Of a stretch of 64,000 bases of DNA, positions 1-64,000 are shown in pieces. The DNA comes from a bacterium 336/3 (GTDB lineage: Bacteria > Bacteroidota > Bacteroidia > Cytophagales > Thermonemataceae), in contig LJIE01000001.1 of NCBI GenBank assembly GCA_001281695.1, forward strand, positions 3,247,521 to 3,311,520, read 5' to 3'. A model generated the notes under the pieces. It ran no database searches and was not told where the DNA came from. It saw only the letters and a program-made list of their open reading frames with translations. Each line of letters opens with the position of its first letter. Positions within the stretch are counted from its first letter, which is position 1. A program made the translations under genes and the position numbers.

Positions 1-338
1 AAGAAACAACCTAGTCTTAGAGCTTTCCCTCTTTTGGAATTTATTTTTGGTGCAGGAGTATCAATAGCAATTGATTTCTTCCATTTTAAATGCTTAAGAA
101 ATCTTTTATTGTGAATGCTCTTTTGTTGCGGTTTTAATTCAGTATATACTTCATTTTGAGAAGCTTGTACAGACTTAAGAATATTAGCTTTAGATGATTG
201 GGGATAAGATGTTGGGGTTACAGAAATTGTATCTAAAAAAATTTGTTGTGTTTCTCCTGTACGAGATTGTGATTCTATGTGTTGAGCCTGTAAAGAATAA
301 CATAAAAAGCCACAAAATATTAATAAAATAATTTTCAT
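1..338 (-). CDS. Secreted protein of unknown function, N-terminal part only
   Basis: The frame opens with ATG at 336-338 on the minus strand and runs off the left edge, so only the first 112 residues are visible. It starts with a clear signal peptide (MKIILLIFCGFLCYSLQAQ) ending in the Ala-Gln cleavage context common in Bacteroidota exported proteins. The visible mature part is hydrophilic, rich in Ser, Gln and Lys, and shows no recognisable domain. The gene lies downstream of the terminator at 392-428 that ends the neighbouring adhesin gene, so it probably has its own promoter. Function cannot be assigned from this fragment. Confidence 0.6.
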   Translation of the reverse strand, partial: MKIILLIFCGFLCYSLQAQHIESQSRTGETQQIFLDTISVTPTSYPQSSKANILKSVQASQNEVYTELKPQQKSIHNKRFLKHLKWKKSIAIDTPAPKINSKRGKALRLGCF

Positions 339-391
339 ACGTTGTATCTTATAGACATATTGCTCAATATAATATTATGTTTTCTAAAAAA

Positions 392-428
392 CAAAAAAGC
401 CCTAACATTTTTTATATTAGGGCTTTTT
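392..428 (-). terminator. Intrinsic terminator after the T9SS adhesin gene
   Basis: A GC-containing stem (AAGCCCTAA paired with TTAGGGCTT) closes an AT-rich loop and is flanked by A and T runs. It lies just downstream of the stop of the minus-strand gene at 443-3574 and reads as a U-tailed hairpin on that strand. Confidence 0.8.
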
Positions 429-442
429 GCATCATAAACTTT

Positions 443-3400
443 TTATTTTATAATTTGAATACGTTTAGTTATCATTTTATCTTCTGTTTTAATTGCCAAA
501 ATGTACATACCTTGAGGCATTTTGATAGATAAAGATTCTTCTTGGCTCACATTGTTTTTTGTCCATATTACTTTACCCAATAAATCACGAACCTCAATAT
601 GAGTATTTCCAGCAGTTTGTTCTTTCATACGTACTGTAAATGAGCCTGTATTTGGATTTGGATAAATTTCTGCATAACGGTTGGCTTCATCTTCAATGGC
701 TAATGGAGTTACTGTAATGCTTGCATTAGTTGTACCGTTTGCACAGCCTTGTGAAGAAGTGGCTGTAAGTGTTACGGTATAAGTACCTGCATTGGCATAA
801 GTGTAAGTAGGATTTGCATCTGTGGATGTTCCACCATCACCAAAATTCCAAGTATAAGTACCCGCACCAGTAGATGTATTGGTAAATGTTACTTGCAGAT
901 TATTGATAGCACTTGTAAATGATGCAGTAGCATCAGGTTTTTGTGTAATTACTACATCATCTGTTTTGGTTACACTATTTTTGGTTACTGAAACAACATA
1001 AGTACCTGCTTGTGTTACAGAAAGAGTTTGTGTATTGCCTCCAATAGGTGAACCATTTCGTGTCCAAGCGTATGTAGTTGCTCCTGTAACATTTGCATTT
1101 AATACAATAGGGAAACCTGTACTACACACACTTTGATCTGCTCCCAAATTTACTGTAAATGCTCCCACTACTACCCCTGTAATGTTGATATCATCTAAAT
1201 GAAAATCATAGTCTTGTGTATCAACAACTGTACCTGTACTACCTACAAAAGCAATTTGAATAATTTGCCCATTATATGCTGATAAATCAACTGTTCTTGT
1301 ATTATCATTCAAAGTATTATCAGGAACATTGCTATTGGCTACACTAATTGTAAGTAAAGTAGTCTGTGTAACACCACAATTTGTAAGAACTATAACCTTA
1401 AATGAATCATCGGAACCCATATTATCAGCCGAAGTATTCAAGTAATCTGTCAAAGCTACCTTAAAAGTCAAGTTTCCCCCACTACCCATCAAGATGAGAG
1501 GACTTACAATCATGTCATTCTTATGAAAATCGGGATTAGGGGTTGCATCAGAAAAAAGATTAATAACTGCATTTGTACCATTGGTTGCATTAAAACGTGA
1601 TGTTTGCGTCCAATAAGAACCTACTCCATCACCAGGAGTAGGATAATTCACATCATTTCTTTTTTCATACCAGCCTGCAAATGTACTACTCAAATTAGTT
1701 GTGGTACCTGTATATCCTGTAAAATTCACACTAGTTATAGGGGTAGAAGAAGCTCCACCATTCACTGAGACATTTGCAACTGTATTGTTAGAGGTATCCT
1801 CATCACCTGTAACTGTAATACTTGGAGCAAACAGATATGTTCCTTGTGTGGTCATATTTACTTGTCCTACTGTAACTTGCTGGCTTTGTCCCGCTGCCAA
1901 AGAGGTTACTGTTTGTGAAAGTGTCTGTGTTACAGGACCTGTTACGTTTACTGTAACCTGAATATTAGAAAGTGAACTACTTCCTGAATTTCTGATGGTT
2001 ATTTTTACATCTTCAGTAGCTGAATAGCAGTTTGTAACATTTTGCAAAGGCGTATCAAATGAAATCAGTTCAGCATCTGTAGTTTTTAGTTCTTTAATCA
2101 GAACCTGATCCATATTGATTTCATCACTGAAAATAGGTACACCACTAGTTGCATGCCAAGCCAAGTAATAAATCCCATTTGAACTTACAGTAAAAGTATG
2201 TCTTTGGACAACAAAAGTAGCATTGCTGTTTACATCCAGAGGCGTTGAATAACTTGCAGGCGTTGTGTATAAAGAAGTTGTAAAACTACTTGTAGAAGTG
2301 CTATTCCCTAATTTTAAACCATAAGATGCTCCACCAGCAGATTTAACTGCAACCTTATAACTTACTTCATACGTTTTACCTGTTTGAAGTTGTAAACAAG
2401 GGGTTATGAGCCAATCATCTGCTACTACTGTTTGGTTAAATGAGCCATAATACATGGATGTTGTACCATTTGATGCCAAATTTGTATTAGTCTGCCATTT
2501 TCTGCTGGTACTACTTACTGTTTCTGCTCCATCTATAATTGTCCATTGAGCTACTGATGCATCTCCTGTTTCAAAACTTGTGGAGTAAGTAGTTGTAGCA
2601 TTAATGATTTTCGGGGCTATATTAGTAGTATTTTTTGTTGTAGTATCATTGGAAGAATTTGTGTCACCTACCAATTGTGTTTGTGTAAATATCGTATATG
2701 TTCCAATCACTGACATATCTACATTTACAGTTTGTACACTACTTTCTGCTCCAGAAGCAATAGGTCCAGCTACTACTGTATTATAATTGGTTGTTGTACC
2801 ATTGGTTACAGCTACTTGTACAGGCACATTGGTTAGACTTGTTCCTCCATAATTTTTCACTTTAAAAGTAATAGGTGTTGTTGCTGTAAAGCCACAACCA
2901 GATATTGGTACCCCTAAAGCAATGACTCCTGCATCAGCTCCTGCATCTTCAACTTTAATATTATCCATTGTAAAAATCCATACAGGATTATTTCCAGTGT
3001 CAGTTCTTTTATAAATGAATTTGAATTTTACATTTTCAGCAGCAGGGTCTGGGTTATCAAAAGAGCTTAATCCTGTTAGAAATGCTGTCATAGATGCTGT
3101 TGCTGTATGATTGGCATTTGTAAATGTATGAATATCTGTAAACGTACCTCCATTGACAGATATTTGTATTTTTACTTCTTCACCAGCAGCCAGTGTATAA
3201 GACTGATTGAAAGAACTCCCTGTCACTATTTTGTAGTCAAATTTTAGAACAGAGGCAGAAGTAATATCACCAATAGAAGGTGTGATAATTTCGAGTGTGG
3301 TAATACCTGCACCTACACTAAAACGATTTGTGCCAAGTCCTTTGGCAGGTGTAGCAGTTGGATTGCCATAGGCATCATTAACTTTCCATTTACCTATGTC

Positions 3401-3574
3401 GGCACCCGTCCAACCTTGTCCAGAAAGGTATGTAGATGTATTAGAACAATCTCCAAAACAGCTTGTTCCAGCACCATTCACAGATTGAAAATCCTCTGTG
3501 TAAGGATATACTTGAGCATTTAGGTTAAATAATACAATTAGCCAAAAAAATGCAGTGTAAAAAATCTTTTTCAT
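443..3574 (-). CDS. Large T9SS-exported adhesin-like protein with PKD domain
   Basis: About 1043 residues. The start is placed at the internal ATG that gives the signal peptide MKKIFYTAFFWLIVLFNLNAQ; the frame extends nine codons upstream, but that extension would disrupt the signal. After the signal come repeated beta-rich modules: choice-of-anchor J/cleaved-adhesin-like segments (for example around SFETGDASVAQW) alternating with CARDB-like segments (KVKNYGGTSLTNV and KITIRNSGSSSLSNI). A PKD domain near residues 880-965 contains the typical YTWNFGDGG. The C-terminus (YPNPNTGSFTVRM to KRIQIIK) is a type A T9SS sorting domain, so the product should cross the outer membrane through T9SS and be anchored or released at the surface. 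An adhesive or matrix role is inferred from the architecture; no catalytic motif is visible. Confidence 0.85.
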   Translation of the reverse strand: MKKIFYTAFFWLIVLFNLNAQVYPYTEDFQSVNGAGTSCFGDCSNTSTYLSGQGWTGADIGKWKVNDAYGNPTATPAKGLGTNRFSVGAGITTLEIITPSIGDITSASVLKFDYKIVTGSSFNQSYTLAAGEEVKIQISVNGGTFTDIHTFTNANHTATASMTAFLTGLSSFDNPDPAAENVKFKFIYKRTDTGNNPVWIFTMDNIKVEDAGADAGVIALGVPISGCGFTATTPITFKVKNYGGTSLTNVPVQVAVTNGTTTNYNTVVAGPIASGAESSVQTVNVDMSVIGTYTIFTQTQLVGDTNSSNDTTTKNTTNIAPKIINATTTYSTSFETGDASVAQWTIIDGAETVSSTSRKWQTNTNLASNGTTSMYYGSFNQTVVADDWLITPCLQLQTGKTYEVSYKVAVKSAGGASYGLKLGNSTSTSSFTTSLYTTPASYSTPLDVNSNATFVVQRHTFTVSSNGIYYLAWHATSGVPIFSDEINMDQVLIKELKTTDAELISFDTPLQNVTNCYSATEDVKITIRNSGSSSLSNIQVTVNVTGPVTQTLSQTVTSLAAGQSQQVTVGQVNMTTQGTYLFAPSITVTGDEDTSNNTVANVSVNGGASSTPITSVNFTGYTGTTTNLSSTFAGWYEKRNDVNYPTPGDGVGSYWTQTSRFNATNGTNAVINLFSDATPNPDFHKNDMIVSPLILMGSGGNLTFKVALTDYLNTSADNMGSDDSFKVIVLTNCGVTQTTLLTISVANSNVPDNTLNDNTRTVDLSAYNGQIIQIAFVGSTGTVVDTQDYDFHLDDINITGVVVGAFTVNLGADQSVCSTGFPIVLNANVTGATTYAWTRNGSPIGGNTQTLSVTQAGTYVVSVTKNSVTKTDDVVITQKPDATASFTSAINNLQVTFTNTSTGAGTYTWNFGDGGTSTDANPTYTYANAGTYTVTLTATSSQGCANGTTNASITVTPLAIEDEANRYAEIYPNPNTGSFTVRMKEQTAGNTHIEVRDLLGKVIWTKNNVSQEESLSIKMPQGMYILAIKTEDKMITKRIQIIK

Positions 3575-3591
3575 AATATTTATTGTTTGTG

Positions 3592-3603
3592 TTTTGTACA
3601 AAA
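3592..3603. promoter_or_regulatory. 12-bp palindrome TTTTGTACAAAA upstream of the T9SS adhesin
   Basis: A perfect dyad lies 18-29 bases before the start of the minus-strand adhesin gene. The same core (TTTTGTACAAAA) is found inside the larger palindrome at 61518-61539. It could be an operator or part of a promoter; this is inferred from position and symmetry only. Confidence 0.3.
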
Positions 3604-3637
3604 AAATATAAGAATAATTATATTTTCATTTAGACAT

Positions 3638-3674
3638 AAAAAAAATAGCAGACGAAGTTGTCTGCTATTTTTTT
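3638..3674 (-). terminator. Intrinsic terminator after the SlyD-like gene
   Basis: The stem AATAGCAGAC pairs with GTCTGCTATT, with a long T run on the minus strand. It sits directly after the stop of the minus-strand isomerase gene at 3682. Confidence 0.85.
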
Positions 3675-3681
3675 ACTGAAT

Positions 3682-4140
3682 TTAATCAAATAAAATAATA
3701 TTACTTTTTTTAGGATTAATCTCCATTAATTTTACTTCAAAAACTAAGTCTTTACCAGCTAAAGGGTGATTGGCATCAATGGTTACAGTTTCTTCACCTA
3801 CAATAGTCATGACAGCAGGTATTTGACCACCATTTGCCAAATTGATAGCTAATTGAGCTCCTACTTCGATAGGCATACCAGCAGGTAGCTGATTTTTAGG
3901 AACTTCAAGTATCATCTCTGCTGAAGCCTCTCCATAACCTTGAGCACAAGGAACAGGAATACTTTTATTTTCACCAACTGCCATGCCTAAGATACCAGCT
4001 TCAAAGCCTGGAATCATTTGACCCTCTCCCATAGTAAACTCCAAAGGCTCTCTACCCTCAGAAGAGTCAAATACTTCGCCAGTAGTTAGTTTGCCTGTAT
4101 AATGCACTTTTACTACATGACCATTTTCTGCTTTTAACAT
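3682..4140 (-). CDS. FKBP-type peptidyl-prolyl isomerase, SlyD-like
   Basis: 152 residues, no signal peptide, so cytoplasmic. The N-terminus has the FKBP core (VKVHYTGKLTTGEVFDSS, then EFTMGEGQMIPGFEAGILGM). A middle insert (about residues 70-125) corresponds to the chaperone insert-in-flap domain of SlyD, followed by the returning strand DANHPLAGKDLVFEVKLMEI. The histidine-rich metal-binding tail of E. coli SlyD is missing; the protein stops at KKSNIILFD. Expected role: cis-trans isomerisation of prolyl bonds and holdase activity during folding. It appears monocistronic, with a near-consensus promoter at 4166-4196 and a strong terminator at 3638-3674. Confidence 0.9.
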   Translation of the reverse strand: MLKAENGHVVKVHYTGKLTTGEVFDSSEGREPLEFTMGEGQMIPGFEAGILGMAVGENKSIPVPCAQGYGEASAEMILEVPKNQLPAGMPIEVGAQLAINLANGGQIPAVMTIVGEETVTIDANHPLAGKDLVFEVKLMEINPKKSNIILFD

Positions 4141-4165
4141 AAAAAAAGGATTAGAATTTAAAAAA

Positions 4166-4196
4166 CAAAGTTAGTATAAATTCTACTTTACACAAA
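4166..4196 (-). promoter_or_regulatory. Bacteroidota-type promoter for the SlyD-like gene
   Basis: Read on the minus strand, TTTG (4193-4196) is followed by 19 bases and then TAACTTTG (4166-4173), an exact match to the TTTG-N19-TAnnTTTG pattern of the Bacteroidota housekeeping sigma factor. The -7 element is about 26 bases from the start codon. Confidence 0.75.
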
Positions 4197-4211
4197 ATAT
4201 TTTGACATAAT

Positions 4212-5429
4212 CTAAGGCTTTACCAGAGCCTCTAACTCCTTAGGAGAGAGTTTGAATAGACATATTCTACCAAAACGACCAGCTACATAAGTTTTACCTA
4301 CAACAGCCAATCCACCATCAAGGGTAAGAGTCAGATTACCTGCCTGAAAAGTATTAGAAGAGCCAAAATAGCGAGTTTTAATCAGTCCGCCTGTGGTTTC
4401 GTCATAAATAAACAGTACCATCTGACCATTTTTGGTGTCTGTAAAGTATAATAATACATTTCTTTGAGCAATGGTAGCTTTTTTGATAATAACACGGGCA
4501 AATTTTGAAAGTTCAGGTAAAATATTGCCTCTAAAACTTGTATTGGTGTATGTGCCTGTAGGAGCTACCTCTGCTCTTGTAATAAATACATTTTCACCAT
4601 CAGCATTGTAGCGAGCCATTGCAAAAGTATTTCCACTAATAGGCGTCATAGCACTGATAGCTGCATCATAGCTATTCCCATTGATAATGCCTTTAGGCTC
4701 TGAACCACTTGTACTCAAATCATCACTCATCACAGCAATATTTGATAAACGGAAAGCCGTAAAAAATAAATCATTCCCCCCTCTGCTACCCATCAGCATA
4801 GGCAAAGGCGTTCTGATTCTACGCAAATGTCTATCTATCCTTTCTTCAATGAATGTATTGTCTTGATTATAATATTGCTTAGAATTAAGAACACTTCCTC
4901 CTGCATTTCCTTTAGCAACTGTAGTATATTGGCTATTTTGCGAATAAGCTACAAATCCATAATTTCCATCAGCTAATTTGTTGGCTGTAAGCGTTCTGAT
5001 AATATTATATTTTGCTAATTGTTCAGGGGTTTGAGTAGCCGAAAGTCTTACAGGTTTTAAACTATCAGTTTGAGCTGAACAGAAAAATTCGTAACTACTA
5101 CCATCTGCTGTTGGTAATAGTTCCGAAATAGGCGTTACATAATTATCCTGAGCCAAATATTCCCATTCAAAACGTCCATCTGCTTGTGTTTTCATAAGAT
5201 ATACAGCAGGATAAGGAGAAAACGCAGACCCTGTATATTCGCCCAAAATCAAAAAGCCTCCATCAGCCGTTTGCTTAATGTCTAATGGTGTAAAACTTCT
5301 ATCAAATTGATTATTTTCATAGATTTTCACAAAAACTTCTTCGGGCTTTACTTCTTTATTTTTAGAAATATCGCAAGCATAAAGTAATAAAGAGGAAAAT
5401 AATAATATATGTATCCAAGATTTATTCAT
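4212..5429 (-). CDS. Lipoprotein with beta-propeller-like repeats
   Basis: About 405 residues from the chosen ATG, which gives a lipoprotein signal (MNKSWIHILLFSSLLLYAC, lipobox LYAC). The frame extends 30 codons further upstream, but that stretch has no signal character. The mature protein repeats a motif of the type DGGFLILGEY (near residue 60) and DGGLAVVGKTY (near the C-terminus), typical of secreted propeller-like proteins in this phylum. No enzyme motif is visible. It is the last gene of a same-strand run starting with the CAP lipoprotein at 10582 and may be part of that exported module. Function unknown. Confidence 0.7.
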   Translation of the reverse strand: MNKSWIHILLFSSLLLYACDISKNKEVKPEEVFVKIYENNQFDRSFTPLDIKQTADGGFLILGEYTGSAFSPYPAVYLMKTQADGRFEWEYLAQDNYVTPISELLPTADGSSYEFFCSAQTDSLKPVRLSATQTPEQLAKYNIIRTLTANKLADGNYGFVAYSQNSQYTTVAKGNAGGSVLNSKQYYNQDNTFIEERIDRHLRRIRTPLPMLMGSRGGNDLFFTAFRLSNIAVMSDDLSTSGSEPKGIINGNSYDAAISAMTPISGNTFAMARYNADGENVFITRAEVAPTGTYTNTSFRGNILPELSKFARVIIKKATIAQRNVLLYFTDTKNGQMVLFIYDETTGGLIKTRYFGSSNTFQAGNLTLTLDGGLAVVGKTYVAGRFGRICLFKLSPKELEALVKP

Positions 5430-5576
5430 TTTTATAGATATTAAAATGTCAGGTATTGGAATTTTTCTAAAATTAGGTTGGGCTATCCAACCTTGTACAT
5501 TTTTGAATTTAATTATCAATGAAAACCACTTTACAGTCTTTTTTTAAATATAATTTCTATACTTTAGATACGAAAC

Positions 5577-6446
5577 TTATGGTTTTACTCTTCTAAATGA
5601 AGTTGTTTGTAAGAATTTCATGGGGAAAACACAATAGAATTCCATTGTAATATTTTGAAGTGTCATATCATCCAAAGCATCAAGCATCCCTATCATACGT
5701 TGATCGGAGTAGCGGTTTTGACGATTAGTGATATTATTCAAGCCTTGCTTATAATTCAATTCAGCACCCAAACGTACATTTCCTGCATCATAGCTAAATC
5801 CACCACCCAAATACCACATAAATTGAGAATTGATAAACAGATTTTTAGCTCCAATAATAGGCGAATCATTTTGAATAGGATTTGTTGCTCCTGATGCAGC
5901 ATCTCTGCTTTCAATTTCAATGTATTTATCAGCTTTTAGAAGTAATCCGTAACCAATACCTCCTTGTACATAGGGTTTGATTTGTTGGCGTAGAATATCA
6001 AAACGAACCATTATAGGCATTTCTAAATAATTGAGTGTAAGCCTGTGGTTATACTGCAAATCTAATATATTATTATCTTGCCCTGTCCACTGATAATTTA
6101 CTTTATACCCATAATTCATATTGGTATAAGTAGGCTGAAAGCTCGCTGAAAAGTTAGTATGAAAGTTAAAATCGAGTCTTGCTCCTGCTTGTACACCTAT
6201 TCTCTTAAAGCCTTCATAATCTTTATTGGCTATGAAACCTCCAGTAATAGGTTCTACAATTGCATAACTTTTGAGAGGCAATGCTTTGGAAACATTGATA
6301 CCTCCATGCAAGCCTATCCACCATTGTGAGTCATCAAAACTTCCTAGAAAGTCTTTTTTGGGTGCTTTGTAGCTTCTGCGTTGGGCTACCAATAAAGTTG
6401 GAAGGACTATCAGAATTATTAAAAAAACTATGATTCGCTTTTTCAT
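5577..6446 (-). CDS. Outer-membrane beta-barrel protein, PorT-like fold
   Basis: 289 residues with a signal peptide (MKKRIIVFLIILIVLPTLLVAQ). The mature part alternates hydrophobic and polar residues in strand-like stretches (WWIGLHGGINVS, GVQAGARLDFNF, YVQGGIGYGLLLKA, MWYLGGGFSYDAGNVRLGAELNYKQGL), as in the outer membrane beta-barrel family (OMP_b-brl_2) that includes PorT. It lies 50 bases downstream of the DUF1501 gene on the same strand, so co-transcription is likely. A role as the outer-membrane partner of the DUF1800/DUF1501 pair is inferred from position only; a direct PorT role in T9SS is not demonstrated. Confidence 0.75.
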   Translation of the reverse strand: MKKRIIVFLIILIVLPTLLVAQRRSYKAPKKDFLGSFDDSQWWIGLHGGINVSKALPLKSYAIVEPITGGFIANKDYEGFKRIGVQAGARLDFNFHTNFSASFQPTYTNMNYGYKVNYQWTGQDNNILDLQYNHRLTLNYLEMPIMVRFDILRQQIKPYVQGGIGYGLLLKADKYIEIESRDAASGATNPIQNDSPIIGAKNLFINSQFMWYLGGGFSYDAGNVRLGAELNYKQGLNNITNRQNRYSDQRMIGMLDALDDMTLQNITMEFYCVFPMKFLQTTSFRRVKP

Positions 6447-6496
6447 TTTGGAAAATTAGGTTTGAGAACTACAAAAGCATATTTTTATAGTATAAT

Positions 6497-8215
6497 TTAC
6501 AATTTAATCAATTTTTTGGATGTTTTAATTTGGTTGGTTTCAAGAGAATAAACATAAGTTCCTGTTCTCAAATTCACCAAATCAGCTATAAAAGTATGCT
6601 GTCCTTCATTTTTAAATTCATTCATCAGAGTGGCTACTTTGTTACCTCTCAAATCTCTTAAAACTACTTTTACATGAGACGCAGTGTTGATGTAAAAACT
6701 AAAATGAGCTTCTTTCACAACAGGATTTGGGAAAACATCTTCCAAACGATAACGTTCATTCAAGAAGTTATCCAACGGTGTTAGGCTTTCATTGAAAAGC
6801 GGAACAGTTAAACTTGCATTATAGTTAGGTAAAATAATAGGTATTTTAGAAGGGTCTACTTCAAACCAATCTTGCAAAATAGTATTAAATACTGTTCTAT
6901 AATCTGTAATATCACCTGCTGCATCTGAGAGGTTTCCACTTCCCTGAGCTTTGGTAAGGTTTGTATTTTTACCTATTACACCAGGGTTAATTTTATTTCC
7001 AAAAACATACATTGGAGCTACTGTACCATGATCTGAACCATAACTTGCATTAGATTTAGCTCTACGTCCAAACTCAGACATTGTTACTGTTACCACTTGC
7101 CCCTCAACACCTCTTGCTTTCAAGTCTTCTTGAAATGCCTTCATCGTTGCAAAAATATGATAGGTAAGAGCTGCGTGTCCCCCTAGAGAGTTATCGTAGC
7201 GTTCTACTTGATTTACATGGGTATCAAATCCACCCATACGAACCATATAAACTTTAGTTTTACATCCTCCACCTATCAATTGAGCAATAATCTTAAAATT
7301 ATTGGCAATTGGATTATTCAATGCTCCACTTGGTGCAGAAAGTGGATAACGGCTTGGATAATCAATGGATGTTGCACCACCTTTTTTATACACTTCTTGG
7401 AGACGTTTGGCATAATCGTCTGTGCCATCTTCAATACCCAAAATCCATTTTAGTTCTTCTGCATATAAAGACCCATTTAAATTTGCTGGTGGAAAACCTC
7501 TGTTATCAATGGATTTTAAAATTTCTTCATCATAACCTGGAAGAGTTGTTACCAAGTCAAAAAAGCTTGCAGGATCAGGAATTGAAATTGCTGTTGGGAT
7601 TGTATCTTCAGTATGAAAACCTAAAGAAACATCTCCACCACTAAACTCTAGTCCCAAAGGATCTAACATATCAGAATTGGGAAAATCTTCAGGAAATTTG
7701 GGGTTTACACCTCCATCACCTTCAAACTCCATCTCCAAAAATCTACCTATCCAACCTGATGTAATAGGGTCATTGTAGCCTACACCTCCAAACCAAATAT
7801 CTCTACCCTTAAAATGTGAACCATTCATGTTTTCGTAACCTGCATTTTGGATAATATTCACCTTTCCCAAATCATACATTTGTTTGAGAGGAAGCATATC
7901 AGGGTGAACACCTAACTGTTGGTCTTCTGGTAGGAAGTTGTCTAATTTTATATATTTTCTTGAACCTGTGTCTGAAATAGCAATATTGGGACGTAGGTTG
8001 TAGTATTCTGCATATTGATTGATAGGAATGGTTTGGTTTAGACCATCATTACCACCATGTAATTGTAAAACAACAAGTATTCTATCATTTTTAGAGGCTT
8101 TGGCTAAAGCCTGAACCTGTGGAAAGCCATAGAGTTGCTTGAATGCTGTGCCTTCTAAAAAGAAGGTACCTGCTGTAAAAAGAGATGTATTGCGTAAAAA
8201 TTGACGGCGTTTCAT
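6497..8215 (-). CDS. DUF1501 family protein with Tat-like signal and T9SS sorting domain
   Basis: 572 residues. The N-terminus MKRRQFLRNTSLFTAGTFFLEG carries the RRQFLR twin-arginine-type motif. The body is DUF1501, related to the alkaline phosphatase/sulfatase fold: LVVLQLHGGNDGLNQ near residue 50, MGGFDTHVNQ in the middle, and EFGRRAKSN...YGSDHGTVAPMYVFG later, containing likely metal-binding Asp and His residues. The C-terminal 80 residues (EDVFPNPVVKEAHFSF to KTSKKLIKL) form a T9SS type A sorting domain. The protein is therefore predicted to be exported folded through Tat and then secreted by T9SS. DUF1501 and DUF1800 genes commonly occur as a pair, as here; the substrate is unknown. Confidence 0.88.
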   Translation of the reverse strand: MKRRQFLRNTSLFTAGTFFLEGTAFKQLYGFPQVQALAKASKNDRILVVLQLHGGNDGLNQTIPINQYAEYYNLRPNIAISDTGSRKYIKLDNFLPEDQQLGVHPDMLPLKQMYDLGKVNIIQNAGYENMNGSHFKGRDIWFGGVGYNDPITSGWIGRFLEMEFEGDGGVNPKFPEDFPNSDMLDPLGLEFSGGDVSLGFHTEDTIPTAISIPDPASFFDLVTTLPGYDEEILKSIDNRGFPPANLNGSLYAEELKWILGIEDGTDDYAKRLQEVYKKGGATSIDYPSRYPLSAPSGALNNPIANNFKIIAQLIGGGCKTKVYMVRMGGFDTHVNQVERYDNSLGGHAALTYHIFATMKAFQEDLKARGVEGQVVTVTMSEFGRRAKSNASYGSDHGTVAPMYVFGNKINPGVIGKNTNLTKAQGSGNLSDAAGDITDYRTVFNTILQDWFEVDPSKIPIILPNYNASLTVPLFNESLTPLDNFLNERYRLEDVFPNPVVKEAHFSFYINTASHVKVVLRDLRGNKVATLMNEFKNEGQHTFIADLVNLRTGTYVYSLETNQIKTSKKLIKL

Positions 8216-8251
8216 AGGGCTTGAGATTTTTGAGTTGATTTCAAATACTTT

Positions 8252-10051
8252 TTAAAACAATTGATACTCTGGACTTTGCAAGATAGCACTTAACAATGCT
8301 CTCAGAGGCCCTCTAGCATTACTCTCTACAATAGCAGGATTGGCACTATTCCAACCAAAAGCCCAAGCATTGAATCGAGCATCTTGAGCAGGGTCAGCAG
8401 GGTTTACAGTGGCAATATCTCTGATGTGATAAAAAGCAAAATAATTAACTCTTTTATCAGTAAGTTCTGTATTTTCGATAGCAAGTGGTAAAAACTCATC
8501 CGCCACAAGTTTAGTAAAATCTTTGGCAAGCCTTACCCCTCCTATTATCACAGATTGTGTTGCAACGGTATTGATATTGGGTATTCCACTGTTGTTTTTT
8601 GCCCATTCAAAAGCATCAACTGAAAACCCCCATCCATTGCTTTGATTCAGCAAATTTCTGATAAAATTATAACGATTAGCAAGCGTATTGGTTGTTATCC
8701 AGTTTCTTGCATAGTTTGGGGCTTGGTGATAAGGTTCATAACCAGCTACATCATAGGGTTCTAAGAAATCCAAGCCCATCAGTAACATTTGTCTATCTAT
8801 ATTTCCCCATTTCATATAGAAATTCATGGCATTGCCTGCTGAAAGTCCTGAAGGTTTGGGCAAACCATTAAGCAAAGTTCCTACATCAAAATATTTGAGT
8901 GTGCCTAACACCACTTCCATAGGAGATTTAACCATTGCTCCATCTGTTGAAACACCATCATTGGTTAAGGCTCCCATATCATAAAAATGCTGACTTGAAA
9001 GTAAGTTTCGTATAATAGGTGCTATTCTAAACCCATTTGCTTCCATATCTTGGGCAAGTGTACGGATAACTCCATTTTCTACACTTGCAGGAATCTGATG
9101 GTGTACAAAAAATCTGTACAAACGTCTTACAAAATATCTACAAGCCACTAATACACCTTGAGCATCTCGTTTAGCAAAAATAGCATCTACCAAATCCACA
9201 ATTTCCTGATAAGCACTCAAGGGTGTTGGATTTGCTGGTGATGTTATGGTTCTCCCTAAAACAGTTTTTGTACCATTATCATGGGCATAAGCAAATTCTA
9301 CACCACCTGCAAGAAGGTTTGTTTTTACTTTTCCTGTGGAAAGTCCTGTTGCTGTACTTAAATTGGGAGCCGTAATAGCTGGATTTGTTGAGAAGAAATC
9401 ATCTGTTGTCCAGCCTGTTAGTACTCTTGCTGCTTCTTTAATGTCTTGTTCTGTGTAATTAGTGTAGTTTCCAGCACCAATTGTATCACCCTTACCTAGG
9501 GTAAATAATTCTAAGAGTTCTCTTGCAAAATTTTCATTGGGTAAACCTTTTTCATTGATACGCCCATCTAAGAAAATCAGCATAGAGTTTTCTAAGATCA
9601 TTTCTCGTATCAAATCTTTGTAATTCTGAAAATTAGCATTACCTCCTCCTGCAAACTCATTGACAAGATATCTACGAAACATTTTACTTTGATGATACAC
9701 AAAACGGCTACTTCCAACAACTCCTCTTTTGGTTGTGATAACTGTATGTAAGAAAAAAGTGAGTTTTTCAAGAGATGTATTATCTTCATACATTCTACTG
9801 AGCCACCAAGCTTTTAGATTATCCTCATTTTTAAAGTCCTCTTCTTCGGGTTGGGGCTTGGTCATTGTCCAGTTCACGCCATCTTCATTGATGGGGTCTG
9901 GAGGCATCGTAAAATTTGTAAGATTATTGACAATTCCAACACCTGCCCCAGCAGTGGTTTGGGTGGTTGCTCTATTTGCTCCAAATGTTGCCCTACGAAG
10001 TAAATGTTTTGCTTCCTTTAAGCCAAATGTAGATATAATGGGTAATGGCAT
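8252..10051 (-). CDS. DUF1800 family protein
   Basis: 599 residues. The start MPLPIISTFGLKEAKHLLRRATFGA contains the HLLRRATFG motif that opens DUF1800 proteins. Further family landmarks are WWLSRMYEDNTSLEKLTFFLHTVI, NENFARELLELFTLG and EAARVLTGW. There is no signal peptide and no T9SS tail, although its DUF1501 partner 36 bases downstream has both, so it might be co-exported with that partner or act inside the cell. It starts 27 bases after the CAP lipoprotein gene. Biochemical function of the family is not known to me; the pairing with DUF1501 is a well-known genomic association. Confidence 0.85.
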   Translation of the reverse strand: MPLPIISTFGLKEAKHLLRRATFGANRATTQTTAGAGVGIVNNLTNFTMPPDPINEDGVNWTMTKPQPEEEDFKNEDNLKAWWLSRMYEDNTSLEKLTFFLHTVITTKRGVVGSSRFVYHQSKMFRRYLVNEFAGGGNANFQNYKDLIREMILENSMLIFLDGRINEKGLPNENFARELLELFTLGKGDTIGAGNYTNYTEQDIKEAARVLTGWTTDDFFSTNPAITAPNLSTATGLSTGKVKTNLLAGGVEFAYAHDNGTKTVLGRTITSPANPTPLSAYQEIVDLVDAIFAKRDAQGVLVACRYFVRRLYRFFVHHQIPASVENGVIRTLAQDMEANGFRIAPIIRNLLSSQHFYDMGALTNDGVSTDGAMVKSPMEVVLGTLKYFDVGTLLNGLPKPSGLSAGNAMNFYMKWGNIDRQMLLMGLDFLEPYDVAGYEPYHQAPNYARNWITTNTLANRYNFIRNLLNQSNGWGFSVDAFEWAKNNSGIPNINTVATQSVIIGGVRLAKDFTKLVADEFLPLAIENTELTDKRVNYFAFYHIRDIATVNPADPAQDARFNAWAFGWNSANPAIVESNARGPLRALLSAILQSPEYQLF

Positions 10052-10078
10052 AGTTGTAGTGAGTTTATAATAGTATAA

Positions 10079-10582
10079 TTATCTTTTTCCAAAAATTTGA
10101 GTCCAGTAATTTCCACTTCTACCAACACCCATTTCTGTCATATTAGCATTCATGATATTTTTACAATGTCCTTCACTATTTTTCCAACCCTCAATTACTG
10201 CCTCCTCAGAAGTATAACCATTTGCAATATTTTCAGCCCATGTTGTCCAAGCATACCCTACAGCCGTAAGTCTTTGTCCAGGATTTTTTCCATCTTGAGA
10301 TGTATGAGAGAAGTATTTTTTTGTCTCCATATCTTTACTATGTGCTGTTGCTGACTGTTCAAGTAAGTCATGCCATACAACTGTTGCTACTTTGGGCATG
10401 TTGGTACTTCCACAAGTACAACCTGTTGTGCGTAAATTGTTCACTAACTCTAAAAGCTTATTTTTATCAATACCTGTTGTAGGTGTATTTTGCGTTGGAG
10501 CTGGGTCTTCATCTTTCTTCTTTTTACAAGAAATTAGAGTAGCTCCTATGAGAATAGCGAATATCAATAGGCTTTTTTTCAT
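10079..10582 (-). CDS. CAP (SCP/PR-1-like) domain lipoprotein
   Basis: 167 residues. A lipoprotein signal (MKKSLLIFAILIGATLISC) is followed by a charged, disordered linker (KKKKDEDPAPTQ) and a CAP domain. Family motifs are visible in order: LLELVNNLR, VVWHDLLEQSATAHSKDM, YFSHTSQDGKNPGQRL, WAENIANGY, WKNSEGHCKNIMN and EMGVGRSGNYWTQIFG. The His of AHSKDM, the Glu of AENIA and the His of EGHC match the conserved CAP cavity. It is the first gene of a five-gene same-strand run. CAP proteins in bacteria are usually secreted; the activity here is unknown. Confidence 0.88.
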   Translation of the reverse strand: MKKSLLIFAILIGATLISCKKKKDEDPAPTQNTPTTGIDKNKLLELVNNLRTTGCTCGSTNMPKVATVVWHDLLEQSATAHSKDMETKKYFSHTSQDGKNPGQRLTAVGYAWTTWAENIANGYTSEEAVIEGWKNSEGHCKNIMNANMTEMGVGRSGNYWTQIFGKR

Positions 10583-10709
10583 GGCTTTGTAACAATTTTA
10601 GTAAAATTTGAGCTAAAAAAATAAAAGATGTGCCTCAATAATTAAGATGTACTTTCCAATTAATTTATTATTGAGCTTTAGAAGTTTATACGATTGTTCT
10701 CAAAAAAAG

Positions 10710-12236
10710 TTATGTCTTTTGAGTAGAATATTTTTGAAATTCTATAAAAGCTTCAGGAAGATGTTCTATGATGTCATTAGCTATAAGAGAAAGTTGTCCT
10801 ATTTTTTTTATAGCCAAGTCAGCTGATAAACCATGTACATATACACCTATACAAGTAGCCTCTAAAGGAGTATAATGTTGGGCTAAAAGCCCTGTGATAA
10901 TGCCAGTCAACACATCTCCACTTCCACCTGTTGCCATGCCTGCATTGCCAGAAGTATTGATTAAAATTTTTCCATCAGGAGTGGCTATCTTAGAATACGC
11001 ACCTTTTAAAACAATATAAATATGATGTTTCTTTGCAAAATTTTGTAAAAGTTCCAAACATTCATAATCGTTTTGCCAAGAACCTACAAGCCTTTCAAAC
11101 TCTTTGGGGTGAGGAGTAAGAATACTTTCTGGAGGTAAAAAAGCTAACCAAGTAGAATTTTCTGCAAGAATATTCAAGGCATCTGCATCCAAAACCAATG
11201 GTATTTGGGAGTCTTGGATTAAAAACTTCAGAAATTTTTGTGTTTCTTCGTGTGTACCTATCCCAGAACCTACTCCAATAGCATTATAACGACTATAATT
11301 GGGTTTTCCTGAAATATATGTATCTGTCTCAGAGTCCATAAATATGGCTTCAGGGACAGATGTTTGTAGAATAGTATGATTACAAGTAGAAGAAAAAACA
11401 GACAATAAACCAGTTCCTGCTCTCAAACATGCTTTTGCAGCCAAAGTAGCAGCTCCTGCTTTTCCATAACTTCCTACAGCTAGCAGGCTATGTCCATAAG
11501 AACCTTTATGTGAAAAAGTGGGGCGTGGTTGCAGACGATTGTATAAGCTTGCAATTTCAGGGAATGTGTTGATAAAATACTGACTGTCAATCTTATTTTC
11601 AAATTCAGTTAGCAATCCAATATCCAAAACTACCAAATTACCTACATTATTGCCTGTTTGAGGTAATAACATATTGAGTTTGGGTTTATGGAAAGTGAGT
11701 GTATGAGTTGCTTTAATAATTGGAGTATTTTTTTCTTGGGGCAAATTAGCATACATGCCTGTGGGCATATCAATAGCTATTACTTTTGTTTTGGAAAAAT
11801 TGATAAACTTCACAATTTCTCCAACCCAACCATGAAGAGGTTTGGATAAACCCACGCCAAAAATAGCATCAATGATGGTGGTTTGGTTAGGTATAATAAT
11901 TTCATTTAAAGCATTTTCATTGATATAAGAAACCTTTATTTCTTGGGGTATTCTTTGTAAATTAGCTTGAAAATCGAGTGTAGGGTTACTGATTTCTAAA
12001 ATAAAAACACTTACATCTTTTCCTTGCTGGAAAAGCAAACGAGCAATAGCAAGTCCATCACCACCATTATTGCCTCTACCACAAAATATGGTAAAATGCT
12101 CTTGCTCTATATTTTTTAGAATCCAATTTATACAAGCCCAAGAAGCCCTTTCCATCAAATCTATGGATGCAATAGGCTCATTTTGAATAGTAAACTGGTC
12201 TAAAGCCTTGATTTGTTCTGCTGTAAGGAGTTTCAT
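10710..12236 (-). CDS. nnr: Bifunctional NAD(P)H-hydrate epimerase/dehydratase
   Basis: 508 residues. The N-terminal half (about 1-215) is the YjeF_N epimerase, with FCGRGNNGGDGLAIARLL near residue 50 and IDAIFGVGLSKPLHG near 125. The C-terminal half (about 225-505) is the ribokinase-like ADP-dependent dehydratase, with KGSYGHSLLAVGSYGKAGAA, LTPHPKEFERL and NAGMATGGSGDVLTGIITG. The enzyme repairs hydrated NADH and NADPH: the epimerase interconverts the R and S hydrates and the dehydratase restores the cofactor. The length matches the usual two-domain protein. It starts 3 bases after the stop of the upstream thioredoxin-like gene, so the two are translationally close. Confidence 0.95.
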   Translation of the reverse strand: MKLLTAEQIKALDQFTIQNEPIASIDLMERASWACINWILKNIEQEHFTIFCGRGNNGGDGLAIARLLFQQGKDVSVFILEISNPTLDFQANLQRIPQEIKVSYINENALNEIIIPNQTTIIDAIFGVGLSKPLHGWVGEIVKFINFSKTKVIAIDMPTGMYANLPQEKNTPIIKATHTLTFHKPKLNMLLPQTGNNVGNLVVLDIGLLTEFENKIDSQYFINTFPEIASLYNRLQPRPTFSHKGSYGHSLLAVGSYGKAGAATLAAKACLRAGTGLLSVFSSTCNHTILQTSVPEAIFMDSETDTYISGKPNYSRYNAIGVGSGIGTHEETQKFLKFLIQDSQIPLVLDADALNILAENSTWLAFLPPESILTPHPKEFERLVGSWQNDYECLELLQNFAKKHHIYIVLKGAYSKIATPDGKILINTSGNAGMATGGSGDVLTGIITGLLAQHYTPLEATCIGVYVHGLSADLAIKKIGQLSLIANDIIEHLPEAFIEFQKYSTQKT

Positions 12237-12239
12237 GGA

Positions 12240-13463
12240 TTACTCTTTGAGTAAAGTATTCATGAGTGTATTAAATTCTTCTCTCCATTTTTGATAATAT
12301 TCACCTGTTCCTGGTCCTGCAAAACCTGTATGTATTTTTCTTACTTGTCCTTTTTTATCAATAAAAATAGTAGTTGGGTATGATGATATGCCATTGAGCA
12401 TAGGAAGGCTTTTGGAAGCTACTTCTTTGTCATTTGTACCTGCAATTACGAAATCGTACTCTACATTGAAACGTTTTGCTACCTTTGAGACCATTTGTTT
12501 GGCATATTCAAATTCGGGTTTGCGTTCGTAGGCTAATCCAATAATAGCAACAGGTTTATTTTTATTTTTTTTGTACCAATCTGAAAGAAATTTAGTTTCA
12601 TCCATACAGTTGGGACACCAAGAACCAAATATCTGTAAAATAACCACTTTACCTTTGTATTTTTCATCTTTAAGAGAAACAGTTTTACCTTCTAAATTGG
12701 GGAATTTAAAATCTACTTCTTTATAGCCTTCTTTGAGGTAAGTTAGCTTTGAGGCATCTGGCAGGGTAGCTTTTTCGTTATAAATAGCTTTCCAAGTTCC
12801 AGCTTTGTTTTTCCCTGACCAAAACTCTCCAGAAAGTGTATCATTTTCAATAGCACCATAGAAACGATACGCAAAGCCTCCATCAAATGTAGAAAGATAA
12901 ATCTGATTCATATATACATTACCTTCCAAGTATCTATAATCGCCTGTGGTAGTAAGGAATGAGCCTGTAACTTTACCTGTGGCTACATCTTGCTTGAACG
13001 CTCCCACAGCAGGATAGCTACGCCCTTCTGCATTGGTAAAAGTGGTTTGCCATTTTCCTGTAAAATTAGTGTTAAGTTTGGATGTTTCTTTTAAGAAACG
13101 GTATTTTTCACCCCAAGTTCCTTCTACTTCTTGGTCTATTTTATTGTAATGCTTTCTATAAAGCCCTTTCATTTTTTTACCATCTAACTTAAAAGCAAGC
13201 GAAGCATCAAAAATATGTAAAGGAATATAGATAGAATCTTTCTTTTCTGAAAATATAATAGTTTCAAGTTCTAAGCGTTCTTCTGCATTGAGTAAATAGG
13301 CTTTGTATTCTTTATTTTTTTCAACAATTTCCATATTGAATGGAATACCTCCTCCATCATTTTTGAGTACAAAACGCCAAAAACCAGTTTGTAATTGAGC
13401 AAAAGCCCCCTGAAACACAAACAAAAAGCATACAAGTAGCAATGATAATTTCTTCAACATCAT
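12240..13463 (-). CDS. TlpA-like thioredoxin-domain exported protein
   Basis: 407 residues with signal peptide (MLKKLSLLLVCFLFVFQGAFAQ; the Met one codon upstream is equally possible). Residues of about 30-240 are a beta-rich region of unknown type with repeated GxWxxxF/Y-like strands. The C-terminal part (about 255-400) is a TlpA/AhpC-TSA thioredoxin fold with the redox motif WCPNC in ILQIFGSWCPNCMDETKFL and a cis-Pro region YPTTIFIDKKGQV. It probably reduces or exchanges disulfides in the periplasm, as related Bacteroidota proteins are thought to do. It lies immediately upstream of nnr on the same strand and diverges from the lipase-like gene at 13636. Confidence 0.88.
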   Translation of the reverse strand: MMLKKLSLLLVCFLFVFQGAFAQLQTGFWRFVLKNDGGGIPFNMEIVEKNKEYKAYLLNAEERLELETIIFSEKKDSIYIPLHIFDASLAFKLDGKKMKGLYRKHYNKIDQEVEGTWGEKYRFLKETSKLNTNFTGKWQTTFTNAEGRSYPAVGAFKQDVATGKVTGSFLTTTGDYRYLEGNVYMNQIYLSTFDGGFAYRFYGAIENDTLSGEFWSGKNKAGTWKAIYNEKATLPDASKLTYLKEGYKEVDFKFPNLEGKTVSLKDEKYKGKVVILQIFGSWCPNCMDETKFLSDWYKKNKNKPVAIIGLAYERKPEFEYAKQMVSKVAKRFNVEYDFVIAGTNDKEVASKSLPMLNGISSYPTTIFIDKKGQVRKIHTGFAGPGTGEYYQKWREEFNTLMNTLLKE

Positions 13464-13635
13464 AAATAAGTTAAAATATAATTATAATCAGTTTTTCAGT
13501 ATTTAAATAAATATTCGTAACTTTAAAAGTAATAAAAAATATAAAGCTAACACACATTCACCTTTCTTTTCTAAACGTAAAAGTGTTTTAACTTGTTATT
13601 CTGCCCCTTTATTATATTTTAAAACACTTTATAAT

Positions 13636-14622
13636 ATGGCTAATTTCATAAAAAAATTTCAAAAAATAGCCTCACAAGGCTTGAGTATTTTAAATGGTGC
13701 CGTAGGAGATAAGCTTGAAAATAGCTTTTTAGAAATCTCTATGGCATTTTATTATCAAGACAAAAAACTATCCTTAGAGCCTTCTACCTTGAAACAATAT
13801 TGTCTTGAACGAAATTCAGTTTTGAGTGGAAAAGTTTGTATTTTAATTCATGGACTTACACACAACGAAACAGCTTGGGATTTTCCTGATAAAACCAATT
13901 ATGGAACATTTTTAGAAAATGACTTTCAGTTTACTCCATTTTATTTGCGTTACAACACAGGTTCACATATTTCGGATAACGGGAAAAAATTAGCTGATTT
14001 ATTGGAAACCTTGTATAAAAACTATCCTGTCCCTATTCAAGAAATATGCATTATTTCTCATAGTATGGGTGGCTTGGTAACTCATAGTGCCTGCCATTAT
14101 GCTCAGGAACAAGCTTGCGGCTGGACTGAAAAATTAAAAAATATTTTTTTACTTGCAACGCCTCATGCTGGTTCATTTTTAGAGAAATTCGCTAATGTAA
14201 CCACTAATATCCTTGAAAAAGTACCCAATTGGCAAACAAGACTTGTGGGTGATGCCATCAATTTGAGAAGTGCTGGCATCAAAGATTTACGATTTGGTTA
14301 TTTGAGAGAAGATGATTGGAATAACCAAATTACAGATAATTTGCTTCATAATACACAAAAAGGAGTCAAAAAAATAGAAGGTGCATCTTATTATATCATT
14401 GCGGGCAGACTTACCAAAGACGAAAAACATTGGCTTACTCATTTATTTGGTGATATTTTGGTCAATACAGAAAGTGCAAAAGCAGAAGGGCATGAACATT
14501 TTTATTTTCCTCCTGAAAATTGTTATGAATTTGCCCAAACCAATCATTTTAAGGTTCAAACCAAAATGGAAGTATATGAAAGAATAAAAAATTGGATGAG
14601 CATTCCACCGTCAAATTCTTAG
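13636..14622 (+). CDS. Alpha/beta hydrolase, lipase-like
   Basis: 328 residues, no signal peptide. The oxyanion-hole strand VCILIHGLTHNETAW is followed by the nucleophile elbow IISHSMGGLVTHSAC (G-x-S-x-G type with Ser-His-Ser-Met-Gly-Gly) and LLATPHAGSFLEKF, as in PGAP1-like and triacylglycerol lipase relatives. A late His in QTNHFKVQTK is a good candidate for the catalytic His. The predicted activity is ester hydrolysis; the substrate cannot be told. It is divergent from the thioredoxin-like gene, with 172 bases between, and is followed 72 bases later by an M23 peptidase gene. Confidence 0.85.
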   Translation: MANFIKKFQKIASQGLSILNGAVGDKLENSFLEISMAFYYQDKKLSLEPSTLKQYCLERNSVLSGKVCILIHGLTHNETAWDFPDKTNYGTFLENDFQFTPFYLRYNTGSHISDNGKKLADLLETLYKNYPVPIQEICIISHSMGGLVTHSACHYAQEQACGWTEKLKNIFLLATPHAGSFLEKFANVTTNILEKVPNWQTRLVGDAINLRSAGIKDLRFGYLREDDWNNQITDNLLHNTQKGVKKIEGASYYIIAGRLTKDEKHWLTHLFGDILVNTESAKAEGHEHFYFPPENCYEFAQTNHFKVQTKMEVYERIKNWMSIPPSNS

Positions 14623-14652
14623 ACTTCTTTATTTTTTTAGCAAGAGTTTTCA

Positions 14653-14660
14653 TAACTTTG
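14653..14660 (+). promoter_or_regulatory. Candidate -7 element for the M23 peptidase gene
   Basis: TAACTTTG matches TAnnTTTG and lies 34 bases before the start codon. The expected TTTG about 19 bases upstream is not well conserved, so only the -7 element is supported. Confidence 0.4.
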
Positions 14661-14694
14661 TAAAACTGACATCATAGTTTTACATCAAATATCT

Positions 14695-16554
14695 ATGCAA
14701 AAACTTAGTTTCCTATTCATTAGCTTTTTATTTTATTATATATCTTTTGCCCAAAATCCAACATATTTCAAAGGAAAATATGTATTTCCTGTAAAGCCTG
14801 ATAGCGGAAAGATTGTGCTAACAGGCAATATGGGTGAGATCAGACCGAATCACTTTCATTGTGGTTTGGATATTGCAGACAAAGAAGGTGAGCCTATTCA
14901 TAGCATTTATAAAGGTTATATCAGTAGAATTAAGGCTTCTACATTTGGTTATGGGAATGTTATTTACGTTACACATCCTGAAACCGAGCATGTAAGTGTG
15001 TATGCTCACCTTTCCGATTTTAGCCCTCGTATCAGGCGTTATATCAGAGAAAAGCAGTACGAGCAAGAAAGTTTTGAGGTAGAGATTTTTCCAAGTGTAG
15101 AAGAATTGCCTGTTACCACCAAAGAAATAATTGGTTATTTGGGCAATACAGGTGGTTCTTATGGACCTCATTTACATTTTGAAATTCGTACTATTGCAGA
15201 TTTTGTCCTCAATCCACAATTTTTTTATGACATTCAGAAGGACAATATTCCTCCTAAATTGTTTCAGATAGCCATTTCGCCTCTTTCTTCTGAAAGCAGA
15301 ATTGAAAGTAGATATCAGATTTATAGGGCTACCCCTCTAGCTACCAAAGAAGGTTGGAGCATTCTCAAACCCATTAGTGCTTATGGACTGGTAGGTTTGG
15401 AAGGTATCACTTGGGATATGGCTCAGGGGGCTACAAGCACTTATGCAACGACCAAAGCTCGCCTGCGAGTAGATGGCAAAGAAATCTTTTCATTTCATAT
15501 TGATCATTTTCCAATGTATGAACTTTATGGAATGAATTTACATATCAATTATAAGTTACTCAAACAAACGGGTTCTAATTTTCAACGTTTTTATCAGGTA
15601 GATGGCAATAGACTAGGAATTTATAAAGGAAATGGCAAAATATTGGTAGAAGATGGTAAAAGTTATAATTTAGAGCTTGATTTAGAGGATGTTAATGGGA
15701 ATTTCAAAACGCTTTTTCTTACTCTCGAAGGCAAAAAGCCTAGTTTCATTAATAATTCTAAACTGATTACCTCAGCCATTTTGAGCCAAGATACAGATGA
15801 AAATACACTTATTATCAAGGCTCGTTATCTGAAAGGTAGTGAAGGAAACATTGACCTTATTTTGAGTGATAACAAGCAAGAAAGCCTACCTATCGCTTAT
15901 ATTCAAGGAAATGAAGCTGTTTATTTATATGATTTGAGAAAGGGTGTTCCTCTGAAAATCAAATCCGCCAATATCGAAATGCCTTTTCGCAAACAAATGA
16001 TTCCTTCTGGAACAAATTATACCTATAAAGATCCTTTTATGGAAGTATATTTTCCAAATGGGGCATTGGCAGATACTTCTTATCTTGATTTTTCAGCAAA
16101 ATCATCACATTTTTATATTGGAAAAGTTTATGAACCTCTTATTTGGGATGCAGAAGTGAAGTATAATCATAAAAAAAATGCAATTATTGAATTAAAAAAG
16201 GCTTTTATCCAATCTGAAAGAAGTAAATATACGTTTTCAGACCTCAATGATAGCACATTTACCATCAAAACTGGTTATCTAAATGATTTAAAGATAACAA
16301 GAGATGATACTCCTCCTACCATCAGACTGATTCGCAAAACACCTCAGAAATTAGTTTTCCAAATTGGTGATTATGGCTCAGGTATTGCCAATTTTAAAGC
16401 TTATTTGAATGGAAAGTTTATTTTGATGGAATATGAAAACAAAAATGCCATGATTTGGACAGATCCACTCACTACCGAAACACTTTCTGGAGAGTTTGAA
16501 CTCAAAGTTTTTGATAAAGTTGGCAATGTCCAAACCTACAAAATAGCTTTATAA
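14695..16554 (+). CDS. Secreted M23 (LytM-type) peptidase
   Basis: 619 residues with a signal peptide (MQKLSFLFISFLFYYISFAQ). The M23 domain spans about residues 30-180: HFHCGLDIADKEGEPIHSIYKG supplies the HxxxD zinc ligands and GGSYGPHLHFEIR supplies the HxH motif, so the active site looks intact. The remaining two thirds (about 185-619) are beta-rich without a recognised catalytic motif, ending in an Ig-like segment DDTPPTIRL...GIANFKAYLNGK. Likely a periplasmic peptidoglycan endopeptidase or related zinc peptidase. Its stop codon directly abuts the ATG of the next gene, so the two are probably co-translated. Confidence 0.9.
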   Translation: MQKLSFLFISFLFYYISFAQNPTYFKGKYVFPVKPDSGKIVLTGNMGEIRPNHFHCGLDIADKEGEPIHSIYKGYISRIKASTFGYGNVIYVTHPETEHVSVYAHLSDFSPRIRRYIREKQYEQESFEVEIFPSVEELPVTTKEIIGYLGNTGGSYGPHLHFEIRTIADFVLNPQFFYDIQKDNIPPKLFQIAISPLSSESRIESRYQIYRATPLATKEGWSILKPISAYGLVGLEGITWDMAQGATSTYATTKARLRVDGKEIFSFHIDHFPMYELYGMNLHINYKLLKQTGSNFQRFYQVDGNRLGIYKGNGKILVEDGKSYNLELDLEDVNGNFKTLFLTLEGKKPSFINNSKLITSAILSQDTDENTLIIKARYLKGSEGNIDLILSDNKQESLPIAYIQGNEAVYLYDLRKGVPLKIKSANIEMPFRKQMIPSGTNYTYKDPFMEVYFPNGALADTSYLDFSAKSSHFYIGKVYEPLIWDAEVKYNHKKNAIIELKKAFIQSERSKYTFSDLNDSTFTIKTGYLNDLKITRDDTPPTIRLIRKTPQKLVFQIGDYGSGIANFKAYLNGKFILMEYENKNAMIWTDPLTTETLSGEFELKVFDKVGNVQTYKIAL

Positions 16555-17244
16555 ATGGCTATCAGCACACTTCATATTATAGCTTGCCCCAATTGCCACA
16601 AAATACATCAGAAGCATGTCATTATTGGAGGCTTTCCGAGTTATACATGGTCAGATTTATTAGTGGTAGGGCGAGGTGGTAATCCTTATGGAAACCTCAA
16701 AATAAATGCCTGCCCTCATTGTAATCATTTTTTTTGGGTACACTCTGAGTATACTTTAGGAGTTCTAAAATATGATTCGCCTTTGGAGTGGAAAGAAGCC
16801 CCTGAAGCAGATGAGCAGTTTGATTTTAATTTTTGGAAACATCTTGTAGAAATACAATTTTTTGAAAATGAAGAAGAAGAATGTTATGTAAGATTGCATA
16901 CTTGGCAAACTTACAATCATTTTTTTAGAAATGAGCAAGGCATCAGTGGTGCTTTTTATGGCTTTTTTCATAATGATTCTAATTACCAACCCAACAATAC
17001 CCTTATCGAATTTAACAAACAAAATATCAGTCGTTTATATCAAATATTACCCTCCAAATCTGAAGAGAATTGGCTACTCAAAGCCGAGATACAAAGACAC
17101 CTTGAAAACTGGGAGGAATGTGTTAAAATTTGCAGAAAAGCAGAAAAAAATCTTAAAGATGGGCATTATTTACGAGTTGCTTTTAGAAAAATGAGAAAAT
17201 TAGCCCAAGAACAACATTCTAAAGTAGTTCAGATTTTTTCTTAA
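16555..17244 (+). CDS. Zinc-ribbon protein of unknown function
   Basis: 229 residues, no signal peptide. Two CxxC knuckles near the N-terminus (IIACPNCHKIHQ and INACPHCNHFFW, about residues 11-14 and 53-56) should bind one zinc. The rest is rich in aromatic and acidic residues, with a C-terminal helical, TPR-like segment (AEIQRHLENWEECVKICRKAEKN). The ATG follows the TAA of the M23 peptidase gene without a gap, so translation is probably coupled. I do not recognise the family; the arrangement suggests only that it is expressed together with the peptidase. Confidence 0.7.
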   Translation: MAISTLHIIACPNCHKIHQKHVIIGGFPSYTWSDLLVVGRGGNPYGNLKINACPHCNHFFWVHSEYTLGVLKYDSPLEWKEAPEADEQFDFNFWKHLVEIQFFENEEEECYVRLHTWQTYNHFFRNEQGISGAFYGFFHNDSNYQPNNTLIEFNKQNISRLYQILPSKSEENWLLKAEIQRHLENWEECVKICRKAEKNLKDGHYLRVAFRKMRKLAQEQHSKVVQIFS

Positions 17245-17390
17245 TATTTTACGGAGTAAAAAAAACACTGTAGAAATTCCTATTTAGGCATTTTGAAAAT
17301 ATTTTCGTATCACTTTTTTATTACTCAATAATCTTACGTAGTAAAGTTTTTATTTTGAATCATCAATCAAATAAAAACCCTAGAATCTAT

Positions 17391-18356
17391 ATGGAACAGA
17401 GTAAAAAAACTATTCAGGCAGAATTTAAGAACTTATTGAGTAAGTATCAGAGTGACAAGCAACAAGTAGCTACCAAAGAAGAACTAGTAGCTTTGGTAAA
17501 AAAGCAGGAAACTGTAAAAAAAGCAGCTACTTATACTATTGACAACATTATCAAGAACTTAAGTGAACTCCAATTAGATTTTTCAGGGAATTTGGAAGAT
17601 TGGTCTTCTACTCTTTCAGATGAGTCGGATAAATATAATGAACTCAAAGATGCTATCAAAGTAGAAACAGAACGTTTAGAACGCCTTAGAGAAGTAAAAT
17701 TGGCAGCTGATGCTTTTTATCTTTTGAAAGAAGAACATCAAACACGTTTAAAAGCTTTGGAAGAGCAATTTGAAAAGACTTTTAAAGAAATTGATGAAGA
17801 AAAACTACAACTTAATGCAGAGTGGAAAAAAGAGCAGGAATTATTTGATATTCAGGTAAAAGAAGAAGATAGTAACATAGAAAAAGAAAGAACAAAAGAG
17901 AAAGAGAAACATCAGTACGAATGGGAACGCCTACAAAAAATAGAGAAAGACAAATATGAAGAGGATAAAAAACTTTTGGAGCGTTCGTTAGCCGAAACTG
18001 ATGCAACCAAAGAGAAACAATGGAAAGAGAGAGAAGAAAAACTACAAACTCAACAAAAAGAATACGAAGATAACAAACAGAAAATTGCAGAATTTGACCA
18101 AAAACTTAAAGAAGAAACTAAACAAGAAACAGACAAAGCTGCTTCGGATGTTTCTAAAGAAATTAAAGCAAAACAAGAACTGATTGCCAAGGAAGAAGAA
18201 GCTAATGAGCAAATTAGCCAACATCAAATCCAAACTCTGGAGGCTATCATTCAAAGAAATGAAGAGGAAGTTACAAGGCTGACAGAAAAGTACAATCAGG
18301 CAATCGTACAGATACAAGAGCTTTCTACAAAAGCTTTGGATGTAAAACAAATTTAA
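17391..18356 (+). CDS. Long coiled-coil protein A
   Basis: About 321 residues from the first ATG; the frame continues 12 codons upstream to a TTG, but the ATG is preferred. After a short N-terminal helix (MEQSKKTIQAEFKNLLSKY) and a non-coil segment (NLSELQLDFSGNLEDWSSTL), residues of about 75-310 are almost entirely charged heptad-type sequence with many Glu, Lys and Gln. There is no signal peptide, transmembrane segment or enzyme motif. The next gene on the same strand encodes a protein with the same plan. A structural or filament-forming role is plausible for such proteins but is inference. Confidence 0.75.
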   Translation: MEQSKKTIQAEFKNLLSKYQSDKQQVATKEELVALVKKQETVKKAATYTIDNIIKNLSELQLDFSGNLEDWSSTLSDESDKYNELKDAIKVETERLERLREVKLAADAFYLLKEEHQTRLKALEEQFEKTFKEIDEEKLQLNAEWKKEQELFDIQVKEEDSNIEKERTKEKEKHQYEWERLQKIEKDKYEEDKKLLERSLAETDATKEKQWKEREEKLQTQQKEYEDNKQKIAEFDQKLKEETKQETDKAASDVSKEIKAKQELIAKEEEANEQISQHQIQTLEAIIQRNEEEVTRLTEKYNQAIVQIQELSTKALDVKQI

Positions 18357-18363
18357 TTGTGTG

Positions 18364-18427
18364 TGGAGTAGAGAGTCTACTATGAAAACCTACTAATCAA
18401 AAACTTACAAATGATTTCTCTACTCCA
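18364..18427 (+). repeat. Inverted repeat between the two coiled-coil genes
   Basis: TGGAGTAGAGA at 18364-18374 is exactly complementary to TCTCTACTCCA at 18417-18427, with 42 bases between them. It occupies the intergenic space and could fold in mRNA spanning the pair or act as a DNA dyad. No T run follows directly, so it is not a typical terminator. Confidence 0.55.
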
Positions 18428-18490
18428 TACTCAATCATGATACTCATAATTTTTGGTTCAAATTCTTCATTATAAAAACATTCTACTATT

Positions 18491-19588
18491 ATGGCATCTA
18501 TCAATGCAAAAAGCACAAAACAAGAAGTTTTCGACGCATATCAAATACTTTTAAAAGAAAACCAGCAACTTACAAAACAAGTTGACACACTAAACAAAGA
18601 AAAGACAAGTTTAGAAGCCAAGTTAGGCAAAGCTCCTTCTTCTACAACTGTTGATACAAGTAGCATTCCCAAAGATAAATCTCTGACGGTTATTCAATAC
18701 AAAATAGAAGATGTGATAGATGCTTTCCAGCGTATCCGTTCAGGTTTTGGAAATGCTGTGAGTGAGCTTTCTACAAAACTTACTCAAAAATCGTCAGAAT
18801 TGGGTTCTCTACAAGATGAAATTTCTGAAATAGAAGCTTACATCAACGAATTACACGAAATTGGCGAAATCAAAGAAGATACATTTGCTAATATTTTGGA
18901 AGAATATCTTGAAAAATCGGAGTTATTTGCCAAAGAATACAGCCAGAAAGAAGACGCTTTGAATGCAAAATTGGATGAAATAGAGGCTTCTTGGGAAAAA
19001 GAGCAGTCTGAATACCAGACTCAACTTAATGAACGCAATGAAGAACTCAGCAAACGCCGTAAACGTGAAAAAGATGAGTACAACTACACTCTTACTCAGG
19101 AAAGAGCTTTGCTAAAAGACACTTACGAACAAGAGAAAAAGCAATTGCAAGAGGCTCTGGCTAATTTAAAAGAGCAAAAAGCCAAAGAATGGGCAACCAA
19201 AGAAAAAGAGATTGCAGACAAAGAAACAGATTATACTGAAACAAAAGCCAAAGCAAGTGAACTTGATGAGAAGAAAACCAAAGAGATTCAGCGTTCTGTA
19301 GAAAGTGTGAAAGGAGCGATTCGTAGAGATGCAGCCATCAAAGAGAATATTTTGGCTAAAGAAATAGAAGGTAAAAAACGCCTCAATGAAGTAAAAGTAC
19401 AGGCTTTACAGAAAAATATTGAACAACAAGAGCAAAAAATTGCGTCTCTTAACAAACAGCTTTCTGATGTATTGCGTGAGGCTAAAGAACTCGCAGTGAA
19501 GGCAATAGATGGTGCTTCGAGTGCAAAATCGTTTGAAGCTCTTCGTGAAATCACTTCTGACCAAAGCAAAAATGCCTTGAAAAAATAG
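18491..19588 (+). CDS. Long coiled-coil protein B, same plan as protein A
   Basis: 365 residues, no signal peptide or membrane segment. An N-terminal coil (EVFDAYQILLKENQQLTKQVDTLNK) is followed by a Ser/Thr-rich spacer, then a middle domain (VIQYKIEDVIDAFQRIRSGFGNAVSELSTKL) and about 230 residues of near-continuous coiled coil. The tail ends AKSFEALREITSDQSKNALKK. The order N-terminal helix, non-coil segment, long coil with an E(K/R)EK-rich middle and QEQKIASLNKQL-type end matches protein A, although sequence identity looks modest. It ends at a strong terminator at 19629. Probable partner of protein A; function unknown. Confidence 0.75.
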   Translation: MASINAKSTKQEVFDAYQILLKENQQLTKQVDTLNKEKTSLEAKLGKAPSSTTVDTSSIPKDKSLTVIQYKIEDVIDAFQRIRSGFGNAVSELSTKLTQKSSELGSLQDEISEIEAYINELHEIGEIKEDTFANILEEYLEKSELFAKEYSQKEDALNAKLDEIEASWEKEQSEYQTQLNERNEELSKRRKREKDEYNYTLTQERALLKDTYEQEKKQLQEALANLKEQKAKEWATKEKEIADKETDYTETKAKASELDEKKTKEIQRSVESVKGAIRRDAAIKENILAKEIEGKKRLNEVKVQALQKNIEQQEQKIASLNKQLSDVLREAKELAVKAIDGASSAKSFEALREITSDQSKNALKK

Positions 19589-19628
19589 TTTTCCTTTATA
19601 ATTACTATAACTATCGAAACATAAATGT

Positions 19629-19669
19629 AACACCCTCATTTGCTTGAGGGTGTTTTTTTGTTAGATTTG
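19629..19669 (+). promoter_or_regulatory. Terminator of the coiled-coil genes with an embedded promoter
   Basis: The hairpin ACACCCTCA/TGAGGGTGT (19630-19638 with 19645-19653) followed by seven T residues is a strong terminator. TTTG within its loop (19639-19642), then 19 bases and TAGATTTG (19662-19669) make an exact Bacteroidota promoter for the gene at 19688, so the two signals overlap. A similar arrangement recurs at 20253-20299. Confidence 0.75.
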
Positions 19670-19687
19670 AATAGAAATGTATATCAG

Positions 19688-20221
19688 ATGAAATTAAAAG
19701 ATGTTAATGAGTTTTTAAAGAGTTTAGTAGATATTCCATTTACCCATACAACAAGAGCTGCTAATATGGAATGTCTAAAATTTGGGACTCTTATAATCGA
19801 GCAAAATGGAGAAAATAGAAATATTGGACTATTTGGTCTTCATCTTCAAGCATCTTGGAGATTTGAAAATAGATCTCATGTAATAGTGGGTAGTGATGAT
19901 TTATATGAACGAGCTGATGAAAGTGATGAGTATGATGAAAATTATGATTATTATGAATTTAATGCTAATTTAAGAGATATAAAGCTTCATAAATTAATAA
20001 AACAAGAAGAATTAATTATTATTTCAGCAAAGGCTAATAAATATGGAGGCTTGAAAATCTCTTTTAATAAAAATATAAAGTTGCGTATTTTCCCTACTTC
20101 TACCACCAAAGCATATACAGAATATTGGAGAATATTGGATTTTCGAAAGGGTCATAAAAAGTCAAGACATTTGGTGAGTGCAACTGATGGATTTTCAATA
20201 AATCCAATGAAAAAATTATAA
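19688..20221 (+). CDS. Small acidic protein of unknown function
   Basis: About 177 residues from the ATG at 19688. A longer frame back to a TTG at 19640 is rejected because it begins inside the terminator hairpin and before the promoter. The middle is strongly acidic (YERADESDEYDENYDYYEF). Motifs such as LHLQASWRFENRSHVIVGSDDLY, KYGGLKISFNKNIKLRIFPTS and EYWRILDF resemble a widespread family of small uncharacterised proteins often seen as single genes in accessory regions. No signal peptide. An immunity-like role is possible for such genes but nothing here shows it. Confidence 0.65.
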   Translation: MKLKDVNEFLKSLVDIPFTHTTRAANMECLKFGTLIIEQNGENRNIGLFGLHLQASWRFENRSHVIVGSDDLYERADESDEYDENYDYYEFNANLRDIKLHKLIKQEELIIISAKANKYGGLKISFNKNIKLRIFPTSTTKAYTEYWRILDFRKGHKKSRHLVSATDGFSINPMKKL

Positions 20222-20252
20222 TCATGAATGCTCTTTTATAACTATAAAAACA

Positions 20253-20299
20253 CAAAAAACACCTTTATTTACAAAAAATGGTGCTTTTTGTTAGATTTG
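20253..20299 (+). promoter_or_regulatory. Weak hairpin followed by a -7 element
   Basis: CACC (20260-20263) and GGTG (20280-20283), flanked by A and T runs, can pair, followed by CTTTTTGTTAGATTTG, whose TAGATTTG (20292-20299) is a -7 match. The region resembles 19650-19669, where GGTG, a T run and GTTAGATTTG also occur in this order. The TTTG at -33 is replaced by a weaker TTTA. Confidence 0.45.
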
Positions 20300-20322
20300 G
20301 AGAACTTTTTAGACTTTTCACT

Positions 20323-20751
20323 ATGGATAAATATTACCCTTTAAAACATTGGGGTTTAACTTTGTTAATAGCTCCTATCCCACTTATGCTTAATGGTTTA
20401 CTTTCTTCCTCTTTTAATTGGAACATTCTTGATATGCTTAAAGGAATTATTGAAGGTGTTATCAATGGCCTTTCTAGCTATATATTTATTGTATTTGCCT
20501 CAATTTTTTTCTCACTACCAACACTCTTAGTTTGTTTATTACTTTTCTATTTATTGAAGAGAATAAATGCAAACTTTATATTGACGAAAGTTGTCCTTAT
20601 TACAATAGCAATCTTAGGTATTATCATAACTTTTCAACTGATTAAGGGTTCAGCTATAGAAACTTTAACATATATATATGGAGCTGTGAGTCTTTTGGTA
20701 GGCTCTATTCTTAACATAAAAAAAGAAGAATCTACCATACAAGCAGAATAG
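20323..20751 (+). CDS. Small integral membrane protein of unknown function
   Basis: About 142 residues from ATG 20323 (MDKYYPLKHWGLTLLI); the alternative upstream start would begin before the -7 element and is rejected. Four hydrophobic segments can be seen: WGLTLLIAPIPLMLNGLL, YIFIVFASIFFSLPTLLVCL, VVLITIAILGIIITF and IYGAVSLLVGSIL. No catalytic motif. It converges with the membrane protein gene at 20761-21192, with 9 bases between the stops. Family not recognised. Confidence 0.6.
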   Translation: MDKYYPLKHWGLTLLIAPIPLMLNGLLSSSFNWNILDMLKGIIEGVINGLSSYIFIVFASIFFSLPTLLVCLLLFYLLKRINANFILTKVVLITIAILGIIITFQLIKGSAIETLTYIYGAVSLLVGSILNIKKEESTIQAE

Positions 20752-20760
20752 ATTTGAATT

Positions 20761-21192
20761 TTAACTCTGAGAAGGTTTCTCTATAACCATTCTCAAACAT
20801 AAAATTGCTGAGATAGTTGTAACAATCGTGAAAAACTTTTCGAAAGTGGTTTTGGCAACAATATTTCCAACAGTATTAAGTACAAACAAAACTACCAAAA
20901 TCCATAAAACAACCGTTGCAAAGCCTCTTAATCGAGGCATTTTGATTTTCCCAGCATGTACAAGCACTACCCACAGGCATATTCCCATAATAGTCATGGA
21001 AATTATCTCAAAAACCATCAATTCTTCTTTAGTTTGCATACGTCCTCCCCACAAATAATCTATGGGAACATAATTAAAGAAAATAATACCTATAATTATA
21101 GAAAAATGAAATACTGCAAAAAAACTAAAAAGAAATACACTCCAGCGAGTAGCTTGTTGATAGGTGATTACTTTACTTATCCAATTTTTCAT
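20761..21192 (-). CDS. Four-helix membrane protein of unknown function
   Basis: 143 residues with four predicted membrane helices: WSVFLFSFFAVFHFSIIIGIIFF, MVFEIISMTIMGICLWVVLVHA, GFATVVLWILVVLFVLNTVGNIV and FFTIVTTISAILCLRMVI. Short basic N-terminus and no signal cleavage site. The pattern recalls small uncharacterised membrane proteins common in Bacteroidota. No nearby gene suggests a role. Confidence 0.65.
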   Translation of the reverse strand: MKNWISKVITYQQATRWSVFLFSFFAVFHFSIIIGIIFFNYVPIDYLWGGRMQTKEELMVFEIISMTIMGICLWVVLVHAGKIKMPRLRGFATVVLWILVVLFVLNTVGNIVAKTTFEKFFTIVTTISAILCLRMVIEKPSQS

Positions 21193-21251
21193 AAAAAATA
21201 TAATATAAGAAAAATAGAGCTCATGGTTTATAGCTCTATTTTGTTTTTTTC

Positions 21252-22718
21252 TTAATATCTGATGGGCTTTCCTGCTTGTTTCAGGAGTTTTCCATTTTGG
21301 AAGGCAATTTCACCATTCACAATTACGCAATCTATGCCTTCAGAAAACTGATTAGGATTCGCAACAGTGGCTTTTCCATTGATGGTTTTAGGGTCAAAAA
21401 TGGTTACATCAGCCCAATTACCATTTTTCAAATCGCCTCTATCCTTCATGGCTGGCTGTATGAGTTTGGCTGGGCGTGTAACTATGCGTTCAAGAGCCTG
21501 TTCGAGTGTCAGACCCATATTGAGGCAATGACGTATAGCTGTAGCTGCAAAACCTGCTCCTCTGGGGTGTGAGTTGGCTCTTGGTTCTTTTTCGATACCA
21601 CCATCTGAGCCAAACATACAAAAATCTGTTTGGAGAGCCAAATTAATGGTTTTTTCAAAAGGCATTGTCCCTGGAGGCACAGCCACCAATAAACCACCTC
21701 TTTTTCTGTAAATTGGATATGTCTGAGCTGTTACTCGTTCACCTGTTCCTACAATCTCTAAATCTTCGTAGGTGATTCCATAACGTTTTCTCCAATCTCC
21801 TCCAAAACGTTCCGAAATGAGATATGTAGCCCAATAACTATACGGATATACACAACACGTAATTTTTGAGCCTTTGGCATTAGCATTTTGTATCAAGTCT
21901 AGGGCTTTTGCCATATTAAATGTGCCACCCGTAGAATTGATGTGGTCAATATGGATTTGTACTCCTGTTTCTTCTGTAAGTCTGATGGCTTCTTTTATAC
22001 CTTCCTGTTCTTTGTCTTCTGAAGAATAACGCAGATGCAAGAAATAAGGACGATTATAGCGTTGAGCTATTTTTGCGTATTCTTTGAGTTCAGTGTAAGT
22101 AGTATCAGGCTGATACTCTGGACTATGAGCCATAGCAATAGCTCCTTCCTTCAAACCTCTTTCAGCAAGTTCATAACGTTTTGCAAGGGAAGCATACGCC
22201 AAACGCAAACGCATCACAAATACACTTACTCCATAATTTACTCTGTGAGGCAGTTTATCAAAATATTCATGGAATTTTTGGGGATATTCTGCCCCTCCAT
22301 GCATCTGCAAAACTGTTGTGAGTCCATCAGAAACTTTATATTTCTCAAAGATAGTATAAGTTTGCTGTGGGTTTCCTGCGTTATCTGCCAGAATATCAAT
22401 AAACCCAGGGCTTACAATTTTGCCTGTGGCATCAATTTCTTGTTTTCCTTGTAAAGCTGTTTGGCTTACTTTTAGTTTACCATCATCAGTAATACCCAAA
22501 AACCAGTCTTTCTGGAGTTTGCCTTCTGTATAAAGTGTTCCATTCTTGATGACCATTTTATAATCACCCTCCCCTAGTTTCTCTCCATTATTGCCAACAG
22601 TAATTTTTTTGCTATTATCTTTTTTTTGATCATCTGCCATACAACTTGGCGATAAAAGCAATGTAGCTGATGCAATAGTTATATCTTTGAGTGCTTTTCT
22701 ACGGTTTATTTTCTTCAT
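21252..22718 (-). CDS. D-aminoacylase-like amidohydrolase, exported lipoprotein
   Basis: About 488 residues from the ATG at 22718, which gives an RR-containing lipoprotein signal (MKKINRRKALKDITIASATL, lipobox SPSC). A 34-codon upstream extension overlaps the divergent rhomboid gene and is rejected. The amidohydrolase fold is shown by the strand MVIKNGTLYTEG, GKIVSPGFID, the long-coil LHLRYSSEDKE, VQIHIDHINSTGG, FCMFGSDGG and the C-terminal ITRPAKL-like segment (VTRPAKLIQPAMKDRGDLKNGNWADVTIFDP), as in N-acyl-D-amino-acid deacylases. The usual HxH after GFID is absent (GFIDILADNAG), so metal binding must differ from the classic enzyme. Likely an exported deacylase or related hydrolase; substrate unknown. 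Confidence 0.82.
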   Translation of the reverse strand: MKKINRRKALKDITIASATLLLSPSCMADDQKKDNSKKITVGNNGEKLGEGDYKMVIKNGTLYTEGKLQKDWFLGITDDGKLKVSQTALQGKQEIDATGKIVSPGFIDILADNAGNPQQTYTIFEKYKVSDGLTTVLQMHGGAEYPQKFHEYFDKLPHRVNYGVSVFVMRLRLAYASLAKRYELAERGLKEGAIAMAHSPEYQPDTTYTELKEYAKIAQRYNRPYFLHLRYSSEDKEQEGIKEAIRLTEETGVQIHIDHINSTGGTFNMAKALDLIQNANAKGSKITCCVYPYSYWATYLISERFGGDWRKRYGITYEDLEIVGTGERVTAQTYPIYRKRGGLLVAVPPGTMPFEKTINLALQTDFCMFGSDGGIEKEPRANSHPRGAGFAATAIRHCLNMGLTLEQALERIVTRPAKLIQPAMKDRGDLKNGNWADVTIFDPKTINGKATVANPNQFSEGIDCVIVNGEIAFQNGKLLKQAGKPIRY

Positions 22719-22826
22719 TAATAATAGTATTTTATTTTTCTGCAAAGTACAAAAAATACATCGAATAAAAAATTCTTGGGGTTTTAATAGAGATTCTATA
22801 TTTTGCAACCTTATTTGCAAATTTTC

Positions 22827-23450
22827 ATGATAGAAACAACCGTTATTATTATCGTCGTTACAGTTCTTATTAGTTTTATGGCTTGGTCACAGCCTAATTT
22901 AATGGCAAATTGGATTTTTAGCCCTTATCATATTCATCAACGAAAACAATGGTATCGTTTTGCTACCTCAGGTTTCTTACATGCAGATTATCTGCATCTG
23001 ATTTTTAATATGGTTTCCTTGTATTTTTTGGGTCAGTATGCTGAACAGGGTTTTTTAGAAAAATATGATGCCGATTTGTATCGTTATTTTTATGTCATAT
23101 TTTATATTTCTGCAATAGTTTTTTCTCATATTCCTGTCTATTTCAAACACAAACGAAACCCTGGTTATAGAGCATTAGGAGCTTCAGGGGCTGTTTCTGC
23201 TGTTATTTTTATGGCTGTTATTATGAAACCTGATATGAGACTGTTGATATTTCCAATACCTGTAAGTATCCCTGGGATTGTTTATGCAGTTTTATATGTT
23301 TTATATTCTGCTTATATGTCTAAAAATGCAAGAGATAATATTGGACACGAAGCTCATTTGTATGGCTCATTATATGGACTTGTTTTTGTGGGAGTCATGA
23401 TGCCTGAAAGAATTGTATATTTTATGAATAACCTACCAACCTTCTTTTAG
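22827..23450 (+). CDS. Rhomboid-family intramembrane serine protease
   Basis: About 207 residues from ATG 22827 (the frame extends to a TTG at 22803). Rhomboid signatures are complete: HADYLHLIFNMVSLYFLG (the HxxxxHxxxN motif), YRALGASGAVSAVIF (GxSG with the nucleophile Ser) and NIGHEAHLYGSLYGLVFV, which carries the catalytic His. Six or so membrane helices are visible. It should cleave membrane-spanning substrates within the cytoplasmic membrane. It diverges from the amidohydrolase and ends at a bidirectional terminator shared with the LRR gene. Confidence 0.92.
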   Translation: MIETTVIIIVVTVLISFMAWSQPNLMANWIFSPYHIHQRKQWYRFATSGFLHADYLHLIFNMVSLYFLGQYAEQGFLEKYDADLYRYFYVIFYISAIVFSHIPVYFKHKRNPGYRALGASGAVSAVIFMAVIMKPDMRLLIFPIPVSIPGIVYAVLYVLYSAYMSKNARDNIGHEAHLYGSLYGLVFVGVMMPERIVYFMNNLPTFF

Positions 23451-23458
23451 AAAACAAA

Positions 23459-23480
23459 AAAGCCCCAATTGGGGCTTTCT
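23459..23480. terminator. Bidirectional terminator between rhomboid and LRR genes
   Basis: AAAGCCCC and GGGGCTTT enclose an AATT loop between two convergent stop codons, with A and T runs on both sides. Confidence 0.85.
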
Positions 23481-23482
23481 TA

Positions 23483-24400
23483 TTAAAAATCTTCTGTAAC
23501 TACTTTACACTTGGGTTGTTCTTTCTTGAAACGCTCAATATCTTCTTCAGATATATTTGTGTTATAGCAATACAAATTTCTCAAACCTCTTAAATGTACC
23601 AAAGGCTCTAAACTACTTACTTTTGTATGACTAATTCCCAAACTTTCAAGTCTTTGCATACCTCTCAATGCGTCCAGACTTTCAATTGAAGTATGTTGTA
23701 TATATAGTTCTTCGAGATATTTATAACGTTTGATAGGATCTATAGATTTGATGCGGGTTTTTTGGAAATTGAGGTATTGTAGTTTTTCCAAACCAGCAAT
23801 GGGTGTAAGGTCTTCTACCAAACACTCTGCTGCAAATATTCTTTCAAGTCTTCTAAGGTTTTGTAAAGGTGATAAGTCCTTTACTTTGGTTTTTCCAAAA
23901 GCAAGTGTATGAAGACCGAATAAATGAGTAACAGGGTCTAAAGAATTGATAGGCGTATCGTGAAAATAGATTTCCTCCAGCCTACGCATGTTACGTAAAG
24001 GCTCAAGACTACGAACTTGTGTGGTCATTAAGTCAAGGTGTGTGAGATGCTCAAACTGTTTTACAAGTTCTAAATCATCTACCTCTGTTTCTGCAATCAC
24101 CAATGTTTCTATGTGTGGCAAGGCCTCTAATGGCTCTAAATTATCAATTCTATAATCTTTACAAACAAAAAAAGTAAGTTCAGAAATTTGCTTGAGTTCG
24201 GTGATGGTGGGTTCATCATCACTATCCATTCGGATAGCATCTTTAAAAGCTATTTTCCATGCTTTTTCTAAACTGTTCCACCATTTATTCAAATACCATT
24301 TTGTATAAAATTCTTCCCAAATATCAGCATGTTTAATAATATCTATTTGGGCTGCTATTTTTTTACCTTTATAGTCTGTAACAAAACTAATACCTTCCAT
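23483..24400 (-). CDS. Leucine-rich repeat protein
   Basis: 305 residues, no signal peptide. After an N-terminal helical domain (about 1-95), nine consecutive 22-residue repeats of the type LxPLxxLxxLExLxIxxTxVxS fill residues of about 95-290, for example LEPLRNMRRLEEIYFHDTPI and LDALRGMQRLESLGISHTKV. This is the internalin-like LRR class used for protein binding. The short tail ISEEDIERFKKEQPKCKVVTEDF caps the solenoid. A cytoplasmic binding or scaffolding function is likely; partner unknown. Confidence 0.82.
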   Translation of the reverse strand: MEGISFVTDYKGKKIAAQIDIIKHADIWEEFYTKWYLNKWWNSLEKAWKIAFKDAIRMDSDDEPTITELKQISELTFFVCKDYRIDNLEPLEALPHIETLVIAETEVDDLELVKQFEHLTHLDLMTTQVRSLEPLRNMRRLEEIYFHDTPINSLDPVTHLFGLHTLAFGKTKVKDLSPLQNLRRLERIFAAECLVEDLTPIAGLEKLQYLNFQKTRIKSIDPIKRYKYLEELYIQHTSIESLDALRGMQRLESLGISHTKVSSLEPLVHLRGLRNLYCYNTNISEEDIERFKKEQPKCKVVTEDF

Positions 24401-24726
24401 GACACTGTTTGAGAATTTAAGTTCAAATTTATTAAGCTAACGCAATTTTTAAGAAACGATTTTGCTTAACTAAAGTTTTCTTCTGACCAAATTAGAAAAA
24501 AACTTTTAAAAGCATAAGGTTTTTGTAAAAAAATCGTAGCAAGTATTTCAAATACTTAGCAAAGTACTATGTCAACTCATAAAAGTACAAAAAAATAGTG
24601 CATAAAATTGAATTATCATTATTTTTTAAAAAAAAATACTCGGCTTGCATAACATTTTTGTTTACCTTTGTGTTATCAATATATAATTTTGAATTCTTAT
24701 TGTAAAACCAAATAATTTTTATAAAA
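24401..24726 (+). promoter_or_regulatory. 326-base upstream region of the acyl-CoA dehydrogenase gene with candidate promoter
   Basis: No gene is seen here. The clearest element is TACCTTTG at 24663-24670, a -7 match 56 bases before the start of the dehydrogenase gene, with a TTG at 24645-24647 (spacer 15, shorter than usual). The rest is AT-rich with no further structure I can support. Confidence 0.5.
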
Positions 24727-26541
24727 ATGGAAACAGTGCAAAACAAAGAAGCAGAATTGGTAAAAGGTGGCGAGTTTTTGATTAAAGAAACACTTGCCCA
24801 TACTGTATTCATTCCTGAAGATTTTTCAGAAGAGCAAAAAATGCTTGCCCAAACCTGTAAAGATTTTATTGCTAAAGAAATCACGCCACGCCTTGACGAA
24901 ATAGATTACGCAAAAACCCCTGAATTGATGAGTAGCCTAATGAGTAAAGTAGGTGAACTTGGTTTGTTGGGTATTGGCGTACCTACAGAGTATGGTGGTT
25001 TTGGTATGGATTTCAATTCAACGATGCTTGCAGCAGATTATTTAGGTGGTGGACATAGCTTTGCAGTAGCATTTTCAGCTCATACTGGTATTGGTACATT
25101 GCCTATCCAGTATTATGGAAATGCAGACCAAAGAGCTAAGTATTTGCCTAAATTGGCTACTGGTGAGTGGAAAGCAGCTTATTGCTTAACTGAGCCAGAT
25201 AGTGGTTCGGATGCTAACTCTGGTAAAACAAAAGCCGTTTTGACTGAAGATGGTAAGCATTACATCATCAATGGTCAGAAAATGTGGATTACCAATGGTG
25301 GTTTCGCAGATGTATTTATTGTATTTGCAAAAATAGATAGCGATAAAAACCTAACTGCATTCATCATAGACAAAGATTTTCCAGGAATCACGATGAATGA
25401 GCCTGAAAAGAAAATGGGTATCAAGGGTTCTGACACTCGTCAAATTTTCTTTAATGACTGTAAAGTGCCTGTAGAAAACATGCTTTCTACTCGTGAAAAT
25501 GGTTTCAAGATTGCTGTTAATATCTTAAATATTGGTCGTATCAAGCTTTCAGTTTCTGCCAATGGTGGTGCAAAAGCAGCATTGAATCATGCAATCAATT
25601 ATGCTCATGAAAGAAAGCAATTTGGTGTTTCTATCAATAAATTTGGTGCTATTCGTCAGAAGTTAGCTTTGGTAGCTGCCCGTGTGTATGCTACTGATTC
25701 AGCAAACTATCGTGTAGGACAAAACATAGAAAGTGCTATTCAGGCTTATATGGCTCAGGGTATGGATGAAGCAACTGCTAAATTGAAGAGCTTTGAGCAA
25801 TTTGCAATTGAGTGTGCTATCATGAAAGTACATGGTTCTGAAACGCTTGACCTTTCTACAGATGAAGCTGTACAAATATATGGTGGTATGGGTTATTCTG
25901 CCGAGTCGCCTGTAGAGCGTGCTTACAGAGATTCTCGTATCAACAGAATTTTTGAAGGTACAAACGAAATCAACAGAATTTTGGCTGTCGGAACTATCTT
26001 AAAAAGAGCCATGAAAGGCGAATTGGATATTTTAGGTCCTGCTCAAGCCGTAGCAAAAGAATTGATGTCTGTTCCTGATTTCGCAACTCCTGATTATAGT
26101 GAGTTATTCTCAGCAGAAAAAGCTCTTTTAAAAGGCATGAAAAAGTGCATTTTGATGGTAGCTGGTGCTGCTGCTCAAAAATTTGGTGCTAAATTCGCTG
26201 ATGAGCAGGAAATCATGATGTATTTGGCTGACATGCTAATCGAAGTATTTGTTTCTGAGTCTGTATTATTACGTGTAGAGAAGCTTATTCAATTACGTGG
26301 TGAGAAAGCTTGCCAAACAGAAAAAGACATGGCGTTGGTATATTTACATGAATCTTTAGATGTATTCTCGAAAGCAGGTAGAGATGCTGTAAACTCTTTT
26401 GCAACAGCAGATGAGCAAAGAGCTATGCTTATGGGCTTACGTAGATTCACTAAAATAGACCCTATCAACAAGAAAGAAACTCTTCAAAGAGTAGCTCAAG
26501 TATTGATTGAGAAAAATGAATATCCATTTTCAATTGTTTAA
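24727..26541 (+). CDS. Acyl-CoA dehydrogenase
   Basis: 604 residues, longer than the 380-residue classical enzymes; it belongs to the about 600-residue group with a C-terminal extension that is common in Bacteroidota. N-terminal helical domain: EEQKMLAQTCKDFIAKEI. Middle FAD-binding beta domain: KAAYCLTEPDSGSDANSGKT and MWITNGGFADVFIVFAKI. C-terminal catalytic domain: HERKQFGVSINKFGAIRQKL and YGGMGYSAESPVERAYRDSR, followed by RIFEGTNEINRIL, whose Glu is at the catalytic base position. Residues of about 430-604 are the extra helical domain. It oxidises acyl-CoA to enoyl-CoA in fatty acid degradation, using FAD. The fadD-like ligase at 54726 could feed the same pathway. Confidence 0.95.
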   Translation: METVQNKEAELVKGGEFLIKETLAHTVFIPEDFSEEQKMLAQTCKDFIAKEITPRLDEIDYAKTPELMSSLMSKVGELGLLGIGVPTEYGGFGMDFNSTMLAADYLGGGHSFAVAFSAHTGIGTLPIQYYGNADQRAKYLPKLATGEWKAAYCLTEPDSGSDANSGKTKAVLTEDGKHYIINGQKMWITNGGFADVFIVFAKIDSDKNLTAFIIDKDFPGITMNEPEKKMGIKGSDTRQIFFNDCKVPVENMLSTRENGFKIAVNILNIGRIKLSVSANGGAKAALNHAINYAHERKQFGVSINKFGAIRQKLALVAARVYATDSANYRVGQNIESAIQAYMAQGMDEATAKLKSFEQFAIECAIMKVHGSETLDLSTDEAVQIYGGMGYSAESPVERAYRDSRINRIFEGTNEINRILAVGTILKRAMKGELDILGPAQAVAKELMSVPDFATPDYSELFSAEKALLKGMKKCILMVAGAAAQKFGAKFADEQEIMMYLADMLIEVFVSESVLLRVEKLIQLRGEKACQTEKDMALVYLHESLDVFSKAGRDAVNSFATADEQRAMLMGLRRFTKIDPINKKETLQRVAQVLIEKNEYPFSIV

Positions 26542-26558
26542 TAGATGTTGTTTTGAAT

Positions 26559-26587
26559 AAAAAGCTCGTAAATTATACGAGCTTTTT
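26559..26587 (+). terminator. Intrinsic terminator after the acyl-CoA dehydrogenase gene
   Basis: AAAAAGCTCGTA pairs exactly with TACGAGCTTTTT across a 5-base loop, 17 bases after the stop codon. Confidence 0.9.
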
Positions 26588-26649
26588 TATTGAAATACAG
26601 TTTTTTACGTTTAAGCATAAAAAAAAATGTAAAAAAAATGTAAAAAAAA

Positions 26650-26681
26650 TTTGCGTTGTATTACTGAATCTTCTAATTTTG
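26650..26681 (+). promoter_or_regulatory. Promoter of tRNA-Gln
   Basis: TTTG (26650-26653), a 20-base spacer and TAATTTTG (26674-26681) match the Bacteroidota consensus and end 16 bases before the mature tRNA. Confidence 0.8.
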
Positions 26682-26697
26682 TGTCATCAAAATAAGA

Positions 26698-26768
26698 TGC
26701 CCGATCGTCTAACGGCAGGACTACAGTTTTTGGTACTGTGTATATTGGTTCGAATCCAGTTCGGGCAA
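26698..26768 (+). tRNA. tRNA-Gln (anticodon TTG)
   Basis: A 71-base cloverleaf: acceptor stem TGCCCGA/TCGGGCA with discriminator A, D-arm with GATCGTCTAACGGC, anticodon stem ACAGT/ACTGT around the loop TTTTGGT (anticodon TTG, reading CAA), and T-loop GGTTCGAATCC. The U1-A72 pair is typical of glutamine tRNAs. CCA is not encoded. A spurious reading frame crosses the gene. Confidence 0.95.
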
Positions 26769-26773
26769 CTTCA

Positions 26774-26813
26774 AGCCTCTAAACTCTAAGTTTAGGGGCT
26801 TTTTTCTTTTTAT
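26774..26813 (+). terminator. Terminator of tRNA-Gln; left copy of a duplicated sequence
   Basis: AGCCTCTAAACT and AGTTTAGGGGCT pair imperfectly (one G-T), followed by a T-rich tract. The stretch from 26788 to 26813 recurs at 27843-27868 with 24 of 26 identities. Confidence 0.75.
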
Positions 26814-26862
26814 CTCCTCTTTAACCATCTTTTCATTCATTATACAATAATAGAAACTTGAT

Positions 26863-27738
26863 ATGATAATACATAAAATCATACACCCTTTCAGCACACA
26901 TATTTGCGATGGAGATATTTTATCTGAAAATAATTTTTTACTAATTGATGAAAAGAACAATATTTATAGAAATGGTATAAAAATCAATATTAAAATGGAT
27001 TTAGAATTCCCAATTATCAGAATCATTTCTGATGATTATTTTATATTGGTAGATGGTGATAGTAATAAAAAGAAAGATAATGCATGGATTATACATAATA
27101 ATGGTACAATAGAAAATGCATTTTATATTGGAAATGCATTCAATATAATTTTAACAGAATCTAATATAATTGCTGCCTACTCAGAATGTAATTTGAATAC
27201 AGAGAGGATTTTTAAGCATACTGCTAACCCTTCAGAAAAAGATGTAAGTTCCGAAGGGTTAGCAGTTTTTGACCTTCAAGGAAATTGTTTATTTAAATAT
27301 ATGAGTGATGCAAAAGAAGAAAACATCATACCTTTCATAAGTATTTATTCATTTCTAAGAAAAGATGAAGATAATATTTATCTTCTGGCTTACCTATTTA
27401 CTCGAGACATCGCTATTTTAGAGTTTAATTTAAATAGTTACTCAATCAAACATATTCTCAATATTCCAGAAGCGTTTGATTGTAATTTACCAAGAGCCAT
27501 GACGAAAAAAAATGATGATTGGTATTTTCTTACAACAAACCCAAACCATACAGAAATAGAACAAGGAAATCTCAACAGTTTAAAATCTTATTTATTTAAA
27601 TTAGATAAGATGTTATTTGTAGAAAAAATAGGAGAATGTTGTTTCTCTAATAAAATGCATGGTAATGATGATGGTTCATTCTCCGTTCCATTGAGCATAA
27701 AGAATCAATATCAAAATTCTTGTTTCATTAAGATATAA
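26863..27738 (+). CDS. Orphan cytoplasmic protein downstream of tRNA-Gln
   Basis: 291 residues starting MIIHKIIHPFSTHICDGDIL; no signal peptide or membrane segment. The sequence is rich in Ile and Asn and shows strand-like repeats (FLLIDEKNNIYRNG, FILVDGDSNKKKD, LAVFDLQGNCLFKY, IAILEFNLNSY) suggestive of a beta-propeller or similar all-beta fold. No catalytic motif and no family recognised. Codon use is more A/T-biased than in the flanking acyl-CoA dehydrogenase gene. It sits between two near-identical terminator-like sequences, which suggests late acquisition next to the tRNA. Confidence 0.6.
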   Translation: MIIHKIIHPFSTHICDGDILSENNFLLIDEKNNIYRNGIKINIKMDLEFPIIRIISDDYFILVDGDSNKKKDNAWIIHNNGTIENAFYIGNAFNIILTESNIIAAYSECNLNTERIFKHTANPSEKDVSSEGLAVFDLQGNCLFKYMSDAKEENIIPFISIYSFLRKDEDNIYLLAYLFTRDIAILEFNLNSYSIKHILNIPEAFDCNLPRAMTKKNDDWYFLTTNPNHTEIEQGNLNSLKSYLFKLDKMLFVEKIGECCFSNKMHGNDDGSFSVPLSIKNQYQNSCFIKI

Positions 27739-27842
27739 AACCAAGTAATACAATATAAGCATTTCTGTATACACTTTTATTGTATCCAAATGTAAGTCTT
27801 AAACAATTATAATCCATCAATCAATTAAAAGCTTTATAATTA

Positions 27843-27868
27843 AAGTTTAGAGGTTTTTTTCTTTTTAT
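27843..27868 (+). repeat. Right copy of the tRNA-Gln terminator sequence
   Basis: This 26-base stretch matches 26788-26813 at 24 of 26 positions. The left arm of the hairpin is not preserved, so it is a poorer terminator than the tRNA copy. The two copies bracket the orphan gene at 26863-27738. Confidence 0.55.
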
Positions 27869-27969
27869 ACATTCTTTATTTTAAAGAAAGAAAAATTAAA
27901 TATAAATAATCTTGTAACTAAACTGATATTTATTGTGTCCAATTCGAAAAACTTAACAAATCGAAGAAT

Positions 27970-28815
27970 ATGGATACCTCAATCAAAAAAGTTTTACACT
28001 TTCCTATCATAAAAATTATCCTTGGAATTAGCATTTGTTTTTTACTATTCATTGGAGTTCAAAATTTCATATCAAAACCTTTTTTTTATAGCATCATTCA
28101 AGATAAGAATATTGCTGACCCATTTATTCATGGCATTTCTTTACTCGTTTTGCTATTTGGATATTACTTTTTATTTCGTCTATATGATAAAAGGGAAATA
28201 TCAGAGCTATCCCTTAAATATATTGGTAAAGAAATGCTTGGAGGCTTTTCTTTAGGTTTTTTAACCATTTCTTTATCTATTGCCATTTTATATTTTTTAG
28301 GCTATTATCAGTACATTGGTATTACAACAGATCATTATTCTTTCAGGTTATTTGGACTTTTAATGGTTGCAGCCTTTATTGAAGACTTATTTGTTAGAGG
28401 TATTGTCGTACGAGTATGTGAAAATTGGTTAGGCACCAACCCTACCTTAATTATAGGGACATTATTTGAACTTGATCATCTATTTAACCCCAATGTGAAT
28501 ATATTTAGCATATTTTTTATTTTGATTTGGGGATTTACAACATCCATGTTGTTTATATACACAAAAAGAATTTGGTTACCCTTTTTCTTTCATTTGGGTT
28601 GGAATTTTGCACAACCTTTTTATGGTTCTAATCTTACAGGTTTAAATAACATGGGAAGCATTATTCAGTCAAAATGGAATGGACCTGAGTTATTAACAGG
28701 AGGAGCTGTAGGAATTGAAGACTCAATTTTCACAGGTATCTTCTTATTGCTTATTGGTGTTATTCTTTATGTTCTTGCAAAGAAAGAAGGGAAAATTATA
28801 AAGAAAAAATGGTAG
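27970..28815 (+). CDS. CPBP-family intramembrane metalloprotease
   Basis: 281 residues with about eight hydrophobic segments. The three CPBP motifs are present: FIEDLFVRG (Glu138-Asp139 and Arg143; most family members have Glu-Glu), FELDHLF (His170) and FFHLGWNFAQ (His208 and Asn212). Related CAAX/bacteriocin-processing proteins cleave or modify membrane peptides; many bacterial members are of unknown substrate. It lies in the accessory stretch between the tRNA-Gln orphan and the OLD-like gene, without obvious co-transcription with either. The function of this copy is unknown. Confidence 0.85.
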   Translation: MDTSIKKVLHFPIIKIILGISICFLLFIGVQNFISKPFFYSIIQDKNIADPFIHGISLLVLLFGYYFLFRLYDKREISELSLKYIGKEMLGGFSLGFLTISLSIAILYFLGYYQYIGITTDHYSFRLFGLLMVAAFIEDLFVRGIVVRVCENWLGTNPTLIIGTLFELDHLFNPNVNIFSIFFILIWGFTTSMLFIYTKRIWLPFFFHLGWNFAQPFYGSNLTGLNNMGSIIQSKWNGPELLTGGAVGIEDSIFTGIFLLLIGVILYVLAKKEGKIIKKKW

Positions 28816-29255
28816 TTAGCCAAAAAATCTACTAAACCCTAAACTTGAGAAGTCTTATTTTTTATATACTTTTTTTCATTTCAAGTCTCAAAAATCATCT
28901 TGATTTTCCAATCAATTTTATTTCATAAATACCTTTTTTGGCTCGTCCAATTAAATGTTATAACATTTAATTTTCAAAAAAAATCATAAAACACACAAAA
29001 ACTTACATGTTTTTTTTTAGCAAAAAATAATAAAAAAATGTTTAAATACACTTTTTACACCTATTTTCCTTAAAAAAAATTATTTTATTACACCAATGCA
29101 AAATCAGGGATTCCCTGATGCGTAGCAATTTTTTATTTCGTAGGTTGCCATCAAAATAATAATCAAAACGATTATAAATTTTATTTTTGCTAGATTCAAA
29201 AAGTAATGTAGATGTTCTACATTACTTTTTCTTTTAAGATCAAAGTTTGTACACT
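28816..29255 (+). other. 440-base AT-rich gap with three dyads before the OLD-like gene
   Basis: No open frame of note is seen. A perfect 24-bp palindrome occupies 28949-28972 (half-site AATTAAATGTTA). A second dyad, ATCAGGG/CCCTGAT with a 3-base centre, lies at 29103-29119. The third is a perfect 15-bp stem with a 3-base loop at 29198-29230 (arm AAAAAGTAATGTAGA), ending 25 bases before the ATG of the ATPase gene. A -7-like TATTTTTG is at 29182-29189, without a good -33 element. Confidence 0.6.
29198..29230 (+). promoter_or_regulatory. Perfect hairpin in the leader of the OLD-like gene
   Basis: AAAAAGTAATGTAGA (29198-29212), TGT loop and the exact complement at 29216-29230, which ends in five T residues. 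It has terminator or attenuator geometry but precedes rather than follows a gene on this strand. Confidence 0.55.
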
Positions 29256-31097
29256 ATGGAAGAAAAATATTTATACCTACCCGAAGCACAAGCAGAAAGT
29301 TATTGGGATTTAGATACTAATAACTGGCTTGAATCTCTTGGAAACATTAAAAGTGTCAACATTTTTGTTGGAGCTAACAATTCTGGGAAAAGCAGGTTGA
29401 TGAGGTTACTTTTGTCTAAAAACAAATACAATATTCTTCCAAATAAAAATACTGTAATTAATTTTAAAAAACTTAGTACAAATACAAATATAATATCTCG
29501 CCATATTAGATTTAAAGATGATATTATAAATAGATTAAATAATTTTAATACAGAAAACAAAGATACTTTTCAACGGGATATTGATTCTATCATTAATATT
29601 TTTAAAGGATATAATGAATATGAAATAGTAGAAAAAACATTAAAAGATGTTAAGCATATTGAATATCTCTCATTACCACAAATCATATATATTCCTATTT
29701 TAAGAAGTGCTTTAACATTTTACAGAAATGATTTTGGGCAAAATCCCCAGATATATTCTGATAATATTTATGAGAAAACAATTTGGGAATTGTATGATTT
29801 TGCTTCTAAAGTACCAGAAAAAAATAAATTCGAGGTTTTTACAGGTAAAAATTTATACGAACAAATCAAAAAAGAATTACTAAGTCCAAGAAATACTCGT
29901 GATAATTTTAGAGCTTTTGAAAAGTTTATTGGAGATGTATTTTTTAATGAGAAAATAGAAATTGGAGTTATAGATTCCCAAGAAGATAAAAAGAGACACA
30001 TTCGTGTTTATTTTGAAAAAGATGATGACAAAAACATACAGGATTTAGGTGATGGTATTCAAACTATTATTATCCTTACTTACAAACTTTTCATGGCAGA
30101 AAAAGGGGCTTGGATATTTATAGAAGAGCCTGAACTCAATTTACATCCTGCTTATCAAAGAATTTTCTTAGAACTGATTACCAAACGTTCAGAAATAACA
30201 GAAAAAGAACTTACTATTTTCTTTACCACCCATTCCAATCATTTGTTGGATATTACGATTACTCAAAATTCAAAGATTTCGATATTTGTATTTGAAAGAG
30301 ATAAAAGAAATGGCGAAAATGTTTCGCTGATACGCAATGTTTCTGCTACCGATTTACAAACCTTAGATACTTTGGGCGTACACAATTCTTCGGTGTTTAT
30401 GGCAAATTGTAGTATTTGGGTAGAGGGCATCACAGATAGAATTTACATCCGAAATTATCTCAAAGCCTATATAAAACATTGTCAAGAGAATACTAATAAA
30501 GAATTTGAAAAAGAATACAAAGAAGACTTACATTTTGCTTTCTTTGAGTATGCAGGGAGTAATTTAGAACACTACAATTTTGATAATTCTGAAACAGAAA
30601 ATATACAAGCTAAATTTATAACTAATAGAGTATTTGTTATTGCAGATAGGGATGAAAATAAAGAAAGGAAACATACCAAGTTTAAAGCTCAATTAAAAAA
30701 CAATTACCAAGTTCTAAAAGTAAAAGAAATCGAAAATTTATTGAAAGGGAGTTTCTTAAAAGAAAAATTACCAAAACTATTTTCTTCGATAAAAGCAAAT
30801 GATATTTCTTCTATGGATTTTAAAGAACAAGAGTATAAAAACACTTTTTTAAGATATTATCTAATAAAAAAACTTCAAGTGTTAGAAAATCGACCTGAAG
30901 AACTAAAATTGGAATTTAAGAAGGTTAAAAACTCTAAAATAAAACAAGAAAAGCAGGAAACATTCTCTCAATATTACAAGCAAAAATTAGCCAATCTAAC
31001 AAACAACATTACTTGGGATGAAATGAGTAAAGAAGCTCAGGAGCTAACTAAAAAAATTTACAATTTTATCAAAGCTAATAACAAAACCAAAGCCTAA
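29256..31097 (+). CDS. OLD-like ATPase with TOPRIM nuclease domain
   Basis: 613 residues from the ATG at 29256; a TTG three codons upstream is the only alternative. The Walker A FVGANNSGKSRLMR is near residues 38-50. The ABC-type ATPase core resumes with DLGDGIQTIIILTYK (signature region), WIFIEEPELNLHP (Walker B, near 288) and FTTHSNHLLD (switch His, near 328). The C-terminal TOPRIM domain shows WVEGITDRIYIRNYL (catalytic Glu, near 390), VFVIADRDENK (DxD, near 465) and a later EIENLL. This is the architecture of OLD-family nucleases; no UvrD-like helicase follows, unlike Gabija. A defence role is inferred from the family and its accessory setting. Confidence 0.87.
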   Translation: MEEKYLYLPEAQAESYWDLDTNNWLESLGNIKSVNIFVGANNSGKSRLMRLLLSKNKYNILPNKNTVINFKKLSTNTNIISRHIRFKDDIINRLNNFNTENKDTFQRDIDSIINIFKGYNEYEIVEKTLKDVKHIEYLSLPQIIYIPILRSALTFYRNDFGQNPQIYSDNIYEKTIWELYDFASKVPEKNKFEVFTGKNLYEQIKKELLSPRNTRDNFRAFEKFIGDVFFNEKIEIGVIDSQEDKKRHIRVYFEKDDDKNIQDLGDGIQTIIILTYKLFMAEKGAWIFIEEPELNLHPAYQRIFLELITKRSEITEKELTIFFTTHSNHLLDITITQNSKISIFVFERDKRNGENVSLIRNVSATDLQTLDTLGVHNSSVFMANCSIWVEGITDRIYIRNYLKAYIKHCQENTNKEFEKEYKEDLHFAFFEYAGSNLEHYNFDNSETENIQAKFITNRVFVIADRDENKERKHTKFKAQLKNNYQVLKVKEIENLLKGSFLKEKLPKLFSSIKANDISSMDFKEQEYKNTFLRYYLIKKLQVLENRPEELKLEFKKVKNSKIKQEKQETFSQYYKQKLANLTNNITWDEMSKEAQELTKKIYNFIKANNKTKA

Positions 31098-31129
31098 CTA
31101 TAAACAATCAAAGGATAATGCACACTTTT

Positions 31130-31154
31130 TTATATTTTTCCAATAAAAATATAA
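31130..31154 (+). repeat. AT-rich hairpin after the OLD-like gene
   Basis: TTATATTTTT and AAAAATATAA pair exactly over a 5-base loop, 32 bases after the stop codon. It lacks GC pairs, so termination is uncertain. Confidence 0.4.
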
Positions 31155-31283
31155 CTATTTATATTTTTATTAAAACAATGCTTTATTTGAGTGTTATGAG
31201 GGTATTAAGGTTTCTTTTTCTTTTATTCTAAAAACTTGATTTTTTCTTAATCTGTTTTATGCTGGTTGGTTGGTATGCTTGCA

Positions 31284-31291
31284 TATTTTTG
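31284..31291 (+). promoter_or_regulatory. Candidate -7 element for the PhoD-like gene
   Basis: TATTTTTG matches TAnnTTTG and lies 33 bases before the start codon. A TTG at 31266-31268 could act as -33 element, but the 15-base spacer is short. Confidence 0.4.
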
Positions 31292-31324
31292 CGGCACAAT
31301 TAAACAACATAAAATCTTACTACC

Positions 31325-33505
31325 ATGTTTAAAAACTATTTTATTGCCATTTTACTGGCATGTGGAAGTCCATTGTTTGCCCAAAAAAATGTGCAAACTC
31401 AGCTTACCAAAATCTCCCACTCTGTGTCAGAAAAAGAAAGTGTAGAATCATTGTTCGATTCTTCCTTATACCCTTTTTATCATGGAGTAGCCTCTGGTGA
31501 CCCTACTACATCGAGTGTGATTATTTGGACTCGTGTAAGCCCTACCACAGACGCTGACATAACTGTTACATGGAAAGTAGCCACAGACCCACAACTTCAA
31601 AATGTTGTGAAACAAGGTTCTTTGGTTACCAATGTTTCAAAAGATTATACTGTAAAGCTAGATGTAACTGGTTTACAAGCTAATAAAACCTACTATTATG
31701 GTTTCAATGCCTTGGGTAAAAACTCTGCAACTGGTCGTACTCGTACTGTACCCACCAACAACGTTTCTCAACTTCGTTTTGCAGTCGTTTCTTGTTCCAA
31801 TTATCAAAATGGTTATTTCAATGTGTATGACCGTATTGCTGAAAGAAATGATCTTGATGCAGTCATTCACTTAGGTGACTACATTTATGAGTATGAAAAG
31901 GGTGGTTATGGGTATAGCCAAGAAGTTGGCAGAGGACATGAGCCTGCTAATGAAACCATTACCTTGCAAGATTATCGTGTAAGACATTCATTTTATAAAC
32001 TAGACCCATCTTTAAGAAAAATCCATCAACAACATCCTTTTATCTTGGTTTGGGATGACCACGAATTTGCCAATGATGCCTATGTAGATGGAGCTGAAAA
32101 TCATCAGCCTGAAACAGAAGGAAATTGGAATAATCGTAAAAATAATGCTTGGAAAGCATATTTTGAATGGATGCCTATCAGAGATAATGCACAAAAGCCA
32201 AATCGTATTTACAGAAAATTTCAGTATGGCAATCTGCTTGATTTAATCATGTTGGATACTCGTATTGAGGGTCGTGATAAACCCGATGGTGGAAAGCTTT
32301 TCAGAGAGAATAACCAAAAAAATAAATTTTCATCAGAATTAGAAGCTAATAAGTTTTTACTGAGAAGTTTCCTTGAAGAAACCTTCCAAATGAATAATGG
32401 TGTAGGTTTAATTTCTAAAGAAGAATTTGAGTCTTTGTATAATACTTTACTTACTTATCTTGAAAAAGCAGAATGGAAAAGTGAAAAACTTTCTCAGGTA
32501 GTTTCTAACGAGGAAATGGAAAAACTAAGAAGTAAAGTTTATGAGAGTGTACAAAAGGCTTATGCTCAAATGAGAAGTTCTGATAAAAAACTATTGGGTG
32601 ATGAGCAGTTCAATTGGTTGACTCAACAGCTTTCAAATTCACAAGCAAAATGGAAAGTTCTTGGAAACCAAGTAATGATGATGCCTTTTATTCCTTTGGG
32701 CTTAAAAGATACTTGGAATGGTTATGAAGCAGAGAGAACTCGTTTGTACAACCATATTTTGCAAAACAACATCAAAAATGTGGCTGTTATTACAGGTGAT
32801 ATTCACATGACTTTCGTAGGAGATTTACCTGAAAGCCTTTTGAAATATAGTTCTTTGTTCAAGAAAGGTTCAGTAGGTGTAGAATTTGTTACACCCAGTG
32901 TTACATCTTCAAATCTTGATGAATTTGTAGGCTTTTCAAGTTCATTTTTAAATTGGTTAGTAGATTTATTCAATCCTCATATTAAAGAGGCTAATTTGAG
33001 TGAACATGGCTATTTTATTTTAGATGTGAGAAATGAACGTATTCAAGCAGATTGGTTCTATGTAAACAGTGTAAAAACAATTACAACAGGACAGCGTTTT
33101 TCTCATGGTTATTATGTAAATGATGGCAGTCGTTTTCTAAAAAAAGCAAATGGAGCTTCATCGCTTATAAGCCCTAATGCTCCTCTACAAGCTCCTAATG
33201 CAAAAAACATCAGCACCACAGAAACCAAACAAGAATTAAATAATCTGATGATTTTGGGTAATTATCCAAACCCTACACAAGATATTACCAATTTACACTT
33301 TGGAGTGGTAAAATCTTCTGATATCAGTATTCATTTGTATAATGAAAAAGGTGTTATGATTCATACTCTTTTAGAATCAAAACTGGAAGGAGGTTTATAC
33401 AATTTGGAGTACAATACTAAAAACTTAGTAGATGGTATTTATTTTGTTCGTATACACGATAACAATCAGATGATTTCCAAAAAATTGATTGTAAAACACC
33501 AATAG
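31325..33505 (+). CDS. PhoD-like alkaline phosphatase with T9SS sorting domain
   Basis: 726 residues with signal peptide (MFKNYFIAILLACGSPLFAQ). The N-terminal PhoD domain shows YHGVASGDPTTSSVIIWTRV, the metallophosphatase core follows with VVSCSNYQNGYFNVYDRIAE, IHLGDYIYEYEKGGYG, LVWDDHEFANDAY and VITGDIHMTFVGDL, which hold the metal-binding Asp, His and Asn residues. A helical insert (about residues 330-420) separates the parts. The C-terminal 80 residues (GNYPNPTQDITNLHFG to SKKLIVKHQ) are a T9SS type A sorting domain. Expected role: surface or secreted phosphomonoesterase or diesterase for phosphate scavenging. It is flanked by a hairpin-rich leader and a convergent terminator. Confidence 0.92.
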   Translation: MFKNYFIAILLACGSPLFAQKNVQTQLTKISHSVSEKESVESLFDSSLYPFYHGVASGDPTTSSVIIWTRVSPTTDADITVTWKVATDPQLQNVVKQGSLVTNVSKDYTVKLDVTGLQANKTYYYGFNALGKNSATGRTRTVPTNNVSQLRFAVVSCSNYQNGYFNVYDRIAERNDLDAVIHLGDYIYEYEKGGYGYSQEVGRGHEPANETITLQDYRVRHSFYKLDPSLRKIHQQHPFILVWDDHEFANDAYVDGAENHQPETEGNWNNRKNNAWKAYFEWMPIRDNAQKPNRIYRKFQYGNLLDLIMLDTRIEGRDKPDGGKLFRENNQKNKFSSELEANKFLLRSFLEETFQMNNGVGLISKEEFESLYNTLLTYLEKAEWKSEKLSQVVSNEEMEKLRSKVYESVQKAYAQMRSSDKKLLGDEQFNWLTQQLSNSQAKWKVLGNQVMMMPFIPLGLKDTWNGYEAERTRLYNHILQNNIKNVAVITGDIHMTFVGDLPESLLKYSSLFKKGSVGVEFVTPSVTSSNLDEFVGFSSSFLNWLVDLFNPHIKEANLSEHGYFILDVRNERIQADWFYVNSVKTITTGQRFSHGYYVNDGSRFLKKANGASSLISPNAPLQAPNAKNISTTETKQELNNLMILGNYPNPTQDITNLHFGVVKSSDISIHLYNEKGVMIHTLLESKLEGGLYNLEYNTKNLVDGIYFVRIHDNNQMISKKLIVKHQ

Positions 33506-33519
33506 AACTACATATTTCT

Positions 33520-33550
33520 AAAAAGGCTGAAATTAATTTTCAGCCTTTTT
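33520..33550. terminator. Bidirectional terminator between phoD-like and kinase genes
   Basis: AAAAAGGCTGAAA pairs with TTTCAGCCTTTTT between the convergent stop codons. Confidence 0.88.
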
Positions 33551-33552
33551 TA

Positions 33553-35883
33553 TTAAGCAGATGTGGGCAACAAAAACCTAAAAATTGTCCCCTTACCTAC
33601 TTGGCTTTCTACTGAAATTTCACCTTTATTTTTTTCTATCATTTCTTTACAAAGTAATAAGCCTATACCTGTTCCCTTCTCTCCTTGTGTACCTATGGTA
33701 GAGAAATGAGTGGTTTCTTTAAAAAGTTTATCCATTTGCTCTTCAGTCATTCCAACCCCATTGTCTTGGATGGCTATTTCATAAAAATCACCTTTTAAAT
33801 TTGCATTCATTTGTATAAAGCCCTTCTTAGGTGTAAATTTCAGGGCATTACTGATTAAGTTTCGGATTACTAAACTAATTTGTTCGTTATCTGCCCAAAC
33901 TACTATATTTTCATCTATTTTATTTTCCAAATGAATATTTTTAGCTTTTGCTACTTCTTCCAAAAATCGTATACTCTCTTCTACAAGTGTATACATATAT
34001 ACTTTTTGCGGATTAGTAACCAAACCATCTCGTTGGTTATTTGCCCATGAAAGTAGATTATTTAAGGTAAAATGTACGTTCTCTACATTGCTTTTCAAAT
34101 TTCCTGAAAGCTTCACAAACTCTTTTGGGCTGATATATTCGTTTTTTAGTAAGTCTATCATACTTAATAATGTATTGATAGGTGAACGCAAATCGTGTCC
34201 GATAATGGCAAAAAATTTATCTTTGGTAGCATTTACTTGAGATAAATTTTCAAGAGCTGATGATATTTCCTCATTTTTTTGAAAGAGTTCTGTTCTTTGA
34301 ATTTCCAAAATATCACGTTGGCTACGAATTTCTTCTGACTGCATAGATATTTCTTCATTTTTATGCAAAACCTCTTCTTTGGCTTTCTGCTCCTTTTGTT
34401 TGGAACGATAAATAAAATATGCAAAAATGAGTACAGAAATCAATCCTAAACATACCAAATAAACAATATAACTTTGTAGTCTTCTTGCTTCTTTTTCTTT
34501 TAATATTTCCAATTGTTTTTTCTCACTTTCAGCCTGCAATTGTTTCTCAACAGCTTTGAGTCTGCTTGCCTCCAAACTCGCTTTTTGGGCTAAGGCAAGC
34601 AGGCTGTCTTGTTTTCTTCTGTCTTGCTCCTTCTGAGCCAAAGCCCATAATTCTTTTGCCTCTGATTCTTTTTGTATGGCTAATCTTGCATTCTTTTCTT
34701 TTTCAGCCTCTATTTGTTGTAATTTTTTATCTTTATTTAAAATATCTATTTCTTTTTGTTTTCTTTCTAATTCTACTTTGGCTTCTAAATTGGCAATAGC
34801 TTTGGCTTTATCCACATTAAACATGCTGTCATTCGTATTTTTATACAGTTCATGTAATTCTAAAGCCTCAGAAAAGTTTCCTTTTAGTTTATAAGCTTCA
34901 TATAAAATTTTACTTGACTGCTTAATTTGAGGTAAAGCTTTTACTTCTTGAGCTACTTTTAAACTTTTGGAAGCATACTCAATACTTTTATCATATTCTT
35001 TTGTTTTTTGATAAATACCAGCAATATTGCTAAGACAATAGGTTGAACCTTCTTTATCTCCTATTTCTTCACATACTTTTAAACTCTTAAATAAATAATC
35101 CAAAGCTAATGGATAATTGCCTTGCTTATCATAAATATTGCCTAAATGCTCCAAAACAATGGCTATGCCTTGTTTGTCTTTGAGTTCTTCAAATATCTTC
35201 AGACTTTTTTGGTATGTTTCTAAAGCCAACTCATACTTCCCTGTATTTTTATAAATAATGCTGATGCTTCCTAAACTGGTAGCAACACCTATTTTATCTC
35301 CTATTTCTTCTCGTATTTTTAGGCTTTTTTGGTAGTACTCAAGTGCCAAAGTATTGTTACCTTGTACATTATAAATATTTCCAATATTGTTCAGGCTATT
35401 TGCTATTTCTACTTTTTTATTTGCTTCTTCTGCTATTTTCAAGCTTTTAAACTGATATTCGAGAGCTAAAGGATAATTACCTTGTAAACGATAAATCATG
35501 CCAAAACCTGCAAAACTATTGATTACACCTTTTTTATCATTGATTTCTTCTGCTATTTTCAAGCTTTTAAACTGATATTCAAGAGCTTGCTGGTAATTAC
35601 TTTTCACTCGATAGGCTGCTGCCATACTGTTAAGTCCTCGGCTTTTACCTTTCTGATAATTTATTTTTTCACTTTTTTCAATAATCTGTTTGGATATAGC
35701 AATACTAGTATCAGGTTTACTTCTATGATACAAAAAAGCTATTTCAACCAGTGTAAGTATTTTTGTAGAATCGTGTTTAGCTGTTTGATAAATATTCATT
35801 AGACTATCAATAGCTTTTCTATTTTGGGCTTGTGAAAAATAGGTAAAAGAAATTAGAAAAATAAGCAAAATAGCCCTTTCCAT
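33553..35883 (-). CDS. TPR-containing sensor histidine kinase
   Basis: 776 residues. Signal peptide (MERAILLIFLISFTYFSQAQ), then six 40-residue TPR repeats in the periplasm (about 60-300), a long coiled coil rich in Lys, Glu and Gln, a membrane helix (YIVYLVCLGLISVLIFAYFIY), and a cytoplasmic kinase: H-box FFAIIGHDLRSPINTLL (phospho-accepting His), N-box LVIRNLISNALKFTP, and G-boxes AIQDNGVGMT and GTGIGLLLCKEMIE. No receiver or DNA-binding domain is attached and no response regulator gene is adjacent, so its partner lies elsewhere. Two neighbouring TPR units are almost identical in DNA (around 35430-35470 and 35550-35590), evidence of a recent 120-base duplication. Confidence 0.92.
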   Translation of the reverse strand: MERAILLIFLISFTYFSQAQNRKAIDSLMNIYQTAKHDSTKILTLVEIAFLYHRSKPDTSIAISKQIIEKSEKINYQKGKSRGLNSMAAAYRVKSNYQQALEYQFKSLKIAEEINDKKGVINSFAGFGMIYRLQGNYPLALEYQFKSLKIAEEANKKVEIANSLNNIGNIYNVQGNNTLALEYYQKSLKIREEIGDKIGVATSLGSISIIYKNTGKYELALETYQKSLKIFEELKDKQGIAIVLEHLGNIYDKQGNYPLALDYLFKSLKVCEEIGDKEGSTYCLSNIAGIYQKTKEYDKSIEYASKSLKVAQEVKALPQIKQSSKILYEAYKLKGNFSEALELHELYKNTNDSMFNVDKAKAIANLEAKVELERKQKEIDILNKDKKLQQIEAEKEKNARLAIQKESEAKELWALAQKEQDRRKQDSLLALAQKASLEASRLKAVEKQLQAESEKKQLEILKEKEARRLQSYIVYLVCLGLISVLIFAYFIYRSKQKEQKAKEEVLHKNEEISMQSEEIRSQRDILEIQRTELFQKNEEISSALENLSQVNATKDKFFAIIGHDLRSPINTLLSMIDLLKNEYISPKEFVKLSGNLKSNVENVHFTLNNLLSWANNQRDGLVTNPQKVYMYTLVEESIRFLEEVAKAKNIHLENKIDENIVVWADNEQISLVIRNLISNALKFTPKKGFIQMNANLKGDFYEIAIQDNGVGMTEEQMDKLFKETTHFSTIGTQGEKGTGIGLLLCKEMIEKNKGEISVESQVGKGTIFRFLLPTSA

Positions 35884-35965
35884 GGTTGGGAGAATTTTAT
35901 TGAAAGGTAATAAAAAAATAGAATTTGCAAAAATTCTATTTTTTATGAGACTTATTTAAAAGCAA

Positions 35966-35998
35966 AATAGCCGAAAGTATTTTCGGCTATTCTTTTTT
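35966..35998 (-). terminator. Hairpin at the end of the PorP/SprF gene
   Basis: AATAGCCGAAA pairs with TTTCGGCTATT. The stop codon of the minus-strand gene lies inside the stem. The minus-strand T run after it is short (TTTT). Confidence 0.6.
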
Positions 35999-37396
35999 AT
36001 CAGGCTTTTTCGGGACACAGAGCATCCAAACAGTGTTATCTTTAAGGATTTTTTGCATTTCTATAGCTACTTTCTCTGCTTCATCTGTACTTTCCGTTTC
36101 AAGCACATGTACATTATAATAACCACTCCTGAAACGTATTTTAGCGTCAATATTATTATCTCTTTTCAGCAGACGTACTTGTCTTTCTGCATTCCCTTTA
36201 ACCATAAAAGCCCCTACAACTACATAACTGATGTATTTTTTCTGACGAAGTTTTATCCTTGTGGGTTCTGTAAGCGTATCTGGGTGTACTATTAAATCAG
36301 GTTCTTCGATTTTAGACAGAGAAAGTGTATCATCTACATATACCGTATCCATTACAACATCATCATCATAAACCGTGGAATCCACAACTTTTACACTATC
36401 TTCTTTTCCTTCTGTAATTATTTTGGATAATCTTTTTAGGTTGTAAATCAATTGTATCTCATGAACAGGGTTTTTATTAAATCCAGCCTTTTCTGCACTA
36501 AATTTATAAGAATAACTTATCCCAAATTTAGTTTTATAAAACTTTGTTCCTGCAATAGCAGCAAATCCATATCCTTGTATCCAGCTCCCACCAAACCAAT
36601 GATGTTTTCTACCTTCATAATAATTAAGCATATTATTTATTTCTAATACACTCTGTTTATTATCAAAGGTTCTAAAAATTACCAACGGCTTCATATACCA
36701 ATTCTGAAGCTTTTGTGTTTGAATTTGACGAGAAATAGACAGAAACCAATTCGATAACGGATAAAAACCTTGCACAGTATTGTCTAAACGAGATGATTTG
36801 AATAGTTTGGGCAAACCTCCACCCAACTCCCAAACACTTGTCCCAGATTTTCCACCAAATACATATAAAAATCCAAATTGTCCCAAGGGTCTTGCAAATT
36901 TATCTCTTCTGTTCACGATAGCTGGGTCAGCAAGTATATCAGGGTCATCTGTATTAAGTCCATCATTTTCAGCACCTAAAGCAAGTCCAAGTCTTAAACT
37001 ATTGACAGGTAATCCAAAGGCATTTATTTTGAGTTCACGAGCATACGAAAACCATCCACCTGTTGTTCTCCAAATACTTCTCTGAAAATTATACAAATGT
37101 CCACCCCAAGAATTTGGTGTGACAACCTCTGCATTGAAGTTTTTATTAAAACTCAATGAGTTGAATATGGGCACATTATCAAAGGCTCCAATTTGTTGCC
37201 TGTGATGTGTAAAAAAGAATAGTGGATCTTCTGGAATACCAAACAAGGGAGGCAAACCTGCTGCAGCTGGGTTCAAAAGAGAATAGTTATTGAAATTATG
37301 TAAGTGAAATGGCAAATTGGGTACATTCTGCCCTGACACCTTCAGAACACTCAAAAACAAAAAAATAAGTATAGTTATTTGTGCCTTAAAAGACAT
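35987..37396 (-). CDS. PorP/SprF-family protein with C-terminal SPOR-like domain
   Basis: 469 residues with signal peptide (MSFKAQITILIFLFLSVLKVSGQ). Residues of about 25-325 show the PorP/SprF beta-barrel pattern: NYSLLNPAAAGLPPLFG near the N-terminus, strands such as SLRLGLALGAENDGLN, FARPLGQFGFLYVFGG and FGISYSYKFSAEKAG, ending HEIQLIYNLKRL. PorP/SprF proteins link T9SS-exported surface proteins to the gliding or secretion machinery. A linker rich in Asp and Val (DSVKVVDSTVYDDDVV) leads to a SPOR-like domain (YISYVVVGAFMVKGNAERQV...YYNVHVLETESTDEAEKVA). SPOR domains bind denuded peptidoglycan, so this could anchor the barrel to the wall; that is inference. It ends the run downstream of asnS. 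Confidence 0.82.
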   Translation of the reverse strand: MSFKAQITILIFLFLSVLKVSGQNVPNLPFHLHNFNNYSLLNPAAAGLPPLFGIPEDPLFFFTHHRQQIGAFDNVPIFNSLSFNKNFNAEVVTPNSWGGHLYNFQRSIWRTTGGWFSYARELKINAFGLPVNSLRLGLALGAENDGLNTDDPDILADPAIVNRRDKFARPLGQFGFLYVFGGKSGTSVWELGGGLPKLFKSSRLDNTVQGFYPLSNWFLSISRQIQTQKLQNWYMKPLVIFRTFDNKQSVLEINNMLNYYEGRKHHWFGGSWIQGYGFAAIAGTKFYKTKFGISYSYKFSAEKAGFNKNPVHEIQLIYNLKRLSKIITEGKEDSVKVVDSTVYDDDVVMDTVYVDDTLSLSKIEEPDLIVHPDTLTEPTRIKLRQKKYISYVVVGAFMVKGNAERQVRLLKRDNNIDAKIRFRSGYYNVHVLETESTDEAEKVAIEMQKILKDNTVWMLCVPKKPDKKE

Positions 37397-37439
37397 TTTT
37401 ATAGATGTTCTTTTTTAGTAGAAAGGTAAAAGTAGGAAA

Positions 37440-37469
37440 AAAGAGGCATATATAAAAATATGCCTCTTT
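37440..37469 (-). terminator. Intrinsic terminator after asnS
   Basis: AAAGAGGCATAT pairs with ATATGCCTCTTT, followed on the minus strand by a T run. It lies 13 bases after the asnS stop codon. Confidence 0.88.
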
Positions 37470-37482
37470 AATTTTCTTCTTA

Positions 37483-38916
37483 TTAAAATTCTGCTCCTTT
37501 CGGGAAACGTGGGAAAGGAATCACATCTCTGATATTTCCCATACCTGTAACAAATTGTACCAAACGCTCAAACCCAAGCCCAAAACCACTATGAGGTGCT
37601 GTACCAAAGCGACGAGTATCCAAGTACCACCAAAGTTCTTCAGTTGGTACACCCATTTGTTTCATACGATTTTCTAGTTTTTCATAGTTTTCTTCTCTCT
37701 GAGAACCTCCAATAATTTCACCTATCCCAGGGAAAAGCACATCCATAGCTCTTACTGTCTTATCATCATCATTTTGTTTCATATAAAATGACTTAATATC
37801 TTTAGGGTAGTTTGTTAAAATGACAGGTTTTTCAAAATGCTTTTCAACCAAATATCTTTCATGTTCACTTTGTAAGTCTACACCCCATTTCACTTCATAT
37901 TGGAATTTTTTCTTCTTATGATAGTTTGAATTGAGTAAAATGTCAATAGCCTCTGTATAGGTTATTCTCTCAAAATTATTTTCTACTACAAATTTGAGTT
38001 TATCAATCAAATTCATAGGGCTTTTTTCTTCCTGCTTCTTATTTTTTTCTTCTTCAATGAGGCGTTTTTCCAATACGTCTAAATCTTCTTTGCAATTGTC
38101 TAATGCATAACGTATTACGTATTTTACAAAATCCTCTGCCAAATCCATGTTATCTTCAAGCTCATAAAATGCCATTTCAGGCTCAATCATCCAAAATTCT
38201 GCAAGGTGACGAGTTGTATTTGAGTTTTCGGCTCTGAAAGTTGGTCCAAAAGTATAGATTTTACCCAAACCCATTGCCATCAGTTCGCCCTCAAGTTGCC
38301 CAGAAACAGTTAAATTGGTAGCTCTTCCAAAGAAATCTTCTTTGAAATCTATTTCACCAGTTTCTGTTTTAGGTAATTTATGTAAGTCTAATGTGGTAAC
38401 TCTGAACATTTCACCAGCTCCTTCTGCATCCGAAGCTGTAATGATAGGCGTATGTACATAATAAAAGCCGTTATCATTGTAGTACTTATGTACAGCATAT
38501 GCTAAAGCATGACGTATTCTGAAAATAGAACTAAATGTTGCAGTACGGCTACGCAAATGAGCATTATCCCTAATAAACTCTAAGCTATGAAACTTAGGTT
38601 GAAAAGGATACTTATCATTAGCCAATCCATAAATTTCTACACTTTCAGCTACTACTTCTCTGTCTTGTCCTTGTCCTTCCGATTTTTTTAATTGTCCTTT
38701 TACACACAAACAGGCTCCAACAGTAATATTTTTATAGGTTTCTTCAGGAATATTACTAAAATCTACTACAATTTGAATATTATTTGCACAAGAACCATCA
38801 TTCATCGAAACGAATGCTACATTTTTACTACCTCTACGGTTTTTTACCCAACCTTTTACAGTTACTTCTTGGTCTTGTACTACTACTTGTAGTAAATCTT
38901 TAATCGTTTGCTTCAT
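37483..38916 (-). CDS. asnS: Asparaginyl-tRNA synthetase
   Basis: 477 residues, close to the usual 460-470. The N-terminal OB-fold anticodon-binding domain shows [25 protein letters not shown]. The class II core follows: [40 protein letters not shown] (motif 1 region), [22 protein letters not shown] (motif 2) and [27 protein letters not shown] (motif 3). Asn specificity is indicated by this [15 protein letters not shown] segment and overall length, rather than the larger bacterial AspRS. An unusual Lys/Glu-rich insert ([15 protein letters not shown]) sits in the middle. It attaches asparagine to tRNA-Asn. A minus-strand promoter at 38973-39001 fits. Confidence 0.95.
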
Positions 38917-38972
38917 AAAATACTAAATTTTAAATTATAAATGCTGGAATATTTATTGTAACAAATAAGCCT

Positions 38973-39001
38973 CAAAATTAAGCATTTCCAGATTTATACA
39001 A
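38973..39001 (-). promoter_or_regulatory. Promoter of asnS
   Basis: On the minus strand TTG (38999-39001), 18 bases and TAATTTTG (38973-38980) match the Bacteroidota pattern. The -7 element is 56 bases upstream of the start codon. Confidence 0.6.
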
Positions 39002-39040
39002 CTTTTTTTTAGATTTTTTTTGAAAATTTTTGAAAAAAAA

Positions 39041-39071
39041 TTTGCAGGTATTTAAACTTTGCTTACCTTTG
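39041..39071 (+). promoter_or_regulatory. Promoter of tRNA-Thr
   Basis: TTTG (39041-39044), exactly 19 bases, and TACCTTTG (39064-39071) give a full consensus match ending 16 bases before the mature tRNA. Confidence 0.85.
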
Positions 39072-39087
39072 CATCACTTTAAACGAC

Positions 39088-39160
<73 letters not shown>

Positions 39161-39168
39161 CTTAAATC

Positions 39169-39199
39169 AAAGCTCTTACATTTCTGTAAGAGCTTTTTT
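39169..39199 (+). terminator. Terminator of tRNA-Thr; left copy of a duplicated sequence
   Basis: AAAGCTCTTACA pairs with TGTAAGAGCTTT over a TTTC loop and is followed by T residues. TGTAAGAGCTTTTTT (39185-39199) recurs exactly at 39870-39884. Confidence 0.9.
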
Positions 39200-39223
39200 G
39201 TTTTTAATGTTTTGAAATAATTT

Positions 39224-39835
39224 ATGATAAACTTTTTTCTCCTCATTATTCTACTCCATACTTCGCATTTAGAAAAGAATTATGATATTCCCTCCATTTT
39301 AAACAAGTGGTACGATGCAACAGAGAAAAATGTAATTTTACAAATTAGTAAGAAAGAATGTATGTCGGATATTGATGTCTCAGATCATTTCGAATCAATA
39401 ATTAATTATTTTAGGACTATAGATAAAAATGAATCAGATCGCATATTAATTTTAGAATTTTTGAAAAGAACTAAAAAATTAAGAGAAAATTCTTTTATTG
39501 TAGAAACAATTATTGGGGGAGAAGATGTAGAGCATATATTTTCTATTATTACCCCTCATCCCAAAGGATACTTCGAATCTGAAACATATTCTTTTCTAAG
39601 GGATGATGAATCTAGTTTAATGAAAAAACAAATTATTGAAGATATTGATTTAATGGGTCTAGTAAATGATACAAATTATTGTCAAAGAGGAAAAAGTGTA
39701 CCTGAACCTATTACAATATCATACTTTGCGAATTTAGAAGGAAATATTCAAATATATTCTCGCTATTATAACCCATATCACCTCAATAGCGATAGCCCCA
39801 TCTATAAACTTAGGCAAAAACTACTCAAATTATGA
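39224..39835 (+). CDS. Orphan protein downstream of tRNA-Thr
   Basis: 203 residues starting MINFFLLIILLHTSHLEKNYD. The first 15 residues are hydrophobic and could be a short signal or anchor, but a clear cleavage site is missing. The rest is hydrophilic, with acidic segments (SKKECMSDIDVSDHFESI, RDDESSLMKKQIIEDIDL) and a Tyr-rich C-terminus. No domain recognised. Strong A/T bias in codon use. It is bracketed by two copies of the tRNA-Thr terminator core, similar to the orphan at 26863. Real coding is supported by its length and its own terminator, but function is unknown. Confidence 0.55.
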   Translation: MINFFLLIILLHTSHLEKNYDIPSILNKWYDATEKNVILQISKKECMSDIDVSDHFESIINYFRTIDKNESDRILILEFLKRTKKLRENSFIVETIIGGEDVEHIFSIITPHPKGYFESETYSFLRDDESSLMKKQIIEDIDLMGLVNDTNYCQRGKSVPEPITISYFANLEGNIQIYSRYYNPYHLNSDSPIYKLRQKLLKL

Positions 39836-39854
39836 TAAGTTATTTCATATAAAG

Positions 39855-39884
39855 AAGCTCCTACAGAATTGTAAGAGCTTTTTT
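39855..39884 (+). terminator. Terminator after the tRNA-Thr orphan gene
   Basis: AAGCTCCTAC and GTAAGAGCTT form a stem with one mismatch, followed by a T run. The right arm and tail are identical to the tRNA-Thr terminator over 15 bases. Confidence 0.75.
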
Positions 39885-39912
39885 ATCTTATATCTTATCA
39901 TTTATATCTCTT

Positions 39913-41313
39913 TTAAATTCCTTTAAAAAGCACTACTGACTCCAAATATTCAGGCACAATGACATTATGCCACTCCATTTTATCTTTGATAAGGGAAGCT
40001 AGTGTTTCAGAAGATTCTTTTTCTCCATGTACTACAAAAGTCATTTTGGGAGGGTCTTGAAAGCCTGAAAGCCAACGAAGTAACTCATCTTGATCAGCGT
40101 GTGCTGAAAGCCCTGCCACAGATTCGATATTAGCAGCTACAGTTACAGGAACGCCAAATATTTTTACAGAAGTTGCCCCTTCTAGCAAATCACGTCCACG
40201 AGTCCCCTCCGACTGATACCCCACAAACAGAACTGTATCTTCGGGTCTTGGTAGTCTGTTGAACAAATGGTGTAAAATACGCCCTCCTGTTATCATACCA
40301 CTTGCCGAAATAATAATTGCCTTTTTATTAATTTGATTGAGGGCAATAGATTGGTCTTGTGTTTGAAAATAGTGAATATTAGGATGGTCTAAAAAATTTT
40401 GTCCATTTTGAAAGATATTTCCTGAAAGTGAATGGCAGTCTTCATGTTTTCGATAAAGCTCAGTAACATCTATTGCCATAGGACTATCAATATAAATCGG
40501 CACATTCGGAATCTCTTTCTTATTGAGCAGACGAGTAAGATAATACAAGACTGTTTGTGTTCGCCCTACACTGAAAGCGGGTATCAGCAAACAGCCTGTT
40601 TCTATAGTATGTCTGATGATTCTTCCCAATTCTTTTTCAGGAGAAGTGTCAATATTATCTCTGTTACCATAAGTAGATTCTACCAGCAAAATATCAGTAT
40701 CTTTGATACTTAAAGGTGGTGGCATAATAGGATCTACATATCTACCTAAATCACCTGAAAACACTATTTTTTTAGAACTATTATCTCCTCTAATAAAAAC
40801 TTCTACAATAGCAGCCCCCAAAATATGCCCAGCTCTTTGAAATCTAATTTTTAGCTCACTTGTAATGGTGATTACTTCCGCAAAATTATAGCTTTTAACA
40901 AGCGGAAATACACTCTGTGCATCTTCAACAGTATAAAGAGGCTCTGGTTTCTCATGTTTAGAATAACCTTTTTTACTTGCATATTCAGCTTCTTCTTCTT
41001 GGAGCTTAGCAGAATCCAAGAGTAAAATCTGAATTAAGTCTTCCGTTGGATGTGTACAATGAATATCCCCTTTAAAACCTTCTCTTACCAGTTTAGGTAA
41101 ATAACCTGTATGGTCTATGTGGGCATGTGTAAGAACTACACAATTGATTTCGGCTGGATTGATAGGAAATTCATCCCAATTCAGTAACCTCAATTCTTTT
41201 TTTCCTTGAAATAAACCACAATCTATTAGAACCTTATAATCATCCAATTCAAGTAAATACTTTGAGCCTGTAACAGTCTGAGAAGCACCTAAAAAACGAA
41301 GACGAACATTCAT
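39913..41313 (-). CDS. MBL-fold beta-CASP ribonuclease-like protein
   Basis: 466 residues, no signal peptide. The metallo-beta-lactamase core carries VVLTHAHIDHTGYLP (HxHxDH, residues 63-68), FQRAGHILGAAIVEV (His) and VFSGDLGRYVDP (Asp). The inserted beta-CASP domain and motifs follow: LVESTYGNR, IPAFSVGRTQTVLYYL, KAIIISASGMITGGRILHH, and the C-terminal LSAHADQDELLRWL and FVVHGEKES. This is the CPSF73-like class of bacterial RNA exonucleases/endonucleases. The expected role is RNA processing or decay; the target is unknown. It diverges from the tandem-paralogue cluster beginning at 41462. Confidence 0.93.
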   Translation of the reverse strand: MNVRLRFLGASQTVTGSKYLLELDDYKVLIDCGLFQGKKELRLLNWDEFPINPAEINCVVLTHAHIDHTGYLPKLVREGFKGDIHCTHPTEDLIQILLLDSAKLQEEEAEYASKKGYSKHEKPEPLYTVEDAQSVFPLVKSYNFAEVITITSELKIRFQRAGHILGAAIVEVFIRGDNSSKKIVFSGDLGRYVDPIMPPPLSIKDTDILLVESTYGNRDNIDTSPEKELGRIIRHTIETGCLLIPAFSVGRTQTVLYYLTRLLNKKEIPNVPIYIDSPMAIDVTELYRKHEDCHSLSGNIFQNGQNFLDHPNIHYFQTQDQSIALNQINKKAIIISASGMITGGRILHHLFNRLPRPEDTVLFVGYQSEGTRGRDLLEGATSVKIFGVPVTVAANIESVAGLSAHADQDELLRWLSGFQDPPKMTFVVHGEKESSETLASLIKDKMEWHNVIVPEYLESVVLFKGI

Positions 41314-41426
41314 GTAAACAAAGTTTAGTGTAAGATTTTATTTAAAATAATAATATTGTATGGATTTTAATTTAATGATAAGAAACTATATTACCAAAGA
41401 AAATCCCTAGATTTTCTGTAAAATAA

Positions 41427-41457
41427 TTGAGTCCTATTCTAAAAAATGATATATTTG
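41427..41457 (+). promoter_or_regulatory. Promoter of the first tandem paralogue, touching the start codon
   Basis: TTG (41427-41429), 20 bases and TATATTTG (41450-41457). Only four bases (TTCT) separate the -7 element from the ATG at 41462, so the mRNA would start at or very near the start codon. Confidence 0.6.
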
Positions 41458-41461
41458 TTCT

Positions 41462-41998
41462 ATGAAAAACAAAGTAAAATTCAGCACAGAAAGCCCTAAG
41501 GCTATTAAGGAGTTTTTGATGTCACAAACAGCTCCTTGGGTATATAACCCTGATGAAGAGCAAGATGAAGATTTTGCATTTTTCTTCTTCTTAGGTAAAC
41601 ATAAAAATAAAGATGTTGTCTTTGATGTAGCATTTTTTCCTTTAAGTGTACATTACGCTTCTATTATTGAAGAAACTGCCGAAGAAGAAATCAGGAAATT
41701 ATACCCTGAATATGATGGAGAAGATAGCAAATTGCCTGATGATAAAATGGAAGCCATTTTGGAGCATAAAGCTGAAATTATAGGAGAAATGGAAGCAGAA
41801 GAAAATCTTAAAGTTCAAGAATTTATGGATTTTGATGATGATTTTGAAGAAGGAGACCAAATTGTGCTTTTGACAGTTTCTTTGAATATTGATGAAGTAA
41901 ATGAAGAAGAAATAGACAAGTTCGTAAAAAGTTTTCAGAACAATACACTCAAAATAGATGAAAATTTATATTCTTTTAGCTTAGAAGAAGAAGATTAA
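41462..41998 (+). CDS. Tandem paralogue 1 of an unrecognised family
   Basis: 178 residues, highly acidic, no signal peptide. It starts MKNKVKFSTESPKAIKEFLM and shares with the next two genes the blocks QTAPWVYNPDEE, FFFLGKHKNKDVVF, EETAEEEIRKLYPEYDG, KMEAILEHKAEI, QEFMDFDDDFEEGD and EVNEEEIDKFVKSFQNN. This copy keeps the presumably ancestral tail YSFSLEEED. No domain or catalytic motif is recognised. It precedes, on the same strand, a sensor/roadblock/GTPase gene block, but whether they are co-transcribed is not clear. Confidence 0.75.
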   Translation: MKNKVKFSTESPKAIKEFLMSQTAPWVYNPDEEQDEDFAFFFFLGKHKNKDVVFDVAFFPLSVHYASIIEETAEEEIRKLYPEYDGEDSKLPDDKMEAILEHKAEIIGEMEAEENLKVQEFMDFDDDFEEGDQIVLLTVSLNIDEVNEEEIDKFVKSFQNNTLKIDENLYSFSLEEED

Positions 41999-42020
41999 GC
42001 TACTATAATATATTTGTTCT

Positions 42021-42551
42021 ATGAAAAACAAAGTAGAATTCAATCTAGACAACCCTGAGGCTATTAAGGAGTTATTGATGTTAGAAACAGCTCCTTGGGC
42101 ATATAACCCTGATGAAGAGTACAATGAAGATTTTGCATCTTTCTTTTTCTTAGGTAAATATAAAAACAAAGATGTTGTTTTTATTGTGGTATTTATCACT
42201 TTAGGTGTACATTACTCTATTACTATTGATGAAACAGCTGAAGAAGAAATGAGGAAACTATACCCTGAATATAATGGAAAAGATAGCAAACTGTCTAATG
42301 ATACGATGGAAGCCATTTTGGAGCATAAAGCTGAAATTAAAGGAAAATTGCTATTAGAAAAAAATCTTCAAGTTCAAGAATTTATGGATTTTGATGATGA
42401 TTTTGAAGGAGGAGACCAAATTGTGATTTTGAAAGTTGCTTTGAATATTTATGAGGTAAATGAAGAAGAAATAGACAAATTCGTAAAAAGTTTTCAGAAC
42501 AATACATTCAAATTAGATGAAACTTTATATTCTTTTAGACCAATTAGATAA
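42021..42551 (+). CDS. Tandem paralogue 2 of an unrecognised family
   Basis: 176 residues, starting 22 bases after paralogue 1. It is very similar in DNA and protein, including the upstream TATATTTGTTCT before the ATG. Differences cluster in the middle (VVFIVVFITLGVHYSITIDE) and at the end. A duplicated segment (42509-42540 and 42541-42568) shifts the frame so that the protein ends YSFRPIR, and the old tail sequence (coding for FSLEEKD) survives downstream of the stop at about 42559-42586. Function unknown. Confidence 0.75.
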   Translation: MKNKVEFNLDNPEAIKELLMLETAPWAYNPDEEYNEDFASFFFLGKYKNKDVVFIVVFITLGVHYSITIDETAEEEMRKLYPEYNGKDSKLSNDTMEAILEHKAEIKGKLLLEKNLQVQEFMDFDDDFEGGDQIVILKVALNIYEVNEEEIDKFVKSFQNNTFKLDETLYSFRPIR

Positions 42552-42568
42552 CTTTATATTCTTTTAGC
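42509..42568 (+). repeat. Short tandem duplication truncating the tail of paralogue 2
   Basis: A 32-base unit (42509-42540) is followed by a 28-base near copy (42541-42568); both contain ACTTTATATTCTTTTAG. Small deletions between the units change the frame and create the TAA at 42549-42551. Confidence 0.7.
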
Positions 42569-42609
42569 TTAGAAGAAAAAGATTAATTTGTCTATAGTAT
42601 ATTTGTTCT

Positions 42610-43161
42610 ATGAAAAACAACATAAAATTCAACACAGAAAGCCCTAAGGCTATTAAGGAGTTTTTGATATCACAAACAGCTCCTTGGGTATATAACCCTG
42701 ATGAAGAGTATGAAAAAGAGTATTGTCAAGATTTTACATCTTTTTTCTTCTTAGGTAAATATAAAAACAAAGATGTTGTTTTTATGGTGGAATTTATCAC
42801 TTTAGGTATACATTACTCTATTACTATTGATGAAAAAGCTGAAGAAGAAATTAAGAGGCTATACCCTGAATATGATGGAGGAGATGGCAAATTGCCTGAT
42901 AATCAAATGGAAGCCATTTTGGAGCATAAAGCTCAAATTAAAGGAAAATTGATTGTAGAAAAAAATATTAAAGTTCGAGAGTTTATAAAGTTTGATGATT
43001 TTGGAGATGATTTTGCAAAAGAAGACCCAAAGGTGCGTCTGACAGTTGCTTTAAATATTGATGAGGTAAATGAAGAAGAAATAGACAAATTCGTAAAAAG
43101 TTTTCAAAACAATATGTTCAAATTAGATGAAACTTTATATTCTTTTAGACCAATTAGATAA
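42610..43161 (+). CDS. Tandem paralogue 3 of an unrecognised family
   Basis: 183 residues, 58 bases after paralogue 2. It shares the same blocks and the altered tail YSFRPIR, so it is closer to copy 2 at this end, while its N-terminus (FNTESPKAIKEFLISQTAPWVY) is closer to copy 1. It has small insertions (EEYEKEYCQDFTSF and FDDFGDDFAKEDPKV). A mixed relationship like this suggests unequal crossing-over or gene conversion among the three. The same tail duplication lies at 43119-43150 and 43151-43180, with the fossil tail at about 43171-43198. Function unknown. Confidence 0.75.
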   Translation: MKNNIKFNTESPKAIKEFLISQTAPWVYNPDEEYEKEYCQDFTSFFFLGKYKNKDVVFMVEFITLGIHYSITIDEKAEEEIKRLYPEYDGGDGKLPDNQMEAILEHKAQIKGKLIVEKNIKVREFIKFDDFGDDFAKEDPKVRLTVALNIDEVNEEEIDKFVKSFQNNMFKLDETLYSFRPIR

Positions 43162-43180
43162 AACTTTATGTTCTTTTAGC
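43119..43180 (+). repeat. Short tandem duplication truncating the tail of paralogue 3
   Basis: A 32-base unit is followed by a 30-base near copy with the same junction as in paralogue 2. The shared junction means the event preceded the duplication that made copies 2 and 3, or was spread by gene conversion. Confidence 0.7.
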
Positions 43181-43229
43181 TTAGAAGAAGAAGATTAATT
43201 TGTATATAGCAATCTAAATTTTCAATACT

Positions 43230-45383
43230 ATGGCATTATCTATTAGGAAAATACAAACAAAGATTTTATTAGCATTCTCTCTCTTGATTGTATTGGCAGG
43301 GATTATTAGTGCTGTTACATTTCTTTATCAAAGAAATATTAACTATTATCATAGTTATAAAGATTATCTAAACGACCTTCGTCACCTTACAGCTCAGGTA
43401 GATGGTATTCAAAAAGATTTTATAGTGATAGATTCCAAAGATGAAATCTACATGAGTAGTGGCAAAAGTAAGACACTTACCCAATTAGCTATCAACACCC
43501 AAGATACAAAAAAAGCTTTATCAGCTCTTAAAGACCACTCTACTACCAAAGAATTTAAGTTAGCAACTAATATCGAAAAAATTTCTAAGCTTAGAAATAC
43601 ATACAATAGCAATTTTGAGTTGCTTCAAAGAAAAATCAAAGAAAGAGGATTTAAAAATTATGGATTAGAAGGTAAAATGCGTGATTATGTGCATTTCCTT
43701 GAAGAGATTGATGTGAATACCGAACTGGTTTTACAGCTTCGAAGACATGAAAAAGATTTTTTTCTACGAAAAGATCTAGAATATAAAACAAAACTCCATC
43801 AAACTGCTGAAGTTCTCAAAAGAAGTATTGTTGATAGTCCTATTCCTGATAATCAGAAAGAAAAGTATATTACTTTCGTAAATGATTATGAAAGAATATT
43901 TGATAACATTGTTCTATTAGAACAAGAGATAGGTTTTGATACTAAAAAAGGGTTGAGAGGGCAAATGACAACCACCCATGAAGCCATCAATCAAGAAGTT
44001 CAAAATCTTTTTGAAATCATTACATTTTATATTGATGGCCTGATTTTACAAGCACAACTCATTGTAGCTTCAGCTATCCTAATTATGCTCATCACAGGAG
44101 CTATTTTTGCAATTTATTTTTCTTACAGTATTTCTCGCCCTATCATTCTATTGGATAGAGTAGCTAAATCCGTTGTAAAGGGCTTAAAAGGACAAGAATC
44201 CTTTTTGGATAGAATCAATACCGATGATGAAGTTGGTGATTTATCGAAGAACTTCAAAGTCATGCTTGAAAAACTTAAAACCAGTATTGAAGAAGCAGAA
44301 GATCGTAATGAGCAATTAGAAAGTTTTGTAAGTGAAGAATACAAACGTAATTGGGAAAACGAGGGTTTGGCAATATTTGGTGATATTTTGAAAAACAATA
44401 GTGAAAATTTGGAAAAACAATCCATTGAAATTATTTCAACTCTTGTCAAGTACACAAATTCTACTCAAGGCGGATTATTTATTGTCAATGACGAAAATGA
44501 AAACCACCAGTTTTTAGAACTAAAAGCATCTTATGCTTACGAGAGAAGAAAATATTTACAGAAAAGAATAGACTTTGGAGAGGGTATTTTGGGTGCTACT
44601 TGGCGTGAAGGAGATACTAATTTAATTACAGATATTCCTCAAGATTATCTGGCCGTTACCTCAGGTTTAGGGAAAACCAACCCTAATTGCTTGCTCATTG
44701 TACCAATCAAGACAGATGATAAAATAGAGGGTATCATCGAAATAGCCTCATTAAAGGTTTATGAAAAATATCAAATAGATTTTATAGAACGACTTTCTCG
44801 TCGTGTTGCAACCAACTTGTCAGCTGTAAAATCTAACGAAAAGAATATTAAACTCCTTTATGCTGCCAAAGACTTCTCTAAACAAATTGAAGCAAAAGAG
44901 GTAGAATTGCAGAAAAAAGTAGTGGAGTATGATAATTGGGTACAACAATTTGAAAATAAATTAAATTCTGTTTCAGAGGAATCACATATTTATCAGTATG
45001 TCCTCAATAAAATTTATGATGGTATTATCATCACAGACGAAAAATTCACGATTATCAAAGTAAATAACCATATTTTACGTAAATTCCGTTATAAACGTAG
45101 TGAAATTGAAGGACAGTCTGTAGATGTTCTTGTAGAAACAGATTATAACAATATCATTGATTTAAAAGACAAAAAATTCCAGTTAAGTTATAAGTCTTTC
45201 TCTAAAAAAGTGATGGGGAAAATCATTGACCATTTTGGTAATCAACATATTGTACAGATGATGTCAGGTAAAATGGAAATTGACACCAAAATAGTGTATG
45301 TATTCTTGTTCAATGAACTCACTCAAGACGAGCTTTCTCAATTCAATCAGATGAATGACAACAAAGATTTTTTATCTAACTAA
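43230..45383 (+). CDS. Membrane sensor with HAMP, GAF and PAS domains, no output enzyme
   Basis: 717 residues. TM1 (ILLAFSLLIVLAGIISAVTFLY, about 12-33) and TM2 (AQLIVASAILIMLITGAIFAIYFSY, about 276-300) enclose an all-helical periplasmic domain with LQLRRHEKDFFLRKD, typical of HBM/four-helix chemosensory domains. Then come HAMP (SISRPIILLDRVAKSV...DEVGDLSKNFKVM), a GAF domain (about 395-535, with GGLFIVNDENENH and CLLIVPIKTDDKIEGIIEIAS), a coiled coil, and a PAS domain (about 590-705, with YDGIIITDEKFTIIKVNNHILRKF). There is no kinase, GGDEF or MCP signalling domain, so output is probably by protein contact. It is followed 21 bases later by a roadblock gene, suggesting it feeds the GTPase module. 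Confidence 0.88.
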   Translation: MALSIRKIQTKILLAFSLLIVLAGIISAVTFLYQRNINYYHSYKDYLNDLRHLTAQVDGIQKDFIVIDSKDEIYMSSGKSKTLTQLAINTQDTKKALSALKDHSTTKEFKLATNIEKISKLRNTYNSNFELLQRKIKERGFKNYGLEGKMRDYVHFLEEIDVNTELVLQLRRHEKDFFLRKDLEYKTKLHQTAEVLKRSIVDSPIPDNQKEKYITFVNDYERIFDNIVLLEQEIGFDTKKGLRGQMTTTHEAINQEVQNLFEIITFYIDGLILQAQLIVASAILIMLITGAIFAIYFSYSISRPIILLDRVAKSVVKGLKGQESFLDRINTDDEVGDLSKNFKVMLEKLKTSIEEAEDRNEQLESFVSEEYKRNWENEGLAIFGDILKNNSENLEKQSIEIISTLVKYTNSTQGGLFIVNDENENHQFLELKASYAYERRKYLQKRIDFGEGILGATWREGDTNLITDIPQDYLAVTSGLGKTNPNCLLIVPIKTDDKIEGIIEIASLKVYEKYQIDFIERLSRRVATNLSAVKSNEKNIKLLYAAKDFSKQIEAKEVELQKKVVEYDNWVQQFENKLNSVSEESHIYQYVLNKIYDGIIITDEKFTIIKVNNHILRKFRYKRSEIEGQSVDVLVETDYNNIIDLKDKKFQLSYKSFSKKVMGKIIDHFGNQHIVQMMSGKMEIDTKIVYVFLFNELTQDELSQFNQMNDNKDFLSN

Positions 45384-45404
45384 ATTTATACTTAATAAAT
45401 ATTT

Positions 45405-45761
45405 ATGACTGAGCTCTATCAGGGAATTATTGAAAAATTAATGCAAGGAAGTAAAGATATTAAAGCAGTAGCTTTAATTAGTAGTGATGGGCTTATGCTT
45501 CATTCTAACATTTCAGACATCAATCCTGATAAAGTAGCTGCCCTTTCAGCAGCAGTGTTGGGTCTTGCAAAAAAATCCGCTTCTGAAATGAATTTTGGAG
45601 GACTCAATGAAGTTCAAATCAGAGGTGAAGATGCTACTTATATCATCCTTTCTATAGGTGTCAAAAAATTGCTTACTTTAATTGTATCTTCTCAAGCTAA
45701 TATTGGTATGATCAATATTTTAACCCGAGAAACTGTTAAAAGTTTATCAGAAGACATCTAA
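45405..45761 (+). CDS. Roadblock/LC7-domain protein 1 (MglB-like)
   Basis: 118 residues, a single roadblock/LC7 domain: an N-terminal helix (YQGIIEKLMQGSKDIKAVALIS), strand pair (SDGLMLHSNISD), central helix (PDKVAALSAAVLGLAKKSASEM) and the strands NEVQIRGEDATYIILSIGVKKLLTLIV. Bacterial roadblock proteins such as MglB regulate small Ras-like GTPases, and an MglA-type GTPase gene is two genes downstream. It is closely spaced with the sensor and the next gene (24 bases), so the genes are probably in one operon. Confidence 0.92.
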   Translation: MTELYQGIIEKLMQGSKDIKAVALISSDGLMLHSNISDINPDKVAALSAAVLGLAKKSASEMNFGGLNEVQIRGEDATYIILSIGVKKLLTLIVSSQANIGMINILTRETVKSLSEDI

Positions 45762-45785
45762 ATTACATCATTTTAAATATATTTT

Positions 45786-46394
45786 ATGTTAACTGTTCAA
45801 CTTTTAGATGTTTTTTATGATATACTTTCAAATAAGAAAAGTGGTATTGTAGAGATTAATGCAGAAAACGGCTCATGCCATGTCAATATTTATCAAGGAG
45901 AATTTGTGATAGATTTGGATAAATCATTGTTCATGAAAGTTATGTCTGACAATATAAAAGAATTTTCATTTAAAGAAAGCAATATAGATAAAACCTTTAA
46001 TTTTTATCCCTTATTAAACTTATTGTGGGATTTTTCAAACCTTTCTCTAAGCTTTTCTGATGATTTTTACAAAAATTATTTAAACAATCATATTATAGGA
46101 AAAACTTCCTTGAATGACATATATAAATTAGGTAATCAAATTGGTATCGATACTCTTTTGGTTTATTTATTTTTTTCAAAGTCTGAGAATCGAACCTTCA
46201 AAGATTTATTGGACTTCTATTCTTATAAATCCCCTCAAGATTTAAAATCTACTGTATATCGTCTGTTTATAATTGGTCAATTAAAAGTGTTAGGTAACAT
46301 TATTCAAGAAAATAATGTACAAAAAGACAATCCCCAATTATCTAATAAAAATATTGCCCTTCAAAAATTACTTAATAAAATATCTAATCTATAA
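45786..46394 (+). CDS. PATAN/DUF4388-like protein between roadblock and GTPase genes
   Basis: 202 residues, cytoplasmic. The N-terminal part (LLDVFYDILSNKKSGIVEINAENGSCHVNIYQGEFVIDLD) resembles DUF4388/PATAN domains, where a short helical segment precedes KSGxVxI...G...I.Y..GE strands. The match is partial. The rest is helical, with a possible winged-helix-like segment (FKDLLDFYSYKSPQDLKSTVYRLFIIGQLKV). PATAN proteins are known neighbours of roadblock and MglA-type GTPase genes. Its role would be as an adaptor; that is inference. Confidence 0.6.
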   Translation: MLTVQLLDVFYDILSNKKSGIVEINAENGSCHVNIYQGEFVIDLDKSLFMKVMSDNIKEFSFKESNIDKTFNFYPLLNLLWDFSNLSLSFSDDFYKNYLNNHIIGKTSLNDIYKLGNQIGIDTLLVYLFFSKSENRTFKDLLDFYSYKSPQDLKSTVYRLFIIGQLKVLGNIIQENNVQKDNPQLSNKNIALQKLLNKISNL

Positions 46395-46462
46395 TTTTTT
46401 TATTTTTTTTAAACATTTTGGTAAGCTTTTAAGTTTATTCTCCGAATATTCTATTTTTTATT

Positions 46463-46984
46463 ATGAAACAAGTTCTTAAATTAGTTATATCTGGTGATGT
46501 TGGAGCAGGCAAAACAACCTTTGTAAGAGCAATTAGTGAGATAGAGCCTATTACTACTGATGAAGCTGTTACAGAGGCTTCGACCCTTTTATTGAAAGAG
46601 CATACCACCGTTGCAATGGACTTTGGTTTGCTGACTATTGATGAAGACCTCGTATTACATATTTATGCAACTCCTGGTCAGAAAAGATTTAATTTTATGT
46701 GGGATGTTTTAGCCGAAAATTGTTTTGGCTTGATTTTTCTAGCTGATGCCTCTCGCATGGATTCAATTTTAGAAACAAATAATATTATTTCCTACTTTGA
46801 CCAACATTTTCCTCACATACCTTACATTGTAGGTGTTACAAAGTTAGATATACCTGATAGTCTAGCTCTACAAGCCATCATAGAACTCATGGGGAGAAAT
46901 GTACAATTTTTACCCATCAATGCAAATAATCCCCAAGAAGTAAAAGATGCTACACTAGCTATCATTTCTTTGGCAATGGCTTAA
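46463..46984 (+). CDS. MglA-like small Ras-type GTPase
   Basis: 173 residues. G1/P-loop GDVGAGKTT (residues 11-19), a switch region with conserved Thr residues (TTDEAVTEASTLLL), G3 YATPGQKRFNFMW (PGQ at 71-73, as in MglA/Rag-like GTPases rather than the DxxG of Ras), and G4 GVTKLDIP (TKLD at 126-129) for guanine specificity. A PINANN segment is at the G5 position. Such GTPases act with roadblock proteins as regulators of polarity, gliding or signalling. It lies 68 bases after the PATAN-like gene and before a second roadblock gene. Confidence 0.9.
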   Translation: MKQVLKLVISGDVGAGKTTFVRAISEIEPITTDEAVTEASTLLLKEHTTVAMDFGLLTIDEDLVLHIYATPGQKRFNFMWDVLAENCFGLIFLADASRMDSILETNNIISYFDQHFPHIPYIVGVTKLDIPDSLALQAIIELMGRNVQFLPINANNPQEVKDATLAIISLAMA

Positions 46985-47000
46985 TAAAAAAAGATATATA

Positions 47001-47031
47001 TTTGGTATTCTATTAAAAAAATTTAGTTTTG
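47001..47031 (+). promoter_or_regulatory. Promoter for the second roadblock gene
   Basis: TTTG (47001-47004), exactly 19 bases and TAGTTTTG (47024-47031) match the consensus, 37 bases before the start codon. The second roadblock gene can therefore be transcribed apart from the GTPase gene. Confidence 0.75.
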
Positions 47032-47068
47032 TATATATTAGTTTTACACAATTAAAATTTTTCATAAA

Positions 47069-47461
47069 ATGGAAACCAAAGAAACCCAACTTAAAACATT
47101 ACTTGAACAAACAGCCAAAGAAATTTCTGGAACTCTTGGTATCTCTATTGTAGAGGTTGCCTCTGGAATGGCTCTATCATCTTATTCATTAAAATCTGAT
47201 TTTGATTTGAATGTAGCAGCAGCTTACAATGCAGAAGTTGTAAAACAGAAATTAAAAGCAATGCAAGCTCTTAATCTCAAAAATGAAGCTATTACAGATA
47301 TGATTATCACACTTACAACACAAGTACATTTTATCAGATTTGTAGGTACTAAATATATTATTTACTTCGCAGCAGACTCTACTTCCTCTAATATGGGCAT
47401 GATTAAAACAGTTTTAAATGCTAATGCTCCTAAAATTCAAGCTATTATCGATTCTTTATAA
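47069..47461 (+). CDS. Roadblock/LC7-domain protein 2
   Basis: 130 residues. The fold pattern is helix (LKTLLEQTAKEISGTLG), strands (ISIVEVASGMALSSYSL), helix (FDLNVAAAYNAEVVKQKLKAMQAL) and strands (ITDMIITLTTQVHFIRFVGTKYIIYFAAD), then a C-terminal helix. It is diverged from roadblock protein 1. It follows the GTPase gene and ends at a bidirectional terminator shared with rpsB. It may form the second half of a heteromeric regulator for the GTPase; this is inferred from position and family. Confidence 0.82.
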   Translation: METKETQLKTLLEQTAKEISGTLGISIVEVASGMALSSYSLKSDFDLNVAAAYNAEVVKQKLKAMQALNLKNEAITDMIITLTTQVHFIRFVGTKYIIYFAADSTSSNMGMIKTVLNANAPKIQAIIDSL

Positions 47462-47486
47462 AAGAAATTTAAAGTTTTATATAAAA

Positions 47487-47520
47487 TAAAAAACCCCACA
47501 AATTGTGGGGTTAAATTTTT
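47487..47520. terminator. Bidirectional terminator between roadblock 2 and rpsB
   Basis: AACCCCAC and GTGGGGTT pair over a 5-base loop between the convergent stop codons, flanked by A and T runs. Confidence 0.85.
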
Positions 47521-47521
47521 A

Positions 47522-48280
47522 TTATTCGTTATCGTCTGCTTCAATTTTCTTGGTTTCTTCTTCTTTCAATTTTTGGTCTTCTTTGTCAGTTTTTCTTTCA
47601 AGAAGAGCCTCATCGATAGCTGCACCAATAAATTTTGTGATGATTTCGATAGACTTGTAAGCGTCATCATTTGCAGGGATTGGGAAATCTACTTGGTTAG
47701 GATCAGAGTTTGTATCTACGATACCAAACACAGGGATACCTAAACGGATAGCTTCTTTTACCGCAATATGCTCACGTTTTACGTCCACGATAAACAAAGC
47801 TGAAGGCAAACGTCCTAAGTCGGAGATACCACCTAACACTTTGTCAAGTTTCTCTTTTTCTCTTTGTAACATTAAACGCTCACGCTTTGCAAGGCTTTCG
47901 TAGTTTTCACCTTTGATAAGCTTCTCAATAGAAGACATTTTCTTCAAAGATTTCTTTACAGTGTTGAAGTTGGTAAGCATACCACCTAACCAACGCTCTG
48001 TAACGAAAGGCATTTTAAGTCTTTTAGCTTCGCTAGAAACAATTTCTTGAGCTTGTTTCTTGGTTGCTACAAACATCACTTTCTTGCCTGAACGAACAAT
48101 TTTCTTTAAAGCATCTGCTGCATCATTCATGCAAGCAATTGTTTTGTTCAAGTCAATGATGTGGATACCGTTTTTCTCCATGAAAATGTATGGAGCCATA
48201 CGGGGGTCCCACTTGCGGGTAAGGTGTCCAAAATGAACGCCCGCATTTAATAGGTCTTTATATTCTATATTTTGAGCCAT
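47522..48280 (-). CDS. rpsB: 30S ribosomal protein S2
   Basis: About 252 residues from the ATG that gives MAQNIEYKDLLNAGVHFGHL, the normal S2 start; an eight-codon upstream extension is rejected. Family landmarks are HFGHLTRKWDPRMAPYIFMEKNGIHIIDL, RWLGGMLTNFNTVKKS and PIPANDDAYKSIEII. It is the last gene of rplM-rpsI-rpsB. The C-terminus is acidic and lysine-rich. The usual follower tsf is not present; a terminator and the convergent roadblock gene come next. Confidence 0.97.
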   Translation of the reverse strand: MAQNIEYKDLLNAGVHFGHLTRKWDPRMAPYIFMEKNGIHIIDLNKTIACMNDAADALKKIVRSGKKVMFVATKKQAQEIVSSEAKRLKMPFVTERWLGGMLTNFNTVKKSLKKMSSIEKLIKGENYESLAKRERLMLQREKEKLDKVLGGISDLGRLPSALFIVDVKREHIAVKEAIRLGIPVFGIVDTNSDPNQVDFPIPANDDAYKSIEIITKFIGAAIDEALLERKTDKEDQKLKEEETKKIEADDNE

Positions 48281-48312
48281 TTTTTTCAGAATTTTTAAAA
48301 TCAAACCAAATA

Positions 48313-48699
48313 TTAACGTTTGCTGAACTGGAATCTTCTACGAGCTTTCTTTCTACCGTATTTCTTACGCTCAACCATACGAGGGTCACGAGTGAGGTAA
48401 CCTTCTTTCTTAAGAGCAGGACGGTATTCAGCACTGATTTCAAGTAAAGCACGAGAGATAGCCAAACGCAAAGCCTCAGCTTGTCCTGAAACTCCACCAC
48501 CATCTAAATTTGCTTTGATGTCATATTTACCCAATTCATTTACAACAGCTAAAGGCTGATGAATAATGGTTTGAAGTACTTCTGAAGCGAAATACTCTTT
48601 GTAATCGCGACCGTTTACAGTAATATTTCCGTTACCGCTTTGCATGTAAATACGTGCAACAGCAGTTTTTCTACGTCCTATCGTATTGATAATTTCCAT
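48313..48699 (-). CDS. rpsI: 30S ribosomal protein S9
   Basis: 128 residues, the usual length. The start MEIINTIGRRKTAVARIYMQ and the basic C-terminus YLTRDPRMVERKKYGRKKAR...FQFSKR are characteristic. It lies 11 bases after rplM and 32 bases before rpsB on the minus strand. Confidence 0.98.
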   Translation of the reverse strand: MEIINTIGRRKTAVARIYMQSGNGNITVNGRDYKEYFASEVLQTIIHQPLAVVNELGKYDIKANLDGGGVSGQAEALRLAISRALLEISAEYRPALKKEGYLTRDPRMVERKKYGRKKARRRFQFSKR

Positions 48700-48710
48700 G
48701 ACTTTCGTGA

Positions 48711-49163
48711 TTAAGATTGTAAAGTGATTGCTTTAGGCTGTTGTGCTTCATGAGGATGCTCAGGACCTGCATAAGCATACAAATTGAAGAATAATCTTCT
48801 TCCCAGACGGTTGCGAGGAAGCATACCTTTTACAGCCATTTCAATCAAACGAGCTCCAGTGAATTTCTCTTTCACTTCTTTGGGAGTACGTACACGCTGA
48901 CCACCAGGGTAACCAGTATGACGGATGTACTGCTTATCAGTCATTTTCTTGCCTGTTAAGCGAATCTTGTCGCAGTTGATAACAATTACGTTATCACCAC
49001 AATCTACGTGAGGTGTGTAGTTTGTTTTATTCTTACCTCTCAGGATGCTTGCTATTTGGCTCGCCAAACGACCAAGGACAGCAGAGTCAGCATCCACGAT
49101 GACCCATTCTTTATTTACTGTTCCTTTGTTAGCCGAAATAGTCTTGTAACTTAATTGATCCAT
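48711..49163 (-). CDS. rplM: 50S ribosomal protein L13
   Basis: 150 residues. Landmarks include WVIVDADSAVLGRLASQIA, NYTPHVDCGDNVIVINCDKI, RHTGYPGGQRVRTPKEV and MAVKGMLPRNRLGRRLFFNLYAYAG. It is the first gene of the ribosomal operon, with a promoter at 49215-49246 and a short leader of about 48 bases. Confidence 0.98.
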   Translation of the reverse strand: MDQLSYKTISANKGTVNKEWVIVDADSAVLGRLASQIASILRGKNKTNYTPHVDCGDNVIVINCDKIRLTGKKMTDKQYIRHTGYPGGQRVRTPKEVKEKFTGARLIEMAVKGMLPRNRLGRRLFFNLYAYAGPEHPHEAQQPKAITLQS

Positions 49164-49214
49164 TCTGCTTTTGTTTTAAAAATCAATATATTATAGTTTT
49201 CCAAAAATGGAACG

Positions 49215-49246
49215 CAAATTTAGAGCTTTAAAAATAAATATCCAAA
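49215..49246 (-). promoter_or_regulatory. Promoter of the rplM-rpsI-rpsB operon
   Basis: On the minus strand TTTG (49243-49246), 20 bases and TAAATTTG (49215-49222) match the Bacteroidota consensus, 52 bases upstream of rplM. Confidence 0.75.
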
Positions 49247-49278
49247 TGTATTTTTACTTTTCCTCTGTTTTTTCCAAA

Positions 49279-49310
49279 AAAAAGGAGTAGAAAATTTCTA
49301 CTCCTTTTCT
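49279..49310 (-). terminator. Intrinsic terminator after the P-domain T9SS gene
   Basis: AAAAGGAGTAGAAA pairs with TTTCTACTCCTTTT; a T run follows on the minus strand. It also separates the gene from the rplM promoter. Confidence 0.88.
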
Positions 49311-49327
49311 ATCTCTTTATTTTTAGA

Positions 49328-52300
49328 CTATTTTTTTACTTTCTTACTAATCACCTTTCCTTCAAATTGTAAGCTTAATACATAAATACTACTTGCCAAA
49401 TGGCTTGTATTGGTAGCTTTATAAGTATTAATCCCTAAATTACCATTCAAGATTCGCTCCTCTACTATCCTACCCAATACATCTGTAAGGGTAAATCTAA
49501 CTTTTCCGTCTTTGGGTAGTGTATAGGCTACTTCAAAATCATCTTTGAATGGGTTGGGGACAATAGATACTATTTCAAAGCCTTGTTGCTCAAAAATAAC
49601 AGATTCTATACGAGTATATATAGATTTCTCATCTTTATCTATGGGTTTGAGTCTATAATAAGCTATTTGGACATCATCCCCTATCTTTTCATCCAAAAAG
49701 TGATATTTAGCACCTTTCTCTTGGCATCCTACCGTACCTATTTTTACAAAATCTTTACCATTCAAAGAACGTTCTACTTCATATCTATCACCATTAATTT
49801 CAAATTCTGTTTGCCATTCTAATAAAGCATCTGAATCACCTGATTTTTTAGCTTTAAAATATAGCATCCCCACAGGTAATGGATTAAAGTCACTGATGCT
49901 TCCCAATGTAAAAGGACTAAAAGTTGTAAAGGTAGTGGTACTTGTAACCGTTGTACCTGCTACTGAACCTCCCCCATTTGTCCATTGCGAACCATTCCAA
50001 CGACAAACTCTTAAGTCTGTTTCTCTTCCAACATCCACACCACAACTTCTTGTGCTATTGTATCCTAAATTTACAGTTGCATTTTGAGAGCCATTTGTTC
50101 TATCAAGCATCCAATATTCGCAATTGCCTACATGGTTTAAACTTGTTTCCTTTTGTCTGATGTCATAAGGGTTCGGATAAACTCTTGTATAAGAAGCTGT
50201 AAAATGGTCTGTAAGCGTTGTTGTTCCTGAAGGGCTAAAACCAATAGGGGCAAAATACGTTCCGTTACCCAATGGGAATGTAAATGTTGTATTACCTATT
50301 TTTCTTGCTGTGCCAACAATATGACTGCTATTACTTCCCCCTGATGTAGCAGAGCCTGCTGAAAAGTCTATACGATTTGCATTTGTAGTAAGTACACCAT
50401 TGTTGAATGTTCCTGTACCAGCCACCTTAATATTTGTGTTATTCAAAGATGCTCCTCCAGAGCCATTCATGGTTAGATGATGTACATTTAACACATTTCC
50501 TGTAGATTGTAAAAGAGTGAGGGTAAAATCTAACAATGTTCCAGAATCGCCCGAAGCATCATCTAATACATAAAGTGTCCATGTACCAGTATAAGTTCCA
50601 CTATAAGTAGAAAAAGCTACATTTTCTGGTCTGAACGTACCTGTAAAAGGAGCTGTTCCTGCTGTAATATTGGTTGCCCCTGCATCACTAATGGTGGTAT
50701 TGGTATAATTATTATCAGAGCCTCCATTATCATCAGAAATCAAAAATACTGTACCATTGGGTGATACTAAATATATCCCTAAATCCCCAGTAAATGTATG
50801 ATTAATAGAGAAATTTATACTTGAAAGAGCCGTGTATGTTCCTGCAGGAACGGTTACAGAACTCACAGCACAATTGGTACAACTGGCTAATGTAGCTGAT
50901 GTGGGAACTGTATTATTAGTTACTATAATGGATGATGGGTCTCCAATTGCAAAATCTGTAGTATTGGCTACACTATAAGGTATTGTTTCTGTTTGTGTAT
51001 TACTAATATTTTGTACACTTGTTCCACTAAATGTAACCGTTGAGCTTGTTCCTGCTGTAAAGGTATTATTATTCGTGAAATTACCTTTTACATCCAATGC
51101 AGTGTTTGTACCTGTCATATTGAATGTTCCATTATTTTGTAAGTTACCATTGAGTGTAAGGCTTGCACCATTGGTATATGTTAAGCTACTACCATTATTG
51201 ATAGTAAGATTTCGAGCTGTACCACTAATAGATGAAACAGCTGCCATTGTGATACTAAAATTGGAAATAGAACCTGTTATACCTCCATCATCATCAATTG
51301 CATACAGTCTCCAATTTCCGTTATAAGCTCCTGCATAAGATGCCAATGTTCCTACTTCTAAAGAATATGTTCCTGTAAAAGGTGCTCCTGCTGTGTTAAT
51401 GTTGGTTGAGCCATCCTGAATCACAGTATTTGTATAATTATCATCAATATCTCCATTATCTGTAGAAACAAGAAATACTGTATTGTCTGGAGCTAACAAG
51501 TAAATATCTAAATCTGAATCATAGGTATGTGTAATGCTAAATCGAATATTAGAAATACCTGTATAAGTTCCTGCTGGTACAGTTACAGAACTAGAAGCAC
51601 AGGTACCACATCCTGTCAGTGAAGCTGCTGTAGGAATAGTATTTCCTGTTGCTACTCCACCAGAAGGAGTATTATCAGGAATGGCTATTGTACTTGTATT
51701 GGAGTATGTTGCCCCAGAAGATTGTAAAGTAATTGTATGATTTCCCAAACATCCAATAATAACATCATCAGTTGCTGTAGGTATTGTACCTGTTGTCCAA
51801 ACAGTAGGGTCATTCCAACTACCTGATTTAATAGAAATAATAGATCCTATACCTGTTGCTAAAGTTGTTGCAGAAATGCTACCTGAACCCGATAAAGCTG
51901 AAAGTCTGCCTTCTGTATAAGTATAAATACGATAGTAGTACATTGTAGAAGGTGATAAACCCGTATCTGCATAATTGAGTGTTCCTGATGGCACTAATGT
52001 TCTAAAACTATAATTAACTCCATCAGTAGAACGATAAATAGCATAACCCAATTCGTTGGTTGCATTATCTGCCCATGTAAGTTGAAGGGTAGTAGATGAT
52101 ACACAATCAGCAGAAAAAGATGTAATATTGCCATTAGGAGCAACAGAAGAGAAATTATAGAACTTTCTACTGCCATTAGATGCACTATTTAAAGAAATTG
52201 GAGATGTTGTATAACATGCCTCATTGGAACCTGTATAAGAAATTGCAGAACCTGTTACAGTAGGATGTTGGTCTGCATCCATTGCTACATACTGATTTGT

Positions 52301-52945
52301 ACCATCACCTGCTCCTAAACCCACTCTTGGAGCTATTCCTGCTCCACAACTAATTGCACTTGAAAAAACACCCACATTCATTTGTCCATAAATCATTCTG
52401 ATTACACCTCCATTGGTATTATTAGGAGCTGTTTCATAAATATGAGTTTGCCATGTTGCATTGGCTGTTGTAGATGTGCCATCTACTCTCATATTCTGCC
52501 ACTCTACAACAAGTTTGCGATTGGGTGCTGTTCCAACTAATTTATAATGTACTTTTCCTGAAGAATGGGTTCTCCATAACAATTCATTACTTGTACCTGG
52601 AGTAGAGTTAGCAAATGTACAAACTCTATGATGCCCCACAATAGCCATTGTATTTGCATCTGTATTGATAACACTTGTGCCAAAACGAAGTACTCCTCCT
52701 GCATTTACAGAAAAGTCGGTAAATCTTTGCCCCATAAAAAAGACCTCAAACCCAATAGCATTTACAGAAGAAGATACTGGTCCTTGATTACCACCTATTA
52801 AAGTAGTTGTACCACTAGACATATCCTCCAACGACTCATTACTGGCCGCTGAAGCTGTATAATTTTGAATATTCTGTGAAAAAACAGTTTGGTAAAAGAA
52901 AAGGCTTATTAGATAAAAAAATGTTTGTAGTAATTTTTTCTGCAT
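49328..52945 (-). CDS. Large T9SS-exported protein with fibronectin III and paired P-domains
   Basis: 1205 residues with signal peptide (MQKKLLQTFFYLISLFFYQTVFSQ). An N-terminal beta-rich domain (about 25-265) is followed by a fibronectin type III domain (TLQLTWADNATNELGYAIYR). Two related proprotein-convertase P-like domains follow, recognised by IRFSITHTYDSDLDIYLLAP and INFSINHTFTGDLGIYLVSP, each with NGNWRLYAIDDD or TGTWTLYVLDDA; a CGTCASSSVTVPAGTYTGIS/CTNCAVSSVTVPAGTYTALS pair precedes them. A further beta region leads to a T9SS type A sorting domain (IVPNPFKDDFEVAY to GKVISKKVKK). No protease domain is attached. Probable surface or matrix protein; the duplicated P-domains suggest internal duplication. 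Confidence 0.88.
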   Translation of the reverse strand: MQKKLLQTFFYLISLFFYQTVFSQNIQNYTASAASNESLEDMSSGTTTLIGGNQGPVSSSVNAIGFEVFFMGQRFTDFSVNAGGVLRFGTSVINTDANTMAIVGHHRVCTFANSTPGTSNELLWRTHSSGKVHYKLVGTAPNRKLVVEWQNMRVDGTSTTANATWQTHIYETAPNNTNGGVIRMIYGQMNVGVFSSAISCGAGIAPRVGLGAGDGTNQYVAMDADQHPTVTGSAISYTGSNEACYTTSPISLNSASNGSRKFYNFSSVAPNGNITSFSADCVSSTTLQLTWADNATNELGYAIYRSTDGVNYSFRTLVPSGTLNYADTGLSPSTMYYYRIYTYTEGRLSALSGSGSISATTLATGIGSIISIKSGSWNDPTVWTTGTIPTATDDVIIGCLGNHTITLQSSGATYSNTSTIAIPDNTPSGGVATGNTIPTAASLTGCGTCASSSVTVPAGTYTGISNIRFSITHTYDSDLDIYLLAPDNTVFLVSTDNGDIDDNYTNTVIQDGSTNINTAGAPFTGTYSLEVGTLASYAGAYNGNWRLYAIDDDGGITGSISNFSITMAAVSSISGTARNLTINNGSSLTYTNGASLTLNGNLQNNGTFNMTGTNTALDVKGNFTNNNTFTAGTSSTVTFSGTSVQNISNTQTETIPYSVANTTDFAIGDPSSIIVTNNTVPTSATLASCTNCAVSSVTVPAGTYTALSSINFSINHTFTGDLGIYLVSPNGTVFLISDDNGGSDNNYTNTTISDAGATNITAGTAPFTGTFRPENVAFSTYSGTYTGTWTLYVLDDASGDSGTLLDFTLTLLQSTGNVLNVHHLTMNGSGGASLNNTNIKVAGTGTFNNGVLTTNANRIDFSAGSATSGGSNSSHIVGTARKIGNTTFTFPLGNGTYFAPIGFSPSGTTTLTDHFTASYTRVYPNPYDIRQKETSLNHVGNCEYWMLDRTNGSQNATVNLGYNSTRSCGVDVGRETDLRVCRWNGSQWTNGGGSVAGTTVTSTTTFTTFSPFTLGSISDFNPLPVGMLYFKAKKSGDSDALLEWQTEFEINGDRYEVERSLNGKDFVKIGTVGCQEKGAKYHFLDEKIGDDVQIAYYRLKPIDKDEKSIYTRIESVIFEQQGFEIVSIVPNPFKDDFEVAYTLPKDGKVRFTLTDVLGRIVEERILNGNLGINTYKATNTSHLASSIYVLSLQFEGKVISKKVKK

Positions 52946-53102
52946 AATTCAATATTTTTATTTTTATAAAACGATATTTTTTAAAATTTTAAACTATAAA
53001 ATATTTATATCGCATGCAATATTAATGAAGAAAAAACGTTTTACAAAATTAAATTTCGTCAGATATCATGTAATTTATTCTTTAATTTAGAAGAAAAACA
53101 AA

Positions 53103-53139
53103 GAAAAATGGGTTTAATAGTTTTAAACCATTAAACCCA
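53103..53139 (-). terminator. Terminator after the transketolase subunit gene
   Basis: TGGGTTTAAT (53109-53118) pairs with ATTAAACCCA (53130-53139), followed by TTTTTC on the minus strand. It lies 22 bases after the stop codon. Confidence 0.75.
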
Positions 53140-53160
53140 CGAAAAATATTTTTTTATTTT

Positions 53161-54117
53161 TTATTTTTTTCTTGTTAATACCTTTTCAACGGCTGCCACC
53201 ACATTTTCTGCTTCTAAACCATACTTTTTCATCAAATCATCAGGAGTTCCACTTTCACCAAAAGTATCATTGACTGCTACAAACTCTTGGGGAGTAGGCA
53301 ATTTTGTTGCCAATACTTCTGCTACTGCACTTCCCAAACCTCCAAAACGTTGATGCTCTTCTGCTGTAACCACACATTTTGTCTTAGATATAGAGGCTAA
53401 AATTGCTTCTTCATCCAATGGTTTGATGGTATGAATATTGATTAATTCTACACTGATTCCTCTTTGAGCCAGTATTTCAGCAGCTTGGATAGATTTCCAA
53501 ACCAAATGTCCTGTTGCTAAGATGGTTACATCTGTTCCTTCTTGTAACAATAAAGCTTTACCTATTTGGAAAGGTGTATTTTCTGAAATAAATATAGGTA
53601 CTTTGGGTCTTCCAAAACGCAAATAAACAGGTCCATAATGTTCTGCAATTGCCATGGTTGCCGCTTTTGTTTGGTTGTAGTCACAAGGATTAATCACTAC
53701 CATCCCTGGAAGCATACGCATCATGCCCAAATCTTCTAAAATCTGATGAGTCGCACCGTCTTCTCCAAGTGTAATACCTGCATGAGAAGCACAAATTTTT
53801 ACGTTTTTATGGGAATAAGCAATAGATTGACGTATTTGGTCATAAACTCTCCCTGTCGAAAAATTCGCAAAAGTACCTGTAAAAGGAATTTTACCTGTAA
53901 CTGCTAAACCTGCTGCAATGCCCATCATGTTGGCTTCTGCAATTCCGACTTGGAAAAAACGTTCAGGAAATTGTTTTTGGAAGGCATCCATTTTGAGTGA
54001 ACCTGTAAGGTCAGCACAAAGCCCCACTACTTGGTCATTTTGCTTGGCTATTTCTAATAAGCCTACTCCAAAACCCGAACGAGTATCATTATTACCTAAT
54101 ATCTCAAACTTTTTCAT
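53161..54117 (-). CDS. Transketolase C-terminal subunit
   Basis: About 318 residues from ATG 54117 ([20 protein letters not shown]); a 19-codon upstream extension overlaps the promoter and is rejected. It contains the pyrimidine-binding ([41 protein letters not shown]) and C-terminal transketolase domains ([39 protein letters not shown]). The Glu of GIAEANM is the expected cofactor-activating Glu. The thiamine-binding N-terminal half is not in this gene or its neighbours, so the partner subunit must be encoded elsewhere. With that partner it would act in the non-oxidative pentose phosphate pathway. Confidence 0.92.
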
Positions 54118-54147
54118 GAAAAATGTATTTTTGTTGGCAATTGCCTG

Positions 54148-54175
54148 CAAAGATAAAGGTATAATTTGTACCAAA
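54148..54175 (-). promoter_or_regulatory. Candidate promoter of the transketolase subunit gene
   Basis: On the minus strand TTTG (54172-54175), 16 bases and TATCTTTG (54148-54155). The spacer is short, but the -7 element fits and supports the start at 54117. Confidence 0.5.
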
Positions 54176-54191
54176 AAGAGAAGTTTATATT

Positions 54192-54671
54192 TTATTTTTT
54201 CTGATTTATAAGGAGTTTATACAAATAAACATGTCCATTATCTTGAGCCTGTAGTGTAATTGTAGCCCCTCTACAGTCAAATTCAATGCTATTTGTGCCT
54301 GTCCAAGGAGCATCCAAACTTCCTTTTATTTTTTCTGGAGGTAATACATTTTTGAGACGTTTATAGATTTCTTTAAAAGTTTCAGGATAAGTAGGTTCAA
54401 TCTCCATATCGTCACTATCTCCCAATTCAGCATAAAAATGTGTAGTAAAAAAAACTGTTCCTTCTTTTTGAAGAGTAGCACACACAGCAACCTGAATATC
54501 ATCAAAAATGGTTCTTTTACCAAAATCTGCAAAAATAGTTTTTCTTTTCAAGTCATATAAAGGAAACATCTTGTGCAATTCGGCATCAGTATAATTCCAC
54601 TTTAAAACTTCTGTTGGGTTTTCTACAAGAAAACCTTGTGTAAAATCTAAAAAATCAGGATAACGCTCCAT
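54192..54671 (-). CDS. Conserved-looking cytoplasmic protein of unknown function
   Basis: 159 residues, no signal peptide, start [18 protein letters not shown]. The sequence is compact and looks like a single alpha/beta domain: [43 protein letters not shown], and a C-terminal [27 protein letters not shown]. No motif points to an enzyme. It lies between the fadD terminator and the transketolase promoter on the same strand and appears to be an independent gene. Confidence 0.65.
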
Positions 54672-54694
54672 ATTGATAATTTTTTATCTTAATA

Positions 54695-54721
54695 AAAAAA
54701 GGTAGCAAATGCTACCTTTTT
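54695..54721 (-). terminator. Intrinsic terminator after the acyl-CoA ligase gene
   Basis: AAAAAGGTAGC pairs with GCTACCTTTTT over a short loop, immediately after the stop of the minus-strand ligase gene. Confidence 0.88.
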
Positions 54722-54725
54722 AATT

Positions 54726-56426
54726 TTAAGCTCTTCCAGAAGATTCTACTTGTGCTTTCATCTCATCTTTCAAGACTTTTCGTAAGATTTTTCCTACATT
54801 CGATTTAGGTAACTCAGTTCTGAATTCTATATCACGTGGCTGTTTGTAGCCTGTCAGATTTTCTTCACAATATTTACGAACTTCTTGTTCTGTGAGGCTT
54901 TCATCTTTCTTTACAATATAAATTTTTACACGTTCTGTAGCCTTTGCATCAGGTACACCAATAACTGCTACTTCCAATACTTTAGGATGCCCTGCTACTA
55001 CATCTTCTACTTCATTAGGATACACATTAAAACCAGACACCAAAATCATATCTTTTTTCCTATCTACAATTCTAAAGAAGCCATCTTCTTGCATTACACC
55101 AACATCCCCAGTTTTGAACCAGCCATCTTCTGTGAACACTTTGGCTGTTTCATCAGGTCTATTCCAATAACCAAGCATCACATTGGGTCCTTTCGCACAA
55201 ATTTCACCTGCTTCGCCAAGTTGTACATCTTTGCCATCATCATCAATAAGCTTAATATCCACATTAGGTACAGGTATCCCAATTGAGCCTATTTGTTCTG
55301 TACCATCAATCGGGTTACAAGTAAGTACAGGAGCTGTTTCACTTAACCCATAGCCTTCAGCAACTGCAATACCTGTCATTTGTTTCCATTTTTCGGCAAC
55401 TGGTTTTTGCATTGCCATACCACCAGCCACAACTACTTTTACATTAGTCCAATTGATTTTCTTAAAATCTGGGTGATTCATCATCCCTACAAACAAGGTA
55501 TTGAGCCCTGTAAGTACTGTAAATTTATTTTTAATCATTTCACCTAAGAAACTTGGCATATCTCTCGGATTGGCAATCAATATATTTTTAGCTCCGATAG
55601 CCACCATAGAGAAGCAATTCACAGTCAGTGCAAACACATGATACAAAGGTAAAGGTGTTATAATTACCTCTTGAGGTGATTCTTTAAGTTTGGGACCCAT
55701 CCAAGCTTTTATTTGCATCATGTTTGCCAAAATATTTCTATGAGTAAGCATTGCTCCTTTAGAAACACCCGTTGTACCACCTGTATATTGTAAAAATGCT
55801 AAATCAGAGCCTTTGGAATCTACAGGAGTAAATGTTTTTTTAGCTCCCATGGATAAAGCTTTATTAAAAGAAACTGCATTGGGGATGTTAAAAGGAGGTA
55901 CCATTTTTTTCTTATGTTTTACAACATAATTCACAATTTTACCTTTTAAAAAACCAAGCATATCTCCAATTTCTGTAACAATTACATGCTTGATATTGGT
56001 ATGTGGTAAGGCTTTTTCTAAGTTTTGAGCAAAATTTGCTACAATGATGACTACTTTTACATCAGCATCTTTATACTGATGTTCCATTTCACGTACTGTG
56101 TATTGAGGATTCACATTGACAGCAGTAAAGCCTGCTCTCAAAATACCAAATAAAGCCACAGGATATTGTAAAATATTAGGCATTTGCAATCCTACTTTAT
56201 CTCCTTTTTGCAAACCTAGGCTTTGCAAATATGCTGCAAAGTCTTGAGATTTTTTATCTATTTCTTTGTAGCTCAATACCTTATCCATAAACTGGTAAGC
56301 AGGCAAATTTGCATATTTTTTAAGATGCTCATCTAAAAATGCTACCAAAGATGAATATTGGTCAGGATTGATTTCTTTGGGAATGCTTGCATGGTATTTT
56401 TGTAGCCAAAGTTTTGTTTCTGACAT
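54726..56426 (-). CDS. fadD: Long-chain acyl-CoA synthetase (AMP-forming)
   Basis: 566 residues, matching FadD-type ligases. ANL superfamily motifs in order: LQYTGGTTGVSKGAMLTHRN (P-loop, A3), a lid segment EGYGLSETAPVLTCNP (A5), DGWFKTGDVGVMQEDGFFRIVDRKKDMI (A7-A8 with the TGD and hinge) and the C-terminal Lys region PKSNVGKILRKVLKDE (A10). It activates fatty acids to acyl-CoA with ATP. It has no adjacent beta-oxidation gene; the dehydrogenase at 24727 could act next in the same pathway. The symbol is by similarity of motifs and length. Confidence 0.92.
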   Translation of the reverse strand: MSETKLWLQKYHASIPKEINPDQYSSLVAFLDEHLKKYANLPAYQFMDKVLSYKEIDKKSQDFAAYLQSLGLQKGDKVGLQMPNILQYPVALFGILRAGFTAVNVNPQYTVREMEHQYKDADVKVVIIVANFAQNLEKALPHTNIKHVIVTEIGDMLGFLKGKIVNYVVKHKKKMVPPFNIPNAVSFNKALSMGAKKTFTPVDSKGSDLAFLQYTGGTTGVSKGAMLTHRNILANMMQIKAWMGPKLKESPQEVIITPLPLYHVFALTVNCFSMVAIGAKNILIANPRDMPSFLGEMIKNKFTVLTGLNTLFVGMMNHPDFKKINWTNVKVVVAGGMAMQKPVAEKWKQMTGIAVAEGYGLSETAPVLTCNPIDGTEQIGSIGIPVPNVDIKLIDDDGKDVQLGEAGEICAKGPNVMLGYWNRPDETAKVFTEDGWFKTGDVGVMQEDGFFRIVDRKKDMILVSGFNVYPNEVEDVVAGHPKVLEVAVIGVPDAKATERVKIYIVKKDESLTEQEVRKYCEENLTGYKQPRDIEFRTELPKSNVGKILRKVLKDEMKAQVESSGRA

Positions 56427-56579
56427 AACGCTATGTGTGTTTTAAGTGAAGATTATAAGCAATTTTAGTTTTTTATGCGTTGTATGTGTTTCTAATTTGG
56501 AAGAAAGAATAAGGAAAACAGAAATTAGAATTTAAAAGAATTTTGTCTTCCCTCGTACTTTTTCAAGGTATATTTTTCA

Positions 56580-57620
56580 TTACATATCTCTTTGCAAGAG
56601 CTCTGCTACAATAATATAGCGTTGTTCTTTAGGGATTTGTGAAAGATACATGGCTGCTTCTGAATGTTTATCTTTTCCTTTTAAATCTATAATTTCTTGT
56701 CCATTTCTACTAATTTTTATTTTCCCATCTTTCTTTTTGAGTTCAAATGGATTCTGATTTTCTTCATTATCAGACACTTTTACTTTTGCTGCATCTAACT
56801 TTATTTTCCAAAGAAGTTTGCTTCCATCGGGTGTACGAACTTTAAAACCATCTGCATCTTTCGCTTTCACTTCTGCTACTTCATTACCATTAGCATCTTT
56901 ATATTTATTTTTCTCTGCTGATTTCGTTTTACCTTTGATGACCTTACCATCAAATTCTATTTTTACCTCATTATCAGAGAACTTAAATACAGCTTTATCA
57001 CCAATATTATTGGTGTATTCAATTGTTTGTTCGTTTGCTTGAACAGATTTGTTATCAGATTGTACTACTGTTACAGGTTCTTTATTAACTTTATCATCAT
57101 TTTTACTTGTTCCAAATATAAGAAAGCCTGCAAGTCCAACAGCACCGACCAATCCTCCCAAGCCCACTACTTTCCCCCATTGTACTTCTTGCTTTGGTTT
57201 GTAACGTACTGATTGCAGTAAGGCTAAAGCTTTTTGGTCAGATGGATTTTGAAGTAATGCTTGAGCGGCATATTCCTCACTTTTTTTCTTATGTTGTTGT
57301 TGATTGGTTTGCACGAATTTCATTCCGTGAACTTGAGCAAGCAAGCTAAGTGTATCAGCATCATCAGGATTGAGAGCATAGGCTTTTTCGAGAGCTATGA
57401 GTGCATCATCAGCCTGCTGATGGTCTATAAAGCCTTTACCTAAGAGAATTAACTTTTTACGTTCTTCCTCAATGGCTTGTAAGTCTTCATCACTCATACC
57501 CAGTTCTTGACTGATGGCTTTTAAATCAGCTTTTATTTGTTCATTATCTTTTTTTGCCTTTATTTCCATCATTTGTTTGATGTAGGCATCTATTCTTTGT
57601 TGCTCATCCATGATGCTCAA
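56580..57620 (-). CDS. Membrane-anchored TPR protein of unknown function
   Basis: 346 residues. The N-terminal cytoplasmic part is helical (MSDEDLQAIEEERKKLIL) with two TPR-like units (ADDALIALEKAYALNPDDADTLSLLAQVHG and the KSEEYAAQALLQNPSDQKALALL pair). One membrane helix (VVGLGGLVGAVGLAGFLIFG, about 150-170) follows. The C-terminal half is charged and beta-like, with repeated strand motifs (VKIEFDGKVIKGKTK, DGKIKISRNGQEIIDLKGK), ending SQIPKEQRYIIVAELLQRDM. No family recognised. It lies 38 bases downstream of the cyanophycinase-like gene on the same strand and may be part of that transcript. Confidence 0.65.
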   Translation of the reverse strand: MSIMDEQQRIDAYIKQMMEIKAKKDNEQIKADLKAISQELGMSDEDLQAIEEERKKLILLGKGFIDHQQADDALIALEKAYALNPDDADTLSLLAQVHGMKFVQTNQQQHKKKSEEYAAQALLQNPSDQKALALLQSVRYKPKQEVQWGKVVGLGGLVGAVGLAGFLIFGTSKNDDKVNKEPVTVVQSDNKSVQANEQTIEYTNNIGDKAVFKFSDNEVKIEFDGKVIKGKTKSAEKNKYKDANGNEVAEVKAKDADGFKVRTPDGSKLLWKIKLDAAKVKVSDNEENQNPFELKKKDGKIKISRNGQEIIDLKGKDKHSEAAMYLSQIPKEQRYIIVAELLQRDM

Positions 57621-57658
57621 GAGTTTCTAAACGTTAATCTATGAAATTTTTATGAAAA

Positions 57659-58495
57659 TCAAAACTCTATTCTAAATTTTTGCCCAGTAGTATATACAGA
57701 AACTTTTAGATTTGTAGCTCCCAGTTTATTTTTATACACATTTTTACTTTTCTTAGGATTTTCAAAAACGATTACTTGCGAATCGCCTACTACTTCGGCT
57801 TTATTTTTATATACTAAAATAGCTGTTGCTTCGTCTATTCCCACACATAGAAATTCAGGGTGTTCAATAACAGCACTGATGAGCCTATTGTGTCTGCTTC
57901 GAATCAGGAAATGCTGGTCTATAATTGCTTTTTTCAAAAATCCCATTCCTTCCCCAAACTCAACATTATCTGCTTCTATGGTTTGGAATGTTTGATTGTA
58001 TTCTTTATATCGTTTTTCATTTCCTGTAATCATTTTTTTACTCATCACAGCAGCACCTGCTGAAGTACCTGCTATCATGCCTCCTTGTTGGTAACAAGCC
58101 CAAATTGCCTCATACACAGGAGTATTCTGAATAGAAGCCATAAGTTTATTTTGGTCACCACCCGAAAAATATATCAGTTTAGCATTTCTGATACTATCCA
58201 AAGCTGATTTTGAAGCATTTTTGGCATTTTTAGAAAAATCGTAGCCAAAAGCCTTCATTTTATTTTCAGCAAATTGTTTTTGAGCATAAAAAATAGCCGA
58301 ATCAGGTTCTGAGCTTGCCATTGGAAGAATAATGGCATATCCTCCTTTATCCAAACTTGATTCTATAAACATACGACTGAGCAATTCTGGAGGGCGTTTA
58401 CCTCCTCCAATGATAAATAACTTACCTTGAGCATTTAAGAAAAAACTATGTAAAATACATAGCCCTAACAAAATATTTCTTTTGAGGTGTTTCAT
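57659..58495 (-). CDS. Cyanophycinase-like exported serine peptidase (S51)
   Basis: 278 residues with signal peptide (MKHLKRNILLGLCILHSFFLNAQ). Peptidase S51 features: GKLFIIGGGKRPPELL, YFSGGDQNKLMASI and the nucleophile elbow IAGTSAGAAVMSKKMI, with the catalytic Ser in GTSAG, then IDQHFLIRSRHNRLISAV and CVGIDEATAILVY. Related enzymes cut cyanophycin or act on small Asp-peptides. The export signal suggests it degrades external or periplasmic peptides. Its start codon overlaps the stop of the FKBP gene by one base, so the two are translationally coupled. Confidence 0.9.
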   Translation of the reverse strand: MKHLKRNILLGLCILHSFFLNAQGKLFIIGGGKRPPELLSRMFIESSLDKGGYAIILPMASSEPDSAIFYAQKQFAENKMKAFGYDFSKNAKNASKSALDSIRNAKLIYFSGGDQNKLMASIQNTPVYEAIWACYQQGGMIAGTSAGAAVMSKKMITGNEKRYKEYNQTFQTIEADNVEFGEGMGFLKKAIIDQHFLIRSRHNRLISAVIEHPEFLCVGIDEATAILVYKNKAEVVGDSQVIVFENPKKSKNVYKNKLGATNLKVSVYTTGQKFRIEF

Positions 58496-59343
58496 TATTT
58501 TACAGCAATCAGTTCTACATCAAAAATTAAAATAGCATTGGCAGGAATATCAGCTCCTGCTCCTTTTTCACCATAACCCATAAAAGAAGGAATAATCAGT
58601 TTTGCTTTTGAACCCACAGGCATCTGCATAAAACCTTCGTCCCAGCCTTTTATTACTTGTCCATTACCCACTGCAAACTCGAAAGGTGTTCCTCTATCCA
58701 CAGAACTATCAAATTTTTTCCCATTTAATAACATACCTGTATAATGAGCCACCACAGTTTGCCCCTTTGTGGGTTTTGCTCCTGTTCCTTTTTGAGTATA
58801 AACGATATGAAGTCCTGAAGGTAAAGCCTGAGCCACCAATTTGTTTGCTTTTAGGTACTGTTGAATTTTTGTTGTTTCTTCTATTTTGAGTTTGGCATTT
58901 TTGGCATCCTTTTCTTTCTGAATTTCAACATTGGAGCGTATTTTTTTGATTTTGATGTGGTATTTGAGATATTCGCCTACATTGATAAAGGTTGGTAAAG
59001 CTGTTGGGGCATATTTACGAAGCGTATCTAATGACACCAACACTTCTACACTATCTTTTTCTTGAAGCAAACCAAAGACTTCTAAAGGTGTTGTTTTGCG
59101 TTCTATATCTGTATATTTATCTTGCCAATTAAGGTTGTTATCAGGAGATTTCTGAACTAATGAATCTTTTCCTGTATAAATAGCTACTGAAAATGTAACT
59201 ATTTCACCTAATTTTACTTTTCTATTTTGAGGAAATTGTTTGAAGTGTTTATATAAAACTCCATTATTGGTTTTTTTGTAGTTTTGAGCAAAAGAAATAC
59301 TACCTATCAAGAGTATGAGTGTACTAAAAAATAATTTTTTCAT
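58495..59343 (-). CDS. Exported FKBP-type peptidyl-prolyl isomerase
   Basis: 282 residues with signal peptide (MKKLFFSTLILLIGSISFAQ). The N-terminal part (about 25-165) is beta-rich then helical (RKVKLGEIVTFSVAIYTGKD and SNVEIQKEKDAKNAKLKIEETTKIQQYL), resembling the dimerisation region of FkpA/Mip proteins only loosely. The C-terminal FKBP domain (about 185-282) is complete: GQTVVAHYTGMLLNGKKFDSS, FEFAVGNGQVIKGWDEGFMQMPVGSKAKLIIP and YGEKGAGADIPANAILIFDVELI. It should act in the periplasm in protein folding. It is transcribed divergently from the Nudix gene across a palindrome. Confidence 0.92.
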   Translation of the reverse strand: MKKLFFSTLILLIGSISFAQNYKKTNNGVLYKHFKQFPQNRKVKLGEIVTFSVAIYTGKDSLVQKSPDNNLNWQDKYTDIERKTTPLEVFGLLQEKDSVEVLVSLDTLRKYAPTALPTFINVGEYLKYHIKIKKIRSNVEIQKEKDAKNAKLKIEETTKIQQYLKANKLVAQALPSGLHIVYTQKGTGAKPTKGQTVVAHYTGMLLNGKKFDSSVDRGTPFEFAVGNGQVIKGWDEGFMQMPVGSKAKLIIPSFMGYGEKGAGADIPANAILIFDVELIAVK

Positions 59344-59370
59344 AAAAATTAATTGAATCTATAAAATCAT

Positions 59371-59389
59371 GATACTTTGCCAAAGTATC
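59371..59389. promoter_or_regulatory. 19-bp palindrome between FKBP and Nudix genes
   Basis: GATACTTTG and CAAAGTATC are exact inverse complements around one C. It lies in the 89-base divergent intergenic region, 28 bases from the FKBP start and 44 from the Nudix start, and could be an operator for both. Confidence 0.5.
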
Positions 59390-59432
59390 AAAAAAGATAT
59401 TGTTTTTGCAAGAGAAACCCATTCATTATTTT

Positions 59433-59915
59433 ATGATAGAATCTGAAATTGAAAGAATTTTTGGTAACAAACTTCGTTTGCGTGTAAGTGGTATTTGCAT
59501 AAAAGCAAATAAAGTATTATTAATCAAACATGTAAATTTAGGTGAAGGAGGTTATTTGTGGTCACCGCCAGGTGGTGGGTTACACTTTGGCGAATCTGTG
59601 GAAACTTGTCTCAAAAGGGAGTTTGAAGAAGAAACTGGTTTTAAAATTAAAATGAAGCGTTTTTTGTTTGTCAATGAATTTCTTCAGCCTCCACTCCATG
59701 CTATTGAGCTTTTTTTTGAAGTAGAAGTTGTAGGTGGTTCATTGCTTCTTGGCAAAGACCCTGAAATGCAAGAAAACAACCAAATTATTAGAGAAATTGC
59801 ATTTTTAGATATAGAAACTCTCCAAAAAGAGCCTGCTATTTGTGTACATAGTATGTTTCAGGAACTCAAAAGTGTAGATGAATTATTGGAGAAAAATGGG
59901 TATTTTAGGGGATAA
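59433..59915 (+). CDS. Nudix hydrolase
   Basis: About 160 residues from ATG 59433 (MIESEIERIFGNKLRLRVSG); an 11-codon extension to a TTG is possible but less likely. The complete Nudix box is GGLHFGESVETCLKREFEEETG, in which the REFEEETG segment matches REUxEExG and binds the metal. Flanking strands (VSGICIKANKVLLIKH and HAIELFFEVEVVGGSL) match the fold. The enzyme should hydrolyse a nucleoside diphosphate linked to another group; substrate unknown. Confidence 0.92.
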   Translation: MIESEIERIFGNKLRLRVSGICIKANKVLLIKHVNLGEGGYLWSPPGGGLHFGESVETCLKREFEEETGFKIKMKRFLFVNEFLQPPLHAIELFFEVEVVGGSLLLGKDPEMQENNQIIREIAFLDIETLQKEPAICVHSMFQELKSVDELLEKNGYFRG

Positions 59916-59917
59916 TA

Positions 59918-59944
59918 AAAAACCTCCATATTCTTGGAGGCTTT
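59918..59944. terminator. Terminator between Nudix and the convergent secreted-protein gene
   Basis: CCTCCA and TGGAGG pair over a 6-base loop between two convergent stop codons, with flanking A and T residues. Confidence 0.75.
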
Positions 59945-59966
59945 CATTATTAATGAATTGACTATT

Positions 59967-61502
59967 TTATTTAAATTCTATCTTTCCTATTTGGTCTTTT
60001 GCATTTAGAAGAATAATATTGGAAGTTATTTTTTTACTAAACATTATATAAGGTTGTATTTTTGTTTGTTTATAACCATAAACCAAATCTTTCTTCACTT
60101 GTCCATCAGGAGATACCGTTATTAAAAATAATCCATCTCTAGAACCACCTGAACCAGAACTTCTTTTTATTTCTTTGTCAGTATTGGCTTGAGCATTCTT
60201 CGATAAATCTTCATAAATAATATACACATTTCCGTTATAGTAGGTACTTTGAATAGAAGGATTATCTGCATTGAGTTGGTATTTCGGAATTTTAGAGATA
60301 CTTTTCAGCTTACCCGCAGCATCCACGTTCATACAAGCTATATCGCAATAAAAATATCTGTAAGTAGTACGTGTTCTACCTCTTGAATCAGTAAAAGTTC
60401 TTATTTCAAGTTTATATTGTTCAGCTACAACAGTATAACTTCCATCAGGTTTGCTATAAACATTTCTGATTACGTAAGGAACATAATCTTCTCTTTTCTT
60501 TCTCTCAGGATATAATTCTGTAACTTTTGTTCTGATTTTACTAAGAATAGAAAAATTGCTACAATCAATATTGGTAATGAAAAACTCATCTGAAATATTG
60601 CTAGTAGAAGTTGATAGCAATCCTCTTTTTATATCGCTCAAAAAGCCTGTACAAACAAGTGTATTATTTGCCCCATGTTCTATTTCTATTGTCATAATTT
60701 CATCACCCTGAAAATCAAAATCGAACTGTTTGGGTTTTCCAGAGCCTTTTTCAAAGGCAATCAACTTATAATAATTATCACTTTGACCTTTTTTTACTTC
60801 TTTTGATTCTTTGTATATCAAAGCTAATACATAAATATTTCCATAATTATCAATTTCTATTTCACTCACACTAAAATTCTTATCTTTGATGGGCAAATCA
60901 ACATCTTTATTGAAAAGCAAGGTTGTCAAGTCACTGTCATATACCTTAAAACCCATTTTTGTTGGTTCGTTTCTTTTTGTTGGTTTTTCTTTGTAAACGA
61001 GCAATTTGGTGGAATCAGGAGAAATTGCTGTGATACCAAAAACGTTAGAATTATAACCCTGAACAGAAAAAAGCCCTCCTCCTGAGGAATTTACTTGACC
61101 TTCATCTAAAATTAGCGTTTTACCAATTACATTCAAGTTTAAATCTGTGGTAGAAGCATATAAATAAGTTTTCTTTTCTTTCTTTTTCCTCTCGCTAATC
61201 AAATGAACGATTTTATCCTTGAGGAAAATAGTTTTATTGTAAGAATAACGCTTTTCATCCAACTCAAAAGGAATTATTTGTTCTTTTTCTAATTTCATGC
61301 TTTGGTTGTACTTACGAAAAACAAGCTGTTTGTCTTTACCATAATGAGTTGTATAATAATTTTTCTCATTCCCGCCTATAATCCCAGCCATTCTTTTTGT
61401 TTTGATTTTTTCACCCCAAACCACATCAGCTTGTTGTGCAAAACTATTATTTAGACATAGTAACACTAATAATAGTGTAGAAAATAAACTTATTTTGTTC
61501 AT
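59967..61502 (-). CDS. Secreted protein of unknown function, probably propeller-like
   Basis: About 511 residues from ATG 61502 (MNKISLFSTLLLVLLCLNNSFAQ); an ATG three codons upstream (61511) is also possible, and the longer frame upstream is rejected because it crosses the divergent promoter. The signal peptide is clear. The mature protein has many strand-like stretches (KQLVFRKYNQSMKLEKEQI, KLLVYKEKPTKRNEPTKMGF, SEIEIDNYGNIYVLALIYKE, DGSYTVVAEQYKLEI) that suggest a beta-propeller. Low-complexity basic and Ser-rich stretches are present (KRSSGSGGSRDG). No T9SS tail and no catalytic motif. Divergent from the gene at 61555. Confidence 0.75.
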   Translation of the reverse strand: MNKISLFSTLLLVLLCLNNSFAQQADVVWGEKIKTKRMAGIIGGNEKNYYTTHYGKDKQLVFRKYNQSMKLEKEQIIPFELDEKRYSYNKTIFLKDKIVHLISERKKKEKKTYLYASTTDLNLNVIGKTLILDEGQVNSSGGGLFSVQGYNSNVFGITAISPDSTKLLVYKEKPTKRNEPTKMGFKVYDSDLTTLLFNKDVDLPIKDKNFSVSEIEIDNYGNIYVLALIYKESKEVKKGQSDNYYKLIAFEKGSGKPKQFDFDFQGDEIMTIEIEHGANNTLVCTGFLSDIKRGLLSTSTSNISDEFFITNIDCSNFSILSKIRTKVTELYPERKKREDYVPYVIRNVYSKPDGSYTVVAEQYKLEIRTFTDSRGRTRTTYRYFYCDIACMNVDAAGKLKSISKIPKYQLNADNPSIQSTYYNGNVYIIYEDLSKNAQANTDKEIKRSSGSGGSRDGLFLITVSPDGQVKKDLVYGYKQTKIQPYIMFSKKITSNIILLNAKDQIGKIEFK

Positions 61503-61517
61503 ATTTTTCATGTATTT

Positions 61518-61539
61518 TTTATTTTTGTACAAAAATAAA
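61518..61539. promoter_or_regulatory. 22-bp palindrome containing face-to-face -7 elements
   Basis: The half-site TTTATTTTTGT is repeated exactly in inverse. It contains TATTTTTG on the plus strand (61520-61527) and the same element on the minus strand (61530-61537), so the promoters of the two divergent exported-protein genes overlap. TTTG at 61494-61497 could be the plus-strand -33 element (22-base spacer). Confidence 0.6.
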
Positions 61540-61554
61540 AAAACAAATATTCTT

Positions 61555-62271
61555 ATGAAAAAAGTTTTAACAATTTTACCATTTCTTAACCTATGCATCT
61601 TTTTTGCATATTCACAAACACCTGTAGATACTTCTTCAAGAATAAGGGTATATACTCCAAATGGAAGCAACAATTCTAGTTATAATAGTGAAGAGTCTTA
61701 TAAATGGGCTCTCAAAACTGACGTAGTACCCATGATTAGTGGCGAATTCCCACTTATTGGCGAATTTAAGGTAGCTAAAAGGCTGAGTACAGAATTTTCT
61801 GCTGGTATTACATACGATTTAAATTTATTAGGTAGTGATCTTTTCCCCGCAGAGTTAGATCGTATGCCTAATGATTATTATTATATAGATGCTGAAAACT
61901 CTGGAACTAGTACAGCCTTTCGTTTGGCTCTCAAATTTTATCCTTCAAAATATGAATCAGCGATTGAAGGATGGTTTGTAGGATTACAGTTGATGAATAA
62001 AAATTTAGTTAGAACATACATTGGAGAAGACAATCCTTTATTGGCAGATGAAAAGTTTAAGAGAACTCGAACAGGTGCTGCCATTATTGTAGGAAAGCAA
62101 GTAGTTTGGGATTCTAATGTTTTTGGTGAGTTTTTCTTTGGAATAGGTATTGTAAGAATCAATTACTCTATACCTGCTATCAGCACCATAGATGAGTCTA
62201 TTTTAAGAGTAAACAATTCTAAAGTAACACCCAACATTCTAGTGGGTTATAGATTTGGATTTGGAAATTAA
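61555..62271 (+). CDS. Exported outer-membrane beta-barrel-like protein
   Basis: About 238 residues from ATG 61555 (MKKVLTILPFLNLCIFFAYSQ), which gives a signal peptide; the longer frame upstream crosses the divergent gene and is rejected. The mature part after a Ser/Asn-rich spacer has typical barrel strands: KWALKTDVVPMISGEFPL, TEFSAGITYDLNLLG, FRLALKFYPSKYES, GWFVGLQLMNKNLVRTY, AAIIVGKQVVWDSNVFGEFFFGIGIVRINYS and a final PNILVGYRFGFGN ending in an aromatic. It is similar in style to DUF3575-type outer membrane proteins. Ligand or role unknown. Confidence 0.75.
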   Translation: MKKVLTILPFLNLCIFFAYSQTPVDTSSRIRVYTPNGSNNSSYNSEESYKWALKTDVVPMISGEFPLIGEFKVAKRLSTEFSAGITYDLNLLGSDLFPAELDRMPNDYYYIDAENSGTSTAFRLALKFYPSKYESAIEGWFVGLQLMNKNLVRTYIGEDNPLLADEKFKRTRTGAAIIVGKQVVWDSNVFGEFFFGIGIVRINYSIPAISTIDESILRVNNSKVTPNILVGYRFGFGN

Positions 62272-62278
62272 TTCTTAA

Positions 62279-62312
62279 ACATAAAAGCCTCCAAAATTTG
62301 GAGGCTTTTATG
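62279..62312. terminator. Bidirectional terminator between the barrel gene and hemA
   Basis: ATAAAAGCCTCCAAA pairs with TTTGGAGGCTTTTAT between convergent stop codons. Confidence 0.92.
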
Positions 62313-62314
62313 TT

Positions 62315-63577
62315 TTAATGAGTATCTTCTATTTTGGTTTTCTCTAAATCAAATAAATCGTTAAGTACATCTATCAGTGTTTCGGCTTCGCCACGTTTAC
62401 AAGCTGCTTTGAGTTGCAGAATAGGCATTTTCATAATTTTCTGAACCAAATTTCCTGTAATTTTATCAATTAGTTCGGCTTCTTGTTCTGAAAGTTTTTT
62501 AGAGTACTTGGAAATTTCTTCTTTTCTGATTTGTTCCAAAGCATTCTTGAGTTTTTGGATAGTAGGCGAAATTTCCATTTCTTTTGCCCAATTTTCAAAA
62601 TCGGCAATAGCTTCTTCTACAATTCTTTTTACAGCAGGTATTTCAGCCTGTCTGCGTTTGAGCGTTTCGTTGGTTTTGGCTTGCAAATGGTCTATATCAT
62701 ACACCATACAGCCTGCAATATTTTCCACATTAGCATCCACACTTCTGGGTACAGAAAGGTCTATGAAATATTTGTGTGAATAAATATTGATTTGCTGTAA
62801 ATTTTCTTGATGAATAAAATTGGTTGCCACTGATGATATAATGACATCAGCTTCTTCAATTTGTTTCCAAACATTTGTAAAATCTGCTACTTCAAATTCA
62901 CATTCCTGAGCAAGTTCAGTAGATTTTGAGGTTGTACGGTTACAAATCGTTACATTTTTAAACTTTCCTTTCAGATTTCTGCAAACATCTGTTCCAATTT
63001 CGCCAACTCCTAAAACTAAAATTTTAGGTTCTTGTAAACTAAAACTGATTTCGTTGAGTAGCTCAACAGCTGCATACGAGGTCGAGGCTGCCCCATCTCT
63101 AAAAGAGGTTTCTTGAGATACTCTTTTGTGGGTAAAGAAAATGCTATGCAATAATCTGTGTAAAAAAGCCCCTGCCATTTGTAAATCGGCAGACCATTGG
63201 TAAGCTTTTTTCATTTGGTTAGACACCTGAATATCACCAAGTATCTGAGCATCAAGCCCCAAAGAAACATTGTATAGATGCTCAACAGCCTGATTATATT
63301 CTAAAATTTGAAATAAATGAGTATGTGCCTCCAAAGCTGTATTGGCTTTGAAAGCCACCAAAGCCTGAATAATCTGATTGCTTAGGTTTTCTTCAGCACA
63401 ATAGTAAATTTCTGTACGGTTACAAGTAGAAATAACAAGCCCTTCAGAAATTTGAAAAACATCTTTTAAGTATATCAGCAAGTCTTTTGACTCCTGTTCT
63501 GATAAAGCAAATTGCTCCCTTACACTAACAGGTGCTTTGTGATGAGTGAGGCAAACAGCTTTGAGTAATTGATGCAT
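62315..63577 (-). CDS. hemA: Glutamyl-tRNA reductase
   Basis: 420 residues. Catalytic Cys52 lies in GLVISTCNRTEIYYC; THHKAPVSVREQFALSE at the N-terminus, LGLDAQILGDIQVSNQMKKAY and the NADPH-binding ILVLGVGEIGTDVCRNLKGK are all typical, as is FIDLSVPRSVDANVENIAG. The C-terminal dimerisation helix ends in KTKIEDTH. It reduces glutamyl-tRNA to glutamate-1-semialdehyde, the first committed step of C5-pathway tetrapyrrole synthesis. It diverges from the Fur-family gene at 63871, a common type of neighbour for haem and iron control, though a functional link here is only inference. Confidence 0.96.
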   Translation of the reverse strand: MHQLLKAVCLTHHKAPVSVREQFALSEQESKDLLIYLKDVFQISEGLVISTCNRTEIYYCAEENLSNQIIQALVAFKANTALEAHTHLFQILEYNQAVEHLYNVSLGLDAQILGDIQVSNQMKKAYQWSADLQMAGAFLHRLLHSIFFTHKRVSQETSFRDGAASTSYAAVELLNEISFSLQEPKILVLGVGEIGTDVCRNLKGKFKNVTICNRTTSKSTELAQECEFEVADFTNVWKQIEEADVIISSVATNFIHQENLQQINIYSHKYFIDLSVPRSVDANVENIAGCMVYDIDHLQAKTNETLKRRQAEIPAVKRIVEEAIADFENWAKEMEISPTIQKLKNALEQIRKEEISKYSKKLSEQEAELIDKITGNLVQKIMKMPILQLKAACKRGEAETLIDVLNDLFDLEKTKIEDTH

Positions 63578-63803
63578 AAGACGGTTTTATGTTCTTTTCA
63601 GATAACTCTATTCAAAAAAGTATGCACAAAAATAAGTAGCAAAATCTAAAAATGTACATGACTTAGCTCAGGAAAACCATATTTAGAATATTTCTAAATA
63701 ACATCATCTATTTATGTTCTGAATGCTAAGGCTTCATTATTCTCATTTACAATCTTTTATTGAATATAAATTAAGATGTCGCTAAAAATTTTTCTGTATT
63801 TGT

Positions 63804-63834
63804 TTTGCAAATATAGAAAAGAAAAATAACTTTG
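63804..63834 (+). promoter_or_regulatory. Promoter of the Fur-family gene
   Basis: TTTG (63804-63807), exactly 19 bases and TAACTTTG (63827-63834) match the consensus, 36 bases before the GTG start. Confidence 0.8.
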
Positions 63835-63870
63835 TAAAAAAAAATATTAATTAATAAAAATTATTATTTA

Positions 63871-64000
63871 GTGTCTCAAGAATCTATCACATATCAAAAA
63901 ATCAAAGAAAAATTGACTTTGCATGGTTTAAAAGCCACTTCACAACGTTTGGTGATTTATGAGGTTCTTTATAAAAATCCTCAACACCCTACTGCCGAAA
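63871..64000 (+). CDS. Fur-family transcriptional regulator, N-terminal part
   Basis: The visible 43 residues start at a GTG (VSQESITYQKIKEKLTLHGL) and continue KATSQRLVIYEVLYKNPQHPTAE, matching the first winged-helix segment of Fur/PerR regulators (GLKxTxQRxxIxxxLxxxxxHPTAE). The window ends before the DNA-recognition helix and metal sites, so Fur cannot be told from PerR or Zur. No in-frame ATG is near; the GTG is supported by the promoter at 63804-63834. Confidence 0.8.
   Translation, partial: MSQESITYQKIKEKLTLHGLKATSQRLVIYEVLYKNPQHPTAE

Follow-up and report, generated by a model that had tools for sequence, protein, structure and literature searches.

We consider it fairly probable that the gene block described here consists of two things placed side by side, a four-gene small-GTPase switch cassette and an older sensor unit. 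The block is part of a 64,000-nucleotide window, the whole stretch of DNA analysed (positions 3,247,521 to 3,311,520 on the forward strand of contig LJIE01000001.1, assembly GCA_001281695.1), from bacterium 336/3, whose GTDB lineage is Bacteria; Bacteroidota; Bacteroidia; Cytophagales; Thermonemataceae. The genes for roadblock 1, a middle protein, a small GTPase and roadblock 2 form a real cassette (45405-47461) that is a known kind of module, very rare in Bacteroidia. The sensor gene ahead of it forms an older unit with a small acidic gene, and family members have this unit whether or not they possess the GTPase. This explanation is carried by gene content, gene order, the all-or-none occurrence of the cassette, the independence of the sensor, and the family of the GTPase, all of which the analysis shows. 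A preceding sequence-only reading had placed the five genes correctly (Table 1).

Table 1. Features of the locus, with coordinates in the window.
Feature	Coordinates	Strand	Evidence or remark
Small acidic protein gene, tandem copy 1	41462..41998	+	
Small acidic protein gene, tandem copy 2	42021..42551	+	74% identical to copy 1
Small acidic protein gene, tandem copy 3	42610..43161	+	Directly upstream of sensor; no Pfam match
Output-less membrane sensor, 717 aa	43230..45383	+	Adjacent; judged outside the conserved cassette
Roadblock 1, MglB-like, 118 aa	45405..45761	+	First gene of cassette; Robl_LC7, sister-genus orthologue
Middle protein, 202 aa, fast-evolving	45786..46394	+	Sister-genus orthologue, C-terminal homology, AlphaFold model
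MglA-family small GTPase, Group 5-like, 173 aa	46463..46984	+	Motifs, tree, sister-genus orthologue
Bacteroidota-type promoter-like site, TTTG-N19-TAGTTTTG	47001..47031	+	Consensus match; ahead of roadblock 2
Roadblock 2, MglC-like diverged roadblock, 130 aa	47069..47461	+	MglC structure match, class relatives
Terminator-like hairpin, bidirectional	47492..47512	.	Separates cassette from convergent rpsB

The GTPase is of the Ras-like type, its best match among solved structures being MglA (1.5e-5), and carries the motifs GDVGAGKTT (G1), TTVAMDFG (G2), ATPGQ (G3) and TKLD (G4), which bears out its earlier description as an MglA-type protein with PGQ and TKLD. Under the published definitions of the MglA groups (PMC4316618), TKLD fits the canonical [NT]KxD, a feature that sets Groups 1, 4 and 5 apart from Groups 2 and 3. 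At G2, a threonine replaces the Group 1 arginine (HTTVAMDFG versus RTLFFDF in Group 1 MglA), and the Group 1 arginine finger is lacking. The G3 motif deviates by one residue, being ATPGQ in the window and the sister genus versus GTPGQ in Group 5 and in almost every other sequence outside Group 1 in the comparison, with TPGQ kept. Because of this deviation, the protein is filed merely as a Group 5-like variant. It forms a clade with GTPases from other classes of Bacteroidota (support 95/96), with Groups 1 and 2 outside that clade in a tree whose deep forks are open and which has no Group 5 reference set. Judged by these sequence features, the GTPase is an MglA-family switch, Group 5-like. Sampling of 395 genomes from the class turned up a GTPase of this kind in one.

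Roadblock 1 was correctly recognized in the sequence-only reading, as it matches Robl_LC7 in Pfam (1.6e-12). Its profile, built with relatives, matches roadblock structures, CvnB5 and MglB among them, and it carries a DG pair (SSDGL) that aligns with the invariant DG of Group 2-5 partners. Roadblock 2 lacks a Pfam match. Its sole credible relative in the PDB is MglC (7ct3), aligned over the full length (E 8.3e-4 with the single sequence, 2.3e-3 with a profile), and it matches roadblock profile A8 weakly, which upholds the proposal that this second protein is also a roadblock. The FDI motif of MglC (beta1-beta2 turn), through which MglC contacts MglB (PMC7949163), is not kept in roadblock 2, where ASGM stands at the aligned place, and we therefore name the protein MglC-like rather than MglC. 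By these matches, it is classed as a diverged MglC-like roadblock.

Relatives of roadblock 2 are present in 6 of 395 class genomes (the window genome counted), and they occur also where the genome has no such GTPase, so their job need not involve one. In one relative, L090, a single protein joins a receiver to a domain of the roadblock 2 type (E 4.7e-16), beside genes for roadblock 1, a middle protein and the GTPase, and by analogy this fusion suggests that roadblock 2 could serve as an input port. In Myxococcus xanthus, MglC forms the middle layer between RomR, a response regulator, and MglB (PMC10329633; PMC12719032), and it leaves the GTPase activity of MglA unchanged (PMC10329633). The joint presence of an MglC-like roadblock, an MglB-like roadblock and an MglA-family GTPase raises the prospect that the cassette is a polarity and motility module like MglA-MglB-MglC of that organism and controls surface gliding. 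We find this very doubtful, since in its motifs, including the arginine finger, and in the tree the GTPase stands well away from Group 1 MglA. It is also missing from nearly all of the class, so that the many gliding members of the class do not depend on it.

Among eight genomes of the family, the cassette is all-or-none: it is complete in two and undetected in six, where neither the GTPase nor either roadblock of the cassette kind was detected. The order of the four genes is kept in the sister genus, where the orthologues of roadblock 1, the middle protein and the GTPase are 77%, 36% and 82% identical, respectively, and a gene for an FkbM methyltransferase lies ahead of the cassette. Five Bacteroidota genomes from other classes (G465, G466, G470, G474 and G691) share the order of the first three genes, from roadblock 1 through the middle gene to the GTPase, one of two G465 loci having a CZB gene inserted between the first two genes. 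A roadblock 2 near these three-gene modules was seen in G465 only. The idea of a coherent block that joins an MglA-type GTPase with two diverged roadblock proteins is thus sustained by the order kept in the sister genus. The longer order that had been proposed, with the sensor at its head, holds for the four cassette genes in the sister genus and for the first three in other classes, but the sensor is not part of it.

The sensor has the architecture TM, periplasmic, TM, HAMP, GAF, coiled coil, PAS, the TM segments lying at residues ~7-35 and ~263-302. Pfam matches cover GAF_2 (8.8e-11) and the C-terminal PAS (1.2e-6), and the HAMP match (E 1.3e-3) misses the Pfam cut-off. Domain searches found no kinase (HisKA or HATPase), MCP or cyclase domain in the protein. 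The description of a membrane sensor without an output enzyme accordingly stands for its TM, GAF and PAS regions and, below the cut-off, for HAMP, but not for the HBM that had been assigned to it, which has no Pfam match.

Sensor orthologues are found in all eight family genomes, in each case with a small acidic gene directly upstream. The GTPase is present in two of these genomes and adjoins the sensor in one, that of the window, so that neither linkage nor co-occurrence is conserved. In the other carrier, the sister genus, sensor and cassette lie on different contigs. The PAS domains of the orthologues are 61-72% identical, GTPase-bearing genome or not. No orthologue has an added output domain, with or without a GTPase in its genome, and no extra segment was found in the sensor of the window relative to the others. 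Because sensors without output are found in relatives as well, the GTPase cannot explain the missing output. This survey rules out the sensor as a fixed partner of the cassette, the independence of the sensor being drawn from one alternative cassette placement and six absences, as two family genomes carry the cassette.

These observations bear directly on the model of the sequence-only reading, in which the sensor is dedicated to the GTPase and switches it by signalling to the roadblock pair through direct protein contact. The sensor does adjoin the cassette, with a gap of 21 bp and no terminator between them, actinobacterial conservons also place a membrane sensor ahead of a roadblock, a small protein and a GTPase, and other sensory neighbours stand beside related modules. 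However, the sensor is equally output-less in the six family genomes where the GTPase and both roadblocks are undetectable, it sits on a contig other than that of the cassette in the second cassette-bearing genome, it has gained no segment in the window, and the order with the sensor at its head, whose loss in relatives the sequence-only reading had itself named as refuting evidence, is not kept across the eight family genomes. We judge this model distinctly unlikely. A direct route from sensor to GTPase is poorly supported, and what looks like a pathway probably reflects a chance placement of the genes. It would be very unlikely, too, that the window genome has recruited the family-wide sensor to feed a newly placed cassette, with roadblock 2 as a docking adaptor, so that a signal sensed at the membrane would reach a Ras-like switch with no kinase on the way.

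Promoter-like sites offer another view of the adjacency. Sites of the Bacteroidota type number 10 in the window, compared with 3.8 expected, and the one ahead of roadblock 2 agrees, as a consensus match, with the earlier proposal that this gene has its own promoter. A sigma-70-type site occurs at the same place, from a class that is not above chance in the window (30 found, 24.7 expected). In the sister genus, no Bacteroidota-type site was found between the GTPase and roadblock 2 genes, and a promoter-like site of this type lies 50 bp ahead of roadblock 1. No Bacteroidota-type site in the tested form was found ahead of roadblock 1 in the window. In the window genome, the cassette is probably co-transcribed with the sensor, read-through co-expression of the two is possible, and roadblock 2 may have a second source of expression in the promoter-like site ahead of it. 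There is a nearly even chance that the cassette landed beside the sensor and shares only its transcription, roadblock 1, the middle gene and the GTPase being expressed from the promoter of the sensor locus without any contact for signalling. The short gap and the contrast with the sister genus ahead of roadblock 1 are consistent with this arrangement, although a promoter could lie within the sensor gene. Such a transcriptional link refines the two-unit explanation and is not opposed to it.

The middle protein, encoded directly ahead of the GTPase, is a possible effector or adaptor. The label PATAN/DUF4388 that it had received was not upheld. A Pfam scan gave no match, DUF4388 and DUF742 included, and profile comparison (hhalign) with the DUF4388-type proteins of Thermus and Deinococcus gave a probability of 0.4%, with no support from either 2 or 8 sequences. 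A literature search on DUF4388 yielded just unrelated 'roadblock' papers. The operon position of the protein is nevertheless that of the true DUF4388 gene in Thermus, and its C-terminal part shows homology with the middle genes found in other modules of the phylum Bacteroidota (hhalign 90%, E 1.6e-6). An AlphaFold model from 2 sequences was discarded (pLDDT 52). The model from 8 sequences (pLDDT 67) predicts an alpha/beta N-terminal half and a winged-helix-like C-terminal half. Foldseek found no match to this model with E < 0.8, and model comparison gave winged-helix matches for residues ~97-178 with Z up to 7.3, where values under 8 may reflect merely a common arrangement. We think it rather unlikely that the middle protein is a transcription factor whose DNA binding is gated by the GTPase. 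The modelled winged helix, weak HTH matches in the equivalent Deinococcus proteins, and the report of Group 3 MglA modules with a receiver-like/winged-helix protein (PMC4316618) point in that direction, but the confidence of the model is moderate, the Z values stay under 8, and winged helices serve protein contacts too.

Under the two-unit explanation, we propose biochemical roles, a direction of signal flow and co-transcription as follows. The GTPase would cycle between GTP and GDP states, and roadblock 1, as an MglB-like partner, would speed hydrolysis or gate the GTPase. Roadblock 2, by analogy with MglC, might act as an adaptor linking roadblock 1 with an input protein, with the middle protein as a putative effector or adaptor. 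The cassette, 21 bp behind the sensor, would be co-transcribed with it, with roadblock 2 possibly made from its own promoter as well.

What is known of signal input to bacterial Ras-like GTPases comes largely from Myxococcus and Streptomyces. The cassette provides a compact four-gene case in a class nearly devoid of such modules, and the receiver fusion in L090 points to the MglC-like roadblock as a port for varied sensors. There is also a useful negative: going by gene neighbourhood only, one would have wrongly assigned to the GTPase a sensor that is older and still an orphan.

Among known systems, the Group 5-type modules of Deinococcota (for example, Thermus brockianus pTB1 and Deinococcus ficus pDFI1) share the gene run of middle protein, GTPase and roadblock, with sensory or signalling genes nearby. 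Their GTPases are about 40-45% identical to that of the window and have the same type of G1 and G2 motifs, but carry GTPGQ rather than ATPGQ and TRQD rather than TKLD at G4. Pfam assigns the middle protein of Thermus to DUF4388, but not that of the window cassette. These modules also have one recognisable roadblock only, whereas the window cassette has two; the Deinococcus gene that follows the roadblock was considered as a second one, and no relation to roadblock 2 was found.

The actinobacterial conservon (AGPS; CvnA-B-C-D, with a Group 2 MglA) has a membrane sensor, roadblock, small protein and GTPase in the same order. However, the conservon operon invariably begins with a histidine kinase, CvnA, whereas the sensor of the window has no kinase and is not fixed. 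CvnC is a DUF742 protein, for which the middle protein has no match, and the conservon GTPase has a deviant G4 (NxFD type) and DAR motifs in place of TKLD without DAR. The window cassette also has two roadblocks, unlike the conservon. Membership among conservons thus fails on the kinase, DUF742 and the GTPase motifs.

The MglA-MglB-MglC module of M. xanthus, which works with RomR, likewise combines a Ras-like GTPase with two diverged roadblocks, and roadblock 2 is most like MglC. Its MglA differs in belonging to Group 1, with an intrinsic arginine finger and TVPGQ, and the block in the window lacks both the FDI motif of MglC and a receiver-domain gene. The modules from other classes of Bacteroidota are alike in gene order and in having GTPases of the same clade, and differ in their neighbours, which are hemerythrin, receiver, CZB or PAS/histidine kinase genes instead of a HAMP/GAF/PAS sensor. 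The inputs of related modules vary, and include histidine kinase, receiver, hemerythrin, protoglobin and zinc-binding proteins.

All five ORFs of the block proposed in the sequence-only reading are present on one strand, separated from the sensor gene to roadblock 2 by gaps of 21, 24, 68, and 84 bp, in that order. Pfam and NCBIfam profiles detect HAMP (weak), GAF, and C-terminal PAS domains in the sensor and, as proposed, no enzymatic output domain, but a suggested HBM domain has no profile match. Roadblock 1 is a Robl_LC7 protein by the same collections, and the GTPase is a Ras-like protein whose best solved relative is MglA, in keeping with the MglA-type designation. Roadblock 2 has no Pfam match, and its sole credible solved relative, by single sequence and by profile, is MglC. 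The PATAN label given to the middle protein finds no profile match in its support. The C-terminal half of this protein is modelled with moderate confidence as a winged helix, which agrees with weak HTH matches in Deinococcus counterparts.

The earlier proposal that the sensor is the partner of the GTPase is poorly supported. Sensor orthologues occur in all eight sequenced genomes of the family Thermonemataceae (42-65% identity across almost the full length; 61-72% in the PAS domain), and in none of the relatives has the protein gained an output domain. By profile search, the GTPase and both roadblock proteins are detected in only two of the eight, namely the window genome and that of one sister genus. 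The sister genus has the four cassette genes in unchanged order, preceded by a gene for an FkbM methyltransferase, and its sensor gene is on another contig. Whatever its function, the output-less sensor thus operates in most family members with no such GTPase, and sensor and cassette are separate units. The sequence-only reading had itself named such a result as grounds for rejecting the link. In all eight genomes the next gene upstream of the sensor encodes an acidic protein of ~180 residues, triplicated in the window, and therefore the conserved partner of the sensor is this gene rather than the GTPase.

Locations and contents of the features compared
Feature	Location	Strand	Description
Small acidic protein gene	window 41462-43161		three copies in a tandem array (65-74% identity) without a Pfam match; the 7 other family genomes each have a copy in front of the sensor
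Sensor gene	window 43230-45383	+	directly upstream of cassette
Cassette	window 45405-47461	+	roadblock 1, middle gene, GTPase, roadblock 2
Promoter-like site	window 47001-47031		Bacteroidota type, consensus match, 38 bp upstream of roadblock 2
Receiver fusion	L090:4680-5501 (genome G465)		roadblock-2-type (MglC-like) domain at residues 154-270, E 4.7e-16
Protoglobin-type genes	L072:4486-7144, L054:6989-9155		between GTPase and roadblock gene (Thermus; Thiodiazotropha, by sequence only)
Module neighbours	L086		hemerythrin and receiver proteins
Module neighbours	L088, L091		hemerythrin and receiver proteins, by sequence
Upstream gene	L088		PAS-rich hybrid histidine kinase
Module neighbour	L089		zinc-binding CZB protein
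Orphan roadblock pairs	L008, L010, L069, L071 (genomes G318, G176, G343)		roadblock protein of 107-153 residues with a roadblock-2 protein
Roadblock-2-type genes	L066, L067 (genome G036, same order)		five genes, some in tandem, forming two clusters in a single genome

The cassette itself is a genuine, old unit. In 395 genomes of the class Bacteroidia its GTPase is the sole match of this kind, and eight of 296 genomes in a sample of the phylum Bacteroidota, the window genome included, carry one. Five of these eight share the order roadblock 1, a middle gene of ~230 codons, and GTPase, and their middle genes are related to that of the window over the C-terminal 80 residues (profile comparison, 90%, E 1.6e-6). 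The neighbours of the other phylum modules vary from locus to locus. In more distant relatives (Thermus, Deinococcus, Proteobacteria, and Streptomyces), the GTPase is paired with a roadblock protein, often plus a small protein. The protoglobin-type genes in some modules hint at oxygen or redox input; in Thermus, EAL and HD-GYP genes follow such a module.

Of the MglA groups set out by Wuichet and Sogaard-Andersen (PMC4316618), Group 5 is the closest to the GTPase by its motifs (TT at G2 without the Group 1 arginine, TPGQ, and TKLD). The alanine in ATPGQ departs from the group pattern and, among the sequences compared, is shared only by the proteins of the window and the sister genus. In a 28-sequence tree, the protein clusters with Bacteroidota GTPases of other classes (95/96), away from Groups 1 and 2.

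A separate promoter for roadblock 2, as suggested previously, is supported at the level of a consensus match by a promoter-like site. The sister genus has no such site before roadblock 2, so the site may be local; a Bacteroidota-type site lies there 50 bp before roadblock 1. The consensus is informative in the window genome, since the window contains 10 matches to TTTG-N18-21-TANNTTTG versus 3.8 expected (8 versus 1.8 in L007); a sigma-70 scan was not informative in this genome. Because the gap is so short, read-through from the sensor into roadblock 1 is likely. The block is closed by a terminator-like hairpin that is bidirectional.

In several other class genomes, relatives of roadblock 2 adjoin another small roadblock protein, and no MglA-type GTPase was detected with these pairs in the class survey. 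This supports the view that two diverged roadblocks form a paired unit of their own. Genome G036, with its tandem roadblock-2-type genes, likewise yielded no such GTPase.

By analogy, roadblock 1 would act as the MglB-like GAP or gate, with the middle protein as a possible effector. In M. xanthus, MglC stands between the response regulator RomR and MglB (PMC10329633; PMC12719032). The L090 fusion gene, which is immediately followed by roadblock 1, middle gene, and GTPase and has a free roadblock 2 nearby, reproduces the RomR-MglC arrangement within a single polypeptide, and on this basis roadblock 2 would be the input adaptor. However, roadblock 2 lacks the FDI contact motif of MglC, so its contact surface must differ. 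A 2014 study already described Group 5 modules, with their variable neighbours and an occasional PATAN gene (PMC4316618). Judged by the papers searched, three points are new: a Group 5-like module in Bacteroidia, a second roadblock resembling MglC, and, in a relative, the fusion of a receiver to a roadblock-2-type domain.
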